Source: Plantactinospora sp. BC1
GTDB lineage: Bacteria; Actinomycetota; Actinomycetes; Mycobacteriales; Micromonosporaceae
Direction of reading: 5' to 3'
DNA length: 64,000 nt
NCBI RefSeq assembly: GCF_003030345.1
Contig: NZ_CP028158.1
Span: 1,550,001-1,614,000, forward strand
This document shows, in pieces, positions 1 through 64,000 of the stretch. Positions within the stretch are counted from its first letter, which is position 1, and each line of letters opens with the position of its first letter. The notes beneath the pieces were generated by a model. The model was not told where the DNA came from, did no database searches, and saw nothing but the letters and a program-made list of their open reading frames with translations. The position numbers and the translations under genes are program-made.

Positions 1-1
1 G

Positions 2-955
2 CGTTATCTGCGGTTCCTGCTCGACGTCTGTGCCGGATCGGCGGACCGGCTCGCACCGGTGGTCGGGATCGCCGGTCCCATGGCCGAGGAGCGGGTTCTG
101 CCGCACCTGAGCGGCTATGCCGACTCGTCGCCGGTCCGGGTCGGCAACGAGGCCGCCGACCAGGTGCAGTTCGACACGTACGGGCACGTGCTGGACGCGG
201 CGCTGGCGTACCAGGAGCTGACCGGCGAGCTGACCGAACCGGAGTGGGCGGTGCTTCGGCACCATGTCGACACGATGGCCGAACGGTGGCGGGAGGAGGA
301 CCACGGTGTCTGGGAGATCCGTGGACCGCGCCGGCACTACGTCAACTCGAAGCTGATGTCCTGGGTGTGCCTGGACCGGGGCGTGACCTTGGCCGGCATG
401 CTCGGCGACGACACGGCCCCGGTGTCGACGTGGTGCCAGGCCCGGGACGACCTGCGCGCCGAGATCCTCGACCGGGGCTACGACGCCGGGATCGGCAGCT
501 TCGTGCTGGCGTACGGGTCGACCGAGCTGGACGCGTCGCTGCTGCGCATCCCGCTGGTCGGTTTCCTGCCCGGCACCGATCCACGGGTGCTCGGCACCAT
601 CGACCGGATCCGTGAGCGGCTCGGTGTCGCCCCGGCGCTGCTGCGCCGCTACACGACCGACGACGGACTCCCCGGCGAGGAGGGCGCCTTCCTGCTCTGC
701 TCCTTCGAACTGGTCTCGGCCCTGGTGCTGGCCGGACGGGTGGAGCAGGCCCGGGACGCCTTCACCGAACTGTGCCGGCACGCCGGTCCACTCGGCCTGT
801 ACGCCGAACAGCTCAGCGCCGACGGCATCGCGTTCGGCAACTATCCGCAGGCCTTCACCCATCTGGCGCTGATCGAGGCGGCGCTGAACCTGGACGCCGC
901 CGGTGACCGGGAGGCGCTGCACGCCTGGGCGGAACGGTCGGGCCGGAACTCCTGA
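2..955 (+). CDS. Glycoside hydrolase family 15 (trehalase/glucoamylase type), C-terminal part
   Basis: The open frame runs in from the left edge, so the N-terminus is missing and about 317 residues are visible. This is the (alpha/alpha)6 catalytic barrel of GH15 enzymes, which hydrolyse alpha-glucosidic bonds by inversion; the actinobacterial branch includes trehalases. Two signatures are visible. The first is DHGVWEIRGPRRHYVNSK, which carries the general-acid Glu and is followed by the SWVCLDRG stretch typical of the family. The second is GLYAEQLSADG near the C-terminus, which carries the general-base Glu. FGNYPQAFTHLALI closes the barrel. No signal peptide can be judged because the start is outside the window. 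The stop faces the convergent lipoprotein gene 36 bp away. Family assignment is firm; trehalose versus maltooligosaccharide specificity cannot be decided. Confidence 0.9.
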   Translation, partial: RYLRFLLDVCAGSADRLAPVVGIAGPMAEERVLPHLSGYADSSPVRVGNEAADQVQFDTYGHVLDAALAYQELTGELTEPEWAVLRHHVDTMAERWREEDHGVWEIRGPRRHYVNSKLMSWVCLDRGVTLAGMLGDDTAPVSTWCQARDDLRAEILDRGYDAGIGSFVLAYGSTELDASLLRIPLVGFLPGTDPRVLGTIDRIRERLGVAPALLRRYTTDDGLPGEEGAFLLCSFELVSALVLAGRVEQARDAFTELCRHAGPLGLYAEQLSADGIAFGNYPQAFTHLALIEAALNLDAAGDREALHAWAERSGRNS

Positions 956-991
956 GCAGCGACCCTCGTGATCCGTAAGCCGGAACGGAAG

Positions 992-1888
992 CTAGTCGAC
1001 GGAGAGGTCGGCGCAGCTGGTCTCGTCCGGCAGCAGCGGTCGCAGACCGACCTGCCAACGGTCGCCGCCGGAGGTCCACGGCGTACGGGCGTTCGCCTTG
1101 GCTGCCGCCGCCAGCAGTGCGGTCGCCTCGGCGCCGCGTACCTCGACGCAGCCCTGGTCGACGCCGGGTGCCGGCGGTGACCCCGGCAGGGCCGGGCCGG
1201 GCCAGGCGATCTCCGGCGGGGCGGTCAGCCCGTTGTCGTCCGGCCGCCACGGGATCGCCACCGCCGCGACCGCCTGGGCCTGGTACGGCTGCGGCTGGTC
1301 GACCTTGTCCTCCCCCAGCGTCCCGGCCAGATCGGTGAGCGCGGCGAGCAGCTTCTGCAACTCGGCCCGGGCGGCCCGTTGCGGCTCGGTCAACCCCGGC
1401 GCGTCCTGCCCGCCCTCGGAGAGCGCGTAGACCTCCAGCTCGTCGACGCCAGCGGCGGACGACACGGTGAACCGGGTCGACGGGACGTCGGTGACCGACG
1501 GTCGGCCAAGATCGATGGAGGAGCCCACTCCGGCGGCCCGGGCCTGCTCGACCAGCCGGTCGACCTGGTCCGGCGCAAGACGCTGCTGCTGGAGGTTCGG
1601 CAGCGCCGGCCCGGGATAGATGGCGAGCTGGGGCCCCTCGGTGATGACCCGCCCGTCCGCGTAGATCGTCACCGTCGGCACCCGGGTCAGCCGGGAGGCC
1701 GGCGCCACGAACCCGCCGACCTGCTCCACCCGGAGCACCACACCGTTCGGGTCGGCGGGGCCGGAGTCGCCGCCGGATCCGCCGCCCGGCCCGTCCCCGC
1801 CCGACCCGGTGCCCTCGCGGGCACAGGCGGCCACCAGCAGAAGCAGTGCGCCGACACAGGTTATCCGGACACCTCGCCACGTTCTCAT
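992..1888 (-). CDS. Secreted lipoprotein of unknown function
   Basis: A 298-residue protein. The ATG at 1888 was chosen because it puts a short basic n-region (MRTWRGVR) directly before a hydrophobic stretch and the lipobox LVAAC, where the Cys would be lipidated; the frame stays open far upstream but without signal-peptide logic. After the Cys comes a Gly/Ser/Asp-rich linker of about 25 residues. The globular part contains a TVTIYADGRVI segment resembling actinobacterial lipoproteins that carry a conserved beta-sheet domain. No enzymatic motif is visible. It is the last gene on the minus strand here and converges on the GH15 gene. Function unknown; lipoprotein status is well supported. Confidence 0.8.
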   Translation of the reverse strand: MRTWRGVRITCVGALLLLVAACAREGTGSGGDGPGGGSGGDSGPADPNGVVLRVEQVGGFVAPASRLTRVPTVTIYADGRVITEGPQLAIYPGPALPNLQQQRLAPDQVDRLVEQARAAGVGSSIDLGRPSVTDVPSTRFTVSSAAGVDELEVYALSEGGQDAPGLTEPQRAARAELQKLLAALTDLAGTLGEDKVDQPQPYQAQAVAAVAIPWRPDDNGLTAPPEIAWPGPALPGSPPAPGVDQGCVEVRGAEATALLAAAAKANARTPWTSGGDRWQVGLRPLLPDETSCADLSVD

Positions 1889-2086
1889 GCCAATCAGACG
1901 GGCCGCTGCCCCACTCGGTTCCACATCATCCGGCCGTCGCATGATCGAATCCAACCCGATCCGCGGCCCGGTCCTGCGGAGCGTCGTTCGCCCGTCCGGG
2001 ACACTCGCCGCGCGGCGTACCCACCCCGACCCGTACGTGCGGCGGCTCATGCACTCGCAGCACGTGTCGCTCTGGCGGCGCCGCAT
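1889..2086. other. Non-coding spacer upstream of the lipoprotein gene
   Basis: About 200 bp between the lipoprotein start and a GNAT-like remnant. The open frames crossing it are antisense shadows. No convincing promoter hexamers or hairpin could be named, although the lipoprotein promoter should lie here. Confidence 0.4.
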
Positions 2087-2209
2087 GTTCGTGTGCGGAT
2101 AGCGCCCATGACGGCGGAGTACGCGATCGACATCGTCACCTGGCAGTACCCGGCGCCCTACAACTGTTACGACATGATCCACTGCGATGGTCAGGCGGCG
2201 GGTCTCTGA
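2087..2209 (+). pseudogene. Possible N-terminal remnant of a GNAT acetyltransferase
   Basis: A plus-strand frame ending at a TGA at 2207-2209 contains RIAPMTAEYAIDIVTWQYP followed by APYNCYDM. This resembles the very N-terminus of actinobacterial GNAT acetyltransferases, which begin with an RIRPMT..A..I..W.Y..PY..YD pattern. After the YDM (about position 2176) the resemblance stops and the frame runs 18 bases into the 3' end of the convergent FAD gene before terminating. The rest of an acetyltransferase (acetyl-CoA loop, C-terminal strands) is absent. The simplest reading is a decayed gene cut by a rearrangement next to the FAD gene. Chance similarity over about 30 residues remains possible. 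Confidence 0.4.
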
Positions 2210-3606
2210 CCGCGTGGTGTGGCGGCCCGGTCGGCCGGCAGGTTGACCGGTGGAGGTACGACCGCGTCGGCGCCGTTCGATGCGGCGCTGTCGCGGCTGA
2301 GGAGGACGCGTAGCACCCGATCCGGTCGCAGCAGGCTGGTGGGCGCGGCGAGCAGGCCCGTCACGCGTACGAACGCGGCACCCAGGCTCGCGTCGGTGGC
2401 GGCTGCGGCGTGCAGCCGGGGCAGGTACGCGTTGACCATGCGGGTCCGTGCCGTGCGGCGGCCGGTTACCTCGGGAAAGGCAAGATCCGAGCCGGTGGCG
2501 ATCTCCCACGGCGCGTCGACGACTTTGGCTATGGCCTGGAAGTAGCGTCGCGAGGTGGGCAGGCGCCCTGCGGCCAGCAGGTCACCGAACGCGGCGGCCT
2601 GGAGCGCGGCCACGGTCATACCCTGGCCGTAGATGGGGTTGAACCCGCATACTGCGTCGCCGAGGACGAACAGCCCGTCGGGGAAGCGGGAGAGCCGCTC
2701 GTACCGGTGCCGCACGTTGGCCGGGTACTGGAAGGTGGCCGCTTTGCCGAGCGGCTCGCCGTCGCGGATCGCGGTGTAGATGTCGTCGAAGGGCAGGCTC
2801 CGCGCGAAGGCGAGGAAACCCTCCAGCTCGGTCGGTGGTTGGTCGCCGAGCATCCCGACCTGGGTGGCCAGGTACCGCTCGCCCTCCTGCGCGACGAGCC
2901 CGGCGCCCCGCGGCTGCCCGGGGTGCCAGGAGTGCAGCATGAGCGCGTCGCTGCCCAGCGCGCCGGGCGGCAACCGGTAGGCGCGGCTGGTGTAGCACAC
3001 CCCGACATGCACCTGGTCGGCCCGCGGTCGGGTGTAGCCCCAACTCTCCAGCCAGAGCGGGGTACGCGAACCGCGCCCGGTCGCGTCGACGACCAGGTCC
3101 GCGTCGATGAGCGTGATGTGGCCGTCGGCATCGCGCACCCGTACCCCGGTGACCCTGCAGCGGTCGGCCGTGGTGGTCGGCACGACGACATCGAGGCCGT
3201 CGGCGACGCGGACGTTGGGCAGGGCGCGGACGCGGTCGCGCACGCCGGACTCCAGCAGCGGCCGGCTGGGGAACAGGACCGGCTGGCCGATGTCCGCCTG
3301 CCTGATTCGATGGCCGGACAGGAACCATCGAATGCCGCCCAGCAGGTCCCCGGTAGGTGCGCCGCTCGCGATGATCTCGGCGGTCAGGCCGGGGAACAGC
3401 CCATCCAGCACCTGCGCGCCGCGAGCCAACAGCGCGTGTATGTGGTGTCCCTGCGGTACGCCGCGGCGCTGCGCCACGCCCGTGGGCAGGCGGTCGCGTT
3501 CGATGACCGTCACCCGCTCGAAGGACTCCGCGAGGACCCGTGCGGTGAGCAGGCCCGCCATGCTCGCGCCCAGAACGACCGCGTGCCCGCCGACGATGCG
3601 ACCCAT
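2191..3606 (-). CDS. FAD-dependent monooxygenase / oxidoreductase (UbiH-like fold)
   Basis: A 471-residue flavoprotein. The N-terminus carries the dinucleotide-binding fingerprint VVLGASMAGLLTARVLAE, ending at an acidic ERD where the FAD ribose would bind (residues about 10-40). A central strand reads ADLVVDATGRGSRTPLW. The second FAD motif is LFVLGDAVCGFNPIYGQGM, the GD motif of class A flavin hydroxylases. The C-terminal 80 residues are helical and end in a Pro/Ala-rich tail. The ATG at 3606 has GGGAGG seven bases upstream on the minus strand. It resembles FAD-dependent oxidoreductases of secondary metabolism and lipid reduction, but no substrate can be named. It stands alone, with no partner reductase next to it, which fits a single-component hydroxylase. 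Confidence 0.85.
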   Translation of the reverse strand: MGRIVGGHAVVLGASMAGLLTARVLAESFERVTVIERDRLPTGVAQRRGVPQGHHIHALLARGAQVLDGLFPGLTAEIIASGAPTGDLLGGIRWFLSGHRIRQADIGQPVLFPSRPLLESGVRDRVRALPNVRVADGLDVVVPTTTADRCRVTGVRVRDADGHITLIDADLVVDATGRGSRTPLWLESWGYTRPRADQVHVGVCYTSRAYRLPPGALGSDALMLHSWHPGQPRGAGLVAQEGERYLATQVGMLGDQPPTELEGFLAFARSLPFDDIYTAIRDGEPLGKAATFQYPANVRHRYERLSRFPDGLFVLGDAVCGFNPIYGQGMTVAALQAAAFGDLLAAGRLPTSRRYFQAIAKVVDAPWEIATGSDLAFPEVTGRRTARTRMVNAYLPRLHAAAATDASLGAAFVRVTGLLAAPTSLLRPDRVLRVLLSRDSAASNGADAVVPPPVNLPADRAATPRGQRPAA

Positions 3607-3812
3607 GGTCCTCCCATGCCTTTCGACAGGGATAATTGTCTGCGGTGAATCGCCCGCCTTTCTTCTCCGACATTGCGCTCACGCGAATCACCAACGCGGC
3701 GGGCCGGCGCGAACACCGGCCGCGACGCTGCTGGCCGACGCGGTCCACTAGGGAGAAGGGTTTGAAGCCCTGAGCCCGACCACACACGCTCTCGCTGGTC
3801 GGGCAGGGACCG

Positions 3813-4004
3813 CTAGCGCTGTCGGGCAGCAATGGCGACGAAGGCCCGCCACGCCGCCGGCCGGAAGGTCAGCACGGGGCCCGCCGGGTCCTTACTGTCC
3901 CGCACGGCGACCACGTCAGGCAGGTTGTCGGCCACCTCGACACAACCGCCACCGTTGGTGCCGCTGCGGGTCGACTTCCGCCACCGGGCGTCACTGAGGC
4001 GCAT
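3813..4004 (-). CDS. DUF397 family protein
   Basis: A 63-residue protein with the DUF397 hallmarks: an N-terminal W.KS(T)RS motif (RWRKSTRSGTNGGGCVEVA), then a VAVRDSKDP segment and F...W..F near the end. DUF397 proteins are small partners encoded beside Scr1/WhiJ-type HTH regulators across actinomycetes, where such pairs influence development and antibiotic production (established for BldB/WhiJ-type systems). Its start lies 14 bp inside the upstream HTH gene on the same strand, so the two are translationally coupled. That coupling supports a shared role, such as an antagonist or co-regulator of the HTH protein. Confidence 0.9.
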   Translation of the reverse strand: MRLSDARWRKSTRSGTNGGGCVEVADNLPDVVAVRDSKDPAGPVLTFRPAAWRAFVAIAARQR

Positions 4005-4788
4005 GCTGGCTCTCCACTTCCTTCAGCAGGGCGAGCGACAGGTTCTCCGGCAAGGCTACGCTGCGCACACCCTCCCACCGGGTGAGGAGCGTAGCGATGC
4101 CCTCCTCATCGTCCACGACGAAATCGGTGAGCTGGTTCTCGATGTTCCCCACCCAGTTTCCGTCGGCGGACCTCGCCAGGGAGAGCTGCCCGTTGAGGCC
4201 GACGTGCAGCCCCGCGTCGGCGGGGATCAGGTGCAACTGGACGTGAGGCAGTTCGGCCATCCGCAACAGGTGCCGGAACTGCTCGGCCATGATGGCGTCC
4301 CGGACGCGCAGCGCCGACTCGTCGATGACGGCGATCAGCAGGGGTGGCTGCTCGCGGGTCAGGATCTCCTGCCGTTCGAGCCGTGACGCGACCAGCTTCT
4401 CCAACTCCGCCTCGGGCCGGGTGGGTTCGAGGCGCAGCACCGCGCGGGCGTAGTTCTCGGTCTGGAGCAGGCCGGGAATCAGGGTCGGGTGGTAGTAGCG
4501 GAGCTGCGTTGCGGTGCGCTCGGCGTCCAGCCAGCGCTTGAACCAGGTGGGCTCGCTGTCCCGCTGCGCCGCCTTGAGTAGGGACACGAACAGGCCGCCG
4601 GTCTCCAGGATCTCGTCGGCCCGGGTGGCGTACGGCATGTCGACCGGTCGGGTACCCGTCTCCACGGCGGAGACCGTCGAGGCCGAATAGTTGCTCCGCT
4701 TGCCGAACTCCTCCTGCGGCATACCGCGCAGGGCTCGCTGCCTGCGGAGCTGGTCGCGGATGAACGCGAACGCGTCCTCGTGTTCCAT
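3991..4788 (-). CDS. XRE-family HTH regulator with DUF5753 (Scr1/WhiJ type)
   Basis: A 265-residue regulator. Residues about 10-65 form an XRE helix-turn-helix (RRQRALRGMPQEEFGKRS then YSASTVSAVETGTR). The remainder is the DUF5753 sensor-like domain, recognised by LRYYHPTLIPGLLQTENYAR and by the later IAVIDESALR and QLHLIPADAG segments. Start ATG at 4788 follows a TGGAGG sequence. It overlaps the DUF397 gene by 14 bp, the classic pairing. Such pairs occur in many copies per genome in sporulating actinomycetes and are thought to adjust differentiation. The target of this copy cannot be read from the sequence. Confidence 0.92.
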   Translation of the reverse strand: MEHEDAFAFIRDQLRRQRALRGMPQEEFGKRSNYSASTVSAVETGTRPVDMPYATRADEILETGGLFVSLLKAAQRDSEPTWFKRWLDAERTATQLRYYHPTLIPGLLQTENYARAVLRLEPTRPEAELEKLVASRLERQEILTREQPPLLIAVIDESALRVRDAIMAEQFRHLLRMAELPHVQLHLIPADAGLHVGLNGQLSLARSADGNWVGNIENQLTDFVVDDEEGIATLLTRWEGVRSVALPENLSLALLKEVESQHAPQ

Positions 4789-5020
4789 CGGACCTCCAGA
4801 GGGTTGTTTTAGATCGCCAGGAGCTCGCCAGTCGCCGCCGCCGGCTCACCAGTGCTGTGCCGTGACCTGCGCGATCGCCTTTCGAGCCTAGTGGCGTCCA
4901 CAGCAGAGTGTCACCCAGCGGAACTGCTCGGTGACCGTCAAGCGCCCGGGTGGAACCTGCCCCCGGGAGCCGGTCCCGACCCCGCCGGGACCGGCTCCCT
5001 CCAACTCCCGAGGAGGTTCG

Positions 5021-5371
5021 ATGAAAAGGCTGCTCCGGCATCTGACCGGACCACGTCCCCACCACCGCCGGGACTGGCGCCGGCTCTGGCGGTACTGCCG
5101 CTGCGGTTGGCGCTGGCGCTGCCCGGATTCGATCGAGGTGATCCTCGCGCCGTACCAACCACCGCCGCCGGTCAAGTTGACCGAGGTGGAGCGGGCCGAG
5201 ATTCGTACCCTCTCGGCCACGCCGCCGTCCGACGCACCGGGAGCGGCCCCGCCGGCTCGGGCCCGGGCGAAAAACCGCCGGCCAGGACGGGACGCGTCCA
5301 CCCGGCCACATCTGGCGAACGGCCGGGCGCCCGGGCCGGAGCACCGGGCCCGGCGTGGTGCCCGGGTGTGA
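5021..5371 (+). CDS. Small Arg/Trp/Cys-rich protein, conserved-type hypothetical
   Basis: A 116-residue basic protein starting at an ATG preceded by a clean AGGAGG (5010-5015), which decides the start. The N-terminal 40 residues are dense in Arg, Trp and His and contain YCRCGWRWRC, a three-Cys cluster that could bind zinc together with the nearby His residues (PHHRRDW). The C-terminal half is a low-complexity Pro/Ala/Arg tail and is probably disordered. The next gene starts three bases after its stop and also carries a Cys cluster, so the pair is probably co-translated. The HTH gene is divergent 232 bp upstream. Not recognised as a named family. Confidence 0.65.
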   Translation: MKRLLRHLTGPRPHHRRDWRRLWRYCRCGWRWRCPDSIEVILAPYQPPPPVKLTEVERAEIRTLSATPPSDAPGAAPPARARAKNRRPGRDASTRPHLANGRAPGPEHRARRGARV

Positions 5372-5374
5372 CCC

Positions 5375-5623
5375 GTGATCGGCCCGCAGGAGCGCTGGCG
5401 TAAGCACATTCCGACGCACCCGTCGTACCGGTGCCGAAGCTGCACCGACCCCTGGCCCTGCCGAAACGCCCGGCTGGCGCTGGCGACCGCCTACCGCGAC
5501 GACCGGGTGGGCCTGATGGTGTACCTCGGCACACACCTCGCCCGCGCGCTGCGGAAGCTGCCTGACACGCATCCCGCGCTGCTCGCCGGGCAGATCCTCT
5601 ACTGGGTGCCCCGCCGCCGCTGA
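5375..5623 (+). CDS. Small conserved protein with a CxxC-x4-C cluster
   Basis: An 82-residue protein beginning at GTG, three bases after the stop of the preceding small gene. It contains HPSYRCRSCTDPWPCRNAR, a CxxC plus third Cys with a His nearby, of the kind seen in tiny actinobacterial zinc-ribbon-like proteins encoded next to Scr1-type regulators. The second half (YRDDRVGLMVYLGTHLARAL) looks like an amphipathic helix. No enzymatic motif. Coupling to the upstream Cys-rich gene suggests that the two act together. Function unknown. Confidence 0.65.
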   Translation: MIGPQERWRKHIPTHPSYRCRSCTDPWPCRNARLALATAYRDDRVGLMVYLGTHLARALRKLPDTHPALLAGQILYWVPRRR

Positions 5624-5880
5624 TCGGTGGCGGCCGGTGTCAGGCGCACCCGGGCGCACAGGCGGGGCAGCTCGACAGTCTGCGAAACGACCACCTACCG
5701 GCCGGTCCGGAAGGTACGGAAGTCGTGCACCTCGGCGATGTGGTGGTCCGGCGGTCGACCGTAGCGCTCCGGTCGACCGCCGGACCGGGCCAGCCGGGTC
5801 GGCGGGTCCTGTGGCCTGTCGCTGGGGAGGGAGCGACCGCCGTCGGCCCCGACCCGCCGCCCGCTGGCGCGGGGAGATGG
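5624..5880. other. Convergent spacer after the small-gene pair
   Basis: 257 bp between the plus-strand small genes and the minus-strand methyltransferase, both ending here. No start codon with a ribosome site and no clear terminator hairpin was found. The methyltransferase frame stays open for 61 codons beyond its stop (to 5695), but it has no start of its own. Confidence 0.4.
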
Positions 5881-6696
5881 TCAGTTCACGCTGCCTCCGT
5901 CCGGCCGCCGGCCCCGGGTGGAGACGAACTGGTAGGAGAGCGAGGCGAAGGCAGGATCCTTGGCAAGCTCCCGGAACCCCTCCAACTGGTTCGGGGAGAG
6001 TCCGGTGGCGAGCAGCCGGGGTTCGAGCTGGCGGGAGTTCGTCTCGTGCAGCGAGGCCCCGGTCGACCCACCCGGCCAGCTCTGCGAGTGGGTGATGGTG
6101 TCGACGTCGGTCAACCCGGCCAGCACCATCTCGGTGTGTACGTCCTGCGCCCAGGCCAGGTCCGCGCCCCGGTCCTGGAGGATGCCGAGGGTCGCCTCCA
6201 TCACCTGCTGGAAGAGCTTCGCCGCGTCGTCGGTCGGGGCGGCGAGCACCCGCAGTCCGGCGGTGCAGTCGAACTCCTCGACGACCAGGGCACCGCCCGG
6301 GGCCAGCGCACCGATCAGCTCGGCGAGTACCCGCCGCCGCTCGGGCAGGTGCAGCAGGACGAGCCGGGCGTGGATCACGTCGAACGGGCCGCCCTCCGGC
6401 GCGCCGGTCCGGACGTCGTGCTGGCGTACGACGAGGTTCCCCTCCGGCTCCAGCCGGGACGGCTCGATGTCGGTCGCGATGACCAGGCCGGTGGGGCCGA
6501 CGACCCGGGCCATGTGCCGGGCGATGGAGCCGCCCCCGGCGCCCAGTTCCCAGCACTTCGCGCCGGGTGTCAGTACCGGGGCGAGCCGCTCCGCCGTTAT
6601 CGGATCGAGGAACGCCTCCAGCGCACGCATCTGCGCCTCGGCCTCCGGCGAGCGGTTGTCGAACGCGTAGCTGCTCTTGACAGGGGTGGCAGTCAC
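5881..6696 (-). CDS. Class I SAM-dependent methyltransferase
   Basis: A 271-residue methyltransferase. SAM motif I is CWELGAGGGSIARHMA (about residues 48-63), followed by the acidic end of beta2 in VIATDIEPSRL and motif IV/post-I elements FDVIHARLVLLHLPER and APGGALVVEEFD. The C-terminal part, about 90 residues, has no extra catalytic signature and probably shapes the acceptor pocket. Start is GTG at 6696 with GAAGGAGGT seven bases upstream. The gene is monocistronic. Overall form matches the UbiE/Coq5-like small-molecule methyltransferases common in actinomycetes; the acceptor is unknown. Confidence 0.88.
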   Translation of the reverse strand: MTATPVKSSYAFDNRSPEAEAQMRALEAFLDPITAERLAPVLTPGAKCWELGAGGGSIARHMARVVGPTGLVIATDIEPSRLEPEGNLVVRQHDVRTGAPEGGPFDVIHARLVLLHLPERRRVLAELIGALAPGGALVVEEFDCTAGLRVLAAPTDDAAKLFQQVMEATLGILQDRGADLAWAQDVHTEMVLAGLTDVDTITHSQSWPGGSTGASLHETNSRQLEPRLLATGLSPNQLEGFRELAKDPAFASLSYQFVSTRGRRPDGGSVN

Positions 6697-6831
6697 GATC
6701 GGTACCTCCTTCGTGATGATCTGTGACGACGACCCGCCCAGGCGTCATCGCGCGTCGGCACCGGGAAAGCATGGGGGGCCGGTGCGGACACGCCAGTCAG
6801 CGCTGTGACGAACGTCGGGATCCGACGGTTG

Positions 6832-7755
6832 TCAGGGTGCGGATGAGGAAGAGGATGTGGTCGGGGCGGACGCGGAGTCCGCCGGGGAGTGGGCGGACGC
6901 GGGGTCCGCCGGGGAGTCGGAGTCAGGGACGAGCGCGCCCGGGCCTCCCGTTGGCCCGGAACGGACGGAGCCGGGCCCGGTCGGGGCCGTCGACTCCTGG
7001 CCGGACGGGACCGGTCCGGTCCCTGCCGGCGTGGCCGCGCCCGCCACACTGAGTACCGCCTCCACCGGGGCGGGGTCGGCGCGCACGGCGGCCGTCGAGT
7101 CCGCGAAGACCAGCCGGCCGTAGTCCAGCACCGCGATCCGGTCGGCGACCTCGATCGCGTGCTGGAGTTGTTGTTCGACGAGCAGAATGCAGAGCCCGGC
7201 TCCGGCGAGCCGGGTCACCAGCTCCCGTACCCGGGCCGCCAGATCCGGGGCGAGCCCCTCGCCCGGCTCGTCGAGGAGCAGCACCCGGGGCTGGGTGAGC
7301 AGCGCCCGGGCGATGGCGAGCATCTGCTGCTCCCCGCCGGAGAGCTGGTTGCCCCGGTGGCCCAACCGCTCGGCCAGCCGGGGCAGTAGTTCCAGCACCC
7401 CGGGCACCGTCCAGTTCGGACCGGACCGCGAGCCGGCACGGCGGCGGAGCGATGCGGCCAGGGTCAGGTGCTCGGCCACGGTCAGCCGGGGAAACACCCG
7501 CCGCCCCTGCGGCACCAGCCCGACACCGGCCCGGGCCACCCGGTGCGCCGGCCTGCCGGCAAGGTCCGCGCCGTCGACCGAGACGATTCCCCGGTACGGC
7601 CGCAGCAGGCCGGCGACCGCGTGCACCAGGGTGCTCTTGCCGGCGCCGTTGCGGCCGACCAGCGCCTGCACCGTACCGGCCGGCACCTCGATGTCGATGT
7701 CGTGCAGCACCGTACCGCCGTCGTAGCCGGCGTACAGGCCCTGCACCCGGAGCAT
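6832..7755 (-). CDS. livF: Branched-chain amino-acid type ABC transporter ATPase LivF, with long C-terminal tail
   Basis: A 307-residue ATPase that energises uptake together with LivG. Walker A is GRNGAGKST, the Q-loop lies in the LVPQGRRVFPRL segment, the signature is LSGGEQQ, Walker B is RVLLLDEP and the switch region is LLVEQQ; all are intact. The ATPase core ends near residue 233 (about 235 residues is the usual LivF length). About 70 extra residues of Pro/Ser/Ala/Thr follow, ending in a poly-Ser run, probably disordered. Its ATG overlaps the livG stop by one base (TGATG). It is last in the livKHMGF operon. The tail is unusual; the core assignment is firm. Confidence 0.93.
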   Translation of the reverse strand: MLRVQGLYAGYDGGTVLHDIDIEVPAGTVQALVGRNGAGKSTLVHAVAGLLRPYRGIVSVDGADLAGRPAHRVARAGVGLVPQGRRVFPRLTVAEHLTLAASLRRRAGSRSGPNWTVPGVLELLPRLAERLGHRGNQLSGGEQQMLAIARALLTQPRVLLLDEPGEGLAPDLAARVRELVTRLAGAGLCILLVEQQLQHAIEVADRIAVLDYGRLVFADSTAAVRADPAPVEAVLSVAGAATPAGTGPVPSGQESTAPTGPGSVRSGPTGGPGALVPDSDSPADPASAHSPADSASAPTTSSSSSAP

Positions 7756-8501
7756 CACCGCACCGCCTCGGCGTACGCCCGCCGCACGGCGGGAGCGGTG
7801 CGGATCTCGTCCGGCTCGCCGCTGGCGACCAGCCGACCGTCGTGCAGCACGGTGACCGTGTCGGCCAGGGCGTACACCAGGTCCAACCGGTGCTCCACCA
7901 GCAGCACCGAGACGTCCCGGGGCAGCCCCGCCAGCAGCTCCGCCAGCCGGTGGACCTCCACATTGGAGAGCCCGGCGGCCGGCTCGTCGAGCAGCAGCAG
8001 GCGTGGCCGGCCGGCCAGCGCCATCGCGATCTCCAACTGGCGCCGCTGGCCGTGCGACAGGTGCGCCGCCGTGCTCGACGCCGTGCCGGCGAGGCCGACC
8101 CGGTCGAGCAGGGCCATCGCGGGCTCGCGCAGCCGCCGCCGGAACCGGTCCCGGGTACGCACCCCCCGGAACCCGCCGGCCTGGTGCCAGCCGGCGACCA
8201 CGACGTTCTCCACAGCGGTCAGCGACGGCCACACCGCCGGACGCTGGTGGATCCGGCCGATCCCGATCCTCGCCCGGCGTGCCGGGCCGAGCCGGGTGAT
8301 GTCCCGGCCGTCGAAGTGGATCCGTCCACCGTCGACCCGGGTCGCCCCGCCGATCAGGTCGAGCAGGGTCGTCTTGCCGGCACCGTTCGGCCCGATCAGG
8401 GCGTGCCGTTCCCCGTCGGCGACCCGCAGGTCCACCCGGTCCACCGCGACCAGCGAACCGTACCGGCGGACCACCGCCTCGGCCGTCAACAGTGCCGTCA
8501 T
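7755..8501 (-). CDS. livG: Branched-chain amino-acid type ABC transporter ATPase LivG
   Basis: A 248-residue ATPase subunit paired with LivF. Walker A GPNGAGKTT, signature LSHGQRRQLE, Walker B RLLLLDEPAAGL and H-loop VEHR are all present and spaced as usual. LivG-type features include the long insert after the Q-loop (RIHQRPAVWPSLTAVENV followed by a charged stretch). Its start overlaps livM by four bases and its stop overlaps the livF start by one base, so translation is coupled. The complex imports branched-chain amino acids, or in some actinomycetes amides or urea; the ATPase does not tell which. Confidence 0.94.
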   Translation of the reverse strand: MTALLTAEAVVRRYGSLVAVDRVDLRVADGERHALIGPNGAGKTTLLDLIGGATRVDGGRIHFDGRDITRLGPARRARIGIGRIHQRPAVWPSLTAVENVVVAGWHQAGGFRGVRTRDRFRRRLREPAMALLDRVGLAGTASSTAAHLSHGQRRQLEIAMALAGRPRLLLLDEPAAGLSNVEVHRLAELLAGLPRDVSVLLVEHRLDLVYALADTVTVLHDGRLVASGEPDEIRTAPAVRRAYAEAVR

Positions 8502-9568
8502 CGTCTCTCCCCGTTCGACACGTGCGCGGCGCCGACGGGTTCGCCCCGGGACGGGCGGCCCTGGATTCCCGTCCCGGGGCGATCCCCCGGCCCGGTCCGG
8601 CCCCGCGAGCGGGACCTGACCAGGTTGGCGAGTTCGGTCGAGGAACCGGCCACGCCACGGGGGAAGAGATAGGCGGTCAGCACGAAGAGACCGCCGAGCA
8701 GCAGCGGCGCGTACCCGGGCAGCAGGCCGGAGAGCCAGTCCCGTACCGCGACCACCAGGGCGGTGCCGACGATCGCGCCGCCGATCGACGCCGCACCACC
8801 GATCACGACGCCGAGCAGCAGCAGCGCGGAGACGTCGAAGCCGAAGTCGGCCGGCGAGACGTACTGCTGTGCGGTGATCAGCAGTGAACCGGCCACCCCC
8901 GCCACGGCACCCGCCCCGACGAAGGTCACCGCCAGGTAACCGGTGACCCGGTGTCCGGAGGCGCGGGTCCGCGCCTCGTCGTCCCGGCTGGCCCGCAACA
9001 GCAGCCCTGCCGGCGTACGCAGCAGCATCACCATGGCCGCTATCACCACCCCGACCACGACCAGCGTGTACAGATAGCGTGCCCGGTCACTGGCCAGCGG
9101 AGCCATGCCCCAGACGGGCTGGATCGCCGGGATTCCGGCGAGCCCGTCGGTCCCTCCGGTGACGGACGTCCACCGACCGGCGGCGGTCACCGTCAGTTCA
9201 CCGATGGCCAGGGTAATCATCAGGACGACCACGCCTCGGGCGTACACCACCAGCGGGACGGTGAGCAGGGCGAAGAGTGCCCCGACCGCCGCCCCGGCGA
9301 ACACCTGCACCACCCCGACCGGCGAGACGTGCATCGCGACCAGGGCACTGGCGTAGGCACCGGCGGCGTACGGCCCGGTCTGGCCGAGCGTGGGCAGCCC
9401 GGCCAGCCCGGTCAGCAGCGCCACGCTCACCCCGACCAGCCCCAGCACCAGGGTGCGGGCGAAGAGCGAGGTGGTGTAGGCGTCCACCGACCAGGGCACC
9501 GCCACGGCGGCGGCGAGCAGCCCGGCTCCCCCGGCCCGGACCAGCCAACGGCGGACGGCCGGGCTCAT
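8498..9568 (-). CDS. livM: Branched-chain amino-acid type ABC transporter permease LivM
   Basis: A 356-residue membrane protein with about eight to ten hydrophobic segments, beginning with LLAAAVAVPWSVDAY and LARTLVLGLVGVSVALLTGL-like stretches (LivM start region). The conserved cytoplasmic coupling segment RASRDDEARTRASGH lies around residues 215-230, followed by the last membrane block. The ATG at 9568 overlaps the livH stop by four bases (ATGA). The C-terminal about 45 residues are Arg/Gly-rich and longer than in typical LivM. It forms the translocation channel with LivH. Confidence 0.92.
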   Translation of the reverse strand: MSPAVRRWLVRAGGAGLLAAAVAVPWSVDAYTTSLFARTLVLGLVGVSVALLTGLAGLPTLGQTGPYAAGAYASALVAMHVSPVGVVQVFAGAAVGALFALLTVPLVVYARGVVVLMITLAIGELTVTAAGRWTSVTGGTDGLAGIPAIQPVWGMAPLASDRARYLYTLVVVGVVIAAMVMLLRTPAGLLLRASRDDEARTRASGHRVTGYLAVTFVGAGAVAGVAGSLLITAQQYVSPADFGFDVSALLLLGVVIGGAASIGGAIVGTALVVAVRDWLSGLLPGYAPLLLGGLFVLTAYLFPRGVAGSSTELANLVRSRSRGRTGPGDRPGTGIQGRPSRGEPVGAAHVSNGERR

Positions 9569-10482
9569 GTCGTACTCCCGGCGCGCAGCCGCAGGAACCG
9601 ACCCGGCAGCCCACGGGCCCGGACGGCCAGCACCAGGGCCATCGCCGCGAAGAGCAGGAACGGCGCGGCGGTCGGCGCCAGCGCGACGCCGAGGCTCTGG
9701 ATCTCGCCGACCGCGAGGGCGGCCAGCAGGGTGCCCTGGACCGAGCCGAGGCCGCCGAGCACCACCACGACCAGCGAGAGCAGCAGCACGGTGTCGGCGG
9801 TCGTCGGGGCCGGACCGATGATCGGGGCGCCGAGCACCCCGGCGGCGCCGGCCAGCGCGCCGGCCGCGCCGAGCACGCCGAGCCGGATCCGGGCCGGGTT
9901 CACCCCGAGGCAGGCGACCATGTCGGCGTCGTCGACCGCCGCCCGGACCAGCATCCCGGCCCGGGTCCTGGCCACCGCCAGCCAGAGCAGCACCGCGATC
10001 AGCGCCGCCACCCCGATGAAGACCAGCCGGTACGCCGCGTACCGGTGCCCGGCCACCTCCACCGAACGGTCCAGCGCGGCGGGAATGTGCACCGGAAGGC
10101 TGTCCGGACCGAAGGCGGTGACCAGCAGGGCGCCCCCGGCGAGCGCGACCCCGAAGGTCAGCAGCGCCTGGGTCAGGTGGTCCCGCCGGGCGACCGGCGC
10201 GAGCAGGCCCGCGAGCAGACCTCCCGCACCGGCCGCCGCCAGCGTCCCCACGCCCAGGGCGAGCAGCAGACTCCCCCAGCCGCCGTCCAGCACCGCCGCG
10301 GCGAGGTACGCGCCGATCGCGTACAGCAGGCCGTGCGCCAGGTTGAGGATGTTCGCCACGCCGAAGCAGAACACCAGCCCGGATGCCGCGACGAAGAGCA
10401 GCAGCCCGTAGGCGACGCCGTCCAGCGCCGGGATCAGGTACGGGTCGACCGGGCCGAGTACCCGTGCCGCTTGCAGCATCAT
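9565..10482 (-). CDS. livH: Branched-chain amino-acid type ABC transporter permease LivH
   Basis: A 305-residue permease. The family signature near the N-terminus, FCFGVANILNLAHG followed by LYAIGAYLA, is clear, as is the coupling helix region VRAAVDDADMVACLGVNPAR (about residues 180-205). Around eight membrane segments are visible. The start overlaps the livK stop by four bases and the stop overlaps livM by four bases. It partners LivM in the membrane. Ligand identity is determined by LivK, not by this subunit. Confidence 0.93.
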   Translation of the reverse strand: MMLQAARVLGPVDPYLIPALDGVAYGLLLFVAASGLVFCFGVANILNLAHGLLYAIGAYLAAAVLDGGWGSLLLALGVGTLAAAGAGGLLAGLLAPVARRDHLTQALLTFGVALAGGALLVTAFGPDSLPVHIPAALDRSVEVAGHRYAAYRLVFIGVAALIAVLLWLAVARTRAGMLVRAAVDDADMVACLGVNPARIRLGVLGAAGALAGAAGVLGAPIIGPAPTTADTVLLLSLVVVVLGGLGSVQGTLLAALAVGEIQSLGVALAPTAAPFLLFAAMALVLAVRARGLPGRFLRLRAGSTT

Positions 10483-11678
10483 CCGCCCACGGTCGCCAGG
10501 TCACCGACAACCGTGTTGGAGAGCGCCCGCCCGTCCTGCCGGACCTGCCGCAGATACCACTTCTGCACCGGCGAGTGCGTCTCCTTGGAGAACTGCCAGG
10601 TGCCGCGCGGGCTGTCGATCTGGCCGAGCCCGGCGATCGCCTTGTTGATCTCCTCCGGGGTGGGGTTCTCGCCGGCCGCGCCGATCGCCTTGTCCAGCAC
10701 CGCCGCCGCGTCGTACGAGGCCATCGCGTAGGTGGTCGGCGAACCGTCGTGGTTCTCCTTCCAGGCGGCGACGAAGGAGCGGTTCTCGGCGTTGTCCAGG
10801 TCGGGCGAGTAGTTGAGTACGGAGTAGATGTTCCGGGCCGCCTCGCCCTGGGCGTTCAGCACACCGCCCTCGGTGAGGAAGCCGGCGGCGTAGAGCGGCA
10901 GGTCCTTGATCTCCGACTGGGCGTACTGCTTGACGAAGTCGACGGCGGCGTTGCCGGCGTAGAAGGTGAAGACCGCCTCCGCACCGGACGCCTTGATCTT
11001 CGCGAAGTACGGCAGGAAGTTCGTCGTCTGCGGGAACGGCGTCCAGAGCGTCTTGCCGTCCGGGTTGGCGAGCTTGCCGCCGATCTCGGTGAAGGTCTCG
11101 GTGAAGCCGCGCAGCTCGTCCCAGCCGCCCTGGTAGTTCGGGCCGATCGCGAAGACCTCGCCCTTGACGTTGTCCCGCACGTACTCGGCGATCGCCGCGC
11201 CCGGCTCGTCGGAGAGGTAGGAGGTGAACCAGGACCGGGAGACGTCCTTCAGCCCGGGGTTGCCGTTGGAGCCGACGAACGGGATCTTCGCCTCGGCGAG
11301 CACCGGGGCGACCCCGGCCACCGAACCGCCGCCGACGATGCCGGTGAGCGCCTGCACCCGATCCTGTTTGATCAGCTTCGTCGCCGCCGGTACGGCGGTC
11401 TGCGCGCCGTTGCCCTCGTCGGCGACGATCAGGTCGACCTTGTGGCCGCCGAGCTTGCCGTCGTGCATCCGCAGGTAGAGCTCGAATCCGTCGCGGATCT
11501 CCGTGCCGACCGCCTCGTAGGTGCCGGAGAGTGAGGCGAGCAGACCGATCTTTATCGTGCCCGGCGTGCCGCCGGTGTCGCCGCCGCTGTTGCAGGCGCT
11601 GCCGGCCACGGTCAACCCGAGGGCGAGCAGCGCGCCGGTCAGGGCGCGACGCCGGCTCGTACCGGTGGGGAAAGGCAT
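10479..11678 (-). CDS. livK: ABC transporter substrate-binding lipoprotein LivK-like
   Basis: A 399-residue periplasmic-binding-type protein of the peripla_BP_6 (Leu/Ile/Val) family. The N-terminus has SRRRALTG followed by a hydrophobic run and the lipobox VAGSAC, so it is a lipoprotein; the SRRR start could route it through Tat. The mature domain opens with IKIGLLASLSGTYEAVG, the usual first strand and ligand loop, followed by ADEGNGAQTAVPAATKLI and the ALTGIVGGGSVAGVAPVLAE segment. It is the first gene of the five-gene transporter operon. The upstream roadblock gene ends 98 bp before it on the same strand, leaving room for a separate promoter but also allowing read-through. The ligand could be a branched-chain amino acid, amide or urea. 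Confidence 0.92.
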   Translation of the reverse strand: MPFPTGTSRRRALTGALLALGLTVAGSACNSGGDTGGTPGTIKIGLLASLSGTYEAVGTEIRDGFELYLRMHDGKLGGHKVDLIVADEGNGAQTAVPAATKLIKQDRVQALTGIVGGGSVAGVAPVLAEAKIPFVGSNGNPGLKDVSRSWFTSYLSDEPGAAIAEYVRDNVKGEVFAIGPNYQGGWDELRGFTETFTEIGGKLANPDGKTLWTPFPQTTNFLPYFAKIKASGAEAVFTFYAGNAAVDFVKQYAQSEIKDLPLYAAGFLTEGGVLNAQGEAARNIYSVLNYSPDLDNAENRSFVAAWKENHDGSPTTYAMASYDAAAVLDKAIGAAGENPTPEEINKAIAGLGQIDSPRGTWQFSKETHSPVQKWYLRQVRQDGRALSNTVVGDLATVGG

Positions 11679-11776
11679 GACTTCTCCAGTCGAGGGGTGA
11701 GGAAGGTTGTGGGGAAGGTGTGCTCGTGGTGGTGGGTCGCCGGAACTGGCTCCGGACCCGGGTACCCCCCGCCGCG

Positions 11777-12178
11777 TCAGCGTCGCTGCGCCACCGCGGC
11801 GCGGGCGGCCGGCGTCAGTACGTCTCCAATCCGGTTCGCCAGTTCTGTCATCTCGTAGGAGACCTTGCCGACGTCGCAGGTGGGCGCCGCGAGCACGAGC
11901 AGCGAGGCACCGTCGTTGAACGCCATCGAGAACATGAAGCCGCCCTCGAGCTGGGTGACGTTGGAGATCACTGCACCCGCCTCGAAGAAGCCCGCCGCGC
12001 CCCGGAGCAGGCTGACCAGGCCGCTGCCGGTGGCCGCGAGCTGGTCGGCCCGGTCCGGCGGCAGGTTGCGGGTGGACGCCACCATCAGGCCGTCGCTGGA
12101 GATGGCGATCGCGTGGCTGACCTCCGGGGCCCGCTCGACGAAACTGTCCAGCATCCAGCCGAGATCTCGTTGGTTCAC
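11777..12178 (-). CDS. Roadblock/LC7 domain protein (conservon CvnB-like)
   Basis: A 133-residue protein that is one Roadblock/LC7 domain: [20 protein letters not shown], then [13 protein letters not shown] and [20 protein letters not shown]. In Streptomyces conservons such proteins work with a membrane kinase (CvnA), a DUF742 protein (CvnC) and a small GTPase (CvnD). Start GTG at 12178 overlaps the kinase stop by four bases (GTGA), so the two are co-translated. CvnC and CvnD are missing here; instead the liv transporter operon follows 98 bp downstream. A role in relaying the kinase signal is inferred from the family. Confidence 0.92.
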
Positions 12179-14787
12179 GTAGTACTCCCTGTCGCGTCGC
12201 TTGTCGCCGAGGCGTTCACCAGCTTGGGACGGCGGGCGGCCACGCCCCGGGCGTAGGCGGCCATCGCGTTGGCCACCTCGGCCGGGTCGCGGTGCTCCGA
12301 GACCGGCTGCTGTTCCGGTGGCGGGGCGACGCCGCCCGGCACGAGGTGCCGCTGCGGCTGACGGATCGGGAGCCCGGACGGAGTGGTCCCGGAGATGTCC
12401 GGGTTGACCAGCTCGGTGGCCGCCCGCCACCCGTCGTCACCCCGGGTCTGCCAGCCCGTCGCGGCGTAGCCACCGTTGGATCCGTCGGTCCCGTTGGACG
12501 CACCGACCGGCGGGCCGGCCGGAACGGGACTGCTCGGCACCGGGGTTCCCGCGCCGTTGCCGGTGGCGGCCCCGGCCGGCGGGCTCGACCGGTCGGTACG
12601 GAACCAGTTGTTGACCTGCTCGAAGATGACGAGTTCCTGGGTCGGGTCGTCACCCCGGTCCGTCCGCTGGGCCGCCGGCCGGAAGACCGACGTGGCCGGC
12701 AGGGCCCGCTCCGCGACCGGTCGCCGGGCCGGATCGTTCGGGCCGACCGTGGACGAGGCGGCCGGCACGGCGGTACCGCGCACCCGGCCCTCCGGCATCG
12801 TCGAGAGCCGGCCGGGCGCCAGCAACTGGGTCTCCGGCGGTACCGGCCGGATCAGCGTCGCCGGCAACGAGATCTCGGCGATGGTGCCGAGCTTGGGGCC
12901 GGGCCGCAGTTCGACCGTCACCCCCAGCCGGCCGGCGAGTTGGCCGACCACGACCAGACCCATTGCCCGGACCGCCGCCACGTCGGTGGCCGGTGGCCGG
13001 GCCAGCAGGTCGTTGAGCTGTGCCAGCCGTTGCAGCGAGAGCCCCACACCCTCGTCGCTGACCTGCACGATGACCCGGTCGCCGAGGCTGCGCGCGGTCA
13101 CCCACGCCTCGGTCTCCGGCGGCGAGTACGTGGTCGCGTTGTCCATCAGCTCGGCGAGCAGGTGCACCACCTCGTCGACCTTGTCGGCCGCGACCGCCAC
13201 GTCCGGGTCGACGACGCCGATCCGGACCCGGGTGTAGTGCTCGATCTGGGACAGCGCCGCCTGGACGACCTTCTGCATCGGTACGTCCTCGTGGCGTACC
13301 CGCCCGACGCCCACACCGCCGAGCACCAGGAGGCTGGCGTTGATCCGTCCCATCCGGGTCGCCAGGCTGTCCAGGGTGTAGAGCTGCTGCAACCGCTCCG
13401 GGTCGGTCTCGTCCTGCTCGACCTTGTCCACCTGGGCGAGTACCGCGTCCACCAGGCGCTGCTCGCGGCGGCTGAGGTGGACGAAGATGTCGGCGGTGTT
13501 GGCCCGCATGACCGCCTGCTCGGCGGCGGTCCGGACGGCGGCCTGGTGCACGGCGGTGAACGCCTGGCCCACCTCGCCGATCTCGTCCCCGCTGGTGGCC
13601 TCCAGTGTGGAGGCGGACGCCCGGGCCAGGGCCTCCGGGTGGATGCCGGCACTGTCGAGGCTGCGCAGTTCGGCGACCATCGCCGGCAGCTCGGTGTACG
13701 CGACGGAGTGCGCCGCGTCCCGCAGCCGCCGCAGCCGTCGGGTGATCTGCCGGGCGACCGCCCAGGTGACCAGTACGGTCAGCAGCAGCGCGACCGCCAT
13801 CGCGGCGCCCTCGGCGACGGCCCGCCAGCGTTGCTCGACCCGGGCGGCGTCCACATCGGCCAGTACGGCGGCGTCGACCCGCTGCTGCACCTCGAAGAGC
13901 CGGGCGGCCCAGCCCTGGGTGGCCCCGATCCAGGCGTTGGTGCCGACCTCCAGCGGGGCGCCGATCTCGGCCCGGGAGACCTGGTCCTGGAGGCGTTGCA
14001 GGGTGAGCGCCTCCTTGCCGCTGCCGGCCTGTTCCCACCAGACCTGCCACTGGCCGGGCGCGAGGCCGAGGAAGGCCAGGCTGGATTCGGTGAAGCCGGT
14101 CCGGGCGGCGGTGATGTCCTGCTGCATCGCCGGGGTGAGCTGGCCGGCGGCGATGGCCCGCAGCACGGCCACCTGTTGCTGACCGAGCGCCTCCGCGGTC
14201 TTCGACAGCGCGGCGGCGGCCCGGATCCCGTCCGCGACCTCGGCGGAGACGACACCCTGGGCGATCGACTCCCGGTAGGCGAGCAGGTCGGCGATGATGA
14301 TCCGGTAGCTGAACGTGGTGGCGGAGACGGCCGCGTGCGCGGCGGTACGCACCTGGGTACGCAGCGGCGGCAGGTCGGCCAGCGCGTTGTCGATCCGGGC
14401 CAGCACGACGCCCGGTCCGGTGGCCGGCTCGGGGGCGAGCGCGCGTTGGCGCTGGTAGCGCGCGACGATCTCGTCGGTGTCGGCGGCCTGCCGGGCGTAG
14501 GTGTCCTGCTGGCGGGGCGTGGCGGCGGTGAGCAGGTCGGCCGCGGCCGCCCGTTCCCGCTGGAGTTGATAGGCCAGCCGACCGGCCTCGGCGCCGAGTT
14601 GGGCCAGTACGCCGAGGTCGCTGGCCTGGTTGGCCTGCCGGGCGCTGTCTGCCAGCGCGAGTCCGGCGAACCCGACGACCGCCACTAACGGCGCGGCCAC
14701 GATGATGCGCATCCGAGAGGCGATCTTCCAGCCGCGTCGGGGTACGGGCTGGGGTCGGGCCGCGTGGGATCGGGTGGTCGAGGCCAA
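12175..14787 (-). CDS. Nitrate/nitrite-sensing-type histidine kinase (conservon CvnA-like)
   Basis: An 870-residue membrane kinase. A first membrane helix (about residues 28-46) precedes a helical extracellular NIT-type sensor domain (about 50-310). A second membrane helix ([19 protein letters not shown]) leads into HAMP (about 345-420) and a dimerisation region with [20 protein letters not shown]. The ATPase N-box is [12 protein letters not shown] (about residue 550), followed by DEGVGL and the G2-like [13 protein letters not shown]. The typical H-box with a phosphorylatable His in an HE..TP context is not seen, as in other conservon kinases, so signalling may not be a classic phosphorelay. 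The C-terminal about 200 residues are Pro/Gly/Thr-rich and probably disordered. Coupled by GTGA to the roadblock gene. Confidence 0.9.
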
Positions 14788-14882
14788 GACTGACTCCCAC
14801 GGCTCGTCATCGAGGAGATCTGCATCTTGCAGTTAGCAAGTCCCATTGCGCCGGACCGGCGAGGCGGACAACAGGGTTATCC

Positions 14883-14905
14883 GTGGTACAAACAGCTCGT
14901 ACCAC
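14883..14905. promoter_or_regulatory. Inverted repeat upstream of the NIT kinase gene
   Basis: GTGGTAC and GTACCAC form a perfect 7-bp inverted repeat with a 9-bp spacer, about 100 bp upstream of the kinase start and in a locally AT-richer stretch. It could be an operator for the kinase-roadblock transcript. No regulator is assigned. Confidence 0.35.
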
Positions 14906-15034
14906 TATCTGTACCCGCCGATGAACAGGCAGTTACCTATGCAGGCAGCGGTACCCGCCGGGCCTCGCCGGAACCCCCGCCGACCGCTGCCGCCGCTGTG
15001 CCGTGACTCAGCGAACCCCCGGGTCGGGAGGGGT

Positions 15035-15691
15035 TCAGTGCCGGCGGCGCAGCGCGCCGACCCGACCGCGCCGGTGTGACTCGACGAAGGGCCGGCGGGG
15101 CTCGCCGGCCGCCGGCCGCCGCGACTCGGCCGCCGGCTGCCGGGACGCCTCCGCCGACGGCGGCTCCGCCGAGGGGCCGGCGTCGTCGCCGTGCAGCCGG
15201 TGTACCTGCGCCGCGAGGCGGTCCGCCTCCTCGGAGAGCCGGTCCGCCTCCACCGGCGGCCGCTCGGAGCCGGCCGGGAAGTGCACCCGCAACATCTGGT
15301 CGATCAGGTCCCGCAGCTCGTCGATCGCGTCCACCACGGACTGTCGCTCCCCGACGGCGGTCACGGGATCGGCTCCGGTCCCGTCCGGACCGCCGGCCGC
15401 GCCACCGCGCGGCCCGCGCCGCCCGTCCGCGGCGATCTGTTCGACCGCCACCCGGGGCCAGAGCGCGGTGAGCAGACCCCCGGTCCCGAGTACGTCGTCA
15501 CAGCGCACGGCCAGCTCCTGGCTGCCGTACCGGCGACCCGCCTCGACCGCCGCCACCGTCTCCCGGCTGAACCGCACGCGGTCGGCGAGGGCGCGCTGGG
15601 TCAACCCCTTGCGGGTACGCCAGCGGCGCAGTTCGCGCTGGAACTGTCGGGTGGCCATCGATTCCGCGGTACCTGACGACGCAGCGTCCAT
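15035..15691 (-). CDS. XRE-family transcriptional regulator
   Basis: A 218-residue DNA-binding protein. The HTH lies at about residues 12-65 of this version: FQRELRRWRTRKGLTQRALA, then DRVRFSRETVAAVEAGRRY, typical of Cro/CI-like domains. The middle (about residues 105-160) contains heptad-like RLSEEADRLAAQVHRL and could dimerise; the rest is Pro/Ser/Arg-rich. The ATG at 15691 was chosen because AAGGTGAG stands just upstream; an in-frame ATG at 15730 would add 13 residues. It lies downstream of the P450 gene on the same strand. A decamer in its upstream region recurs upstream of the P450 gene, hinting at a regulatory link. Confidence 0.8.
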   Translation of the reverse strand: MDAASSGTAESMATRQFQRELRRWRTRKGLTQRALADRVRFSRETVAAVEAGRRYGSQELAVRCDDVLGTGGLLTALWPRVAVEQIAADGRRGPRGGAAGGPDGTGADPVTAVGERQSVVDAIDELRDLIDQMLRVHFPAGSERPPVEADRLSEEADRLAAQVHRLHGDDAGPSAEPPSAEASRQPAAESRRPAAGEPRRPFVESHRRGRVGALRRRH

Positions 15692-15783
15692 TTGCTCACC
15701 TTCGTTGGTCAGCGATCCGATCAGTCGCACCAGGTCATGAGACGCCGGGACAGATCATGACCCGGCATTTGCCGGGGCCAATT

Positions 15784-15874
15784 CTTACCGTCGCAGCGAC
15801 GGGTGTGAAGGCTTACGCGCCACCTATCGTTGACGGTAAGTGAAAAACCTCGCACGCCGATCTACTTGACGGTA
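15784..15874. repeat. Cluster of GACGGTA repeats upstream of the XRE regulator
   Basis: CTTACCGTC (15784-15792) and GACGGTAAG (15832-15840) are a perfect 9-bp inverted pair. A further direct copy TTGACGGTA (15866-15874) repeats the TTGACGGTA at 15830-15838, 36 bp apart. They sit 90-185 bp upstream of the regulator start, where operators would be expected. The rest of 15692-16197 holds no supported gene. Confidence 0.4.
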
Positions 15875-16197
15875 CGAAAATGATCTCGGAAGGAACCCGG
15901 GCTCGCCGGTTGCCCGGATTCACCCCTTCCGCCGCGAACGCGAATGGCGACACTCGGCATTGATCGGTCGGCGATCGGAGACGTCGGCGGCCCGTCGACA
16001 TGACGACGTCGATCGATCCCTCGCCGTTCATTGACGGACCGTGATCCGGGCGGGCGGGCCTCGACCCGACGGCCGAACGCACCGCTGCACGCCGGGCCGG
16101 ACGCACCGCTCCACGCGAGCCGGAGCCGCCGTCGGGCGCCGGTCGGGATCGGCCCGGCCGGTCAGTGGCGGAATCGGCCGGTCGGCACGGGATCGGG

Positions 16198-17490
16198 CTA
16201 GGCGGCGTAGCCGGCGAAGGTCTCCGGCGGATCCTCGGTCCGTTCGCCGGGCGCACCGGCGATATCGACGACCGCGGGCAGCATCCGGTGTGCACGGAAC
16301 GCGACATTGGGCTTGTAGCTACTCACGTGACCCGGCACCAGACGCAGCCCGGGAATTGCCTCCGCGAGCCGCACGAGTGCGATCCGGGCCTCCAGACGGG
16401 CGAGTGCCGCCCCGATGCAGAAATGCGGACCGTAACCGAAGGAGAGATGATCCTTGACGTCGTCCCGGTCCGGATCGAACCGATCCGGACCGGTGAACGT
16501 CGCCGGGTCGCGGTTCGCGGCGCCGACGAGGAGCAGGCACCGTTGCCCGGCGGGGATGGTGACGCCGCCGATGGTGACCGGTCGCAGGGTGACCCGCAGC
16601 CAGCCGTCGATGGCCGGACCGAACCGGAGCGCCTCCTCCAGGAAGGCCGGCACGGAGGCCGGGTCGTCCGCGATCCGCTGCCAGCGGCCGGGCGTCGACA
16701 GCGCCTGTTCCAGGCCGTGGGCGAGGAGTCCGGCGGTGGTCTCGTGGCCGGCGACCAGAAGGTTGAAGGCCATGCTGGCGACCTCGGCGACGGTAAGGAT
16801 CTCGTCGTCGCCGTCGCGGTAGCGCAGCGCCCGGGAGACGAAGTCGTCGCCGTCCAGGTCACCCCGGGCCCGCTGGTCGACCAGGTCCTGGCAGTAGTGC
16901 CAGAAGTCGAGCAGCGCCTGGGCCAGGCGTACCTGCTCGGCGGGGTCGGGCTGGCCCCAGACGAGGGCGATCTGTCCGTCGGCCCACTGCCGGATCCGGG
17001 CGGTGTCCCGGTCGGGCACGCCGAGGATGTCCAGCACCACCAGCAGGGGCAGCAGGGCGGTGAACTCTCCGACCAGGTCGACCACCTCGCCCCGGCGGGC
17101 GGCGACGGCCTCGACGAGTTCGTCGACCCGGCGCCGCACGATCGGCCCGTACTGGGCGGCGACCCGGGGACCGGTGTTGGCGAAGGTGGCCCGCAACGCC
17201 CGCCGGGTGCGGGTGTGCACCGGAGAGTCGGCCGCGGCCGTGGTCGGCGGCGCGTCGAGCCGCATCACGATCGCCAGCGCCTCGGGACACATCTCGTACA
17301 CCGGCGCCAGGGTGAGCGCGTTGCCGAAACTGTCCGCGTCGCCGAACGCCTGCCGGACGTGCTCGTGCCGGCTGAGCACCCACATGCCGAGATCCTCGGC
17401 GTAGTGCACGCTCTCCGGACGGTCCAGCAGATCCCGCCACACCGTGGCCGGGTCGGTCAGATAGCTACCAGCGAACGGGCTGAGTTCCAT
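16198..17490 (-). CDS. Cytochrome P450
   Basis: A 430-residue soluble bacterial P450. The I-helix oxygen-activation motif is LLVAGHETTAGLL, the K-helix ExxR is in FLEEALRFG, and the heme loop FGYGPHFCIGAALARLE carries the thiolate Cys (about residue 357). The N-terminal part has the usual MELSPFAGSYLTDPATVWRD opening. ATG at 17490 was chosen because GGAGG precedes it by six bases; the frame also opens 36 codons earlier without a ribosome site. Such CYP107/CYP105-like enzymes hydroxylate small molecules using ferredoxins encoded elsewhere; none is adjacent. No biosynthetic genes flank it, so it is an orphan. Substrate unknown. Confidence 0.93.
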   Translation of the reverse strand: MELSPFAGSYLTDPATVWRDLLDRPESVHYAEDLGMWVLSRHEHVRQAFGDADSFGNALTLAPVYEMCPEALAIVMRLDAPPTTAAADSPVHTRTRRALRATFANTGPRVAAQYGPIVRRRVDELVEAVAARRGEVVDLVGEFTALLPLLVVLDILGVPDRDTARIRQWADGQIALVWGQPDPAEQVRLAQALLDFWHYCQDLVDQRARGDLDGDDFVSRALRYRDGDDEILTVAEVASMAFNLLVAGHETTAGLLAHGLEQALSTPGRWQRIADDPASVPAFLEEALRFGPAIDGWLRVTLRPVTIGGVTIPAGQRCLLLVGAANRDPATFTGPDRFDPDRDDVKDHLSFGYGPHFCIGAALARLEARIALVRLAEAIPGLRLVPGHVSSYKPNVAFRAHRMLPAVVDIAGAPGERTEDPPETFAGYAA

Positions 17491-18097
17491 GGCCGCCTCC
17501 TGGCCCACGCTCGGCGCGCTGTCGTAGGGATCCGATGGCGATCCGATGGCAATAGTGCACCCATCGGGAATCAGTTGCCCCGAAACTCCCGACGACATCT
17601 GGGAATCTCACGATGCGCTGTGGCAGACGGTAAGTCAAGGTATTCGTTTGTGCCATTGTATTGGCGCCGCCCCGGCGCACCGGGACGGCGCGGCGGAGGG
17701 CGCGCCGGCCCGGGGAGTGCAAGTTGCCGCCTGCACCTTGCCGGCTGGTCACACCGGCTGGTCGGACGTCACCCGCAGTTACCGGATCCCGGGCGAGCCG
17801 GGTCGCGAGACCCTCTCGGGACCGCCGGCCCTCCGGCCGGTACACCGTCCTGAAAGGACCGGATAATTGTGGCGCAAACAGTGCAGGCTGAGCGTTGGTT
17901 TGGGTAGATCGACGCCAATACCAATCAGCCCCGGAGGCGCACCCGTGACGTTCTGCGGAAACGCGTCGGTTCCCAAGTGGTCGCCGCACGGTCGCCGGGC
18001 CTCCCGGGACCATCGGGGCGGGCCGGGGCCTTGACATAAGTCGATCAAGGGACTGGTCTGTAACCACTCACCTCGACAACCCGTCAGGAGGTCCACG
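17491..18097. promoter_or_regulatory. Divergent upstream region of the P450 and carboxypeptidase genes
   Basis: About 600 bp without a supported gene. A minus-strand ACTTACCGTC (17626-17635) matches exactly a decamer upstream of the XRE regulator gene. TTGACA at 18031-18036 is a possible -35 for the carboxypeptidase, but no convincing -10 follows at 17 bp. GTCAGGAGG (18083-18091) is the ribosome site of the carboxypeptidase TTG start. Confidence 0.4.
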
Positions 18098-20257
18098 TTG
18101 GCCAGACAATGGTGGACGGCCACCGCCGCCACGCTGGTCCTGACCGCAGCGGCGCTCGGCAACCCGGGAGCGAGCATGGCCGCGCCCGACTCCGCGCCAC
18201 CCGCCGCGAGCAGCCCGATCACCCTCGCCGCCGACGAGACCGCCCTGGTCCGCGTCCAGCTCCGCGACGAGGCACAGTTCCGGCAACTCCTCGCCGAGGG
18301 TGCCGACATCGCCAACCGGCCCCGGCAACGCGACGGTCAACTCCTCGCCGACCTGGTGCTCACCGGCCGGCAACTCACGGCGCTCACCTCGGCCGGCGCC
18401 GTCGCCCGGCAGGTGGTGCAGCGCGACGGCGACGCCGCCCGGCACTACACCGAGAGCATCCAGGCCGCGCAGGCGCGCAGCGCCGCCGGACGTGGCGCCC
18501 CGGCGGACCGGCGGGGAGTCGCCGTCGCCGCCGTCGACACCCTGCACTTCCTCCAGGCGTACTGGTGGACCAGTGGGGGGCGGACCTTCGTGCAGACCCA
18601 GGTGGCGACCACCGCCGCCGAGGACCCGGACGTGGAGATCACCGTCAACTGGCGTACCGCCGACGGCACCACCGGCAGCTTCCCGCTGGTCCGCTTCGCC
18701 GACGCCGGCGAATACCAGTACCACTACGCGCAGCCGCAACGGATTCCGGCCCGCCCGACCCAGGTCACCGCGACCTCCAGTCTCGGCGGGACCGCCCGGC
18801 CGACCACGCCGGCCAGGTGGCCGAACGCGACCCCGCCGGCCCTGCCCGAGGGCTACCAGTCCGACTTCATCGACGCGTACGTCACGCCGGTGGACGTACA
18901 GGCCCGGATCAAGCGGCTGGCCCGGCAGTACCGGAACCTGGTCGACGTCATCGACCTGCCGAACAAGACCCAGGGCTACCGGCGTACCGCCGCCGGTTAC
19001 CTCGGCGACCCGGCCGCCGCCGCGATCGTGGTCGAGTCGGTGAAGTTCGGCGACCAGAAGATGAACGGCGTGCAGGTCCGCACCGTCGACCCCGGCCGGG
19101 CGAACCGCCCACTGTCGGCTACTTACCGTGACCGGGTGCTGACCATCTCGTTGGCCACCGACGCCGCCGGTAAGACCATCAGCACCACCGACCAGGTGGC
19201 GGCGTTCGTCTCCGCGCGGTACCCGCAGCACTTCTCGGCCTTCGTGGAGAACGGCTCCGCCGGGCTGCCGATGCCGGTCGCCGGCCCGGTACGCCTGGAC
19301 GACGGCCTGGCCGGCGCCGAGGTGCCGAAGAAGCCGTGGACGGTACAGGCGCTGCGGATCGGCGTACACCGGGACGGCTCCCGGATCGGAGTGCTGGCGT
19401 ACTCGCAGGAGCACGCCCGGGAGTGGGCGACCCCGCTGGTCACCCTGGAGTTCGCCGAGCGGCTGCTGGCCAACGCCAACACCGACCCGGCGACCCGGGA
19501 GCTGCTGGAGGCGGTCGACGTCTTCGTGATCCCGACGGTCAACCCGGACGGCGCGAACTACTCGTTCCACGACGCCAACTTCCAGCGCAAGAACCTGGTC
19601 AACCACTGCACCGGGGCACAGCGGGACCCGGCCAACCGGGACTCCTGGGGCGTGGACGTCAACCGGAACTACACGGTCGGCTCGCTCTTCGACGGCTACG
19701 CCGGGGCCAGCACCAACTGCCTCTCCGGCTCGTACGCCGGCACCGGCGAACTCTCCGAGCCGGAGAGCCGCAACGTGATCGACCTGGCCAAGGCGCACCC
19801 GAACATAAAGTTCGCGATGAACGTGCACAGCTACGGCGGGTACTTCATGTGGCCGCCGGGGGCGTACCAGGCCGAGGGGCGGATCCCGCTGCCCCGCCCG
19901 TCGATCGACGAGTCGAAGATGTTCCTGGACAGCGCCCGGCGGATCGTCTCGGCGATCGCCAGCGTGCGGGAGACCGTCACCTGGCCGTCCCAGACCGGTC
20001 CGGTCGCCGACGTGCTCTATTCGGCGGCCGGCAACTCCGCCGACCAGCTCTACTACGAGCTGGGCATCTTCGCCTGGGACTTCGAGGTCGGCAACGACAT
20101 CTGGAACGAGGCGACCGGCGAGTGGGAGGCGGTCGGCTTCCAGCCGCCGTTCGCCGAGGCGCACGCCGAGTCGCAGGAGTACGCCAGCGGCCTGGTCGAG
20201 CTGCTCCGGGTGGCCCGGGACTACGCCGCCCAGCAGGAGGAGCAGGACCGCTCCTGA
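18098..20257 (+). CDS. Secreted M14 zinc carboxypeptidase
   Basis: A 719-residue exported metallopeptidase. The start is TTG, fixed by GTCAGGAGG six bases upstream and by the signal peptide that follows ([20 protein letters not shown], small-residue cleavage region around [13 protein letters not shown]). The M14 catalytic domain occupies roughly residues 260-700. The zinc ligands appear in [11 protein letters not shown] (HxxE) and in NVHSYGGYF (third ligand His). [11 protein letters not shown] and [10 protein letters not shown] are the substrate-carboxylate region, and [12 protein letters not shown] holds the general-base Glu. It is longer than the catalytic unit alone, with about 250 N-terminal residues that could be a propeptide plus a beta domain. 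Probable role: extracellular protein turnover. A hairpin terminator follows immediately. Confidence 0.92.
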
Positions 20258-20265
20258 CCGATCGA

Positions 20266-20310
20266 GCCGGGCCCCCTCTCCGTCGCCGCCGCGCCGGCAG
20301 GGGGCCCGGC
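20266..20310 (+). terminator. Hairpin terminator after the carboxypeptidase gene
   Basis: Perfect 12-bp arms (GCCGGGCCCCCT, 20266-20277, and its complement at 20299-20310) enclose a 21-base loop, nine bases after the stop codon. No T-run follows, as is common for high-GC actinomycete terminators. Confidence 0.65.
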
Positions 20311-20345
20311 CCGGTCCGGGGTCGACCCGTGTGAGGATGATCCAC

Positions 20346-21401
20346 ATGCGGGCGGTGGTGTTCGAGGAGTTCGGCGGGCGACCGGAGCTGCGTACCGTGC
20401 CGGACCCGGTGCCGAGCCCGGACGGCGTGGTCGTCCAGGTCGGCGCGACCGGGCTGTGCCGCAGCGACTGGCACGGCTGGCGGGGACACGACCCGGACAT
20501 CCGGCTGCCGCACGTGCCGGGGCACGAGTTCGCCGGTGTGGTGGCGGCGGTCGGTCCGGCGGTCCGCGGCTGGCGGCCCGGTGACCGGGTCACCGCCCCG
20601 TTCGTCTGCGCCTGCGGCACCTGCCCGGCCTGCCTCGCCGGGGACCAGCAGGTCTGCGAGCGGCAGACCCAGCCCGGCTTCACCCACTGGGGCTCGTACG
20701 CCGAAATGGTCGCGGTCGAGCAGGCCGACGTCAACCTGGTCCGGCTCCCCGACGAGCTGGGCTTCGCCGGTGCCGCCGCGCTCGGCTGCCGGTTCGGCAC
20801 CGCGTTCCGGGCGGTGGTCGCGCAGGGCCGGGTGACCGCCGGGGAGTGGGTGGCGGTGCACGGCTGTGGCGGGGTGGGACTCTCCGCGGTGATGATCGCG
20901 GTGGCCTGCGGCGCCCGGGTGGTGGCGGTCGACGTCAGCCCGGCCGCGCTGGAGCTGGCCCGCCGCTTCGGCGCCGCCGCCTGCCTGGACGCCGGCACGC
21001 TCTCCGGCCCGCAGGCGGTGGCCGAGGCGATCCGCGAACTGACCGGCGGCGGCGCCCACCTCTCGCTGGACGCGCTGGGCAGCGCGCCGACCTGTGCCGG
21101 GTCGATCGAGAGCCTGCGACGGCGGGGCCGGCACGTGCAGGTCGGGCTGCTGCCGGCCGCGCACGGGCACCCGGCGGTGCCGATGGACCGGGTCATCGCG
21201 TACGAGTTGGAGCTGCGCGGCAGCCACGGGATGGCCGCGCACGCGTACCCGGAACTGCTGGCCCTGGTCGGCGCCGGGGTGCTCCGACCGGCGGAGCTGG
21301 TGACCGAGACGATCGGGCTGGCCGAGGCCCCGGCGGCGCTGGCGACGCTGGACCGGCCGCCGGTCGGCGGCATCCGGCTGATCCGGCCGGATCGGGGCTG
21401 A
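20346..21401 (+). CDS. Zinc-dependent medium-chain alcohol dehydrogenase
   Basis: A 351-residue MDR-family dehydrogenase. The catalytic zinc site is visible as [10 protein letters not shown] (Cys), PGHEFAG (His, Glu) and the later Cys in AALGCRFGT. The structural zinc lobe is [17 protein letters not shown], four Cys in the standard spacing. The NAD(P)-binding fingerprint is [15 protein letters not shown], ending at VVAVDVS, where Asp favours NAD over NADP. ATG at 20346 is chosen because residues from here align with the family start ([11 protein letters not shown]); GTG at 20331 is an alternative. It stands 89 bp after the carboxypeptidase stop, beyond its terminator, and is probably a single transcript. 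The alcohol substrate is unknown. Confidence 0.92.
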
Positions 21402-21471
21402 CCGCCGGACGCTACCGGCGAGTCGGTATCGGCGTTCGTCAAGGCCCTCTCCGGATGCTTTCATTGGTGCC

Positions 21472-23130
21472 ATGGCGAACCCGGTGATCTTGACGGTCGA
21501 CGACGACCCGGCGGTGTCGCGCGCGGTGGCCCGGGACGTGCGGCGACGCTACGGCGACCGGTACCGGGTGGTCCGCGCCTCCTCCGGCGAGGAGGCGCTG
21601 ACCGCGCTGCGGGAGATCAAGCTCCGGGGTGACCAGGTGGCGGTGCTGCTCGCCGACTACCGGATGCCGCAGATGAACGGCATCGAGTTCCTCGAAGCCG
21701 CGATGGACCTCTTCCCGACCGCCCGCCGGGTGCTGCTGACCGCCTACGCGGACACCAACGCGGCGATCGACGCGATCAACGTCGTCGACCTGGACCACTA
21801 CCTGCTCAAGCCCTGGCATCCGCCGGAGGAGAAGCTCTATCCGGTGCTGGACAGCCTGCTGGACGCCTGGGCGGCGACCCCGGAGGCCGCCCCGGACGAG
21901 GTACGCGTGATCGGCCACCGCTGGTCCGCGCCGTCGTTCGAGATCCGCGACTTCCTCGCCCGCAACCTGGTGCCGTACCGCTGGCTGCTCGCCGACGAGC
22001 CGGAGGGCGGGCGGCTGCTGGCCGCCGCCGGAGCCGACCCGGCCGACGTGCCGGTGGTGATCACCGCGGACGGCACCGCGCTGGTGAAGCCGACCGAGGC
22101 CGAACTGGCGGACCGGTGCGGGCTCTCCACCACCCCGGCCGCCGACTTCTACGACCTGGTGGTGGTCGGCGCCGGCCCGGCCGGCCTCGGCGCCGCCGTC
22201 TACGGCGCCTCCGAGGGGCTGCGCACGGTACTCGTCGAGCGGCAGGCGACCGGCGGCCAGGCCGGGCAGAGCAGCCGGATCGAGAACTACCTCGGCTTCC
22301 CCGACGGGGTCTCCGGGTCGCAGCTCGCCGACCGGGCCCGCCGACAGGCGCTGAAGTTCGGCGCCGAGCTGCTGACCGCCCGGGACGTCGTCGGGCTGGA
22401 GGCGGCCGGCGCGACCCGGCTGCTCCGGTTCAGCGACGGCTCGTCCATCGCCGCGCACACCGTGGTACTGGCCACCGGGGTCTCCTACCGGCAGCTCACC
22501 GCGCCCGGACTGGCCGACCTGACCGGCCGGGGCGTCTTCTACGGCTCGGCGTCGACGGAGGCGCCGAACTGCGCCGGCCAGGACGTCTACATCGTCGGCG
22601 GGGCGAACTCGGCCGGGCAGGCGGCGGTCTACTTCGCCCGGCACGCCCGCCGGGTGCACCTGCTGGTACGCGGCCCGGACCTGCGCCGCTCGATGTCGCA
22701 CTACCTGATCGAGCAGATCGAACGGATCGACAACATCGAGGTGCACCCGCACTCCGAGGTGGTCGGCGGCGAGGGCACCGACCACCTGGAGCAGCTCGTC
22801 ATCTGCGACAACCGGGTCGGGCAGCGGCGCACCGTGAAGGCCTCCTGGCTCTTCGTCTTCATCGGCGCCGAGCCGCGCACCGACTGGCTGGCCGACGTGG
22901 TGGCCCGGGACGCCCGGGGCTACGTGCTGACCGGGCTGGACCTGAGCAGCGACGGCCGGCGGCCGGCCGGCTGGTCGCTCCCCCGCGACCCGTACCCGCT
23001 GGAGTCGAGCCTGCCCGGGGTCTTCGCGGCCGGGGACGTCCGGGCCGACTCGATCAAGCGGGTCGCCTCGGCCGTCGGCGAGGGTGCCATGGTGGTCTCA
23101 CTGGCCCACCAGTACCTGGCGGCGCAGTGA
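21472..23130 (+). CDS. Response-regulator receiver fused to thioredoxin-reductase-like flavoprotein
   Basis: A 552-residue fusion. Residues 1-125 are a receiver domain with the acidic pair in ILTVDDDP, the phospho-acceptor Asp in LLADYRMPQMNG, the Thr in LLTAYAD and the Lys in LLKPWHP. Residues about 140-220 resemble a thioredoxin/glutaredoxin-like linker (EIRDFLARNLVPYRW). Residues about 230-550 are a TrxR-type flavoprotein: YDLVVVGAGPAGLGAAVYGA (FAD), YIVGGANSAGQAAVYFA (NADPH) and the C-terminal VFAAGDVRADSIKRVASA. The active-site CxxC is missing: the corresponding stretch is TEAPNCAGQDVY with one Cys. The cNMP-binding kinase gene follows 48 bp downstream and is its likely phosphodonor. Output is therefore probably redox or protein interaction rather than transcription. 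Confidence 0.92.
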   Translation: MANPVILTVDDDPAVSRAVARDVRRRYGDRYRVVRASSGEEALTALREIKLRGDQVAVLLADYRMPQMNGIEFLEAAMDLFPTARRVLLTAYADTNAAIDAINVVDLDHYLLKPWHPPEEKLYPVLDSLLDAWAATPEAAPDEVRVIGHRWSAPSFEIRDFLARNLVPYRWLLADEPEGGRLLAAAGADPADVPVVITADGTALVKPTEAELADRCGLSTTPAADFYDLVVVGAGPAGLGAAVYGASEGLRTVLVERQATGGQAGQSSRIENYLGFPDGVSGSQLADRARRQALKFGAELLTARDVVGLEAAGATRLLRFSDGSSIAAHTVVLATGVSYRQLTAPGLADLTGRGVFYGSASTEAPNCAGQDVYIVGGANSAGQAAVYFARHARRVHLLVRGPDLRRSMSHYLIEQIERIDNIEVHPHSEVVGGEGTDHLEQLVICDNRVGQRRTVKASWLFVFIGAEPRTDWLADVVARDARGYVLTGLDLSSDGRRPAGWSLPRDPYPLESSLPGVFAAGDVRADSIKRVASAVGEGAMVVSLAHQYLAAQ

Positions 23131-23178
23131 AGCTCCTTCGGGTTGGAGACGTTCCACGAACACGGATCGGGTGACGAG

Positions 23179-24633
23179 ATGACCGGATCGGACGAGCGGC
23201 TGCCGATCGAGGAACTGCGTACGCTGTTCCTGTTCGAGTCGCTGGACGAGGAGAAGCTCGACTACATCCACCAGCACGGCCGGGTGCAGCGACTGCCGGC
23301 CGGATCCGACGTCTTCGTCGAGGGCGCCGAGGCGAACTGCTTCTTCGTGCTGCTCGACGGCACCGTCTCGCTGATCCGGCTGGTGCAGGGCGACCGGGTC
23401 GAGATCACCCGCAGCGACCAGCGCGGCGCGTACGGCGGGGCGACCCAGTCCTACCTGAACGAGCAGCGGGTGCAGACGTACCAGAACGGGATGCGGGCGA
23501 TCACCGACGTGACGCTCTTCGTACTGCCGGCCGAGGTGATCAGCACCGCGATGCGCCGCTGGTTCCCGATGGCGATGCACCTGCTGGACGGCCTCTTCCT
23601 CGGCATGCGGACCACCCAGACCGTGGTCGGCGAACGGGAGCGGCTGCTGGCCCTCGGCTCGCTCTCGGCCGGGCTGACCCACGAGCTGAACAACCCGGCC
23701 GCCGCCGCCGTCCGGGCCACCTCGGTGCTCCGGGACCGGGTCGCCGGGATGCGGCACAAGCTGGCGATGATCGCCGACGGCCGGCTGGACGGGGAACGGC
23801 TGCAACGCCTGGTCGAACTCCAGGAGGCCGCCGTGAAGCAGGCCGCCACGGCACCGACGCTCTCCCCGCTCCAGACCAGCGACGCCGAGGACGCCCTGGC
23901 CGACTGGCTGGACGCGCACGAGGTCACCGGCGGCTGGGACCTCGCCCCGACGCTGACCGCCGGTGGCATCGACGTGGCCTGGCTGGAGCAGGTCGGCACG
24001 GCGGTACGCCCCGACGACCTGGAGCCGGCGATCCGGTGGCTGACCTACACCGTCGAGACCGAACTGCTGCTCGGCGAGATAGACGACGCGCTGAGCCGGA
24101 TCACCGGGCTGGTCGGCGCGGCGAAGCAGTACTCGCAACTGGACCGGGCACCGCACCGGACGGTGGACGTGCACGACCTGCTCGACGCGACGCTGGCGAT
24201 GTTCAACGCCAAGATCAAGGCTGGTGTCCAGGTCGTCCGCGAGTACGACCGCAGCCTGCCGGCGATCCCGGTCTACGCCGCCGAACTGAACCAGGTCTGG
24301 ACCAACCTGGTCGACAACGCGCTCTACGCGATCGGCGAGCAGGGCGTGCTGACCGTACGCACCGGGCGGGACGACGACTCGATCGTGGTGGAGATCGTCG
24401 ACACCGGGCCGGGCATTCCGGCCGAGGTCCGGTCCAGGATCTTCGAGCCGTTCTTCACCACCAAGCCGATCGGCGACGGGACCGGGCTGGGGCTGGACAT
24501 CTCGTACCGGATCGTGGTCAACAAGCACCACGGGGACATCCGGGTCGACTCCGAGCCGGGGCGTACCACCTTCCGGGTCTGCCTGCCGATCTCCGGACCC
24601 GAGCCGGGCGCGGTCGAGGCCGCCCTCTCCTGA
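23179..24633 (+). CDS. Cyclic-nucleotide-binding-domain histidine kinase
   Basis: A 484-residue sensor kinase with no membrane segment. Residues about 10-130 form a cNMP-binding-fold domain (LFLFESLDEEKLDYI, VFVEGAEANCFFVLLDGTV). The H-box is SLSAGLTHELNNPAAAAVRA (about residues 165-185) with the phosphorylatable His. The ATPase motifs are N-box TNLVDNALYAI, VDTGPGIP, FEPFFTTKP and GTGLGLDISY. ATG at 23179 is used; a TTG at 23143 would add 12 residues but has no ribosome site. It directly follows the receiver-TrxR fusion gene and should phosphorylate it. Whether the N-terminal domain binds cAMP, c-di-nucleotides or nothing cannot be read. Confidence 0.9.
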   Translation: MTGSDERLPIEELRTLFLFESLDEEKLDYIHQHGRVQRLPAGSDVFVEGAEANCFFVLLDGTVSLIRLVQGDRVEITRSDQRGAYGGATQSYLNEQRVQTYQNGMRAITDVTLFVLPAEVISTAMRRWFPMAMHLLDGLFLGMRTTQTVVGERERLLALGSLSAGLTHELNNPAAAAVRATSVLRDRVAGMRHKLAMIADGRLDGERLQRLVELQEAAVKQAATAPTLSPLQTSDAEDALADWLDAHEVTGGWDLAPTLTAGGIDVAWLEQVGTAVRPDDLEPAIRWLTYTVETELLLGEIDDALSRITGLVGAAKQYSQLDRAPHRTVDVHDLLDATLAMFNAKIKAGVQVVREYDRSLPAIPVYAAELNQVWTNLVDNALYAIGEQGVLTVRTGRDDDSIVVEIVDTGPGIPAEVRSRIFEPFFTTKPIGDGTGLGLDISYRIVVNKHHGDIRVDSEPGRTTFRVCLPISGPEPGAVEAALS

Positions 24634-24676
24634 CCCGCCGCCCTCTCCTGATCGGCCGCTCTGCCGGTCGGAGCGG

Positions 24677-25258
24677 TCAGCTCGTCGAGCGGAGCCGGCG
24701 GCCGGTGCCCTCCGTCCGCATCGCCGCGACCAGGTCCTCGCGGGCCCGAGCGACCCGGGACCGGATGGTGCCGATCGGGCAGTCACAGACCTCGGCCGCC
24801 TCGGCGTAGCTCAGCCCGGCCACCTGGGTGGCGACGAACGCCTCCCGGCGGTCCGCCGGCAGGTCCGCGAGGAGCCGGTCGAGTTCCACGGCGCCCTCGA
24901 AGCCGGTGCTCCCCCGGGCCAGTTCGGCGTCGGCGGCGAGTTGCCAGTCCGGCAGCGACGCCACGCGGGGTCGTCGCATGGCCGTCCGGACATGGTCGAC
25001 GCAGGCCCGCCGGGCGATCGAGAGCAGCCACGTCTTCGCGGAGGACCTGGCCGCGAAGCGGGGCAGCGCGCGCATCGCCCGCAGGTAGGTCTCCTGGGCG
25101 AGATCCTCCGCCTCACCGGCACCGACCAGGTGGGAGACGAACCGCTGCACGTCGTGCTGGGTCGCCCGGATGAAGGCCGCTGCCGCCGAGCGGTCGCCGG
25201 CCTTGGCGGCCAGCGCCAGGCTGGTGATCTCGTCGCTGTCGACTCCGGGGGGAGGCAT
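24677..25258 (-). CDS. ECF-type RNA polymerase sigma factor
   Basis: A 193-residue sigma-70 family protein of ECF size. Region 2 includes DLAQETYLRAMRALPRFA (region 2.2-2.3) and AKTWLLSIARRACVDHVR (2.4). Region 4 includes DLPADRREAFVATQVAGLSY, AEAAEVCDCPIGTIRSRVAR, a standard HTH. The C-terminus ends shortly after region 4. A zinc-finger membrane protein gene is divergent 175 bp away and is its probable anti-sigma factor. It converges on the histidine kinase gene. Confidence 0.93.
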   Translation of the reverse strand: MPPPGVDSDEITSLALAAKAGDRSAAAAFIRATQHDVQRFVSHLVGAGEAEDLAQETYLRAMRALPRFAARSSAKTWLLSIARRACVDHVRTAMRRPRVASLPDWQLAADAELARGSTGFEGAVELDRLLADLPADRREAFVATQVAGLSYAEAAEVCDCPIGTIRSRVARAREDLVAAMRTEGTGRRLRSTS

Positions 25259-25398
25259 GCCCCAAAGCTACCCGTACCGGTGCTTGGTTCGAATACCCCC
25301 GGTGGGCATCCGATCGCTGCCCGGGGCGATCATGAGGTGCCGGCGGCCCCTCATCCGCCGGTCACGGCAGGGTCGGTGCCGGAATGCTTACCCCCGAG

Positions 25399-25427
25399 GG
25401 AACCGACGGCCGGTCAGGTCCGACTAT
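25399..25427 (+). promoter_or_regulatory. Candidate ECF-type promoter giving a leaderless anti-sigma mRNA
   Basis: GGAACC (25399-25404) resembles an ECF -35 element. After 17 bases GACTAT (25422-25427) could be the -10. Transcription would begin about 25434, exactly at the GTG start codon of the anti-sigma gene, which has no ribosome site. Autoregulation by the adjacent sigma factor would be consistent with this. Confidence 0.4.
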
Positions 25428-25433
25428 GAATGT

Positions 25434-26195
25434 GTGCGGTGCGAAGAGTATCGAGAAGCCCTGTCGGCCCGGCTGGACGGCGAGGAGCACCCGGCCGAGC
25501 GGGCCGGGGTGGACCGCCATCTCGCCGCCTGCCCGGAGTGCCGGAGCTGGCTGGAGAGCGCGACGGCGCTGAACAGGCTGGCCAGGACCAGCCTGGTGCC
25601 GCCGCCGATGGAGATCGACGAGAGCATCCTGGCCGCCGCTCCCGGGCCGAGCCGGTTCGCCCGGCTGGCCGGTACGCTCCGGATCGCGCTCGGGGTGGTG
25701 GGCGTCGCCCAGTTCCTGCTCGGCGCGGCCCAGATCGCCGGCATCGGCTCGGCGGCGCACCCGCACGGACTCCAGGTCGTGTTCGGCGGCGGCCCCGACC
25801 ACCTGTGGCACGAATCGGCTGCCTGGAACGTCGCGCTCGGGGCCGGATTCGCCTGGATCGCGCTGCGGCGTACCCGGCCGGTGGGTCTGGTACCCACGCT
25901 GACCGCGTTCGTCGCCGTGCTGACCCTGCTCTCGGTCAACGACGCGATCGCCGGCCGGGTCGAGCCCAGCCGGATCCTCAGTCACGGCCTGATCCTGGCC
26001 GGCTATCTGATCATTCTCGGTCTCTCCCGCCCGACGATCGAGTCGGGTGAGCCGCCGACCCGGCACGAGCGACGCCCCGGGCCGGGCTGGCGGGCGAGGT
26101 TCGAGGAGGAGCCGGCACCCGCGCCGCCGCGCCTGCGGCTGGTCCGGACCCAACCCGGCACGGCTCAGGCGCGGACCCACCACCGGGCTGCCTGA
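25434..26195 (+). CDS. Zinc-finger (zf-HC2) membrane anti-sigma factor
   Basis: A 253-residue protein. The N-terminus holds the anti-sigma zinc-binding pattern: CEEYREALSARLDGEE, then DRHLAACPECRSWLE with HxxxCxxC (about residues 27-40). Four hydrophobic segments follow (around LRIALGVVGVAQFLLGAAQI, WNVALGAGFAWIAL, LVPTLTAFVAVLTLL and GLILAGYLIILGL), then a charged Pro/Arg-rich tail. GTG at 25434 is chosen because the zinc-finger domain begins immediately after it. Divergent from the ECF sigma gene, it probably holds that factor at the membrane until a redox or envelope signal releases it. The frame remains open upstream without supporting signals. Confidence 0.85.
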   Translation: MRCEEYREALSARLDGEEHPAERAGVDRHLAACPECRSWLESATALNRLARTSLVPPPMEIDESILAAAPGPSRFARLAGTLRIALGVVGVAQFLLGAAQIAGIGSAAHPHGLQVVFGGGPDHLWHESAAWNVALGAGFAWIALRRTRPVGLVPTLTAFVAVLTLLSVNDAIAGRVEPSRILSHGLILAGYLIILGLSRPTIESGEPPTRHERRPGPGWRARFEEEPAPAPPRLRLVRTQPGTAQARTHHRAA

Positions 26196-26247
26196 GCCCT
26201 CCCGACCGTCCCGCCCCGTCGACCGGCCGGCTGCCGTCGGCGGCCCG

Positions 26248-26565
26248 TCACCCGCCCGAGCCGCGCCCGCCGTGTGCCGGGTTCGGCGTGTGCGGGAGCT
26301 TGCCGAGCTGCCGCCAGTCGGACTCGGCGACCTGGATGTCGTAGTGCTTGGCCGCCGCGAGGATGTTCGCGAACGCCTGGTCCCGCTCGGCGTCGCTGAC
26401 GTCGTGCGTCTGGTCGAACCGGGCGAGGGCGTTGCGGACGTGCGACGCGTCGGTGAGTGGTTCCTTGCGCTTCCCGGGAAAGGCGAACGCGCTGTCCGGC
26501 AGTTCACGGGACTGTTTGCTGCTGATCACTCCGTGCTGGTCGACGGGCTTCCAGGTGGTCTTCAT
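26248..26565 (-). CDS. DUF6582-type small protein
   Basis: A 105-residue protein starting at the ATG that follows GGAGGAAACC. It contains LPDSAFAFPGKRKEPLTDAS, then HVRNALARFDQTHDVSDAE, a conserved block found in many actinobacterial and some phage-borne small proteins (DUF6582-like) with unknown function. The final 15 residues are Gly/Pro-rich. It converges on the anti-sigma gene with a 52-bp gap. No enzymatic motif is visible. Confidence 0.8.
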   Translation of the reverse strand: MKTTWKPVDQHGVISSKQSRELPDSAFAFPGKRKEPLTDASHVRNALARFDQTHDVSDAERDQAFANILAAAKHYDIQVAESDWRQLGKLPHTPNPAHGGRGSGG

Positions 26566-26661
26566 GGTTTCCTCCCGACGAGGGTCGTCCACCCGGTTCT
26601 GGTACCCCCGGCGCGGGCCGATAACCGGCCGGCCGACTCGGCGGCCGTCCCGACCGATCTG

Positions 26662-26700
26662 CTGACAAAGTTTGGATTCTGTCAGTCGTCAGTCCATACT
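26662..26700 (+). promoter_or_regulatory. Candidate promoter and operator of the aldo-keto reductase/TetR operon
   Basis: TTGGAT (26672-26677), a 17-bp spacer and CATACT (26695-26700) form a plausible vegetative promoter about 107 bp before the reductase ATG. CTGACA (26662-26667) and TGTCAG (26680-26685) are an inverted pair around the -35, a likely binding place for the TetR protein encoded second in the operon. Confidence 0.45.
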
Positions 26701-26813
26701 TGATGAAGCGGCGACACCCGCCCCGGCCAGCGGCCAGCCTGGAGTCGCCGCGCCCGGACGTCGCCGGCAACCGGTCCGCCGGAGCAGTGGCGGCACAGAC
26801 GAAGGAGCAGAAC

Positions 26814-27809
26814 ATGGAGAACCGGACACTCGGCACCAACGGCCCCACGGTCTCCGCCCTCGGCCTCGGCACGATGGGGATGTCCGACCTCTACGGACCC
26901 GCCGACGAGACGGAGAGCATCGCGACCATCCACGCCGCCCTGGACGCCGGGGTCACCCTGCTGGACACCGGCGACTTCTACGGCGCCGGACACAACGAGA
27001 TGCTCCTCGGCCGGGCGCTGCGCGAGCGCAACCGCGCCCAGGTCACGATCAGCGTCAAGTTCGGCGCGCTGCGCGACCCGGACGGCGGCTGGGACGGCAC
27101 CGACGGCCGCCCGGAGGCGGTACGGAACTTCCTCGCGTACACGCTGCGCCGGCTCGACACGGACCACGTCGACGTGTACCGGCTCAGCCGGCTCGACCCG
27201 GCGGTGCCGATCGAGGAGACCGTCGGCGCGATCGCCGAACAGGTGACCGCCGGCCGGGTACGCCACATCGGCCTCTCCGAGGTCGGCGCGGCGACGATCC
27301 GCCGGGCCCAGGCCGTACACCCGATCGCCGACCTCCAGATCGAGTACTCGCTGCTGTCCCGGACCGTCGAGGCGGAGATCCTGCCCACCTGTCGGGAGCT
27401 GGGCATCGGCGTGACGGCGTACGGGGTGCTGTCCCGGGGGCTGCTCAGCGGGCACTGGACCGCCGACCGGCAGCTCTCCCCCGGCGACTTCCGCTCGTTC
27501 AGCCCCCGGTTCACCGGCGACAACCTCCAGGCGAACCTGCTGCTGGTGGACGCGCTGCGCGAGGTCGCGCAGTCCCGTGGCGCCACCGTCTCCCAGGTCG
27601 CCATCGCCTGGGTGCTCAGCCGGGGCACCGACATCGTGCCGCTGGTCGGTGCCAGGCGCCGGGACCGGTTGGCCGAGTCGCTCGGGGCGCTCGACCTGAC
27701 GCTCGACGCCGACGACCTGGCCGCCATCGAGCGGGCCGTACCCGTCGGGTCCGCCGCCGGTGCCCGCTACGCCGCCCCCGCGATGGCCCACCTGGACAGC
27801 GAACGGTGA
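26814..27809 (+). CDS. Aldo/keto reductase
   Basis: A 331-residue (beta/alpha)8 NADPH-dependent reductase. ATG at 26814 follows GAAGGAG. The catalytic Asp and Tyr are in LLDTGDFYGAGHNE and the Lys in TISVKFGAL. The usual catalytic-site His (in a QHRVDP-type motif) is replaced: the segment reads VDVYRLSRLDPAVPIEET, with Ser where His is expected. NADPH-loop features near the C-terminus (VPLVGARRRDRLAESLGAL) are present. The TetR gene follows after 10 bp in the same operon. Such self-regulated reductases usually detoxify carbonyls or electrophiles; the substrate is unknown. The His replacement may alter activity. Confidence 0.9.
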   Translation: MENRTLGTNGPTVSALGLGTMGMSDLYGPADETESIATIHAALDAGVTLLDTGDFYGAGHNEMLLGRALRERNRAQVTISVKFGALRDPDGGWDGTDGRPEAVRNFLAYTLRRLDTDHVDVYRLSRLDPAVPIEETVGAIAEQVTAGRVRHIGLSEVGAATIRRAQAVHPIADLQIEYSLLSRTVEAEILPTCRELGIGVTAYGVLSRGLLSGHWTADRQLSPGDFRSFSPRFTGDNLQANLLLVDALREVAQSRGATVSQVAIAWVLSRGTDIVPLVGARRRDRLAESLGALDLTLDADDLAAIERAVPVGSAAGARYAAPAMAHLDSER

Positions 27810-27819
27810 AATAGTGCCC

Positions 27820-28404
27820 ATGGCCGACTCGACGCTGACCCCGGAACGGATCCTCGAAGCGGCGGAGGAGGTCCTCCGCCGCTTCGGCCCGGCGAAGGCG
27901 ACCGTGGTCGACGTCGCCCGGGCACTGGGGGTGAGCCACGGCAGCGTCTACCGGCACTTCGCCAGCAAGACGGCGCTGCGCGAGGCGGTCGCCGACCGCT
28001 GGCTGGACCGGGTGCACGCGGAGCTGCCGGCGGTGACCGCCAGCAGCGCACCGGCGCCGGAGCGGCTGCGTTCCTGGCTGCACACGCTGCACGGCACGAA
28101 GCGGGCGACGGCGCTCGACGACCCCGAACTCTTCGCCACCTACATCGTGCTGGTCGGTGAGGCCAGTACGGTGATCGCCGCGTCGCTGGACGGGCTCGTC
28201 GCGCAGCTCTCCCGGATCATCGCGGACGGGGTCGCCGAGGGCGACTTCGCCGTCGCCGACGTGCCCCGGGCCGCCCGCGCGGTCCTGCACGCCACCGCGC
28301 GGTTCCACGATCCGACGCACTCGGCCCAGTGGGCCGACCCGGAGATCGAGCGGCAGCTCGACGCCGTCTGCGACCTGCTGCTCGACGGCCTCCGCCCGCG
28401 CTGA
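27820..28404 (+). CDS. TetR-family transcriptional regulator
   Basis: A 194-residue regulator. The TetR HTH is at residues about 8-55: RILEAAEEVLRRFGPAKAT, VVDVARALGVSHGSVYRHF, ending in ASKTALREAV. The C-terminal ligand/dimer domain has no recognisable pocket signature. ATG at 27820 follows the reductase stop by 10 bp, so it is the second gene of that operon; GTG at 27814 is an alternative. It probably represses the operon through the inverted repeat near 26662-26685. Confidence 0.9.
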   Translation: MADSTLTPERILEAAEEVLRRFGPAKATVVDVARALGVSHGSVYRHFASKTALREAVADRWLDRVHAELPAVTASSAPAPERLRSWLHTLHGTKRATALDDPELFATYIVLVGEASTVIAASLDGLVAQLSRIIADGVAEGDFAVADVPRAARAVLHATARFHDPTHSAQWADPEIERQLDAVCDLLLDGLRPR

Positions 28405-28447
28405 TCCGGCGCACGCCACCGCATCCGTCCCGACGGTGGGCGATGCA

Positions 28448-28476
28448 TTGACATTATTAGTTAACTTTCCTAATGT
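28448..28476 (+). promoter_or_regulatory. Consensus promoter with embedded palindrome upstream of the chitinase
   Basis: TTGACA (28448-28453), a 17-bp spacer and TAATGT (28471-28476) form the best vegetative promoter in the window. Inside it lie ATTAG (28456-28460) and CTAAT (28470-28474) in inverted orientation, plus the 8-bp palindrome AGTTAACT (28459-28466). A repressor bound there would block the -10. The start codon is 142 bp downstream of the -10, giving a leader of about 135 bases. Confidence 0.65.
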
Positions 28477-28617
28477 TTCAGCAACTCAGCGACATCGATC
28501 CCGATCCGCCTCGCCCGGGTGCCGGCGCCGAACCCCGCCGCCCACCGGTGCCGCGGCGACCCCCAACCCCACCAGGTCGGATCGAGCGGCTGAGGCCTGC
28601 GACAGAAGGGAACGTCG

Positions 28618-30036
28618 ATGTCACCCACCACGAGCGCCGAGCGGGTCCCCCCGCCCGGACGTCGCCCCGGCTGGCGGTCCAGGCTCTGCACCGGAGCGCT
28701 CGCGCTCGCCACCGTCGCCACCGGGACGGCCTTCGCGCTCGCGCCGCTCTCCCCGGCCGAGGCCGTCGTGCTGCCCAACAACTTCAAGAGCGTCGGCTAC
28801 CTGCCGAGCTGGGCCGGCGACGTCAACGCCGTCCAGTACAACAAGCTGACCCACATCAACTACGCCTTCGTACTGCCGAACCCGAACGGCACACTGCGGG
28901 CCGTGGAGAACCCGAGCAAGCTCTCCGCGCTGGTGTCGCGGGCGCACGGCAGCAACGTCAAGGTGTCGATCGCGATCGGCGGCTGGAACGACGGCGACGA
29001 CTCCGCCTTCGAGGCCCTGGCCGCCAACTCGGCCAGCCGGACCACCTTCGTGAACAGCGTGATCAGCTTCGTGACGCAGTACAACCTGGACGGTGTCGAC
29101 ATGGACTGGGAGTACCCGGACCCCGGCACCTCGGCGAACAACTTCACCGCCCTGATGCAGCAGCTCAGCGGCCAGCTCCGCAGCCGGGGCAAGCTGCTCA
29201 CCGCCGCCGTCGTCTCCGAGGGCGGCAGCGTCAACGGGGTACAGCCGGCCGTCTTCGGCTACGTCGACTGGCTGAACATCATGGCGTACGACGGCGGCAG
29301 CCCGCACGCCAACTACGACTGGTCGATCAACGCGGTGAACGGCTGGAAGTCGCGCGGCCTGCCGGCCAGCAAGGCGGTGCTCGGCGTACCCTTCTACAGC
29401 CGCCCCGGCTACTACACCTACTCCGCGCTGGTCGCGATGGACCCGGCCAACGCCAACCGGGACTGCACCACGGCCGGCGGTGCCCAGCAGTGCTACAACG
29501 GCATCCCGACGGTGAAGCGCAAGACCCAGTGGGCACTGGCCAACGCCGGCGGGATGATGAACTGGGAGCTGTCCCAGGACACCAACAACGCCACCTCGCT
29601 GGTCAGCGCCATCTACGACACGGTGATGGGCGGCGGCACCCCGCCGCCCGGCCGGACCGGGCAGATCACCGGCATCGGCGGCAAGTGCGTCGACGTCGCG
29701 GCGGCCTCCAGCGCGAACGGCGCGGCGATCCAGCTCTACGACTGCAACGGCAGCAACGCCCAGCGCTGGACGGTCGGCACCGACGGCACCCTGCGGGCGC
29801 TCGGCAAGTGCGCCGACATCACCGCCGCCGCGACCAGCAACGGCGCCAAGGTGCAGCTCTACGACTGCAACGGCACCGGCGCGCAGGTCTGGCAGGCGCA
29901 GAGCAACGGCACCCTGCGCAACCCGGCCTCGAACAGGTGCCTGGACGCCACCGACAACAGTTCGGCCGACGGCACCCGGCTACAGATCTGGGACTGCTTC
30001 GGCGGCGCCAACCAGGTGTGGCGACTTCCGGCCTGA
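28618..30036 (+). CDS. Secreted GH18 chitinase with C-terminal ricin-type lectin domain
   Basis: A 472-residue exported enzyme that cleaves beta-1,4-GlcNAc polymers. A signal peptide covers about residues 1-45 (cleavage near LSPAEAVV). GH18 spans about 52-335: the SxGG-type strand is VSIAIGGWNDG, and the catalytic DxxDxDxE is LDGVDMDWEYP with acid Glu about residue 165. MAYDGGS and MNWELSQD complete the barrel. A short GGGTPPPG linker joins a ricin B / CBM13 beta-trefoil (about 345-472) with three QxW repeats (NAQRW, GAQVW, NQVW). ATG follows GAAGGGA. Classic chitin-degrading exoenzyme of an actinomycete. A strong promoter with a palindrome lies upstream and a 17-bp terminator hairpin downstream. 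Confidence 0.95.
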   Translation: MSPTTSAERVPPPGRRPGWRSRLCTGALALATVATGTAFALAPLSPAEAVVLPNNFKSVGYLPSWAGDVNAVQYNKLTHINYAFVLPNPNGTLRAVENPSKLSALVSRAHGSNVKVSIAIGGWNDGDDSAFEALAANSASRTTFVNSVISFVTQYNLDGVDMDWEYPDPGTSANNFTALMQQLSGQLRSRGKLLTAAVVSEGGSVNGVQPAVFGYVDWLNIMAYDGGSPHANYDWSINAVNGWKSRGLPASKAVLGVPFYSRPGYYTYSALVAMDPANANRDCTTAGGAQQCYNGIPTVKRKTQWALANAGGMMNWELSQDTNNATSLVSAIYDTVMGGGTPPPGRTGQITGIGGKCVDVAAASSANGAAIQLYDCNGSNAQRWTVGTDGTLRALGKCADITAAATSNGAKVQLYDCNGTGAQVWQAQSNGTLRNPASNRCLDATDNSSADGTRLQIWDCFGGANQVWRLPA

Positions 30037-30046
30037 TCCCGGCACC

Positions 30047-30085
30047 GCAGCCGGCCCGGTCGCCACAAGCGGCCGGGCCGGCTGC
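30047..30085. terminator. Bidirectional hairpin terminator between chitinase and lipoprotein genes
   Basis: A 17-bp stem (30047-30063 with 30069-30085, one T-G wobble) closed by the loop CACAA. It lies between two convergent genes, 10 bases after the chitinase stop, so it can serve both strands. Confidence 0.8.
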
Positions 30086-30096
30086 CGTCCCGCCGG

Positions 30097-30822
30097 CTAC
30101 CCCGCGCCGCCGGTCGACCTCCCGCCGACCGTCGGACGCACGCCGACACCCGGACCCGCCGCATTCGGCGTGACCGTCGGACCCTCGCCGACACCGGGAG
30201 CGGGCGCGCTCGGCGGAGCGGAGGCCGGCGGGCCGTCACCGGCGGGCGACCGCCACACGTTCACCGCCAGCCGACCGGTGGTGCCGAGGTCGATCCCGCC
30301 GCCCGGTGCGACGAGCTGGGTCGGTGCACCCGGCGCCGGAGCGATCTCCAGGTAGCTCGCGTTCGTCGCCGGCTCGGTCGACTCGGTGACGGTGTTCCGC
30401 CAGAGCACCCGGGCCCTCGCCGTCTCGCCCGGACCCAGCAGCACCGGCCGGGGCGGCACGTCGTAGCTGTCCGGGGCGCTCACCGGCGCCGACCCGTTGC
30501 CGACCGTGACGTCGACCGGCCGCCGCTCCTGGTCGAGTACCCGCACCACGGGATAGCCGTCGAGCCGGTACGGGGCCGCGCCGCAGTTGCGCAGCTCGAT
30601 CCCGAGCGCCCGCAGGCCGAGCGCGGGCTCCACCTCACCGGCGGTGATCAGGAATCCGTCGGGACAGTCGACCGCGGTCGGCGCCGGCTCGGCGGTCAGG
30701 GTCGGCTCGGGGATCGGCGGCCTGCTCGGCGTGCCGCACGCGGCGAGCAGCGCGACCGCACCGAGCAGGGTGCCGAGCCGGCGCGACCGCCCGAGCCGGT
30801 ACGGCGGAACGCCGATCGTCAT
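30097..30822 (-). CDS. DUF4232-domain lipoprotein
   Basis: A 241-residue exported protein. The ATG at 30822 (GGAGAGG upstream) gives a short basic n-region, a hydrophobic core and the lipobox LLAAC. After a Pro-rich spacer, a DUF4232-like beta domain follows (about residues 50-185): VDCPDGFLI, LGIELRNCGAAPYRLDGYP, where two Cys may pair, and the LLGPGETARARVLWRN segment. The C-terminal 50 residues are Pro/Gly/Ala-rich. DUF4232 proteins are common actinobacterial surface proteins of unknown role. An upstream in-frame ATG at 30861 would lengthen the n-region implausibly. Confidence 0.8.
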   Translation of the reverse strand: MTIGVPPYRLGRSRRLGTLLGAVALLAACGTPSRPPIPEPTLTAEPAPTAVDCPDGFLITAGEVEPALGLRALGIELRNCGAAPYRLDGYPVVRVLDQERRPVDVTVGNGSAPVSAPDSYDVPPRPVLLGPGETARARVLWRNTVTESTEPATNASYLEIAPAPGAPTQLVAPGGGIDLGTTGRLAVNVWRSPAGDGPPASAPPSAPAPGVGEGPTVTPNAAGPGVGVRPTVGGRSTGGAG

Positions 30823-30862
30823 CCAGGAGCCTCTCCGACCCTGCCGGGTCTCGTCGATCATC

Positions 30863-31849
30863 TCAGCCGAAGGTGTAGCCGGTCAGGTACTCCGGAACCA
30901 CGATCCGGCTCCTCGGCGACGCCTTCCGGATCGTCGTGATCATCGCCTCCAAGCGCGGCCGGTCCGCCGGTGCGATCGGCGGCGGATTCCGCAGCTCGGT
31001 CTCGAAGTTGTCCCAGTGCACCGGTACCACTATCTCCGGATGGTCGAGCGCGGCCAGCAGCCGGGGCAGGTAGTCGTGGGTGGCACCACTGGCGGCCATC
31101 GCGACCATCGCAATGTCCGGCCGCAGCCCGGTCACGTTCCGTTCCACGAAGTCGCTGGCGCCCATGAAGAAGACCGCCGGGCCGTTCCTGATGCGCAGCT
31201 GGTAGGCGAGGGTGTCGCCCTCGGGCAGGTCGGCCACGGTGGCGGGCTTCGCCGGGCGGCTCAGCCGCAGCCCGGGGATGCCGATCGAGTACGCCGCGTT
31301 CCGGCTGTGCAGCGAGGCGACCACCTCGACGGTGTAGTCACCGAAGTCGAGGACCTCGCCCCCCTTGACCAGGCCGAGTTGCCCGGACGGGATGCCGGAG
31401 GCCAACCCGAGCTGGTACGTCGTCATCGTGCCGAGCACCCGCGCCCCGGTCGTCGTCGCGATGTGCGGTACGTCGTTGAAGTGGTCCCAGTGCGAGTGGG
31501 TGACGAGTACCGTCTCGGGCCGGCCGACGTGTTCGTCGACGGTGCCGGTGGCGACGGTCAGTGGGGTGGCCAGGTCCATCCCGCCGTCGAAGAGTCCGGT
31601 CCGGTACCGGCTCAGGTACGGGTCGACGAGTACCGTCCGGGAGCCGATGTCGATCCGCCAGCCGGCCGTACCGAACCAGCGGAACGTCGCGGCGGCGCCG
31701 CGCGCCCGCCGCCCGGTGGCGGCGGTCGGTGCCGGCCGGGTCGCCGCGACGGCCGGCCCCGGTGCGACGGTGGCGGCGAGCCCGGTCGCGGCGGCGCCGA
31801 CGGCGGCGGTCCGGAGCAGGCCCCGGCGGTCGAGTCGAGGTTCGGGCAT
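30863..31849 (-). CDS. Tat-exported metallo-beta-lactamase-fold hydrolase
   Basis: A 328-residue protein. The N-terminus LDRRGLLRTAAVGAAATGLA is a twin-arginine signal, so the enzyme is exported folded with its metals. The metal motif is VTHSHWDHFND (HxHxDH, about residue 117), followed by the metal-ligand His in VASLHSRN and the C-terminal VPVHWDNFE; the Asp in FMGASDFVE is the bridging ligand position. It resembles the UlaG/RomA-type lactonase and phosphodiesterase branch rather than beta-lactamases. ATG at 31849 follows GGGGGAGA. Substrate unknown. It lies 40 bp downstream of the DUF4232 lipoprotein start and is expressed in the same direction, so the two could share a transcript. Confidence 0.88.
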   Translation of the reverse strand: MPEPRLDRRGLLRTAAVGAAATGLAATVAPGPAVAATRPAPTAATGRRARGAAATFRWFGTAGWRIDIGSRTVLVDPYLSRYRTGLFDGGMDLATPLTVATGTVDEHVGRPETVLVTHSHWDHFNDVPHIATTTGARVLGTMTTYQLGLASGIPSGQLGLVKGGEVLDFGDYTVEVVASLHSRNAAYSIGIPGLRLSRPAKPATVADLPEGDTLAYQLRIRNGPAVFFMGASDFVERNVTGLRPDIAMVAMAASGATHDYLPRLLAALDHPEIVVPVHWDNFETELRNPPPIAPADRPRLEAMITTIRKASPRSRIVVPEYLTGYTFG

Positions 31850-32087
31850 GGGTCTCCCCCTCCGATCGGGCCCGGCCGGGTGTGCGGCGCCTGAGCAGCG
31901 CCGGCACGCCCGGCCGAGCGGTCGAGTGCGGAAACCCAATCACCGGCCGGTCCGCGCCGTCCAAGACCATCCGGCGGATCCGCCGATAGGCGTTCCGATA
32001 TCAGCCCTGGTGGCGGTGGTGCACAGGGCGGTCACCCGGCCCGGAAGAATCGTGCGGACACGGCGGACCGCCGACCGGACGAGCGGC

Positions 32088-33542
32088 TCAGTCGACTCCC
32101 CAGCGGTCCAGTTGAAAGCCGCGGTCCGACTCGGCGGAGCCGACGGCGGTGTCGGCGACCGGGCCGGTGCCGACCACCCTGCCGGCGGCGTCGAGCGCCT
32201 CCAGGACGAGCTTCTCGGTCGACGGCACCACGAGCAGCGCCGCGTCGTCGGCGACCGCCGCCCGGGCCACCTCCCGGCCGTCCCGGCTGGCCCGGATCTG
32301 CGTCGCTCCGGCCGGACTGACCACGAGCAGGGTCCGGCTCTCCCGTCCGAGCGGTATGCCGAGCAGCGCCCGGGGGTCGGTCGGGTCCGTGTCGGTGGAG
32401 AAGTAGCCGAGCGGGCTGCCGAGCGAACCGTCCGGCCTCGGCTGGGCGTACCTGACGTTCACCATGCCGGTCCACCCGCCGCCGAGCAGCGGACCGGCGA
32501 CCACGGCCGCGACGCCGTCGTACTCCTTGCCGGGTGTGCCGGCGGTCCGGCCGCCCCAGACGAGGGACGGCAGGGCGAGGGCGTGGGTACGCAACGAGGA
32601 GTCCGCCTCGCGCAGGGCCGAGCGCGCGTGTTCGACGTCGGGGGTGCCCCGGGCCGCGGAGATCGTCCGGTCGAGTGCCGCCTCGGTGAACTCGCCCCGC
32701 AGCGCCGACCGGGGGGCGGGGAGCCGCTGCCGGACCACGCCGTCGCAGGTGATCTGCCACCACTCGTTCCGCAGCGTGTTGGGCGGCCGGACCAGGTAGG
32801 AGCCGGTCGGCTCCGGGGTCCACGGCGGTGCCGACGAGGTCAGCGTCGCCCGCGCGGCGGTGGCGAAGCGGCACCCGTCCGGCACGATCGAGACGTGGTA
32901 GAGACCGCCCGCACCGACCTCACTGCGGAGCGTGAGCTGCTCGTGGGGCATCAGCCGGACGGAGACGGCCTCGACCCGGGAGGGGTCGCCCAGCACCTGC
33001 GGGCTGGCGCCGGCCTCGGCCACCAGCCACCGCCCGACATGATCCGCTTCCTTCTGCGGCGCCTGCGGCTCCGGCTCCGCCCGGACGAAGGCGACGAAGG
33101 CGACCCGGTGCGGTCCGACGTCGTCGACGTAGAGCACCCTGATGTCCCGCATCGCCCCGGTGAGCTGGGCGAACCGGCCTGCGGCCTGCTCCTGCCGGAC
33201 CTGCTGCGACAGCGCCGCGACATAGTCCCGGTCCACGCCGAGCGAGCCGCGCGGCGGGGACTGCACCAGCCGTTCGACCCAGGCCAGGCGGGTCTCCTCC
33301 GGCGTGGACGGCTTGGCGGTGGCGGTGCCACCGTCCGGAGTGCCGCGCCGGCCGGTGCCGGTGCTGGCGACGGCGACGCCGGTCGCGGTGAGCACGGCGA
33401 CCACCGCGAGACCGGCCGCGACCGCCCGCCGCCGCATGATCCGCCGGTGTCGGGCCAGCACCCGGGCGTACGGATCGGGTACCGGCCTGAGTTCCTCGGT
33501 CATCTCGGCCAACGTCCGCCGGACCTCCTCGTCGACCCTCAT
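32088..33542 (-). CDS. CU044_5270-type membrane-anchored protein, SigE partner
   Basis: A 484-residue protein that begins MRVDEEVRRTLAEMTEELRP and has one membrane segment at about residues 37-58 (AVAAGLAVVAVLTATGVAVA), leaving about 425 residues outside. The short cytoplasmic N-terminus and the four-base ATGA overlap with the SigE-family sigma gene are typical of anti-sigma-like partners in Micromonosporaceae and Streptomyces. The extracytoplasmic part has no catalytic motif; segments such as EWWQITCDGVV are of unknown role. It probably senses an envelope signal and regulates the sigma factor, an inference from gene pairing. Confidence 0.75.
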   Translation of the reverse strand: MRVDEEVRRTLAEMTEELRPVPDPYARVLARHRRIMRRRAVAAGLAVVAVLTATGVAVASTGTGRRGTPDGGTATAKPSTPEETRLAWVERLVQSPPRGSLGVDRDYVAALSQQVRQEQAAGRFAQLTGAMRDIRVLYVDDVGPHRVAFVAFVRAEPEPQAPQKEADHVGRWLVAEAGASPQVLGDPSRVEAVSVRLMPHEQLTLRSEVGAGGLYHVSIVPDGCRFATAARATLTSSAPPWTPEPTGSYLVRPPNTLRNEWWQITCDGVVRQRLPAPRSALRGEFTEAALDRTISAARGTPDVEHARSALREADSSLRTHALALPSLVWGGRTAGTPGKEYDGVAAVVAGPLLGGGWTGMVNVRYAQPRPDGSLGSPLGYFSTDTDPTDPRALLGIPLGRESRTLLVVSPAGATQIRASRDGREVARAAVADDAALLVVPSTEKLVLEALDAAGRVVGTGPVADTAVGSAESDRGFQLDRWGVD

Positions 33543-34045
33543 CCCTTCGCTCCCATCACGTCCACCGCCTGCGTCTGACCGAGCGCCTCCCGGAGCCGGG
33601 CCAGTCCCCTGGACGCCCGGCTCTTCACGGAGCCGACGGAACAGCCGAGCGTCCTGGCCACCTCCGCCTCCGGCAGGTCCGCCACGTACCGCAGCACGAT
33701 CACGGCCCGGGTACGCCGGGGCAGGTCGCGCATCGCCTCGCGCAGCGCCTGGTGCTCCACCACCCGGTCCGCCACGTCCCGCCCCGGCCGGTCCGGCAGG
33801 ATCGCGGTCAGCACCTCGACCGCCCGGTGGCGCCGCCACACCGTGATGTGCTGGTTGGCGATCGCCCGGCGCAGGTACGCCATGGGTTCGTCGATCCGCC
33901 GCCACCGTCGCATCGCCTTGACCAGGGCGGTCTGCACGAGATCCTCCGCCTCCGGCGCCGACCCGGTCAGGTGGTACGCCACCCGTAACAGGTCCATGTA
34001 GCGTGTCTCGACGAACTCCCGGAAGCCGTCGTCGTCCACGGTCAT
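33539..34045 (-). CDS. SigE-family RNA polymerase sigma factor
   Basis: A 168-residue sigma factor of the actinobacterial SigE-family ECF group. Region 2 reads FREFVETRYMDLLRVAYHLT, then APEAEDLVQTALVKAMRRW; region 4 reads LPRRTRAVIVLRYVADLPEA, then EVARTLGCSVGSVKSRASRG. Length and motifs match the family. Its stop overlaps the start of the membrane-partner gene by four bases, so the two proteins are made together. Confidence 0.94.
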   Translation of the reverse strand: MTVDDDGFREFVETRYMDLLRVAYHLTGSAPEAEDLVQTALVKAMRRWRRIDEPMAYLRRAIANQHITVWRRHRAVEVLTAILPDRPGRDVADRVVEHQALREAMRDLPRRTRAVIVLRYVADLPEAEVARTLGCSVGSVKSRASRGLARLREALGQTQAVDVMGAKG

Positions 34046-34142
34046 CTGCTCTCCGCTTCTGTCAGCTACCCGAATGACCCGGAGCGGGGCGGAAAGGTTG
34101 AAGCACGGCGGCGGAAAACCAGCGGTGGAATCCGGGAGGGGC

Positions 34143-35375
34143 TCAGCCCTGGTTCACCTCGATTCGGAGGATACGGTCGTCGCCCGCCCGTGGGTCGGTG
34201 CCGCCCCAGGTGGCGCGGTCGGTGTTCGAGGTGACGATCCAGAGTGATCCGTCGGGGGCCACCTGCACGGTCCGGATCCGACCGTAGTCGCCGACGAGGT
34301 GGGCGATCGGGTCGGCGGTCGCCGCCCTGCCCTGGACGGGAAGCTGCCAGAGCCGCTGGCCGCCGAGCGCACCGATCCAGAGCGACCCCTCGGCGTAGGC
34401 GACACCCGACGGGCTCGCCTCGTCGGGGTGCAGCGTGGCGATCGGGGCTTCCCCGGTGGAGCCGGCGACGCCCTCGGTCTCCGGCCATCCGTAGTCGGCG
34501 CCCGGGCGGAGGACGTTCACCTCGTCCCAGGTGCGGTGTCCGAGTTCGGATGCGTAGGGGGTGCCGTCGGGTCCGAACGCGATGCCCTGGACGTTGCGGT
34601 GTCCGCTGGAGTAGATCGGGGATGGTCCCGGGTTGTCGCGGGGCACGGAACCGTCGACCGCGATGCGCAGGATCTTGCCGTTGAGTGAGTCGTCGGCCGC
34701 GGCGTTCTCCGGCTCGAAGGCGTCGCCCGTGCCGATCCAGAGGTGGCCGTCCGGCCCGATGACGATGCGGCCACCGTGGTGCCGGTCGGCGGTCTGGATG
34801 CCGTCGAGCAGTACCCGGTCGACGGTGAGCGAGCCGTAGTCGGCGGCGATCGTCAGCGCCACGATCCGGTTCTGGTCCGCTCCGGAGACCGACGCGAAGA
34901 CCGTGCGGTCGGTCGCGTACCCGGCGGAGGCGACGATGCCGAGCAGTCCTCCCTCCGAACTGGCCCGGACCCCGGGTACGGTCCCGACCGGTTGCGGATC
35001 GCCGCCCCCGGCGGGGACGCGCAGGATCTCCCCGGTGATGCGCTCGGAGACCAGCGCCGACCCGTCGGGCAGGAAGGTGAGTCCCCACGGCGCTTCCAGG
35101 CCGGTCACCAGCTCGACCGGCTCACCGAGGGTCGCGATCCCGGCCGTCGGTGCGGCGTTCGACTGCGCCGTCCGGAGCGGCGTCGCCGTCGACTCGCCGG
35201 CCGAGTCCGTGCATCCGCTCAGCGCTCCCGCGATCGACGCGGCGACGACCGCCCCGCGCCACCGCGAGCGCCGGGGCACGGTCGGGTTTCCCATCCGGTC
35301 CGTCATCGCGCTGACTCGGATGTCTCGGCTCCGTCTGGACGTTGGACGAAGGCGTCGCTGGTCAGACCAGTGCAT
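34143..35375 (-). CDS. PQQ-dependent sugar dehydrogenase-like lipoprotein (beta-propeller)
   Basis: A beta-propeller of the GSDH/Yli family. The segments [51 protein letters not shown] and [20 protein letters not shown] are the expected blades, including the catalytic-His region and the calcium/PQQ loop. A lipobox (ALSGC) follows a hydrophobic stretch. Start choice: ATG at 35375 has GGGGAGG six bases upstream, but gives a 40-residue n-region; ATG at 35306 gives a normal lipoprotein signal without a ribosome site. Sugar oxidation with PQQ is inferred from family; the host may not make PQQ. A TetR gene is divergent, with TGTACA repeats between. Confidence 0.85.
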
Positions 35376-35394
35376 GAGCTACCTCCCCAGTATA

Positions 35395-35434
35395 TGTACG
35401 ATCTGTACACTACGGCCGCAGAGAGAAATGTACA
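35395..35434. promoter_or_regulatory. TGTACA repeats between the dehydrogenase and TetR genes
   Basis: TGTAC (35395-35399) and GTACA (35405-35409) form a 15-bp inverted repeat, and TGTACA recurs at 35429-35434, all within the short divergent region. This is the expected place for an operator of the TetR protein starting at 35460. TATACT (35389-35394, minus strand) could be the dehydrogenase -10. Confidence 0.5.
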
Positions 35435-35459
35435 ACCAGTCCACAAGCAGGGAGTGGGA

Positions 35460-36065
35460 ATGTCCGAGACCGCTGCCACCCGACGGGGACGCGGCCGCCG
35501 GCCGGCCGCCGAGGTACGGGCCGCCGTACTCGCCGCGGCGGGGCGCCTGCTGTTGCGGGACGGCATGCGAGCGGTGACCTTCGACCGGGTCGCCACCGAG
35601 GCGGGGGCGAGCAAGATGACCCTCTACAAGTGGTGGCCGTCGCCGGGTGCGCTCGCCGCGGAGGCGTACTTCACGCAGAGCCGCAGCACCCTCGACTTCC
35701 CGGACACCGGCGATCTTCGCGCCGACCTGATCGCGCAGGTCAGCGCGTTCGTCCGGCTACTCAAGGACGAGGGTGCGGAGAAACCCGTCACGGAACTCAT
35801 CGGCGCGGCCCAACTGGACCCCGCGCTCGCGGAGGCCTGGTCCGAAAGCTATGCGCTGCCCCGCCGCGAACTCGCCCGCGCCCGGCTGCGGACCGCCCAG
35901 CGGCAGGGCCAACTGCGCGAGGACGCCGATCTCGACATCATCGTCGACCAGCTCTGGGGCGCCTGCTATCACCGGCTGCTCGTGCTCAGGGTGCCGTTCG
36001 ACGAGTCGATCGTCGCGCGGCTGGTCGACCACGCGCTCTACGGGGCGGCACCGCGAGCTGGCTGA
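35460..36065 (+). CDS. TetR-family transcriptional regulator
   Basis: A 201-residue regulator. The HTH is within residues about 15-60: EVRAAVLAAAGRLLLRDG, then AVTFDRVATEAGASKMTLYK and WWPSPGALAAEA. The C-terminal TetR_C_33-like domain has LPRRELARARLRTAQRQGQL, a typical dimer helix. ATG at 35460 follows CAGGGAGTGGGA. Divergently transcribed from the sugar-dehydrogenase gene, which it likely represses together with itself through the TGTACA repeats. A strong bidirectional hairpin follows the stop. Confidence 0.9.
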   Translation: MSETAATRRGRGRRPAAEVRAAVLAAAGRLLLRDGMRAVTFDRVATEAGASKMTLYKWWPSPGALAAEAYFTQSRSTLDFPDTGDLRADLIAQVSAFVRLLKDEGAEKPVTELIGAAQLDPALAEAWSESYALPRRELARARLRTAQRQGQLREDADLDIIVDQLWGACYHRLLVLRVPFDESIVARLVDHALYGAAPRAG

Positions 36066-36110
36066 CCTCGGAAGGGCGAGCCGTCGTGCGCCCGGGCCGG
36101 TGAACCGGAC

Positions 36111-36152
36111 GACCCACCTGCCCCGGGTGCTGCTGCCCGGGACAGGTGGGTC
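36111..36152. terminator. Bidirectional hairpin terminator
   Basis: A 10-bp outer stem (GACCCACCTG, 36111-36120, with 36143-36152), one mismatch and a 6-bp inner stem (36122-36127 with 36136-36141) with an 8-base loop. It lies between the convergent TetR and SGNH-CBM2 genes. Confidence 0.8.
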
Positions 36153-36248
36153 GGGTCGAGACGCCGGCAGGTCGCGATCGACACGGTACGGTTCGGACAC
36201 TCTCCGGCTGTGCGGTCCCGAACCGGTGCGCGGCGCCTCGGGCAGCGG

Positions 36249-37340
36249 TCAGCGGGCGGTACAGCTCGGCGTGAGACCGGCTCCGCTGCCGGTGCCCTGG
36301 AAGCCGAACTCCGTCGACTGGCCGGCGGCGATCCGTCCATTGTGGCTCACGTTGCTGAACTGGACGGCGCCGCTGCTGCCGCTGCGCTGGGTGTTCCAGG
36401 CGTTGGTGATCGTGGTGCCGGACGGCAGGGTGGCGTCGACCGTCCAGCCGGTGGTGCCGGCGGAGCCGGCGGTGACGCGTACGGTCGCCACGAAGCCGCC
36501 GTTCCAGGAATTGAGCGAGACCGTGGCGGTGCAGCCGGCCGGCGGGTTCGTCGGCGGGTTCGTCGGCGGGTTCGTCGGACCGCCGGTCGGCGGCGTGCTG
36601 GGCGTGCCGGTGGGAGTCGGGGTGGTGCCGCCGTCGGTGAGGCTGCCGGGCACCGCCAGCAGGGCGTTGTACCAGGTGGTGGCCATCTTGCTGTAGCCGG
36701 TCGCGTTCGGGTGCACGCCGTCGGCCAGGTCGGCGGCGGTGAGCGCGGCGTACATGTTGACCAGGTACACCTGTCGACCGGCGTTCGCCCGGGTCTGCAC
36801 GATCTGCGGTATGGCGGCGTTGAAGCTGCGCACCTGGGCGTCGGTACTCGCGGACCCGGCCGGGACGATGGTGGCGACGAAGAGCTTCGCCTCGGGTGCG
36901 GTGCTGGTGATCCGGTCGATCAGCGCGGCCAGCCGGTTCGGTGCGTTGGGCAGGTCCCGGTTCTGGAAGATGTCGTTGGTGCCGATGTGCAGCAGGATGG
37001 TGCGTGGCTGATAGGTGTTGAGCCAGTTGACGATGTTGGCGTCGATCTGGTCGATCCGCCAGCCGGAGTGGCCCTCGTGGTCACGGTCGCCGAGGCTGGC
37101 CGGGCCGTTCGCCTGGGAACCGACGTAGTCGACGGTGTATCCGCCGGCCACCACCTTCTGCCATAGGTCGATCCGGTATCCGCCCGGCACGTTGAAGCCG
37201 TCGGTGATCGAGTCGCCGAGTGGCAGCACCCGGACCCCGGCCGCCGCCTCCACCCGCTGGCCACCGTGCAGCAGGATCGCGACGGTCACCAGTACGACCG
37301 CCAGCAGTGCGCCGGCACACCGACGCGTGGTCGTCGACAT
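36249..37340 (-). CDS. Secreted SGNH/GDSL esterase with CBM2 module
   Basis: A 363-residue exported enzyme. A signal peptide occupies about residues 1-33 (cleavage near VEAAAG). The SGNH hydrolase domain (about 35-230) has block I LPLGDSITDGF with the nucleophile Ser, block III HIGTNDIFQN and block V LADGVHPNATGY with the Asp and His. A Thr/Pro linker containing three TNPP units joins a C-terminal CBM2 (about 262-363), recognised by CTATVSLNSWNGGFVATVRV and the conserved Trp residues. Such enzymes deacetylate plant polysaccharides, notably xylan or pectin, after binding cellulose. A 16-bp palindrome lies 35 bp upstream of the start. Confidence 0.93.
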   Translation of the reverse strand: MSTTTRRCAGALLAVVLVTVAILLHGGQRVEAAAGVRVLPLGDSITDGFNVPGGYRIDLWQKVVAGGYTVDYVGSQANGPASLGDRDHEGHSGWRIDQIDANIVNWLNTYQPRTILLHIGTNDIFQNRDLPNAPNRLAALIDRITSTAPEAKLFVATIVPAGSASTDAQVRSFNAAIPQIVQTRANAGRQVYLVNMYAALTAADLADGVHPNATGYSKMATTWYNALLAVPGSLTDGGTTPTPTGTPSTPPTGGPTNPPTNPPTNPPAGCTATVSLNSWNGGFVATVRVTAGSAGTTGWTVDATLPSGTTITNAWNTQRSGSSGAVQFSNVSHNGRIAAGQSTEFGFQGTGSGAGLTPSCTAR

Positions 37341-37374
37341 GGGGACCCACCTCCCAACGCATCCATCATCTTCG

Positions 37375-37390
37375 ATTCAATCCATTGAAT
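37375..37390 (-). promoter_or_regulatory. Palindrome upstream of the SGNH-CBM2 gene
   Basis: ATTCAA-TCCA-TTGAAT, perfect 6-bp arms with a 4-bp centre. It shares the AATGGATT core with a TGAAT-GG-ATTCA palindrome upstream of the BNR-fold gene (39080-39091), suggesting one regulator for both secreted enzymes. Confidence 0.45.
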
Positions 37391-37452
37391 GCCCCGACCC
37401 GGCACCGGGACCGCCGGACGCGCGGCTGAGCGGCGAACGCGCCCTCACGTGC

Positions 37453-37564
37453 GCCGAACGGCCGAACGACCGAACGACCGAGCGGACGAGCGGACGAGCG
37501 GACGAACGGACGAACGGACGAACGGGCCAACAGGCCAACAGGCCAACGGGCGAACGGGCGAACG
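37453..37564. repeat. Tandem array of fourteen 8-bp units
   Basis: Fourteen consecutive octamers of the form GCCGAACG, ACCGAACG, GACGAGCG, GACGAACG, GGCCAACA, GGCGAACG fill this interval without gaps. Neighbouring units are most alike, as expected from slippage. It lies in the 277-bp spacer between the BNR-fold gene's stop and the SGNH gene's upstream region. The minus-strand BNR transcript would run through it. No gene is supported in 37341-37617. Confidence 0.9.
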
Positions 37565-37617
37565 GACCGTCCGCACGGGGCGGCGTGCGGTCGGCCCGGT
37601 GCCTGCCGGACGAGGTG

Positions 37618-39039
37618 TCAGCCGAGCCGGAAGTCGACCACCCGGATCGGCGAGGGCGTCGTGCCGCTGGAGGAGCGCTGGTAGAGGATGGAGAGCACGC
37701 CGTCGCTCTCCACCCGGGTCCGGTCCACGATCACCTCACCGAAGGCGTTCAGCCCGGCGCCGTCGAAGCGTACGGTCCAGTCGGTGTAGCCGCTGGCCCG
37801 GCTGGCGGTGACGATCCGGCCGTACGGCAGCACCACGTAGGCGTTGTCGGCCGCGTCGAGCACGATCTGGGACCGGCCGGTCGCGTTCAACGGCACCGGG
37901 ATCTCGATCTTGCGCCAGACTCCGGAGGAGTTGCGGAAGAGGTGGAAGGCGCGGCCGTTGGCCCGGCGCGCCGAGGCGTACGACGTGACGCAGGAGGTGA
38001 ACCGGCCGGGTACGTAGCTGATCACCACGTGCGGGTTGCCGGTCGAGTCGACGTCCTGGCTCTCCTGGTTGATCAGCCCGTGGTTCGGCGGCAACGGGTC
38101 GACCACCAGCCCGGGGCTGGAGATCGACACCAGGTTGCCCGAGTTGGTGGTGCCGACCACCGCACCGGCGTTGTTGCGCCAGGTCCGGCCCTGGTCGTCG
38201 CTGTAGAGGTAGCCGGTGTCGTGGTTGGTCAGGCCGCCGCTGTTGCAGGTGACCGCGGAGTTCCCCTCCCGCCAGGTGAAGGCGGCGTGCAGCCGGCCGC
38301 CGGGGCCGTAGGTCAGGCCGTGCAGGTACATGTTCCGGGTGGTGCTGGTGGCGCCGTTCGCGCTGTACGAGCCGGTCGCCGACTGCCAGCGACCGAGCCG
38401 GCGCCAGGTGGAGCCGTCGTACTCGGCGAGTTCGTTGGTGCCGTTGCCGGAGCGTCCGGTCCGGTAGCTGAACTGGAGCCGGTTGCCGGGCGCGACCCGG
38501 AACTGCGGGTACGTCATCGCGCCCAGCCCGACCCCGTCCAGGCTGCGCTGCACCGCACCGAAGCGGCCGGCCTCCCAACTCCGCGAGCCCGGCGCGGAGA
38601 CCAGCCCGGCCTCGGACTTCAGGTAGTAGATCTCGCTGTCGTGGGTGTCCATCGCGACGTGCAGCCGGCCGTCGCCGGGCGAGATGCCGAGCGCGATGGA
38701 GTTGTGCGAGTCGTTGGTGCTCAACCGGTGCGACAGTTGCAGGGTCTGCCACGCCCCGGACGGCAGTTGCCGGCGGGCGAGCACCGCGTTGCGGGTCGAG
38801 GTGTACCAGGCCGCGTACTGGTAGCCGGCGTGGCTGACGATGCCGTCACCGTACGAGTTGTTGTTGACCAGGCCGTCGTAGGAGACGAAGTAGAGCGCGG
38901 CGGGATCGAGCTGGGTGTCGCCGAGCCGGGTCACCCCCGGAGCCGCCGCGACCGCCGGGGACGGCGGGACCAGCGCCGCGACGACCCCGACGACGAGTGA
39001 CGCCGCCAACGCGGCCCGACGGGAGGACGGGGCGGGCAT
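37618..39039 (-). CDS. Secreted BNR-repeat (BNR_4-type) beta-propeller, probable polysaccharide-active enzyme
   Basis: A 473-residue exported protein: signal peptide about residues 1-32 (RRAALAASLVVGVVAALV, cleavage near AVAAAP), then a seven-bladed-propeller-like sequence. Features of the BNR_4 family are SHNSIALGISPGDGRLHVAM, DTHDSEIYYLKS, LYSDDQGRTWRN (an Asp-box) and HLFRNSSGVWRK. Members of this fold include GH145 and PL42 enzymes that act on rhamnose-glucuronate ends of plant gums, and other lyases. The His in DSHNS and DTHDS sit where catalytic His residues are found in that fold. Exact activity is unproven. It is monocistronic, downstream of a TGAAT palindrome. Confidence 0.8.
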   Translation of the reverse strand: MPAPSSRRAALAASLVVGVVAALVPPSPAVAAAPGVTRLGDTQLDPAALYFVSYDGLVNNNSYGDGIVSHAGYQYAAWYTSTRNAVLARRQLPSGAWQTLQLSHRLSTNDSHNSIALGISPGDGRLHVAMDTHDSEIYYLKSEAGLVSAPGSRSWEAGRFGAVQRSLDGVGLGAMTYPQFRVAPGNRLQFSYRTGRSGNGTNELAEYDGSTWRRLGRWQSATGSYSANGATSTTRNMYLHGLTYGPGGRLHAAFTWREGNSAVTCNSGGLTNHDTGYLYSDDQGRTWRNNAGAVVGTTNSGNLVSISSPGLVVDPLPPNHGLINQESQDVDSTGNPHVVISYVPGRFTSCVTSYASARRANGRAFHLFRNSSGVWRKIEIPVPLNATGRSQIVLDAADNAYVVLPYGRIVTASRASGYTDWTVRFDGAGLNAFGEVIVDRTRVESDGVLSILYQRSSSGTTPSPIRVVDFRLG

Positions 39040-39079
39040 GGCTTCTCCCTCGCGCCGGGCGCCACCGGGCGCTCCCAGA

Positions 39080-39091
39080 TGAATGGATTCA
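39080..39091 (-). promoter_or_regulatory. Palindrome upstream of the BNR-fold gene
   Basis: TGAAT-GG-ATTCA, a perfect palindrome 41 bp upstream of the start codon, flanked by CCAGAT (39075-39080) and ATCTGG (39112-39117). See the related site at 37375-37390. Confidence 0.4.
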
Positions 39092-39186
39092 ACTTACATC
39101 CAGCTCCATCAATCTGGAAGGCCGTCCGGTCCGATACGGTCGCCGGGCGGGAAGCCGGGGCGCCGGTCCGGACGAGGCGGCCGGCG

Positions 39187-39501
39187 TCAGGATCGGCGGG
39201 CCGAGGTCTCCTCCCGGACCACGAACCGGATCGACCTGGCCTCGGTGATGCAGGCGCGCAGCGGCGCCGCCAGTTCACGGTGCCCCGGGCTGCGCTCCCA
39301 CGCCTCGAAGTCGGCCAGTGACGCCCACTCACTCGTGATCAGCCACTGCTCGGAATCGCTCGACGCCTCGCAGACCTGGTCCACCAGGTGCCCCGGCACG
39401 CCCTCGGCGACCTGGTAACGAATCTGCTCGTACGCCTTCAGGAAGTCCTCGGTGCGCTCACGCGGCACCCGGATCAGGAACAGCACCCTGGCCTTCGACA
39501 T
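39187..39501 (-). CDS. ABM-family (antibiotic biosynthesis monooxygenase-like) small protein
   Basis: A 104-residue ferredoxin-like alpha+beta protein. ARVLFLIRVPRERTEDFLKAYEQI opens the fold as an ABM strand and helix; SDSEQWLITSEWASLADFEAWER is the family's central motif (LITSEW..L..FEAWE). Such cofactor-free proteins hydroxylate or help cyclise aromatic polyketides, and a related ORF occurs in spore-pigment clusters. Start ATG at 39501 is 31 bp after the KS-beta stop, making it the last gene of the nine-gene PKS operon. Likely role: late oxidation or folding of the polyketide. Confidence 0.82.
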   Translation of the reverse strand: MSKARVLFLIRVPRERTEDFLKAYEQIRYQVAEGVPGHLVDQVCEASSDSEQWLITSEWASLADFEAWERSPGHRELAAPLRACITEARSIRFVVREETSARRS

Positions 39502-39532
39502 CGCCCGTCGTCCTCTCCGCTCTGCAACCGGC

Positions 39533-40789
39533 CTACGCCGGGCCGCGCCGGACCACCACGGCGCTGTTGAAACCGTCGAACCCGCGCGCCCCGACCAGCG
39601 CCACGTCCACCCGCCGGGGCCCGGACTCCCGGACGAAGTCCAGCTCACAGCCGGGCGCCGGCCGGTCCAGCCCGGCCGTCGGCGGCAGCACCCCGTGCCG
39701 GAGGCTGAGCAGCGCGGTCGCCACGTCCAGCGCCGCCCCGCCCTGGTGCGCCCGGCCGATCAGCGGCTTCTGGGTGGTCACCGGCGGCGGCCGCGTCCCG
39801 AAGACCGCCCACAGCGCCTCGGCCTCGCTGCGGTCGTACCGGGCGACGCCGAGCGCGTCCGGGAAGAACACGTCGACCTCCGCCGGCCGCACGCCGGCCC
39901 GGTCGAGGGCGAGCCGCATCGCCCGGGCGTACTGCACCGGGTCCCCGGCCGCGCGCCGGTCGGTGTGCCGGGCGTCGTGGCTGGCCCCCCAGCCGGCGAC
40001 CTCGGCATAGCCGCGCACCCCCCGGGCCCGGGCGTGGTCCAGATCCTCCACCACGAAGACCGCCCCGCCCTCCCCCGGCACGTAACCGCTGGCCGCCACG
40101 TCGAACGGCCGGTACGCCAACGTCGGCTCCGGACAGGTGCTCAGCAGTCCACCCCGGAGTTGGCAGGTCAGCGCGTACGGGCTCAGCGGGCACTCGGTGC
40201 CGCCGGCCAGCACCACGGGCGTACCGCGCCGGACCATCCGTACCGCGTGGGCGAGGCTGTCCAGCCCACCGGCGGACTCGGCGGCCAGCACCCCGCACGG
40301 GCCCTTGAACTGGTGCCGGATCGAGAGCTGGCCGACGCTCGCCGCGTAGAACCAGGCGATCGACTGGTAGGCCCCGACGGTACGCGCCGGACCACGCCAG
40401 AGCCGTTGCAGTTCCCGCTGCCCGAACAGGTTGCCGCCGGAGGAGCTGGCCAGGGTCACCGCGTACCCGTAGGGATCGTCGGCCGTCTCCGGCAGCCCGG
40501 CGTCGGCGAGCGCGAGTCGGGCCGCCGCGAAGCCGAGGTGCGTCCACCGGTCGGTCTGCACCAACTGCCGGCTGTCGGCGTAGTGCAGCGCGTCGAAGTC
40601 GGCCACCTCGCCGGCGAGCCGGCTGGGATAGCGCTCCGGGTCGAAGAGGGTGATCGGGGCGATCCGGTTCTGCCCGGCCAGTACGCACTTCCAGTGCGCA
40701 TCCGCGCCGATCCCGCTCGGTGCCACCACACCGATCCCGGTGATCACGGCCCGAGGCCGCGACCCGGCTCCGCCCGCCCGCCCGGTCAC
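39533..40789 (-). CDS. Type II PKS ketosynthase beta / chain-length factor
   Basis: A 418-residue ketosynthase-fold protein that pairs with KS-alpha and sets chain length. Start GTG at 40789 overlaps the KS-alpha stop by four bases (GTGA). The fold is intact ([48 protein letters not shown]). The active-site Cys is absent. The aligned segment [17 protein letters not shown] has Ser (residue 172) where KS-alpha has Cys and where most chain-length factors have Gln (DQAGGLD). Catalytic His motifs are also altered ([14 protein letters not shown]). So it is not an active ketosynthase. Priming by malonyl decarboxylation, sometimes attributed to the Gln, cannot be assumed. Confidence 0.93.
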
Positions 40790-42053
40790 CGCTCCGGCCC
40801 GTCGAACCGGGTGAAGACCATCGCCGACTGGAAGCCGCCGAAGCCGCTGCCGACGGAGAGGGCGACCCGCACCGGCAACTCCCGGGCGGTGTTCGGGATG
40901 TAGTCGAGGTCGCACTCGTCGTCCCGGTTGGCCCAGTTCGCCGTCGGCGGCACCACCCCGTGCTCGATGGCCAGCGCGCAGGCCGCCATCTCGATCGCGC
41001 CGATCGCCCCGAGCGAGTGCCCGACCATCGACTTGATCGAGCTGATCGGCACCCCGTACGCCGCCGGGCCGAGCGCCCGCTTGAAGGCCGCCGTCTCGTG
41101 CCGGTCGTTCTGCCGGGTACCCGAGCCGTGCGCGCTGACATACGACACGTCGGCCGGGTCGCACCGGGCCTGCGCCATCGCGTCGTCGATGGCCAGCGCC
41201 ATCTCGACACCGTCCGGACGCAGCCCGGTCATGTGGTAGCCGTTGCTCCGGTTGGCGTAACCGGCCGCCTCGCAGTAGACCCGCGCCCCGCGCCGCCGGG
41301 CGTGCTCCGCCTCCTCCAGGACCAGCACCGCGGCGCCCTCGGCGAGGACGAACCCGTGCCGGTCCCGGTCGAACGGCCGCGAGGCGTGCGCCGGATCGTC
41401 GTTGTCCGGGGTGGTCGCCTTGATCGCGTCGAACGAGGCGACCGTGACCGGCGAGATCGGACTGTCCGAGGCGCCGGCCAGCACCACGTCCGCCTCGTCG
41501 TCGGAGATGAGCTGCTGGCCGTAGCCGATCGCGTCGATCCCGGAGGTGCAGCCGGTGGAGATCACCTGGGCCGGACCGTGCACGCCGTGCCGGCAGGCGA
41601 CGTCGGCGGCGAGACTGCTCGGCATCAGCGCCTGGTAGAGAAACGGACCGGCCCGGTTCGGATCCACCAACCAGTCCGCACCGGAGTCGCTGACCTGCAC
41701 GTACTCCCGTTCCAGCAGCATGGTGCCGCCCACCGCCGAGCCGAGCACCACTCCGGTGCGCTCCCGCGTCGCGTCGGTCAGCTCCAGTCCGCTGTCCGCC
41801 AGCGCCTCGATCGACGCGGCGAGCGCGAACTGGACGTACCGGTCGGCGCGCTGCCGCTCGACGACGCCGAGTCCGGCGCGCACCGGGTCGAAGTCGCACT
41901 CGGCGGCCACCTGCGAGCGGAACGGCGACGGGTCGAAGAAGCTGATCCGTCGGGTCGCCGTGCGGCCGGCGGTGATGGTCGCCCAGAACTCGTCCCGGGT
42001 CGCCCCGCCGGGCGCGACCACTCCGATCCCGGTCACCACGGCACGGCGCCCGG

Positions 42054-42057
<4 letters not shown>
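40786..42057 (-). CDS. Type II PKS ketosynthase alpha
   Basis: A 423-residue ketosynthase that condenses malonyl units on the ACP. Motifs: [19 protein letters not shown] at the start, active-site Cys170 in [16 protein letters not shown], His310 in [15 protein letters not shown] and His347 in [13 protein letters not shown], plus the GFGGFQSA C-terminal loop. GTG start at 42057 overlaps the cupin stop by four bases. With KS-beta, the ACP fusion and the cyclases it forms the minimal aromatic PKS. The motif set and neighbours resemble whiE-type spore-pigment synthases more than reduced angucycline or anthracycline clusters, because no ketoreductase is present. Confidence 0.96.
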
Positions 42058-44820
<2,763 letters not shown>

Positions 44821-45372
44821 TCACGCGGGTAGCAGGGCGATCAGTGGCTGCCCGAACTCGACCGGCTCGCCGTCCCGGACGAGTACCTCGGCGACCCGGC
44901 CGGCCTGGTCGGCGACCACTTCGTTCATCAGCTTCATCGCCTCGACGATGCAGACCACCTGACCGGGCTCCACCTTGTCGCCGACCTCGACGAACGGGGC
45001 GGCACCGGGCTCGGCGGCCTGGTAGTAGGTGCCGACCATCGGCGCGACCACGGTCCGCCGGCCGGCACCGTCGCCCTCGACCCGGTGGTTTCCACGGTCG
45101 GCGGCGTCGGCCGGAGCGGCGGTGGCGAGGTCGGCCGGAGTGTGCCCGGCTGGGCCGCCCGGCTCGGTCGAACCGGACGTGCCGTGCCACTCGATCTCCA
45201 GCACGGTCTCGCCGCTGCGCAGGTGGATCCGGCGTACCGGCCCGGCCGTCTCGGTCAGCAGCCGCCCCGCCTGCCGGCACAGCTCGGCGAGTTCGCCGGA
45301 GGGCGGCTCTGCCGGCTCCGGTCGTACCGGTCCGGCCGGGCCCGGCTGGCCGGGAACGGTCGCGGCGGTCAC
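44821..45372 (-). CDS. accB: Biotin carboxyl carrier protein
   Basis: A 183-residue AccB. The C-terminal 75 residues are the biotinyl domain with the acceptor Lys in IVEAMKLMNE, preceded by VVAPMVGTYYQAAEPGAAPF with the AccB-type thumb. The N-terminal part includes an ELAELCRQAGRLL helix and a Pro/Ala-rich linker, the usual layout. GTG at 45372 overlaps the AccDA stop by four bases. Part of the PKS-embedded acetyl-CoA carboxylase. Confidence 0.94.
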   Translation of the reverse strand: MTAATVPGQPGPAGPVRPEPAEPPSGELAELCRQAGRLLTETAGPVRRIHLRSGETVLEIEWHGTSGSTEPGGPAGHTPADLATAAPADAADRGNHRVEGDGAGRRTVVAPMVGTYYQAAEPGAAPFVEVGDKVEPGQVVCIVEAMKLMNEVVADQAGRVAEVLVRDGEPVEFGQPLIALLPA

Positions 45373-47114
45373 TCGGGACCCGCTTCCGCGCGCAGCACGC
45401 TGGCCGCCCCGCCGTACCTGCGGAACCGCCGCCGCCGACGCCGGACCAGCTCCCCGGCGGGTACGTCGAGCAGCGGCCCGAGGTTCTCCAGCAGCGCCCG
45501 ACGCAGCGACCGGGCCGCCCCGACGGGATCCCGGTGCGCGCCACCGGGCGGCTCGGCGACGATCTCGTCGGCGACCCCGAGCCGCAGCAGGTCCGGTGCG
45601 GTGAGCCGGAGCGCGTCGGCGGCCCGTGGCACGGCGGCCCGGTCGTGCCAGAGGATCGCGGCGCAGCCCTCCGGGCTGATCACCGAGTAGACCGCGTTGC
45701 GCAGCATGAGTACCCGGTCCGCCACCGCCAGCGCGAGCGCCCCGCCGCTGCCTCCCTCGCCGATGATGACCGCGACGACCGGGGTCGGCAGCCCGGTCAT
45801 CGCGAGGATGCTCTCGGCGATCGCGGCGGCCTGACCCTGCTGCTCCGCCTCGACCCCCGGATAGGCGCCCGGGGTGTCGATCAGGGTCACCACCGGCAGG
45901 CCCAGGTTGGCGGCGAGCCGCATCACCCGGATCGCCTTGCGGTAGCCGGCCGGGCTGGCCATGCCGAAGTTGCGGGCCCGCAGCTCCCGGGGCTGGTGCC
46001 CCTTCTGGTGCCCGACCACCGCGACGTAGTGGTCGCCGAGCCGGGCCAGCCCGGCGACGACCGCCGCGCAGTCGACGCCGAGCCGGTCACCGTGCAGCTC
46101 GACGAAGCCGTCGAAGGCGGTGGCCAGGTAGTCCAGCGTGGTGGGTCGGCCGGCGTGCCGGGCGGACCGGACGATCCGCCAGGCATCGCCCAGGTCGTCC
46201 GGGTCGGGCGGCGGAAGGACTCCGGTCGGGCGTTCCGGATCCGGCGCGGCCGCCGTGCCGGAGGGACGGTCCGGGGTCGACGCGACGGCGGCGAGCAGCC
46301 AGCGCAGCCTGGCCCGCAGCGCCCGCCGCTGCACCACCATGTCGACCTGGCCGTGCCGGAGCAGGAAGTCGGTGGTCTGGAAGTCGGGCGGCAGCGTCTG
46401 CCGGATGGTCTCCCGGATCACCCGGGGGCCGGCGAAGCCCAGCCGGGAACCGGTCTCGGCCAGCACGATGTCCGTGCAGGTGGCGAAGGACGCGGCCACC
46501 CCGCCGTAGGTGGGGTCGGTGACCAGGCTGACGGTCAGCAGCCCCGCCTCGCGCAGCGCGGCGATCGCCTGGCTGATCGTCGCCATCTGCATCAGCGCCA
46601 GCACGCCCTCCTGCATCCGGGCACCACCGGAGGCGGTGACCAGGAGCAGCGGCAGGCGGTTGGCCAGGGCGTGCTCGGCGGCGCGGGTGATCAGCTCACC
46701 GGTGACCGAGCCCAGGCTGCCGCCGAGGAACCGGAAGTCCATCACGGCGAGCACCAGGCCGTGCCCACCGAGCGTCGCCGTACCGCAGAGGACCGCCTCG
46801 GCCAGGCCGGTCTCCGCGCGGGCGGCGGCGAGCCGCTGCGGGTACGGCACCGAGTCGACGAACCCGATCGGGTCGACCTGGACAGCCGGGCCGGGCAACG
46901 GCCGGAACGTGTCCCGGTCGACGAGCTGGGCGATCCGCTCCGGCGCGTCCAGCCGGCGGTGGTCCCCACACTCCGGGCAGACGTCGAGGTTGCGCCGCAG
47001 CCGCTTGCGGTAGAGCAGCGCCGGGCAGGAACGGCAGCGGATCCAGGGCTGCTGGTCGAGTTCGGCGTACCGGCCGCGGCGCCTAATCGTGCCGGCCGGC
47101 GTACCCCCGGTCAT
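45369..47114 (-). CDS. accDA: Acetyl-CoA carboxylase carboxyltransferase, AccD-AccA fusion
   Basis: A 581-residue fusion of beta and alpha carboxyltransferase subunits. Residues about 20-270 are AccD-like, with the zinc ribbon CRSC...CPEC (about residues 27-49) and GGARMQEGVLALMQMA. Residues about 310-560 are AccA-like: FGMASPAGYRKAIRVMRLA, LIDTPGAYPGVEAEQQGQ and the oxyanion IIGEGGSGGALALAVAD. The fusion transfers carboxyl from AccB biotin to acetyl-CoA. Most actinomycetes use a PccB-like single CT subunit instead, so this bacterial-type set looks dedicated to the pathway. It overlaps the TcmI-type cyclase by four bases. Confidence 0.95.
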   Translation of the reverse strand: MTGGTPAGTIRRRGRYAELDQQPWIRCRSCPALLYRKRLRRNLDVCPECGDHRRLDAPERIAQLVDRDTFRPLPGPAVQVDPIGFVDSVPYPQRLAAARAETGLAEAVLCGTATLGGHGLVLAVMDFRFLGGSLGSVTGELITRAAEHALANRLPLLLVTASGGARMQEGVLALMQMATISQAIAALREAGLLTVSLVTDPTYGGVAASFATCTDIVLAETGSRLGFAGPRVIRETIRQTLPPDFQTTDFLLRHGQVDMVVQRRALRARLRWLLAAVASTPDRPSGTAAAPDPERPTGVLPPPDPDDLGDAWRIVRSARHAGRPTTLDYLATAFDGFVELHGDRLGVDCAAVVAGLARLGDHYVAVVGHQKGHQPRELRARNFGMASPAGYRKAIRVMRLAANLGLPVVTLIDTPGAYPGVEAEQQGQAAAIAESILAMTGLPTPVVAVIIGEGGSGGALALAVADRVLMLRNAVYSVISPEGCAAILWHDRAAVPRAADALRLTAPDLLRLGVADEIVAEPPGGAHRDPVGAARSLRRALLENLGPLLDVPAGELVRRRRRRFRRYGGAASVLRAEAGPE

Positions 47115-47455
47115 CGCCGTACTCCGGCGGGCTCGGTCGGGGCGTCCCAGCGGTAGAAGCAGCGGGCCATCGCGTCCGCCGGTACCCGCCAGCTCGTCAG
47201 GTACGGCGTGATGTGCGGGGCGAGCCGCTCGCTGACCCGGACGAACTCGGGATGCCGGCGGGCGTTCTCCACCGCGGCGGTACCCGGGCTCTCGGTCTCG
47301 ATCAGGTGCACGTACAGGTCGTGCAGCCGGTAGAGCGAGCGGTGCCGTACGCCCACCAGCCGGGGCAGGTCGGTCCGGTCCGACTCCGCGAAGATCTGCG
47401 CGACCTGCCCCTCGGCGGCCGGTACGACCTTGGCGACGATCAGTGAGCGATCCAT
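47111..47455 (-). CDS. TcmI-type aromatic polyketide cyclase (first gene of the PKS operon)
   Basis: A 114-residue small cyclase of the TcmI / WhiE-VII family. The conserved pattern is visible: SLIVAKVVPAAEGQVAQIFA, VGVRHRSLYRLHDLYVHLIE and, at the end, DAMARCFYRWD. These ferredoxin-like dimers close later rings of aromatic polyketides. ATG at 47455 follows GGGAGG. It is the first gene of the nine-gene operon, with upstream heptamer repeats. A paralogue starts at 49193 on the other strand. Confidence 0.93.
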   Translation of the reverse strand: MDRSLIVAKVVPAAEGQVAQIFAESDRTDLPRLVGVRHRSLYRLHDLYVHLIETESPGTAAVENARRHPEFVRVSERLAPHITPYLTSWRVPADAMARCFYRWDAPTEPAGVRR

Positions 47456-47590
47456 GGCGCAGCCTCCCTGGCGGTTCCCGCGCTCCGGTTGGGTGACACC
47501 GGCACCCGGTCGCGACAAAGAGCCTCTCCCCCGGCTTCTCCCCCGACTGCGACCTCGTCCGAACGGCTGGTGACCACCCTGCCGACCGGG

Positions 47591-47653
47591 TGTCAACGGA
47601 ATGTCACCCGATCGCGTACGACCGCCCCCCGGCGTGGTGACGCTCCGGTGACG
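47591..47653. promoter_or_regulatory. SARP-type heptamer repeats in the divergent PKS/SARP region
   Basis: Two direct repeats face opposite ways. On the minus strand GGTGACA (47608-47602), 4 bp, GTTGACA (47597-47591) points to the PKS operon. On the plus strand GGTGACG (47636-47642), 4 bp, GGTGACG (47647-47653) points to the SARP gene, with CACAAT (47663-47668) 9 bp after it as a possible -10. Both have an 11-bp period, the known geometry of SARP operators. The same motif recurs at 48988-49049. Confidence 0.75.
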
Positions 47654-47960
47654 GCGTACCGGCACAATGCCCGGTCGCGGGCCGGCGGAACAGCCCGGCA
47701 GCGGCGCCCCGGCGATCGAGCGGGTGGGCTTATGCGCAGGTCAGAGCGGTTGCTCGGCGGCCGAACGGCCAGGTCGGAATGTCGACCGGCGGATTGACCG
47801 AGCGTAACGGCGATTGATAACCTTCGTCACGCTTTGCGGTGTCGGTCGCCCGGACGGGCCCGGCGTGCGGAGCGGCATCGGCATACCGGGGAGCTGGGAC
47901 GGGGCGGTCCGGGCAGAGCGGACTTCGGGACACGGGTTCCGGGTGCAGGAGGGTGGGGCC

Positions 47961-48833
47961 GTGACTCCTCAGGAGAGCGCGCCACACGACGGGGCGCACG
48001 GAGCACCCGCCCATCCGTCCGGGCGCCAGCCCGACCGGGCGATCCACCTGTTCCTGCTGGACGGGTTCAGCCTGCTGCACGACGGGACACCGGTGGTCGT
48101 ACCGCGTGGACTGCAACGGATCATCGCGCTGGTCGGGTTGCGGCCGGGCGCGACCCGGGCACACCTGGCCGGTCTGCTCTGGCCGGACACCCCGGAGGAG
48201 CGGGCGATGTCCTCCCTGCGTACGGCGCTGTGGCGGCTGCGCCAGGAGGGCAGTTGCCCGGTGCTCACCGCCGGCGACACGGTACGCCTCGACCCGGCGG
48301 TACGGCTGGACATCGACGACCTCGTCCGGGCCGCCGAACGGGTACGCGACGGCGGTGATCCGCGCTGGGCGGCGAGGATCCGTGGTGCCGGACGGCACGA
48401 CCTGCTCCCCGGCTGGTACGACGAGTGGGTCCTGCTGGAACGGGAGCGGCTGCGCCAGCTCCGGCTGCACATGCTGGAGGACATCGCCCGGGGTCACCTG
48501 CACGCCGGGCAGCACGGCGAGGCGTTGCAGGCCGCTCTGGAGGCGGTCCGCGCCGAGCCGCTGCGGGAGACGCCGCACCGCCTGATCGTCGAGATCCACC
48601 TCGACGAGGGGAACGCCTACGAGGCGCTCCAGGCCTTCTACGTCTACCGCGACCTGCTGCTCCGCGAGCTGCAACTGGAACCGTCCGAGACGATGTGCGA
48701 CCTGCTCAGTGACCTGCTCGCGCCGATCTCCCGGCCGGCGGGGGCACGCCTGTCGGGTGCCCGGCCACCGGCGGGGCGCGCCGAGACGTACCCGGGCCGG
48801 TCGGCGCTGCCGGCGATGCCGGTGCGGCGCTGA
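47961..48833 (+). CDS. SARP-family pathway-specific transcriptional activator
   Basis: A 290-residue Streptomyces antibiotic regulatory protein. The OmpR-like winged helix is at about residues 25-110 (IHLFLLDGFSLLHDGTPVVV, RAMSSLRTALWRLRQEG) and the BTAD domain at about 115-260 (EWVLLERERLRQLRLHMLED, GEALQAALEAVRAEPLRE, AFYVYRDLLLRELQLEPSE). There is no ATPase domain, so it is a small DnrI/RedD-size SARP. GTG at 47961 is chosen because AGGAGGG precedes it and the domain starts soon after; a TTG at 47814 would add 49 residues without support. It is divergent from the PKS operon and upstream of the cyclase/hydroxylase pair. Heptamer repeats on both flanks make it the likely activator of both units. 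Confidence 0.92.
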   Translation: MTPQESAPHDGAHGAPAHPSGRQPDRAIHLFLLDGFSLLHDGTPVVVPRGLQRIIALVGLRPGATRAHLAGLLWPDTPEERAMSSLRTALWRLRQEGSCPVLTAGDTVRLDPAVRLDIDDLVRAAERVRDGGDPRWAARIRGAGRHDLLPGWYDEWVLLERERLRQLRLHMLEDIARGHLHAGQHGEALQAALEAVRAEPLRETPHRLIVEIHLDEGNAYEALQAFYVYRDLLLRELQLEPSETMCDLLSDLLAPISRPAGARLSGARPPAGRAETYPGRSALPAMPVRR

Positions 48834-48987
48834 TCGGTCTCCCCGCCGCTTCCCGGCCGGCGCCGTCGACGGCATCCGTCGCGGTCGTTGTCCGCTCCGC
48901 CCCGCACGTGGTCCGTCGGCTCCGGGCCTGGTCCGTCCGCTGTGGGCGTGGCGCTGTGGTCGGGAGATGGTCCCACGTCGGCGCGGG

Positions 48988-49054
48988 CGTCACCGCGGCG
49001 TCACCGCAGGAGCACCGTGACGACACCCGCCGGTGACGGTCGGGTGACGTCACC
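48988..49054. promoter_or_regulatory. SARP-type heptamer repeats upstream of the cyclase/hydroxylase operon
   Basis: On the minus strand GGTGACG occurs at 49005-48999 and 48994-48988, on the plus strand at 49032-49038 and 49043-49049. Each pair has a 4-bp spacer and an 11-bp period. The last copy is part of the 12-bp palindrome GGTGACGTCACC (49043-49054). The cyclase ATG is 144 bp downstream of the last forward heptamer. No gene is supported in 48834-49192. Confidence 0.75.
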
Positions 49055-49192
49055 GTCGGCATGGTGATCGGGCCCGACCGGACGGCCAGTTGGTCGTCCC
49101 GGCCGCACCGGGTCCGGGCGCCCGCCGGACCCGGTCCGGACCGATCCGGTACGGGCAGCCAGCCGAGCCGTCGCAGCCAGTGGGGAGACGAG

Positions 49193-49561
49193 ATGAATCG
49201 CGTGCTGATCGTGGGCAGGATCGTTCCGGGGACCGAGGAGGAGATCGCCAAGATCTTCGCGGAGTCCGACGACACGGACCTGCACACCGTCACCGGTGTG
49301 CGGCACCGCTCGCTCTACCACCTCGACGACCTCTGCCTGCACCTGATGGAGACCGACGACTCCGGCCCGTCCCGGTTGGAACAGGCGAACCGGCATCCGC
49401 TCTTCGTCAGCGTGACGCAGCGGCTGGGACAGTACATCTCGCCGTACTCGCCGAACTGGCGGTCGCCGCGCGACGCGATGGCCCGGTGCTTCTACCGCTG
49501 GGACGGCCCGGGCGCCACGGTCGCGATGCCACCGGCCAGCCCGGCCGGCAGCCCCAACTAG
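49193..49561 (+). CDS. TcmI-type aromatic polyketide cyclase (second copy)
   Basis: A 122-residue paralogue of the 47111-47455 product. Shared blocks are VGRIVPGTEEEIAKIFAESD, VTGVRHRSLYHLDDLCLHLM and DAMARCFYRWDG. ATG at 49193 follows GGGGAGA. It leads a two-gene operon with the FAD hydroxylase, 8 bp downstream. WhiE-type clusters normally carry one such cyclase, so a second copy may close a different ring or act after hydroxylation. Confidence 0.92.
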   Translation: MNRVLIVGRIVPGTEEEIAKIFAESDDTDLHTVTGVRHRSLYHLDDLCLHLMETDDSGPSRLEQANRHPLFVSVTQRLGQYISPYSPNWRSPRDAMARCFYRWDGPGATVAMPPASPAGSPN

Positions 49562-49569
49562 GGGGTTCG

Positions 49570-50919
49570 ATGCCCGCCCGACCGATACACGTGCTCGTCA
49601 TCGGTGCCGGTACCGGCGGCATGTGCCTGGCGCACGGCCTCCGGCGGGCCGGCATCAGCGTCGCGGTCTACGAGCGGTACCGCGACCGTGGCGACGGCCT
49701 GCTCGGCTACCGGGTCGGGATCAACCCGACCGGCTGCCGGGCACTGCGCGAGTGCCTGCCGCCGGAACTGTTCAGCACGTTCCTCGCCACCTGCGCCCGG
49801 CCGCCCGGATACTTCAACGTGCTCACCGAGCAACTGCACCGGACGGCCTCCTTCGCGCTGCGCCCCGAGGCCGACCCGACCAGCATCGACCAGTCGGTCT
49901 CCCGGATGACGCTGCGCCAGGTGCTGCTGACCGGCATGGACGACGTGGTGCACTTCGGCAAGACGTTCACGCACTACGCGCAGCACGACGACGGCCGGGT
50001 CACCGCGTACTTCGCCGACGGCAGCTCGGCCACCGGGGACCTGCTGGTCGCTGCCGACGGCACGCACTCGGCGGTACGCCGGCAGTACCTGCCGCACGCC
50101 GAGGTCAGGGACGCCGGGAGCATCAACATCGCCAGCAAGATCCCGCTGACCGAGCGGACCCGTGCCCTGCTCACCGAGGAGATGCACCGGGGCATCTCGC
50201 TGATCTTCGGTGCCGGCGGCGTGATGGGCGTACTGCACGTGATGGAGTTCAAGTGGGACCAGCGCGGCTCGGTCAAGCCCGGGGTCGGGGTCACCGACGC
50301 CCGGCTGATCGGGCAGTGGCCGGGGCTGCTCTTCGACAACACCCGGGACTGCATCAACCTGATCATCTGGAGCGCGGCGAGTCGCTTCCCCTCCGACGTG
50401 CTGGAGTTGCGCGGCGAACGCCTCGCCGAGGTCGCCCGGGAGCTGACCCGGAACTGGCATCCGAACCTGCGTGAGCTGCTGCGGTGCAGCGACACCGGCA
50501 GCGTCATCCCGATCAAGGTCGCCACCTCGGTACCGGTCGCGCCCTGGCCGGCCAGCAACGTGACCCTGCTCGGCGACGCCATCCACACCATGACGCCGGG
50601 CCGGGGGGTCGGCGCCAACACCGCGTTGCGGGATGCCGCGCTGCTGCACCGGCAACTGGTCGCGGCGGCGGCCGGCGCCAAGCCGCTGCTCGGCAGCATC
50701 GCGGACTACGAGACGGAGATGATCCGCTACGGCTTCGCCCGGGTCGCCGACTCGCTGCGTACCAACGGCACCAACGGCGACGACCCGATCTACAAGCCGG
50801 TGATCGGCCGGCTCGCCATGCTGGCCGCGCGCGGCTATTTCAGCGTGACCAGCCGGCTTCCGCCGCTGCGCCGCCGGTTCGTCGAGGAGCTCTACAACTA
50901 TCGCGGCGCGGAGACCTGA
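49570..50919 (+). CDS. FAD-dependent aromatic hydroxylase (WhiE-VIII / PHBH-like)
   Basis: A 449-residue class A flavin monooxygenase. The FAD fingerprint is VLVIGAGTGGMCLAHGLRRA with acidic end VYER (about residues 8-40), the DG motif is DLLVAADGTHSAVRRQYL, and the GD motif is VTLLGDAIHTMTPGRGVGAN. It has no thioredoxin-like extension, unlike the RdmE/MtmOIV class. Eight bp separate it from the cyclase gene, so the pair is co-transcribed. Divergent FAD hydroxylases of this kind finish spore-pigment aromatics (WhiE ORFVIII is the comparison), and NADPH is the expected donor. Confidence 0.92.
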   Translation: MPARPIHVLVIGAGTGGMCLAHGLRRAGISVAVYERYRDRGDGLLGYRVGINPTGCRALRECLPPELFSTFLATCARPPGYFNVLTEQLHRTASFALRPEADPTSIDQSVSRMTLRQVLLTGMDDVVHFGKTFTHYAQHDDGRVTAYFADGSSATGDLLVAADGTHSAVRRQYLPHAEVRDAGSINIASKIPLTERTRALLTEEMHRGISLIFGAGGVMGVLHVMEFKWDQRGSVKPGVGVTDARLIGQWPGLLFDNTRDCINLIIWSAASRFPSDVLELRGERLAEVARELTRNWHPNLRELLRCSDTGSVIPIKVATSVPVAPWPASNVTLLGDAIHTMTPGRGVGANTALRDAALLHRQLVAAAAGAKPLLGSIADYETEMIRYGFARVADSLRTNGTNGDDPIYKPVIGRLAMLAARGYFSVTSRLPPLRRRFVEELYNYRGAET

Positions 50920-50986
50920 GTACCGGCCGCCGGTCCGGATCGGGCAGCGGCCGACGCGCCTGCCGCGCCAGCCGAACAGAAAACCC

Positions 50987-51014
50987 TTGACAACGGCAAA
51001 GGATTTGTTGAAAT
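50987..51014 (+). promoter_or_regulatory. Candidate promoter giving leaderless MarR-GNAT mRNA
   Basis: TTGACA (50987-50992), a 16-bp spacer and TGAAAT (51009-51014) would start transcription at about 51021, the ATG itself. No ribosome site precedes that ATG, which fits leaderless translation. Confidence 0.45.
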
Positions 51015-51020
51015 AGGCAT

Positions 51021-51944
51021 ATGACTTCCCCGCTGGCAGTGCAGGCGGACGCGGTACGCGACTTCAACCGCTTCTACACCCGGATCATCGGCGTGCTCGA
51101 CGAAGGGATGGTCCGGACGCCCTTCTCGCTCACCGACGGCAGGGTCATCTACGAGCTGGCCCAACGCCCGGCCACCGAGGTGCCGGCACTCCGCCGCGAA
51201 CTGGGACTGGACCCCGGCTACCTGAGCCGCATCCTGTCCCGGTTCGTCACCGACGGCCTCGTCGAACGCAGCCAGTCGCCGGTGGACGGGCGCCGGCAGG
51301 TGGTCGCGCTGACCGACGCCGGGCGCGCCGCGTACAAGCTGCTCAACGAGCGGACCCAGACCGAGATCGAGAGCCTGCTGACCCGGCTCTCCGACACGGA
51401 TCGGGAACGGCTGGTCGAGGCGATGCGCACGATCCGTTCCCTGCTCGGCGAGGCGCCGCCGCCCCGGGCGTACCTGCTGCGGCCGGTCGGCCCCGGCGAC
51501 CTCGGCTGGGTGGTGCACCGGCACGGCGTCCGCTACGCCGAGGAGTACGGCTGGGACATCACCTGCGAGGCCATGATCGCCCGGATCGTCGCCGACTACG
51601 TCGACCGGCGCGACCCCCGCCGCGAGGAGGGCTGGATCGCCGAGCTGGACGGCGCGCCGGTGGGCTCCGTCTTCTGTGTCCGCCGGGACGACGAGGTGGC
51701 CCAGTTGCGCCTGCTGCTGGTCGAGCCGGAGGCCCGGGGGCTGGGCATCGGCAGTCGGCTGGTCGACGAGTGCCTGCGCTTCGCCCGCCGGGCCGGCTAC
51801 CGCGAGATCATGCTCTGGACCAACGACGTCCTCGCCGACGCCCGGCGGATCTACGAGAAGGCCGGCTTCGAGCTGCGCGAACAGGCCCCGCACCACAGCT
51901 TCGGTCAGGACCTGGTGGAGCAGACCTGGTGGCGCCGGCTCTGA
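51021..51944 (+). CDS. MarR regulator fused to GNAT acetyltransferase
   Basis: A 307-residue two-domain protein. Residues about 5-140 are a MarR winged helix (FTRIIGVLDEGMV-like opening, LGLDPGYLSRILSRFVTDGL, ERSQSPVDGRRQVVALTDAG). Residues about 150-305 are a GNAT acetyltransferase with the acetyl-CoA loop EPEARGLGIGSRLVDECLRF and the C-terminal IYEKAGFELREQ. Such fusions are known in bacteria and may acetylate small molecules or proteins under control of the sensed ligand. No obvious partner gene flanks it. Converges on the LacI gene. Confidence 0.9.
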   Translation: MTSPLAVQADAVRDFNRFYTRIIGVLDEGMVRTPFSLTDGRVIYELAQRPATEVPALRRELGLDPGYLSRILSRFVTDGLVERSQSPVDGRRQVVALTDAGRAAYKLLNERTQTEIESLLTRLSDTDRERLVEAMRTIRSLLGEAPPPRAYLLRPVGPGDLGWVVHRHGVRYAEEYGWDITCEAMIARIVADYVDRRDPRREEGWIAELDGAPVGSVFCVRRDDEVAQLRLLLVEPEARGLGIGSRLVDECLRFARRAGYREIMLWTNDVLADARRIYEKAGFELREQAPHHSFGQDLVEQTWWRRL

Positions 51945-51990
51945 CCGGTCGACCGGGCAGCGGCGAATCCGCGCCGCCGGTCGGAACGGG

Positions 51991-53028
51991 TCAGGCCAGC
52001 ACGGGGGTGCTGTCCCGGATGACCACCTCGGCCCGGATCCGGCGCAGCCGGGGCCGCTCGGCCCGGGGCTGCATCACGAGTTCCAGGGCGGCGGCGCCGA
52101 CCTCCTCCAGCGGCAGCCGTACCGTGGTGAGCGACGGCGTGACGTCCCGGAGCGTGACGATGTCGTCGAAGCCGGCCACCGCCATCCCGCCGGGCAGCGG
52201 CACCCCGTGGTCGCGCAGTGCCGAGATGGCCCCGACCGCCATCACGTCGTTGACCGCGAAGACGCAACTGGGCGGCAGGTCGTGGGCGAGCAGGTCGCGC
52301 ATGGTGCGGTAACCGCCGTCCCGGGTGAAGTCGCCGTACGCCACCCGCGTCCTGGGCAGCGCGACACCGGCGTCGGCGAGTCCGGCCTGGAACCCGGCGA
52401 GCCGGTCCCGGGCGGTGAGCAGATGCCTCGGCCCGGCGAGTACGGCGAACCGCCGGTGCCCCAACTCGACCAGCCGCCGGGCGAGCAGCCGGGCCCCGTC
52501 CCGGTTCTCCAGCAGCACCGTGTCGATCGGCAGGACGTGCTGGCTGATCAGCGCGACCCGGGCGCCCGCCTCCTCCAGGCTGCGCAGCCGGGCGCCGAGC
52601 CGCTCCCGCAGCGCCCGGTCGGCGGTCCGGCTGCCGGCCAGGATGACCGCCTGGGGCCGCTGGCCGCGCAGGGTCGCCAGGTAGTCGAGTTCCCGCTCGG
52701 CCCGGCCGGTGGTGCTGCACATCATCACGGTGCTGCCGTACCGCTCGGCGGCGCGCATCACGCCGGCCGCGATGGACGAGAAGAACGGGTCGGCGATGTC
52801 GTGCACCAGCAGTCCGACCAGGTTGGTGCGCCCCCGGGCCATCGCCTGGGCCGGCGCGTTGGCCGAGTAGTTCAGCGCGGTGGCGGCGGCGAGCACCCGG
52901 TCCATCAGGTCGGCCCGCACCTGGCGGCTGCCGTTGCCGTTGAGCACCCGGGACGCGGTCGCCACCGAGACGCCGGCCTGCTGCGCCACGTCCATCAGCG
53001 TGACGGTTCCGGACGATCGTCTGGTCAT
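51991..53028 (-). CDS. LacI-family transcriptional regulator
   Basis: A 345-residue repressor. The N-terminal HTH is VTLMDVAQQAGVSVATASRV followed by the LNG.. hinge helix (about residues 8-60). The periplasmic-binding-like sugar domain has LVGLLVHDIADPFFSSIAAG, FAVNDVMAVGAISALRDHG and VAGFDDI, all typical. It is divergent from the membrane-protein gene and the PmoA-like catabolic operon, so it is the likely repressor of that operon; candidate operators lie at 54252-54325. The inducer sugar is unknown. Confidence 0.94.
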   Translation of the reverse strand: MTRRSSGTVTLMDVAQQAGVSVATASRVLNGNGSRQVRADLMDRVLAAATALNYSANAPAQAMARGRTNLVGLLVHDIADPFFSSIAAGVMRAAERYGSTVMMCSTTGRAERELDYLATLRGQRPQAVILAGSRTADRALRERLGARLRSLEEAGARVALISQHVLPIDTVLLENRDGARLLARRLVELGHRRFAVLAGPRHLLTARDRLAGFQAGLADAGVALPRTRVAYGDFTRDGGYRTMRDLLAHDLPPSCVFAVNDVMAVGAISALRDHGVPLPGGMAVAGFDDIVTLRDVTPSLTTVRLPLEEVGAAALELVMQPRAERPRLRRIRAEVVIRDSTPVLA

Positions 53029-53222
53029 GGTGGCGGCCCCGAGGAGGTGTCGGTGTGGCGTCCGGGCCGGCGACCCGCCCGGCATCCGCACCCTACCGTC
53101 GGCCCGGCCCGATCCGGTCCACAGTGGCGCCAGCGCGACCGGAGAGCCCCTCCCCCGGTGCGGGGGACCGGTTCCCTCCGCAGCGGGAGGACGGTCCGGC
53201 CCGGCTGCGGCACCGTCGGGGC

Positions 53223-54281
53223 ATGACCACGACACCGGGGACCGGCCGGCGGGGCGGCGCGCTGGTCGCGCTCGGCTTCGCCCTCGGGTACGGACTGCTG
53301 CGGCTCTACTGGGCGACCGGCGGCCGGTGGGGTTACACCGCCTGTGACCGTACCCGCTCGCCCGGACCGGCCGAGACAGCCGACGGATGCGGGGCGGAGC
53401 GGCTGGCGACGTTGCCGTTCTGGTCCGGTTGGGGCTCGGTGCTGCTCTGCGCCGCCCTCGTCGCCGTGGCGGCGGTGGCCGCGCTCCGGCCCGGTCGGCT
53501 CGGCTCGGTCGCCGCCTGGGTCTGCGCGGCGGCCCTGCTGATACTCGCGTTTCCGGGACACCTGCTCTTCCAGATTCCGATGGCGCTTGCCGGCCGGCCC
53601 TCCGACTGGGCCGACCTGACGGGCCGGCTGCTGCTGCTCGGCGGTGGGCTGTCGTTCGCCGCGGCTGCCGCCGGCACGGCCCGCCGGGACACCCCGGTGT
53701 GCCGACCGGAGCCTGGGCCGGTGCCCGCCTGGACCCGCCGCTGGGCGTACGCGGCCTTCCTGTTGCCGGTGCTCGGGTTCACCGTGCCGCACGCCTGCTG
53801 GCTGCTGGGCGTCCCGTTGGGCATCCCCGCCGACGAACTGCGCCGGGCCGCCGAGGAGATCGGGGCGCTGCCGGGGCTGCTGCTCACGCTGGCTCCGCTG
53901 CTCGGCGGGCTGCTCACGCTCGGCCTGGCCGCCCGGTGGGGGCAGGTCCTCCCCGGTTGGCTGCCGGGGCTGGCCGGGCGCCGGGTACCGCCCGCGCTGG
54001 CCGTGGTGCCGGCCGGGGTGACCGCGCTGGCGCTGGTCGCGTACGGGGTGATCGGCATCGTGATGATCGCCGAGGCGCTGGCCACCGGGGCCACCACCTG
54101 GGCGGAGCTGCGTACCGGCTGGGCGGTCGCCGGCACCGAGCTGGTCTTCCTCGGCTGGGGCGTCGCGCTGGCGGTGACGACCGCCGGTTACCACCGCACC
54201 ACCCGGCCGAGGGTGCCGGTCGGAGTGGGCCGCAGCGGCGGGACGGCGGCCGAAAGTCTTTCAGGTGGTGTTGGATCTTGA
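53223..54281 (+). CDS. Integral membrane protein of unknown function
   Basis: A 352-residue protein with about eight hydrophobic segments (for example ALVALGFALGYGLLRLYWA, GSVLLCAALVAVAAVAAL, FLLPVLGFTVPHACWLLGV and GVIGIVMIAEAL). Two Cys in the first extracellular loop (YTACDR, DGCGAE) may form a disulfide. No transporter or enzyme motif is visible. ATG at 53223 was chosen at the first hydrophobic block. It is divergent from the LacI gene and ends 70 bp before the PmoA-like gene; small hairpins (for example 53151-53167) lie in the shared upstream region. Function unknown. Confidence 0.7.
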   Translation: MTTTPGTGRRGGALVALGFALGYGLLRLYWATGGRWGYTACDRTRSPGPAETADGCGAERLATLPFWSGWGSVLLCAALVAVAAVAALRPGRLGSVAAWVCAAALLILAFPGHLLFQIPMALAGRPSDWADLTGRLLLLGGGLSFAAAAAGTARRDTPVCRPEPGPVPAWTRRWAYAAFLLPVLGFTVPHACWLLGVPLGIPADELRRAAEEIGALPGLLLTLAPLLGGLLTLGLAARWGQVLPGWLPGLAGRRVPPALAVVPAGVTALALVAYGVIGIVMIAEALATGATTWAELRTGWAVAGTELVFLGWGVALAVTTAGYHRTTRPRVPVGVGRSGGTAAESLSGGVGS

Positions 54282-54325
54282 CGTTGCCGAGGGAAGGCGG
54301 TTAGCTCGGGAAAGCGGTTACCGCC
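54252..54325 (+). promoter_or_regulatory. Candidate LacI operators and promoter of the PmoA-like operon
   Basis: GAAAG-T-CTTTC (54252-54262) is a perfect palindrome like LacI-family sites. TTGACG (54278-54283), 18 bp, TAGCTC (54302-54307) is a weak promoter. GGGAAAGCGGTTACCGCC (54308-54325) lies over the predicted start and includes GCGGT-T-ACCGC. The first site overlaps the end of the membrane-protein gene. Confidence 0.45.
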
Positions 54326-54351
54326 ACGCCACGAAAGGCACCGTCGCTTCC

Positions 54352-55278
54352 ATGACCTCCGCGGAGAACACCACCGGCCGGATCACCGTGACCCACGAAC
54401 ACGGCCGCCAGATCGTCGTCGACGCGGACGGCGTGGAGATCGCCACCTACGTGTACGACCCTCCGGTGCCGGCCTTCGAGGGCCCCAAGCCCTACCTGCA
54501 CCCGCTGCGCACCCTCGACGGAGCCCTCGTCTCGGCGTACCGGCCGAACGACCACCGGTGGCACAAGGGTCTCCAGATGACGATCTCGCACCTCTCCGGG
54601 CAGAACTTCTGGGGCGGCAACTCGTACGTGCACGGCGAGGGCTACCTCGTACGGGACAACGTGGGCCGGATGCGGCACGATGCCTTCGAGCTGGTCGACG
54701 TCACCCCGACCGAACTGACCCTGCGGGAGTCGCTGACCTGGATCACCTCGACCGACGAACACTGGGTCGCCGAGCGGCGGGAACTGCGGATCCACGGGGT
54801 GGACCCCGCACGCGGCACCTGGATGCTCGACTTCCGCACCGAACTGCGCAACATCCGGGGCGCGGAGCTGCGGGTCGGCAGCCCGACCACGCACGGCCGG
54901 CCGAACGCCGGCTACACGGGATTCTTCTGGCGGGGGCCGCGCGGCTGGACCGATGGCGAGATCATCACGGCCGACGGTGGTGGCGGGCCGGAGAGCATGG
55001 GTCGGCAGTCTCCGTGGCTGGCGTACACCGGGCGGCACGACGAGGTCGACGGCGGCGGCACCCTACTCGTCTTCGCCGGCACCTCCAGCGCGGCCGTACC
55101 TATCAAGTGGTTCGTCCGCAACACCCCCTTCCCGGCCGTCAACCCCTCCCCCGCCTTCGACGAGGAGGTGGTGCTCGCGCCCGACGACAGCCTCCGGCTC
55201 GCCCACCGGGTGGTCTTCGCCGACCGGGCCTGGCAGCGGGCCGAGATCGAGGCGTTCGCCGCGGAACACGCGCCATGA
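54352..55278 (+). CDS. PmoA-like (DUF6807) protein, copy 1
   Basis: A 308-residue protein of the DUF6807/PmoA-related family. Conserved blocks are YLHPLRTLDGALVSAYRPND, HRWHKGLQMTISHLSGQNFW, GGNSYV and TTHGRPNAGYTGFFWRGPRG. The His-rich HxWHKG motif is probably the active or binding site. Families of this type occur in actinobacterial sugar-catabolic loci, next to Gfo/Idh/MocA dehydrogenases, with no settled biochemical function. A paralogue (57134-58213) lies in the same operon. ATG at 54352 is the first after the promoter. It overlaps the cupin gene by four bases. Confidence 0.82.
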   Translation: MTSAENTTGRITVTHEHGRQIVVDADGVEIATYVYDPPVPAFEGPKPYLHPLRTLDGALVSAYRPNDHRWHKGLQMTISHLSGQNFWGGNSYVHGEGYLVRDNVGRMRHDAFELVDVTPTELTLRESLTWITSTDEHWVAERRELRIHGVDPARGTWMLDFRTELRNIRGAELRVGSPTTHGRPNAGYTGFFWRGPRGWTDGEIITADGGGGPESMGRQSPWLAYTGRHDEVDGGGTLLVFAGTSSAAVPIKWFVRNTPFPAVNPSPAFDEEVVLAPDDSLRLAHRVVFADRAWQRAEIEAFAAEHAP

Positions 55279-56027
55279 CCGGCGACGACACGGCGCCGCC
55301 GCCCTTTCCCGGCGCCGTCGGCATCACCAACCTGCGGGTCTATCCCTGGCAGACCGACGACGGCCTGCACGGCGGCACCCCGCACGTGCACCTCTGCTGC
55401 ACCGAGTGCTACGTGGTGGTCGGCGGCCGAGGACGGCTCCAGACCCTGACCCGGCGGGGCTTCGAGGAATCACCGCTGGCCCCCGGCGACGTGCTCTGGT
55501 TCACCCCGGGCACCATCCACCGGGCGGTCAACGACGACGGGGCACTCCAGGTCGTCGTGATCATGCAGAACAGCGGGCTGCCGGAGGCCGGCGACGCCGT
55601 ACTCACGCTGCCGCCGGACCAGCTCGCCGACCCGGCGACGTACCGGCGGGCGGTCTCGCTGACCGGGCCGGACGGCTCCGACCCGCCCTCGGCCGAGCGG
55701 GCCCGGGCCCGCCGCGACCTGGCCATCGAGGGCTTCGCCGAACTCCGCCGCCGCTGCGCGGCCGGGGACACCGCCGCGCTCGACGACTTCTACACGGCCG
55801 CCGCCGCCCTGGTACGCCCGCAGCTCGACGCCTGGCAGGAGCGCTGGGAGCAGGGGCCGGCGGCGGCGAGCCGGCAGACCGGGGAACAGCTCGACGCGCT
55901 GCGGCGCGGCGACCACAGCCACCTCGGCGACGCCACCGTCAGCCGGATCGTCCAACCCGAGCAGACGACCCTGGGGATGTGCGGCTTCCTCTCCCCGTAC
56001 GACCCGCTCCGCGCCCGGCGCGACTGA
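55275..56027 (+). CDS. Cupin-domain protein of the PmoA-like catabolic operon
   Basis: A 250-residue protein. The N-terminal 110 residues are a cupin barrel: GTPHVHLCCTECYVVVGGRG (HxH..E region) and VLWFTPGTIHRAVNDDGALQ with the second-motif His. The C-terminal half (about 120-250) is helical (LDDFYTAAAALVRPQLDAWQ, ERWEQGPA) and has no family signature I recognise. Coupled by ATGA to the PmoA-like gene. Its likely role is isomerisation or sensing of a sugar acid in the operon's pathway, an inference from position. Confidence 0.82.
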   Translation: MTGDDTAPPPFPGAVGITNLRVYPWQTDDGLHGGTPHVHLCCTECYVVVGGRGRLQTLTRRGFEESPLAPGDVLWFTPGTIHRAVNDDGALQVVVIMQNSGLPEAGDAVLTLPPDQLADPATYRRAVSLTGPDGSDPPSAERARARRDLAIEGFAELRRRCAAGDTAALDDFYTAAAALVRPQLDAWQERWEQGPAAASRQTGEQLDALRRGDHSHLGDATVSRIVQPEQTTLGMCGFLSPYDPLRARRD

Positions 56028-56060
56028 GCACCGCTGGCACCACCTCGCTAAGGAGCACCT

Positions 56061-57140
56061 GTGGAACCCATCCGCGCCGCCGTGGTCGGGACCGGAAACA
56101 TCGCCCGGCTGCACGCCGAGGCGCTGCGGCAGCTCGGCGACGAGGTACGCCTCGTCGGCGCCGTCGACACCGACGCCGGCCGGCTGTCGGCGTTCTGCGA
56201 CCGCTACGACGTACCGGCGAGGCATCCCGACGTGGCCAGCCTGCTGGAGAAGGAGCGGCCCGAGCTGGTGCACGTCTGCACCCCGCCCGGCGCGCACCAC
56301 GAGCTGGCCCTCGCCTGCCTGCGGGCCGGCGCCAACGTGCTGGTCGAGAAGCCGCCGACGCTGAACCTCGGCGAGCTGGACGAGCTGGCCGAGGCGGAGC
56401 GGCGACACGGGGCGGCGCTGGCCACCGTCTTCCAGCACCGGTTCGGCACCGGTGCGCTGCGGCTGCGCGCCCTGCTCGACGCCGGAGTGCTGGGCCGGCC
56501 GCTGATGGCGGTCTGCCACACCACCTGGTTCCGCCCGCAGTCCTACTTCGACGTCGAGTGGCGGGGGCGCTGGGACACCGAGGGCGGCGGTCCGACGATG
56601 GGGCACGGCATCCACCAGATGGATCTGCTCTGCGCGATCCTCGGCGACTGGACCGAGGTCTCCGCCCTGGCCCGGCAGCAGGCCCGGCGATCGGAGACCG
56701 AGGACCTGAGCATGGCGCACGTCAGCTTCGCCAACGGGGCGGTGGCCAGCGTGGTGAACAGCCTGCTGTCGGTCCGCGAGGAGAGCTACCTGCGGTTCGA
56801 CTTCGAGCGGGCCACGGTCGAGCTGACCCACCTGTACGGCTACGGCGACGACGACTGGCGGATCACCCCGGCAGCGGAGTACGCCGACGAGGTGCTGGCG
56901 GCCTGGCGGACCGGTGCCGCCGGGGTACGCAGCAGCCACCGGGCGCAGTTCGCCGAGGTGCTCCGGAGCCTGCGCGCCGGCAGCCCGCCACCGGTCACCT
57001 CGGCGGAGACCCGGCGGACGATGCGACTGGTCGCCGGGGTGTACGCGTCGGCGTTCACCCGCAGACCGGTCCGGCCGGACGAGCTGGGTGAGGAGTCGCC
57101 GTTCTACCGGCGGATGCAGGGGGACGGGCCGCGATGGTGA
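56061..57140 (+). CDS. Gfo/Idh/MocA-family NAD(P)-dependent dehydrogenase
   Basis: A 359-residue sugar oxidoreductase. The Rossmann fingerprint is AAVVGTGNIARLHAEALRQL (residues about 6-25), the EKP motif is LVEKPPTLNLGELDEL, and the catalytic-region Asp/His are in GHGIHQMDLLCAILGDW. GTG at 56061 follows AAGGAG. It overlaps the second PmoA-like gene by 7 bp. These enzymes oxidise a hydroxyl of a sugar or cyclitol; with two PmoA-like proteins and a cupin it suggests catabolism of an unusual sugar. Substrate unknown. Confidence 0.93.
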   Translation: MEPIRAAVVGTGNIARLHAEALRQLGDEVRLVGAVDTDAGRLSAFCDRYDVPARHPDVASLLEKERPELVHVCTPPGAHHELALACLRAGANVLVEKPPTLNLGELDELAEAERRHGAALATVFQHRFGTGALRLRALLDAGVLGRPLMAVCHTTWFRPQSYFDVEWRGRWDTEGGGPTMGHGIHQMDLLCAILGDWTEVSALARQQARRSETEDLSMAHVSFANGAVASVVNSLLSVREESYLRFDFERATVELTHLYGYGDDDWRITPAAEYADEVLAAWRTGAAGVRSSHRAQFAEVLRSLRAGSPPPVTSAETRRTMRLVAGVYASAFTRRPVRPDELGEESPFYRRMQGDGPRW

Positions 57141-58213
57141 ACGGTGGTCCACTGGTGCCCGCCGCGGCACCGCCTCCGCCGGCCGTACCCGTTGCCTCGG
57201 CCCGTCCGCCGCTGCCCACCGGGGCCGTCCCGGCGCAGGGCGCGGCGGCCGGCGGCGCCGGGAACGGGCTGGCCGTCAGCCACGACGTCGGCCGGTCGGT
57301 GCGGGTCGGCTGGCGCGGTGCGGAGCTGTTCCACTACGTCTACACCCCGCAGGAGCCCCGGGAGGAGGCGCCGCGACCCTACCTCCACCCGCTGCGGACC
57401 CTCGCCGGCAACGTCGTCAGCCTGTACCGGCCGCACGACCACCTCTGGCACAAGGGACTCTGCTTCGGCATCTCCAACTTCGGGCCGGACAACTTCTGGG
57501 GTGGCGGGACCTACCTTCGCGGCCAGGGGTACCGCAGGCTCGACAACATCGGGGTGGTCGAACACCTCGACTTCCCGGTGCTGCGCTGCGACCCCGACGC
57601 CGTACGCCTGGTCGAACGGCTGCGCTGGGTGACCCGCGACGGCCGCCGGGTCGGCTCCGAACAACGTCGGCTGGCGGTGGCGGTCTGGGCCAACCAGAGC
57701 GCGTGGCGGCTGCGGTTCGAGACCGTACTGCGCAACGACGGCGACACGGTGATCATGATCGGCAGTCCGACCACCCAGGGGCGGGAGAACGCCGGCTACG
57801 GCGGACTGCTCTGGCAGGGGCCGCGCTCGTTCCGGGGCGGCCGGGTGGTGACCCCGGCCGGGGTCGGCGCGGACGAACTGATGGGCTGGCGGGGCCCGTG
57901 GCTCGGCTTCGTCGGCCGGCACGACGGTCTCGGGCCGGCCGAGACCCTCGCGTCGACGCTGGTCTTCCGGGACGACCCGACGAATCCGGGCGCACCCACC
58001 CGGTGGTTCGTCCGCACCGAGCCGTACGCCTGCCTCGGCCCGGCCCCGTTCTTCGACCGGGAGTACCCCTTCGCACCCGGCACCGAACTGCGGCTGCGCT
58101 ACGACGTCGTGGTCGCCGACGGCGAACGCGACCCGGCCGGCTGCGCCCGGCTGGCCGACCGGGCCGGCGAGACCGAGCTGCTGACCGACCCGGCCGGGGA
58201 GGGCTGGTCCTGA
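57134..58213 (+). CDS. PmoA-like (DUF6807) protein, copy 2
   Basis: A 359-residue paralogue of the 54352 product with a longer N-terminus of about 45 Pro/Ala/Gly-rich residues. The shared blocks are YLHPLRTLAGNVVSLYRPHD, HLWHKGLCFGISNFGPDNFW, TTQGRENAGYGGLLWQGPRS and PTRWFVRTEPYACLG. The HxWHKG motif and the closing WFVR segment are conserved, so both copies should have similar chemistry. It is last in the operon and overlaps the dehydrogenase gene by 7 bp. No signal peptide is evident; the Pro/Ala tail is probably a linker. Confidence 0.82.
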   Translation: MVNGGPLVPAAAPPPPAVPVASARPPLPTGAVPAQGAAAGGAGNGLAVSHDVGRSVRVGWRGAELFHYVYTPQEPREEAPRPYLHPLRTLAGNVVSLYRPHDHLWHKGLCFGISNFGPDNFWGGGTYLRGQGYRRLDNIGVVEHLDFPVLRCDPDAVRLVERLRWVTRDGRRVGSEQRRLAVAVWANQSAWRLRFETVLRNDGDTVIMIGSPTTQGRENAGYGGLLWQGPRSFRGGRVVTPAGVGADELMGWRGPWLGFVGRHDGLGPAETLASTLVFRDDPTNPGAPTRWFVRTEPYACLGPAPFFDREYPFAPGTELRLRYDVVVADGERDPAGCARLADRAGETELLTDPAGEGWS

Positions 58214-58237
58214 CGGGCCGCCGGGGGTGCGGGCGGG

Positions 58238-58711
58238 TCAGCCTCGCGGCGTGAACCGCACGAAGGGGATCCGCCTGCCCACCTCGCGATAGTCCGAGAC
58301 GCTCCCGTCCACCTCGAACCCCATGATCCGGCAGAGCCTCCGGGCCGCCGCCGGGTGACGCGGCGCGTACCTGGCCATGATCTCCGCACCGTCGTCGGCG
58401 GGGATCGGCGCGGCGGTCACCTCGATCGTCCGGTTGCCGACCTGGACGGTGGCCGCCGGGGTCTTCATGACGTTCCGGTACCAGTCCGCGCGCGGACCGA
58501 ACCCGGAGGCGGCCACGTAGGCGTACTCGTCGTGTTCGACGACCTCGACGACCGCCTGCCGCCGCGCGCCGGAGACCCGGCCGACGTGGCTGAGCAGCAT
58601 GACCCGGTCGCCCAGCAGTCGGCCGAGCCGCATCCGGTAGAGCCAGATCGGTAGCCGCCAGAGCCGGCGGCGTAGTCCGGCCGGCGGGTCCGGCCTTCGA
58701 ATGATCTCCAT
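58238..58711 (-). CDS. F420-dependent nitroreductase/quinone-reductase family protein
   Basis: A 157-residue protein of the Ddn/DUF385 family. The N-terminal RLPIWLYRMRLGRLLGDRVM and LLSHVGRVSGARRQAVVEVV segments and GFGPRADWYRNVMKTPAATV are the usual signature (G.P..DWY.N). Family members reduce quinones or nitro compounds with F420H2; actinomycetes make F420. ATG at 58711 chosen; no partner gene flanks it. It converges on the PmoA-like operon with a 24-bp gap. Confidence 0.88.
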   Translation of the reverse strand: MEIIRRPDPPAGLRRRLWRLPIWLYRMRLGRLLGDRVMLLSHVGRVSGARRQAVVEVVEHDEYAYVAASGFGPRADWYRNVMKTPAATVQVGNRTIEVTAAPIPADDGAEIMARYAPRHPAAARRLCRIMGFEVDGSVSDYREVGRRIPFVRFTPRG

Positions 58712-58963
58712 GGTCCGGTCCGTTCTGGGGTCGCTGGTCGAGTCTCGGAGGTCACGTGACGACCTCCGAGAGCCTGCCACGTCCGGCCCGGCGCTCAAAC
58801 CGGCGAGACAGCCGTCCAGGGACATGCCCGCCTAGCAGAACACTCTGCTCGTCGTCGTCTCCGTCCTGTGCAACGTTCTCCCGTACGGACGGAGCCGGGC
58901 GGCCGCCGCTCGACATCGCGAAGCGGACGACCGACCGGACACCCGGGACGGCGACACCGGTCG
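58712..58963. other. Spacer between the reductase and DUF5994 genes
   Basis: About 250 bp with no supported gene or clear promoter, although the minus-strand reductase promoter must lie at its left end. Confidence 0.35.
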
Positions 58964-59497
58964 TCAGGCGGTGACGGGCTCGGTGGCGTACCCGTCGTGG
59001 TCCGCGCGACGGTCACCGCCCGGCGACCCGGTGTTCTCCGTCCGGGCATTCCCGTCGGCGGCGAGAATGGCCGGTGCCCGCAGGGTGTTGGCCGGGTCGG
59101 CCGCCATGGTCATCACCCGCTCGGCCGCCGCCGCCGTGGTGCCGGGCGGCACGACGAGCAGGTCGATCTGGTCTCCGGCCTCGGTGGTGGCGACCAGCAG
59201 GGCGGGCTCCAGCGAGCTGAACCAGCCCGCTCGGATCACGTCGTCGCCGGCCACGAACCGGCGGAACCGACCGTCCCAGGCGGCACTGTTGAGTACCACG
59301 TTGCGGACCCGTCCGTAGCGGGCGGAGAGCGCCACCATGAGTCCGGGAAGTTCGGCCAGCGGATCCCAGGACCGGGGCCACCAGGCACCGTCCAGAACCG
59401 CTCCGCTGGCGCGGGCCGGGGGAAGGGACAGGCGGGGCTGCGAGGGCGGTGTCGACGGGATCCTCGTGGCGCGTTGGCCTGCGGTGAGCATGATCAT
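58964..59497 (-). CDS. DUF5994 family protein
   Basis: A 177-residue protein of the DUF5994 type: LDGAWWPRSWDPLAELPGLM, YGRVRNVVLNSAAWDGRFRR and LEPALLVATTEAGDQIDLLV are its conserved blocks. ATG at 59497 is chosen because GGAAGG is four bases upstream; a second ATG lies two codons later. DUF5994 proteins are widespread in Micromonosporaceae and Streptomyces, without an assigned function. It is monocistronic and its upstream region is long. Confidence 0.85.
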   Translation of the reverse strand: MIMLTAGQRATRIPSTPPSQPRLSLPPARASGAVLDGAWWPRSWDPLAELPGLMVALSARYGRVRNVVLNSAAWDGRFRRFVAGDDVIRAGWFSSLEPALLVATTEAGDQIDLLVVPPGTTAAAAERVMTMAADPANTLRAPAILAADGNARTENTGSPGGDRRADHDGYATEPVTA

Positions 59498-60429
59498 CGA
59501 TCCTTCCTGGACCGGGAGGTGGGCGGAGGAGTCGTTCGGCCGGTACCCGGACGTCGTCCCGGCACCGGCCCGGAGTGGCCGGGCGTCTTGCGCGCCCGGC
59601 AGACGTGGTGTCGTCGTCCCAGCGGCGGATGCCGGCTCGCCGCGCGGTCGCTGCCGCGCCGCCGGTGCGGTTCGACGAAGGTGGACGGGATCCTGGGCTT
59701 CGAACCGAGGCCCAGGATCCCGTACCGTCCGGCCCGGGCGGCTGGCGTGCTGCATCCGGGCCGGTGCTGTGGGCCGCCGGGTGTCGGCAGCCGCGATGAC
59801 GACAACTGCCGAGGCGGGGCGGCCGGCGACACGGGTTTCCGCCGACGGCTGGCTGCGCGCTCAGGGAGCGACGGGCGGGCTACGGCTCAGGGAGCGGAAT
59901 CGGTGCCGCTCAGGCGTCCGGTCGGCCACACCGGGCTGACAGACCCTGTCATCGCTGGACCCTCATTTCGGCGGTGGTACGCGGAGTCCGTAAACCCGTA
60001 GCGCCGGGGTCCAAGAACAGTTTCAGCCTAGCCCTTAATCAATTTCCCCTACGCGCACGATGTCGGAATTCCCCGCCCGCCGGAGAACGAGCCGGTGGAT
60101 TCGGGATTCGCGTCGATCGGGGGTACGCGCCCGGGCGCGATGTGATGTGCTCACCGGGGCGCCCCGCCCGCAGCTCCGGGCGGGCGATCGTCCGGTCGCC
60201 CGGAACCAGTGCACGACCGCCGGCGGATCCACGCCGCCGGTGGATGCCTCCGGCACCGCGTACTGTTGGGGGTTGGCCCGTCGACCGACGCGTGCCCCGA
60301 CGCCAACGGAACGTCGGAGGTCGCCACGCAGGCGACCAGGCTCCACGGCACTACATCGGCGGGGCCGGCGAGGATCCGGCCAATGACCTACGGCAGCCGA
60401 CCGGAATCGCATGCGAGGAAGAGGGATCA
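59498..60429. other. Long non-coding region with strong hairpin
   Basis: About 930 bp between a minus-strand gene and a plus-strand small gene. The frames that cross it lack ribosome sites and conserved blocks. It contains the promoter of each flanking gene and the hairpin listed at 59683-59721. Confidence 0.5.
59683..59721. ncRNA. Strong stem-loop in the DUF5994 upstream region
   Basis: ACGGGATCCTGGGC (59683-59696) pairs perfectly with 59708-59721, a 14-bp stem with an 11-base loop. It lies about 190 bp upstream of the DUF5994 start. On the minus strand it would be in the leader or a separate short transcript. An alternative is a terminator for an unseen transcript. Called low-confidence RNA structure. 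Confidence 0.35.
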
Positions 60430-60603
60430 ATGGAAATCGACAAAGTGAAAATCGTCGAATGGCTGCGCGGTCGCGGCCAGGACGTCAGGGCCGACTGGAT
60501 CGACCGGGAGTTGCCGGGCCGGGTCGACAGCGTCCGCCACGCGGGTCTGCTCGCGACCCTCGGCCTCGATCCCGCCGAGCTGGCCGACCGGCCGGCACCC
60601 TGA
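60430..60603 (+). CDS. Small hypothetical protein
   Basis: A 57-residue protein: MEIDKVKIVEWLRGRGQDVR opening, then an amphipathic second half with LLATLGLDPAELADR. ATG follows GGAAGAGGG, so translation is likely. The segments look like two helices of the kind found in small actinobacterial regulators or toxin-antitoxin-like partners, but no family is recognised. The sulfotransferase gene follows 81 bp later on the same strand. Confidence 0.6.
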   Translation: MEIDKVKIVEWLRGRGQDVRADWIDRELPGRVDSVRHAGLLATLGLDPAELADRPAP

Positions 60604-60684
60604 AATCGCGCGCCGCCGGTCGTTCCGCCCGGCCGGCCGACCCTGTTGACTGGGACCGGACGATATGGAGAGGGAGGCGGCGAG

Positions 60685-61356
60685 TTGCGGGTCATCGGGG
60701 TGGGCTTCGGGCGTACCGGCACCAGGTCGACGAAGGAGGCGCTGGAACTGCTCGGCTTCGGCCCGTGTCACCACATGGCGGAGTTGTTCGAACACCCGGA
60801 GACGATCGGTGACTGGCTGCGGGCCGCCCGGGGCGGGCCGGTGGACTGGTCCCGGCTGCTCGACGGTTATCACTCCACGGTGGACTGGCCGAGCGTGTAC
60901 TTCTGGCGAGAGCTGATCGACGCCTACCCCGAGGCGAAGGTGCTGTTGACCGTACGCGACCCGGAGCGCTGGTACGACAGCGTCCGCAGCACCATCTACC
61001 AGTCCCGGACCATCGACGTGGAGTCGGCGCCACCCGGGCTGCGGCAGGCGTTCGAGACCCGCCCGGAGTTGCTGGACCAGCCGAGGCTGACGGACGCGCT
61101 GATCTGGCAGGGCACCTTCGGCGGCCGGTTCGACGACCGGGAGCACGCCCTCAAGGTCTACGCGGACCACCTCGCGGAGGTGCGGGCCACCGTACCGGCC
61201 GACCGGCTCGGCGAGTTCGACGTGGCACAGGGCTGGGAGCCGCTCTGCGAGTTCCTCGGCGTCGACGTGCCGGCCGAACCCTTTCCGCTGCTGAACACGA
61301 CGGCCTCGTTCCGGGAGCGGCTCGCCGACCCGGCCGGGCTGCGCGTCGAGCGCTGA
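60685..61356 (+). CDS. Sulfotransferase-family protein (Sulfotransfer_4 type)
   Basis: A 223-residue protein. The PAPS 5'-phosphosulfate loop is visible as VIGVGFGRTGTRSTKEALEL, and VLLTVRDPERWYDSVRSTIY is the 3'-phosphate loop region. WEPLCEFLGVDVPAEPFPL closes the fold. TTG at 60685 is chosen because GGAGAGGGAGG is immediately upstream and the fold begins at once; an earlier in-frame TTG at 60646 lacks support. Members transfer sulfate from PAPS or use a related phosphonucleotide. Partner and acceptor are unknown. It converges on the iolC-like gene with a 4-bp gap. Confidence 0.88.
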   Translation: MRVIGVGFGRTGTRSTKEALELLGFGPCHHMAELFEHPETIGDWLRAARGGPVDWSRLLDGYHSTVDWPSVYFWRELIDAYPEAKVLLTVRDPERWYDSVRSTIYQSRTIDVESAPPGLRQAFETRPELLDQPRLTDALIWQGTFGGRFDDREHALKVYADHLAEVRATVPADRLGEFDVAQGWEPLCEFLGVDVPAEPFPLLNTTASFRERLADPAGLRVER

Positions 61357-61360
61357 GCGG

Positions 61361-62317
61361 TCAGCCGACCGGGTGCCGGGGTCCGGCGAGCAACTCGTCG
61401 ACCTCGGCGCTGGTCGGCATCGCGGCGGAGCAGGCGAGCCGGGACGCCACGAGCGCGCCGGCCGCGTTGGCGAACCGGACGGTCCGGTCCAGCGGCCACC
61501 CGGCGAGCAGCCCGTGGCAGAGCGCCCCGCCGAAGGCGTCCCCGGCGCCGAGCCCGTTGCGCACCTCGATCGGCACCGGCGGTACCTCCACCACCTCGTC
61601 GGCGGTCCGGGCGAGCACGCCGGCCGGCCCGCGTTTCACCACCGCCAGCCGTACGCCCCGGGCGAGCAGCGCCTCGGCCGCCGCGTGCGGCTCCCGCTCC
61701 CCCACGGCGGTGGTGCACTCGTCGAGGTTGCCGACCGCCACGGTGGCGTACCGCAGCGCCGACTCGTACGCCGCCCGGGCCTCCTCCCGGGAGGACCAGA
61801 AACTCGGCCGGTAGTCGAGGTCGAAGACGGTGTTCGCGGCGCGTCCCCGGGCGCCGAGGGCGGCGAAGTGGGCGTCCCGGCTCGGCAGCTCGCAGAGCCC
61901 GGTGCCGGTGAACCAGAAGACCCCGGCGGCCCGGATCGCGGGCAGGTCCAACTCCTCCGGGCGGATCTCCAGGTCCGGCGCCTTGGGGTAGCGGTAGAAG
62001 TAGATCGGGAAGTCGTCGGGCGGGAAGATCTCGCAGAAGGTGACCGGGGTCGGCAGCCCGGGGACCGCGCTCACCCAGCGGTCGTCCACCCCGAAGTCGC
62101 GCAGCGCGCGGTGCACGTACTCCCCGAAGGGGTCGGCGCCGGTCCGGGTCACCAGGGCCACCCGCCGGCCGTGCCGGGCCGCCGCCACGGCGACGTTGGT
62201 GGCGCTGCCGCCGAGAAACTTTCCGAACGTCTCGACGTCGGGCAGCCGGGCGTTGGTCTGGAGTGGATAGATGTCCACCCCCACCCGCCCCATGCTGACC
62301 ACCTCGAACGAGGTCAC
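61361..62317 (-). CDS. iolC: PfkB-family sugar kinase, 5-dehydro-2-deoxygluconokinase (IolC)-like
   Basis: A 318-residue ribokinase-fold enzyme. FEVVSMGRVGVDIYPLQTN is the IolC-type opening; FGKFLGGSATNVAVAAARHG is PfkB signature 1 and RNGLGAGDAFGGALCHGLL is signature 2 with the catalytic Asp. GTG at 62317 is preferred because it keeps the first strand. IolC phosphorylates 5-dehydro-2-deoxygluconate in inositol catabolism; no other iol gene is in the window, so function rests on motif similarity only. A PfkB sugar kinase of different specificity is the alternative. Confidence 0.85.
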   Translation of the reverse strand: MTSFEVVSMGRVGVDIYPLQTNARLPDVETFGKFLGGSATNVAVAAARHGRRVALVTRTGADPFGEYVHRALRDFGVDDRWVSAVPGLPTPVTFCEIFPPDDFPIYFYRYPKAPDLEIRPEELDLPAIRAAGVFWFTGTGLCELPSRDAHFAALGARGRAANTVFDLDYRPSFWSSREEARAAYESALRYATVAVGNLDECTTAVGEREPHAAAEALLARGVRLAVVKRGPAGVLARTADEVVEVPPVPIEVRNGLGAGDAFGGALCHGLLAGWPLDRTVRFANAAGALVASRLACSAAMPTSAEVDELLAGPRHPVG

Positions 62318-62396
62318 CGAATCATGTAACCCCGGTACGTACCGGACGGTCAATATCTGGCGTACCCGCAGCGACGCCCGGGCGTGGCGCCCGCCC

Positions 62397-62433
62397 GGCG
62401 GGCCGTGCCCCGGCGCGCGGAGCACGGCCCGCC
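62397..62433 (-). terminator. Hairpin terminator after the methyltransferase gene
   Basis: GGCGGGCCGTGC (62397-62408) pairs perfectly with 62422-62433 across a 13-base loop, directly downstream of the minus-strand methyltransferase stop. Confidence 0.75.
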
Positions 62434-62438
62434 CGGCC

Positions 62439-63185
62439 TCAGCGGTCGATCAGCACGAAGACGCCCCAGCCCAGATATTCCCGCTGGTATCTGACGTGCC
62501 GGGCCGGCGCCGTGTCGAGTTCCGCGCGCAGCTCGGCGTGCAGCTCGTCGTCGGGGTTCTCGTCGAGCCAGCGCCGGAGGTTGAGCCACTGCGCCGCGCC
62601 GTAGCGGTCCCAGCCGTCCTGGTCGGCGAGGACCATCTCCACCACGTCGGCGCCGAGCGCGGCGAAGCGTTCGACCGTCTCGGGCAGCGGCAGGAAGTCG
62701 TCCCGACTGGTCGCGTGGCAGGCCTCGACGCAGTCCTGGTCGACCGGCTCGCGCCGCCAGTACGGCTCGCCGACCAGCATCATCCCGCCGGGGCGGAGGC
62801 TGCGCCGCAGGAGTGCGACGGTGCCGGGGACCCCGTCGCCGATCCAGGTGGCGCCGAGGCAGGCGGCGACGTCGACCGGGGTGTCGGCGACGTACCCGGA
62901 GGCGTCGCCGTGCACGAACGCGACCCGGTCGGCGACGCCGAGTTCGGCGGCCCGGGTCTCGGCCTGGCCGAGGAACACCGTGCTGATGTCCACCCCGGTA
63001 CCGCCGACGCCGTGGTCGCGGGCCCAGGTGCAGAGCATCTCGCCGGAGCCGCAGGCCAGGTCGAGCAGTCGGGAGCCGGGCGGGAGCCGCAGCGCCTCGC
63101 CCAGGGTGGCGAGCTTGCGGCTGTCGAACGGGTTGTGGATGCGGTGGCCGCTCTCCCGGATGGTGAGGCTACGTGGTAGGTCCAC
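62439..63185 (-). CDS. Class I SAM-dependent methyltransferase
   Basis: A 248-residue methyltransferase with SAM motif I LLDLACGSGEMLCTWA (about residues 40-55), acidic GTGVDISTVFL, then FVHGDASGY and LRPGGMMLVGEPYW. The C-terminal half has ATSRDDFLPLPETVERF and VLADQDGWDRYGAAQW, unlike the 5881-6696 enzyme. GTG at 63185 follows AAGGAA. Single gene with its own terminator. Acceptor unknown. Confidence 0.88.
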   Translation of the reverse strand: MDLPRSLTIRESGHRIHNPFDSRKLATLGEALRLPPGSRLLDLACGSGEMLCTWARDHGVGGTGVDISTVFLGQAETRAAELGVADRVAFVHGDASGYVADTPVDVAACLGATWIGDGVPGTVALLRRSLRPGGMMLVGEPYWRREPVDQDCVEACHATSRDDFLPLPETVERFAALGADVVEMVLADQDGWDRYGAAQWLNLRRWLDENPDDELHAELRAELDTAPARHVRYQREYLGWGVFVLIDR

Positions 63186-63354
63186 TTCTGATGTTCCTTA
63201 CGTGCGAAGAGGTCATGGGGGTTGCTGCGGTCGTCCCGGGGTTGGTGGTCGGGGCGGGCGGGACCCTCATGAAATGCACCTCTTCGCACGTCGCATCGGT
63301 ACGGACGCGGCCGACGCTAGGTCGCTGGCCGCACGCCGTCCAGCGGTTTTCGGC

Positions 63355-63786
63355 TCACTTGGCGAAGATCTGCGACTCGTCCCGGAACGCCTTGAACTCC
63401 AGCGCATTGCCGGCCGGGTCGCGGAAGAACATCGTCCACTGCTCGCCCGGCTCGCCCGCGAACCGCAGGTACGGCTCGATCACGAACTCGGCGCCGGCGG
63501 CCCGGATCCGGTCCGCGAGGGCGTGGAAGTCGTCGACCGGCAGGATGAGCCCGAAGTGCGGCACCGGTACGTCGTGCCCGTCCACCGGGTTGCGTCCCGC
63601 GTCGGCCTGCCGGGCCGCCGGTACGACGTGGGTCACCACCTGGTGGCCGTAGAAGTCCCAGTCGACCCACGCCTGCGCGGAGCGTCCCTCGGCGAGGCCG
63701 AGCACCCCGCCGTAGAAGTCGCGGGCCCGCGCCAGGTCGTCGACCGGGATCGCCAGGTGGAAGGCGGGACGGGTGGCCACGGTCAT
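63355..63786 (-). CDS. VOC-superfamily (glyoxalase/dioxygenase-like) protein
   Basis: A 143-residue protein with paired beta-alpha-beta-beta-beta halves: FHLAIPVDDLARARDFYGGV and HFGLILPVDDFHALADRIRA, plus MFFRDPAGNALEFKAF, which carries the metal-site Glu. ATG at 63786 follows GGAGAGGAG. Such proteins act as lyases, dioxygenases or antibiotic-binding proteins; nothing in the sequence decides. It is the last complete gene before the right edge. Confidence 0.88.
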   Translation of the reverse strand: MTVATRPAFHLAIPVDDLARARDFYGGVLGLAEGRSAQAWVDWDFYGHQVVTHVVPAARQADAGRNPVDGHDVPVPHFGLILPVDDFHALADRIRAAGAEFVIEPYLRFAGEPGEQWTMFFRDPAGNALEFKAFRDESQIFAK

Positions 63787-63876
63787 CTTCTGCTCCTCTC
63801 CGCCGGGCAGGCCCGGCCTCTGCTGCCATCCAAGCATGATCTTCCCGGCGGGGCCGAGGTAAGGGGTGCCGGCCGC

Positions 63877-64000
63877 CTACGGCCGTTTCGGCGGCGGCCG
63901 GTGGCGGGGCTCGACGATCCGGAACCGTACCGGCTTGCCGGGTGCCGCCTGGGCGACCTGCGGGAGGTCGTCCGGGTGCAGTACCCCGATCACCGGGTAG
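63877..64000 (-). CDS. Biotin-dependent carboxyltransferase / 5-oxoprolinase subunit C-like, C-terminal fragment
   Basis: Only the last 40 residues are in the window: YPVIGVLHPDDLPQVAQAAP, then GKPVRFRIVEP and a Pro/Arg tail. The YPVIGVVHPDDLP...PG.PVRF pattern is the C-terminus of the PxpC/KipA/allophanate-hydrolase-subunit-2 family. The start lies beyond the right edge. Confidence 0.65.
   Translation of the reverse strand, partial: YPVIGVLHPDDLPQVAQAAPGKPVRFRIVEPRHRPPPKRP

Follow-up and report, generated by a model that had tools for sequence, protein, structure and literature searches.

Paired heptamer repeats flanking a SARP gene are probable operators for two-directional activation of a pigment-type polyketide cluster in Plantactinospora

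Four direct heptamer repeats lie in the two intergenic regions on either side of a small SARP regulator gene (47961-48833, plus strand) in Plantactinospora sp. BC1. These sites are very probably operators of the adjoining SARP, which would activate the surrounding aromatic polyketide cluster in both directions. The initial annotation of this DNA had proposed the same role, and it is the most likely one given the concentration of the sites at the locus, a paired arrangement that recurs in 71 of 72 related loci, and a conserved -10-like hexamer near the spacing expected of SARPs. Operators built from heptamer repeats with an 11-bp period are already known for SARPs. A GGTGACR-type SARP heptamer, a fixed back-to-back pairing of sites, and their spread to tail-sheath loci were not found in searches of open-access papers, in keeping with the earlier claim that the heptamer and circuit are undescribed. 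Among papers with both SARP and similar letters in the available text, GTGAC in PMC6988585 is a GlnR box, and GTGAC/TGACG letters in PMC7480387 and PMC6283541 are primers. PMC5930380 contains one TGACG place and also mentions SARP.

Heptamer repeats are concentrated at the SARP locus

The window (the whole stretch of 64,000 nucleotides that was analyzed) contains GGTGACG-N4-GGTGACG exactly three times, at 47636-47653 and 49032-49049 on the plus strand and at 48988-49005 on the minus strand. GGTGACA-N4-GTTGACA is present as a single copy at 47591-47608 on the minus strand. The motif, positions, and counts first reported were thus reproduced. As direct heptamer repeats with a 4-bp spacer, and hence an 11-bp period, the sites have the form of SARP operators. 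The pattern GGTGACR-N4-GNTGACR is found four times in the window, whereas 100 dinucleotide shuffles of the window averaged 0.03 matches and never exceeded 1, which upholds the view that a chance origin is very unlikely.

For specificity to this cluster, the initial annotation named a genome-wide scan as the check and many scattered copies as the outcome that would count against its reading. Across the whole 8.33-Mb genome, the strict pattern matched six times, with four matches at the SARP locus, and the reversed-pattern control gave 0 matches. With only six strict copies genome-wide, four of them here, the scan favors specificity in the source genome. One of the remaining two matches is inside an open frame, and the other (genome coordinates C1:2521615-2521632) runs across the start of a DarT-like (thymidine ADP-ribosyltransferase) ORF. 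The genus is less clean. Across seven Plantactinospora genomes, including the source, single strict sites number 47, against 4 for the reversed control; 21 of the 47 belong to the SARP locus and 26 are outside it. Some of these 26 sites may be further targets, or composition may account for the excess.

The sites form back-to-back pairs that are conserved in Micromonosporaceae

The four sites make up two divergent (back-to-back) pairs, a feature absent from the initial annotation. In pair A, the leftward operator GGTGACATTCCGTTGACA (47591-47608, minus strand) is on the side of the polyketide synthase (PKS) operon, and the rightward operator GGTGACGCTCCGGTGACG (47636-47653, plus strand) is oriented towards the SARP gene; the start offset is 45 bp and the spacer is 27 bp. 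Pair B has an offset of 44 bp and a spacer of 26 bp. Its rightward operator GGTGACGGTCGGGTGACG (49032-49049, plus strand) is on the side of the cyclase/hydroxylase pair, and its leftward operator GGTGACGCCGCGGTGACG (48988-49005, minus strand) faces no gene and points at the 3' end of the SARP gene. This layout raises the question of whether two SARP dimers, and with them two polymerases, cooperate.

The other six Plantactinospora genomes (L080-L085) all have pair A, likewise with an offset of 45 bp. A strict composite pattern of the paired operator matched six of the seven genomes of the genus, and in the seventh (G005, locus L085) pair A has one mismatch. Among 354 Micromonosporaceae genomes, the composite operator was detected at 41 places in 37 genomes, with none for the reversed control. 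Thirty loci were fetched from the 31 places outside the genus, and all 30 contain a SARP orthologue (63-72% identity) within ~1.5 kb. In the other seven genomes with the composite operator, SARP is alongside, as judged by coordinates.

A SARP match at 1e-40 was detected in 190 of the 354 genomes, versus only 37 with the strict composite pattern. Because that pattern is narrow, we picked 72 loci via the SARP protein. The set comprises the top 70 entries when genomes are ranked by SARP match, plus G147 and G353, which were taken out of order for genus spread; two of the 70, G179 and G153, were taken from loci L056 and L050, which entered through the operator pattern. We then scored inverted pairs over 28 consensus positions, allowing offsets from 20 to 90 bp. 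A pair scoring at least 24/28 was present in 71 of the 72 loci, whereas the best score in 360 dinucleotide shuffles was 23, with none at 24. The offset was 42-45 bp in 70 of the 71 paired loci. Over all 72 loci, the best offset was 42 (19 loci), 43 (7 loci), 44 (4 loci, one of these at 22/28), 45 (41 loci), or 34 (1 locus). After dereplication at 90% protein identity, the pair was kept in 27 of 27 loci. In L109, the offset of pair A is 34 rather than 45 bp, which is 11 bp shorter, or about one helical turn.

Conservation within the heptamers (72-locus set, n = 288) is highest for A at position 5 (288/288), followed by C at position 6 (284) and T at position 3 (277). Scores of at least 13/14 were reached by the rightward A site in 68 of 72 loci and by the leftward A site in 63. 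Downstream of SARP, a plus-strand site scoring at least 12/14 was present in 60 of 72 loci, and the scanned stretch contained no such site in the other 12. In one of those 12 (G001), the missing site is explained by the extra sequence present in Plantactinospora alkalitolerans (L009), in which ~1.6 kb separates SARP from the cyclase gene. There, the cyclase gene is still adjoined by a pair with an offset of 43 (scores, 13/14 and 14/14), and CATGGT follows at offset 10. A leftward partner for pair B (at least 12/14, offset 43-44) was detected in 7 of 72 loci (L079-L083, L085, and L099), plus L009.

Conserved -10-like elements follow the two outward-facing sites

A -10-like hexamer, CAGGGT (47576-47581, minus strand), begins 9 nt past the distal heptamer of the leftward operator in pair A, and CATGGT (49060-49065, plus strand) begins 10 nt past the distal heptamer of the rightward B site. 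Of the 72 loci, 53 have CANNGT at offset 10 on the PKS side, and another 7, the source window among them, have it at offset 9. On the cyclase side, 54 of the 60 loci that have the site show CANNGT at offset 10. The element accompanies two of the four sites, 9-10 nt out, which is near but not equal to the 8 bp quoted for SARPs (PMC10936776). In the afsS promoter, AfsR has a 22-bp box from -40 to -19, and CACTGT is the -10 element (PMC10936776). If CACTGT is assumed to occupy -12 to -7, the gap after the second 11-bp unit in AfsR is 6 nt, equal to the 10 nt seen here minus the 4-bp spacer.

The rightward A site differs. A possible -10 element, CACAAT (47663-47668, plus strand), follows it by 9 nt, but CANNGT was found at offset 9 or 10 in 0 of 72 loci, and the looser [CT]ANNNT at offset 9-10 followed this site in 13 of 72 loci versus 63 of 72 on the left. 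The site lies ~325 bp upstream of the SARP start. A TTGAC-N15-TTGATAA block at 47794-47821 (plus strand) may act as the proximal promoter for SARP. In 40 of 72 loci, a TTGATA[AG] element, usually in the form TTGAC-N15-TTGATAA, is nearer to the SARP start than the rightward A site. Three targets had been proposed for these sites. Control of the PKS operon and the cyclase/hydroxylase pair is backed by the conserved -10-like hexamers, but the case for the SARP gene itself is weak on the grounds just given, and a promoter function for the rightward A site is uncertain. The stretch 3' of this site reads CAA.CTGTG.A..AGCTATG in 49 of 71 loci. In the window (47636-47690) and 49 relatives, this stretch is in roughly 11-bp register with the heptamers, and it may represent a TTGACG-N16-TATG promoter or further degenerate repeats.

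On this basis, we propose that SARP would bind each GGTGACR-N4-GNTGACR repeat as a side-by-side dimer, each heptamer being contacted by one protomer. At the leftward site 47591-47608 and the rightward site 49032-49049, the bound protein could stand in for a -35 element and recruit RNA polymerase to the CANNGT -10 elements 9-10 nt downstream, which would activate the PKS operon from the former and the cyclase/hydroxylase pair from the latter. As for the rightward A site, it might serve autoregulation, or its sole role might be to position a second dimer back to back with the one on the leftward site.

The regulator resembles AfsR in its predicted DNA-contacting residues

The SARP gene, for which we assumed a GTG start, encodes a small protein that matches Pfam BTAD (2.1e-15) and has no Pfam HTH match. 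Its AlphaFold model has a mean pLDDT of 83.5. Comparison of this model with known structures yielded six matches at 1e-3 or better, and the sole PDB entries among them were AfsR (8k60/8hvr initiation-complex chains) and EmbR. The model aligns with both over ~250 columns, which supports a winged-helix DNA-binding domain with BTAD after it. In AfsR, R92 contacts the third base of the repeat, T, and T88 contacts the opposite strand (PMC10936776). Both residues have counterparts at the same residue numbers in SARP, and the third heptamer base, the predicted R92 contact, is the T kept in 277 of 288 heptamers.

The likeness to AfsR and the afs box of Streptomyces coelicolor afsS extends to the regulator fold, to two 11-bp direct repeats, to R87, T88, R92, and R94 in the recognition helix, and to a poor CA-type -10 element after the repeats (CACTGT at afsS; PMC10936776). 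The two systems differ in that the repeat here is GGTGACG rather than the CGTT(T/C)ATCG of AfsR, SARP is small and lacks NOD/TPR, W91 replaces S91, and the sites are cluster-situated and arranged in back-to-back pairs. With the small SARPs ActII-ORF4, DnrI, and PapR2, the system shares 4-bp-spaced heptamers near cluster promoters and a SARP gene within the cluster, but unlike those proteins, SARP here is not matched by the Pfam HTH model. The heptamer differs from the TCGAGCG of ActII-ORF4, from the GTCAGSS of PapR2, and from the CGGCAAG of the SARP-LAL protein PimR.

Many SARP-type proteins of Micromonosporales have a BTAD without an HTH match, "suggesting a different subfamily" (PMC7040171). 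SARP fits this group, and we propose the GGTGACR-type heptamer as its DNA code. A group previously only flagged as odd for its BTAD without HTH (PMC7040171) would thereby gain a testable operator code. Such a code also offers a means to activate pigment-type PKS clusters of this kind or to predict their targets; SARP matches at 1e-40 are present in 190 of 354 Micromonosporaceae genomes.

Similar sites recur beside distant SARP homologues in unrelated loci

Conservation within one cluster cannot separate SARP from the other regulators of the cluster, so we examined 53 loci with distant SARP homologues in other gene neighborhoods. Orthologues (L007-L013, L015, and L041), L045, L047, L048, L150 (the same as L026), and the loci of SARP itself and its orthologues (L158, L159, and L162) were left out of this set. 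None of the 53 loci contained a match at 1e-8 to the cluster's other proteins, with the 23 class-wide loci spanning only ~1.5 kb on each side.

A perfect 14/14 repeat was present within 250 bp of the SARP gene in 12 of 53 loci, whereas 300 column-permuted heptamers averaged 0.17 such loci and reached at most 8. At the looser threshold of 13/14, a site was present in 18 loci, a number also reached by 1 of the 300 permuted heptamers. The sites tracked the recognition helix. Homologues with W91 and R/K92 had a perfect site in 11 of 30 cases versus 1 of 23 for the others (P = 0.005), and a site of at least 13/14 in 16 of 30 versus 2 of 23 (P = 0.0006); both are Fisher tests that ignore shared descent, and the values are optimistic because relatives are not independent. 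L046, which has no aligned helix, was counted among the 23 others. The correspondence is incomplete. No perfect site was present near the gene for 19 of the 30 homologues with the W-R helix, L157 (62% identical to SARP over 237 residues) has no perfect repeat within 250 bp, and L175 has a perfect repeat yet no W91. Among homologues of at most 51% identity, a de novo search for the paired geometry, run with no shuffle control, returned only L026 and L040 at the loosest allowed score; this search is insensitive, because it also missed some orthologues (e.g., L011, L086, and L088).

Five of the 53 loci contain a contractile tail-sheath gene (L020, L022, L025, L042, and L153), and all five have a perfect repeat near SARP. 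The sheath genes were identified by Pfam matches in four loci and by a partial tblastn match of 87 residues in L153. The repeat is located ~50 bp before the sheath ORF in L042 (8722-8739). In L022 (8774-8791), it overlaps the sheath ORF at the 5' end as called, and in L020 and L025 it precedes the SARP gene. In Streptomyces, sheath clusters have a named regulator, SCO4263/slpR, which is called LuxR-type (PMC8505568), and the main text of PMC10020575 makes no mention of SARP. The repeats at sheath loci point to a possible mode of control for some contractile injection loci, besides the SCO4263/slpR type.

Since the site recurs beside distant SARPs in unrelated loci and tracks the W-R pair, the heptamer appears tied to SARP and not to the cluster. 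Although concentrated here within the genome, this type of site is broader than the initial annotation claimed and is not confined to the cluster, as it recurs beside some homologous SARPs elsewhere. We lean slightly towards the existence of a separate SARP subfamily, invisible to HTH models and marked by the W-R pair, that reads GTGACG repeats across Actinobacteria and controls both pigment clusters and contractile-injection loci. If so, one regulator-operator code would serve two unrelated functions, with the pigment side using back-to-back operators at a 42-45 bp offset.

Other candidate readers of the sites

PHO boxes, through which PhoP exerts phosphate control, also have an 11-bp period, and their GTTCACC-type unit has TCACC in common with CGTCACC, the reverse complement of the heptamer. 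However, the PHO heptamer as it would read on this strand, GGTGAAC, is found in 0 of 288 heptamers, so the sites are not built from GTTCACC-type units, and the source genome carries a canonical PHO box, GTTCACCCTGCGTTCA, ~260 bp upstream of a pstS match. Even with the overlap of AfsR and PhoP at afsS (PMC10972967), PhoP is an extremely improbable reader of these repeats. For actII-orf4 and redZ, GTGAC has been put forward as a GlnR box (PMC6988585), but the second box, GAAAC, is present in 0 of the 144 sites, and binding by GlnR would leave the inverted-pair geometry and the concentration beside one SARP unexplained. GlnR sites consist of two boxes 11 bp apart, GTnAC-N6-GAAAC, in which GAAAC is the b-box; the repeats do not have this form, and we give a role for GlnR hardly any weight. 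The developmental regulators BldM-WhiI control whiE in Streptomyces venezuelae, in contrast to the cluster here with its own SARP, and their half-site CGGGTGA overlaps GGTGACG (PMC4125116). If BldM-WhiI bound the sites, SARP would be incidental. BldM-WhiI-like matches with up to two mismatches number 38 in the window, against a mean of 23.55 and a largest count of 35 in 100 shuffles, and four of the 38 are in the two intergenic stretches (864 of 64,000 bases), at 47481-47496, 47502-47517, 47846-47861, and 49032-49047, the last of which overlaps the rightward B site. All four have two mismatches to the Group II site TGnnCCGnnCGGGTGA and do not qualify as such sites, and the palindromic Group I site shows no enrichment. 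Neither the 11-bp direct repeats nor their recurrence beside SARPs in unrelated loci are explained by BldM-WhiI, which makes these proteins very unlikely as the main readers, but a joint developmental input alongside SARP is possible.

A narrower version of the SARP model would have the protein bind only the two promoter-proximal sites, with the other two being relics or part of a duplicated intergenic segment. The restriction of fixed-spacing CANNGT to the leftward A and rightward B sites is consistent with this, as is the rarity of the leftward B partner (7 of 72 loci at offset 43-44). Against it, the rightward A site is conserved at least as well as the leftward one (68 versus 63 of 72 loci at 13/14 or better), although the two differ in downstream context. 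We regard this version as doubtful but deserving of consideration, and we favor SARP as the reader of all four sites.

The cluster resembles whiE and probably makes a spore pigment-type polyketide

The leftward operon (minus strand) begins with a TcmI-type polyketide cyclase gene (47111-47455), followed by genes for an acetyl-CoA carboxylase carboxyltransferase with fused beta and alpha parts (AccAD; 45369-47114), a biotin carboxyl carrier protein (AccB; 44821-45372), and a biotin carboxylase (AccC; 43374-44801). An ACP and a polyketide cyclase/aromatase share one open frame whose start is not fixed (42565-43374). L007 and L010-L013 likewise have a long frame without interruption, which suggests that an ACP-cyclase fusion may be ancestral. 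A cupin protein (42054-42572), two ketosynthases that by position are alpha (40786-42057) and beta/chain length factor (39533-40786, 5' end approximate), and a 104-aa ABM-domain protein (39187-39501) complete this side. On the plus strand, the SARP gene is followed by genes for a second TcmI-type cyclase (49193-49561), a FAD-dependent hydroxylase (49570-50919), and MarR-GNAT. The Micromonospora loci L010 and L012 have the same gene set minus the carboxylase genes and MarR-GNAT.

At the level of Pfam gene content, the cluster contains the whiE gene set, which consists of genes for a cupin, a ketosynthase pair, an ACP, an aromatase/cyclase, a TcmI cyclase, an ABM protein, and a FAD hydroxylase. 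Based on this content, the product is probably a spore pigment-type aromatic polyketide. Unlike whiE, the cluster includes a SARP gene, a second cyclase gene, and acetyl-CoA carboxylase genes of its own. Its ABM protein also lacks a C-terminal cyclase domain like the one reported in WhiE protein 1 (PMC6689052). All but one of the Micromonospora strains tested are reported to have whiE genes (PMC5765111). Beside the cluster, positions 51991-58213 of the window encode two DUF6807 proteins, a GFO/IDH/MocA oxidoreductase, and a LacI-type regulator, and this region is apparently an adjoining sugar-use locus.
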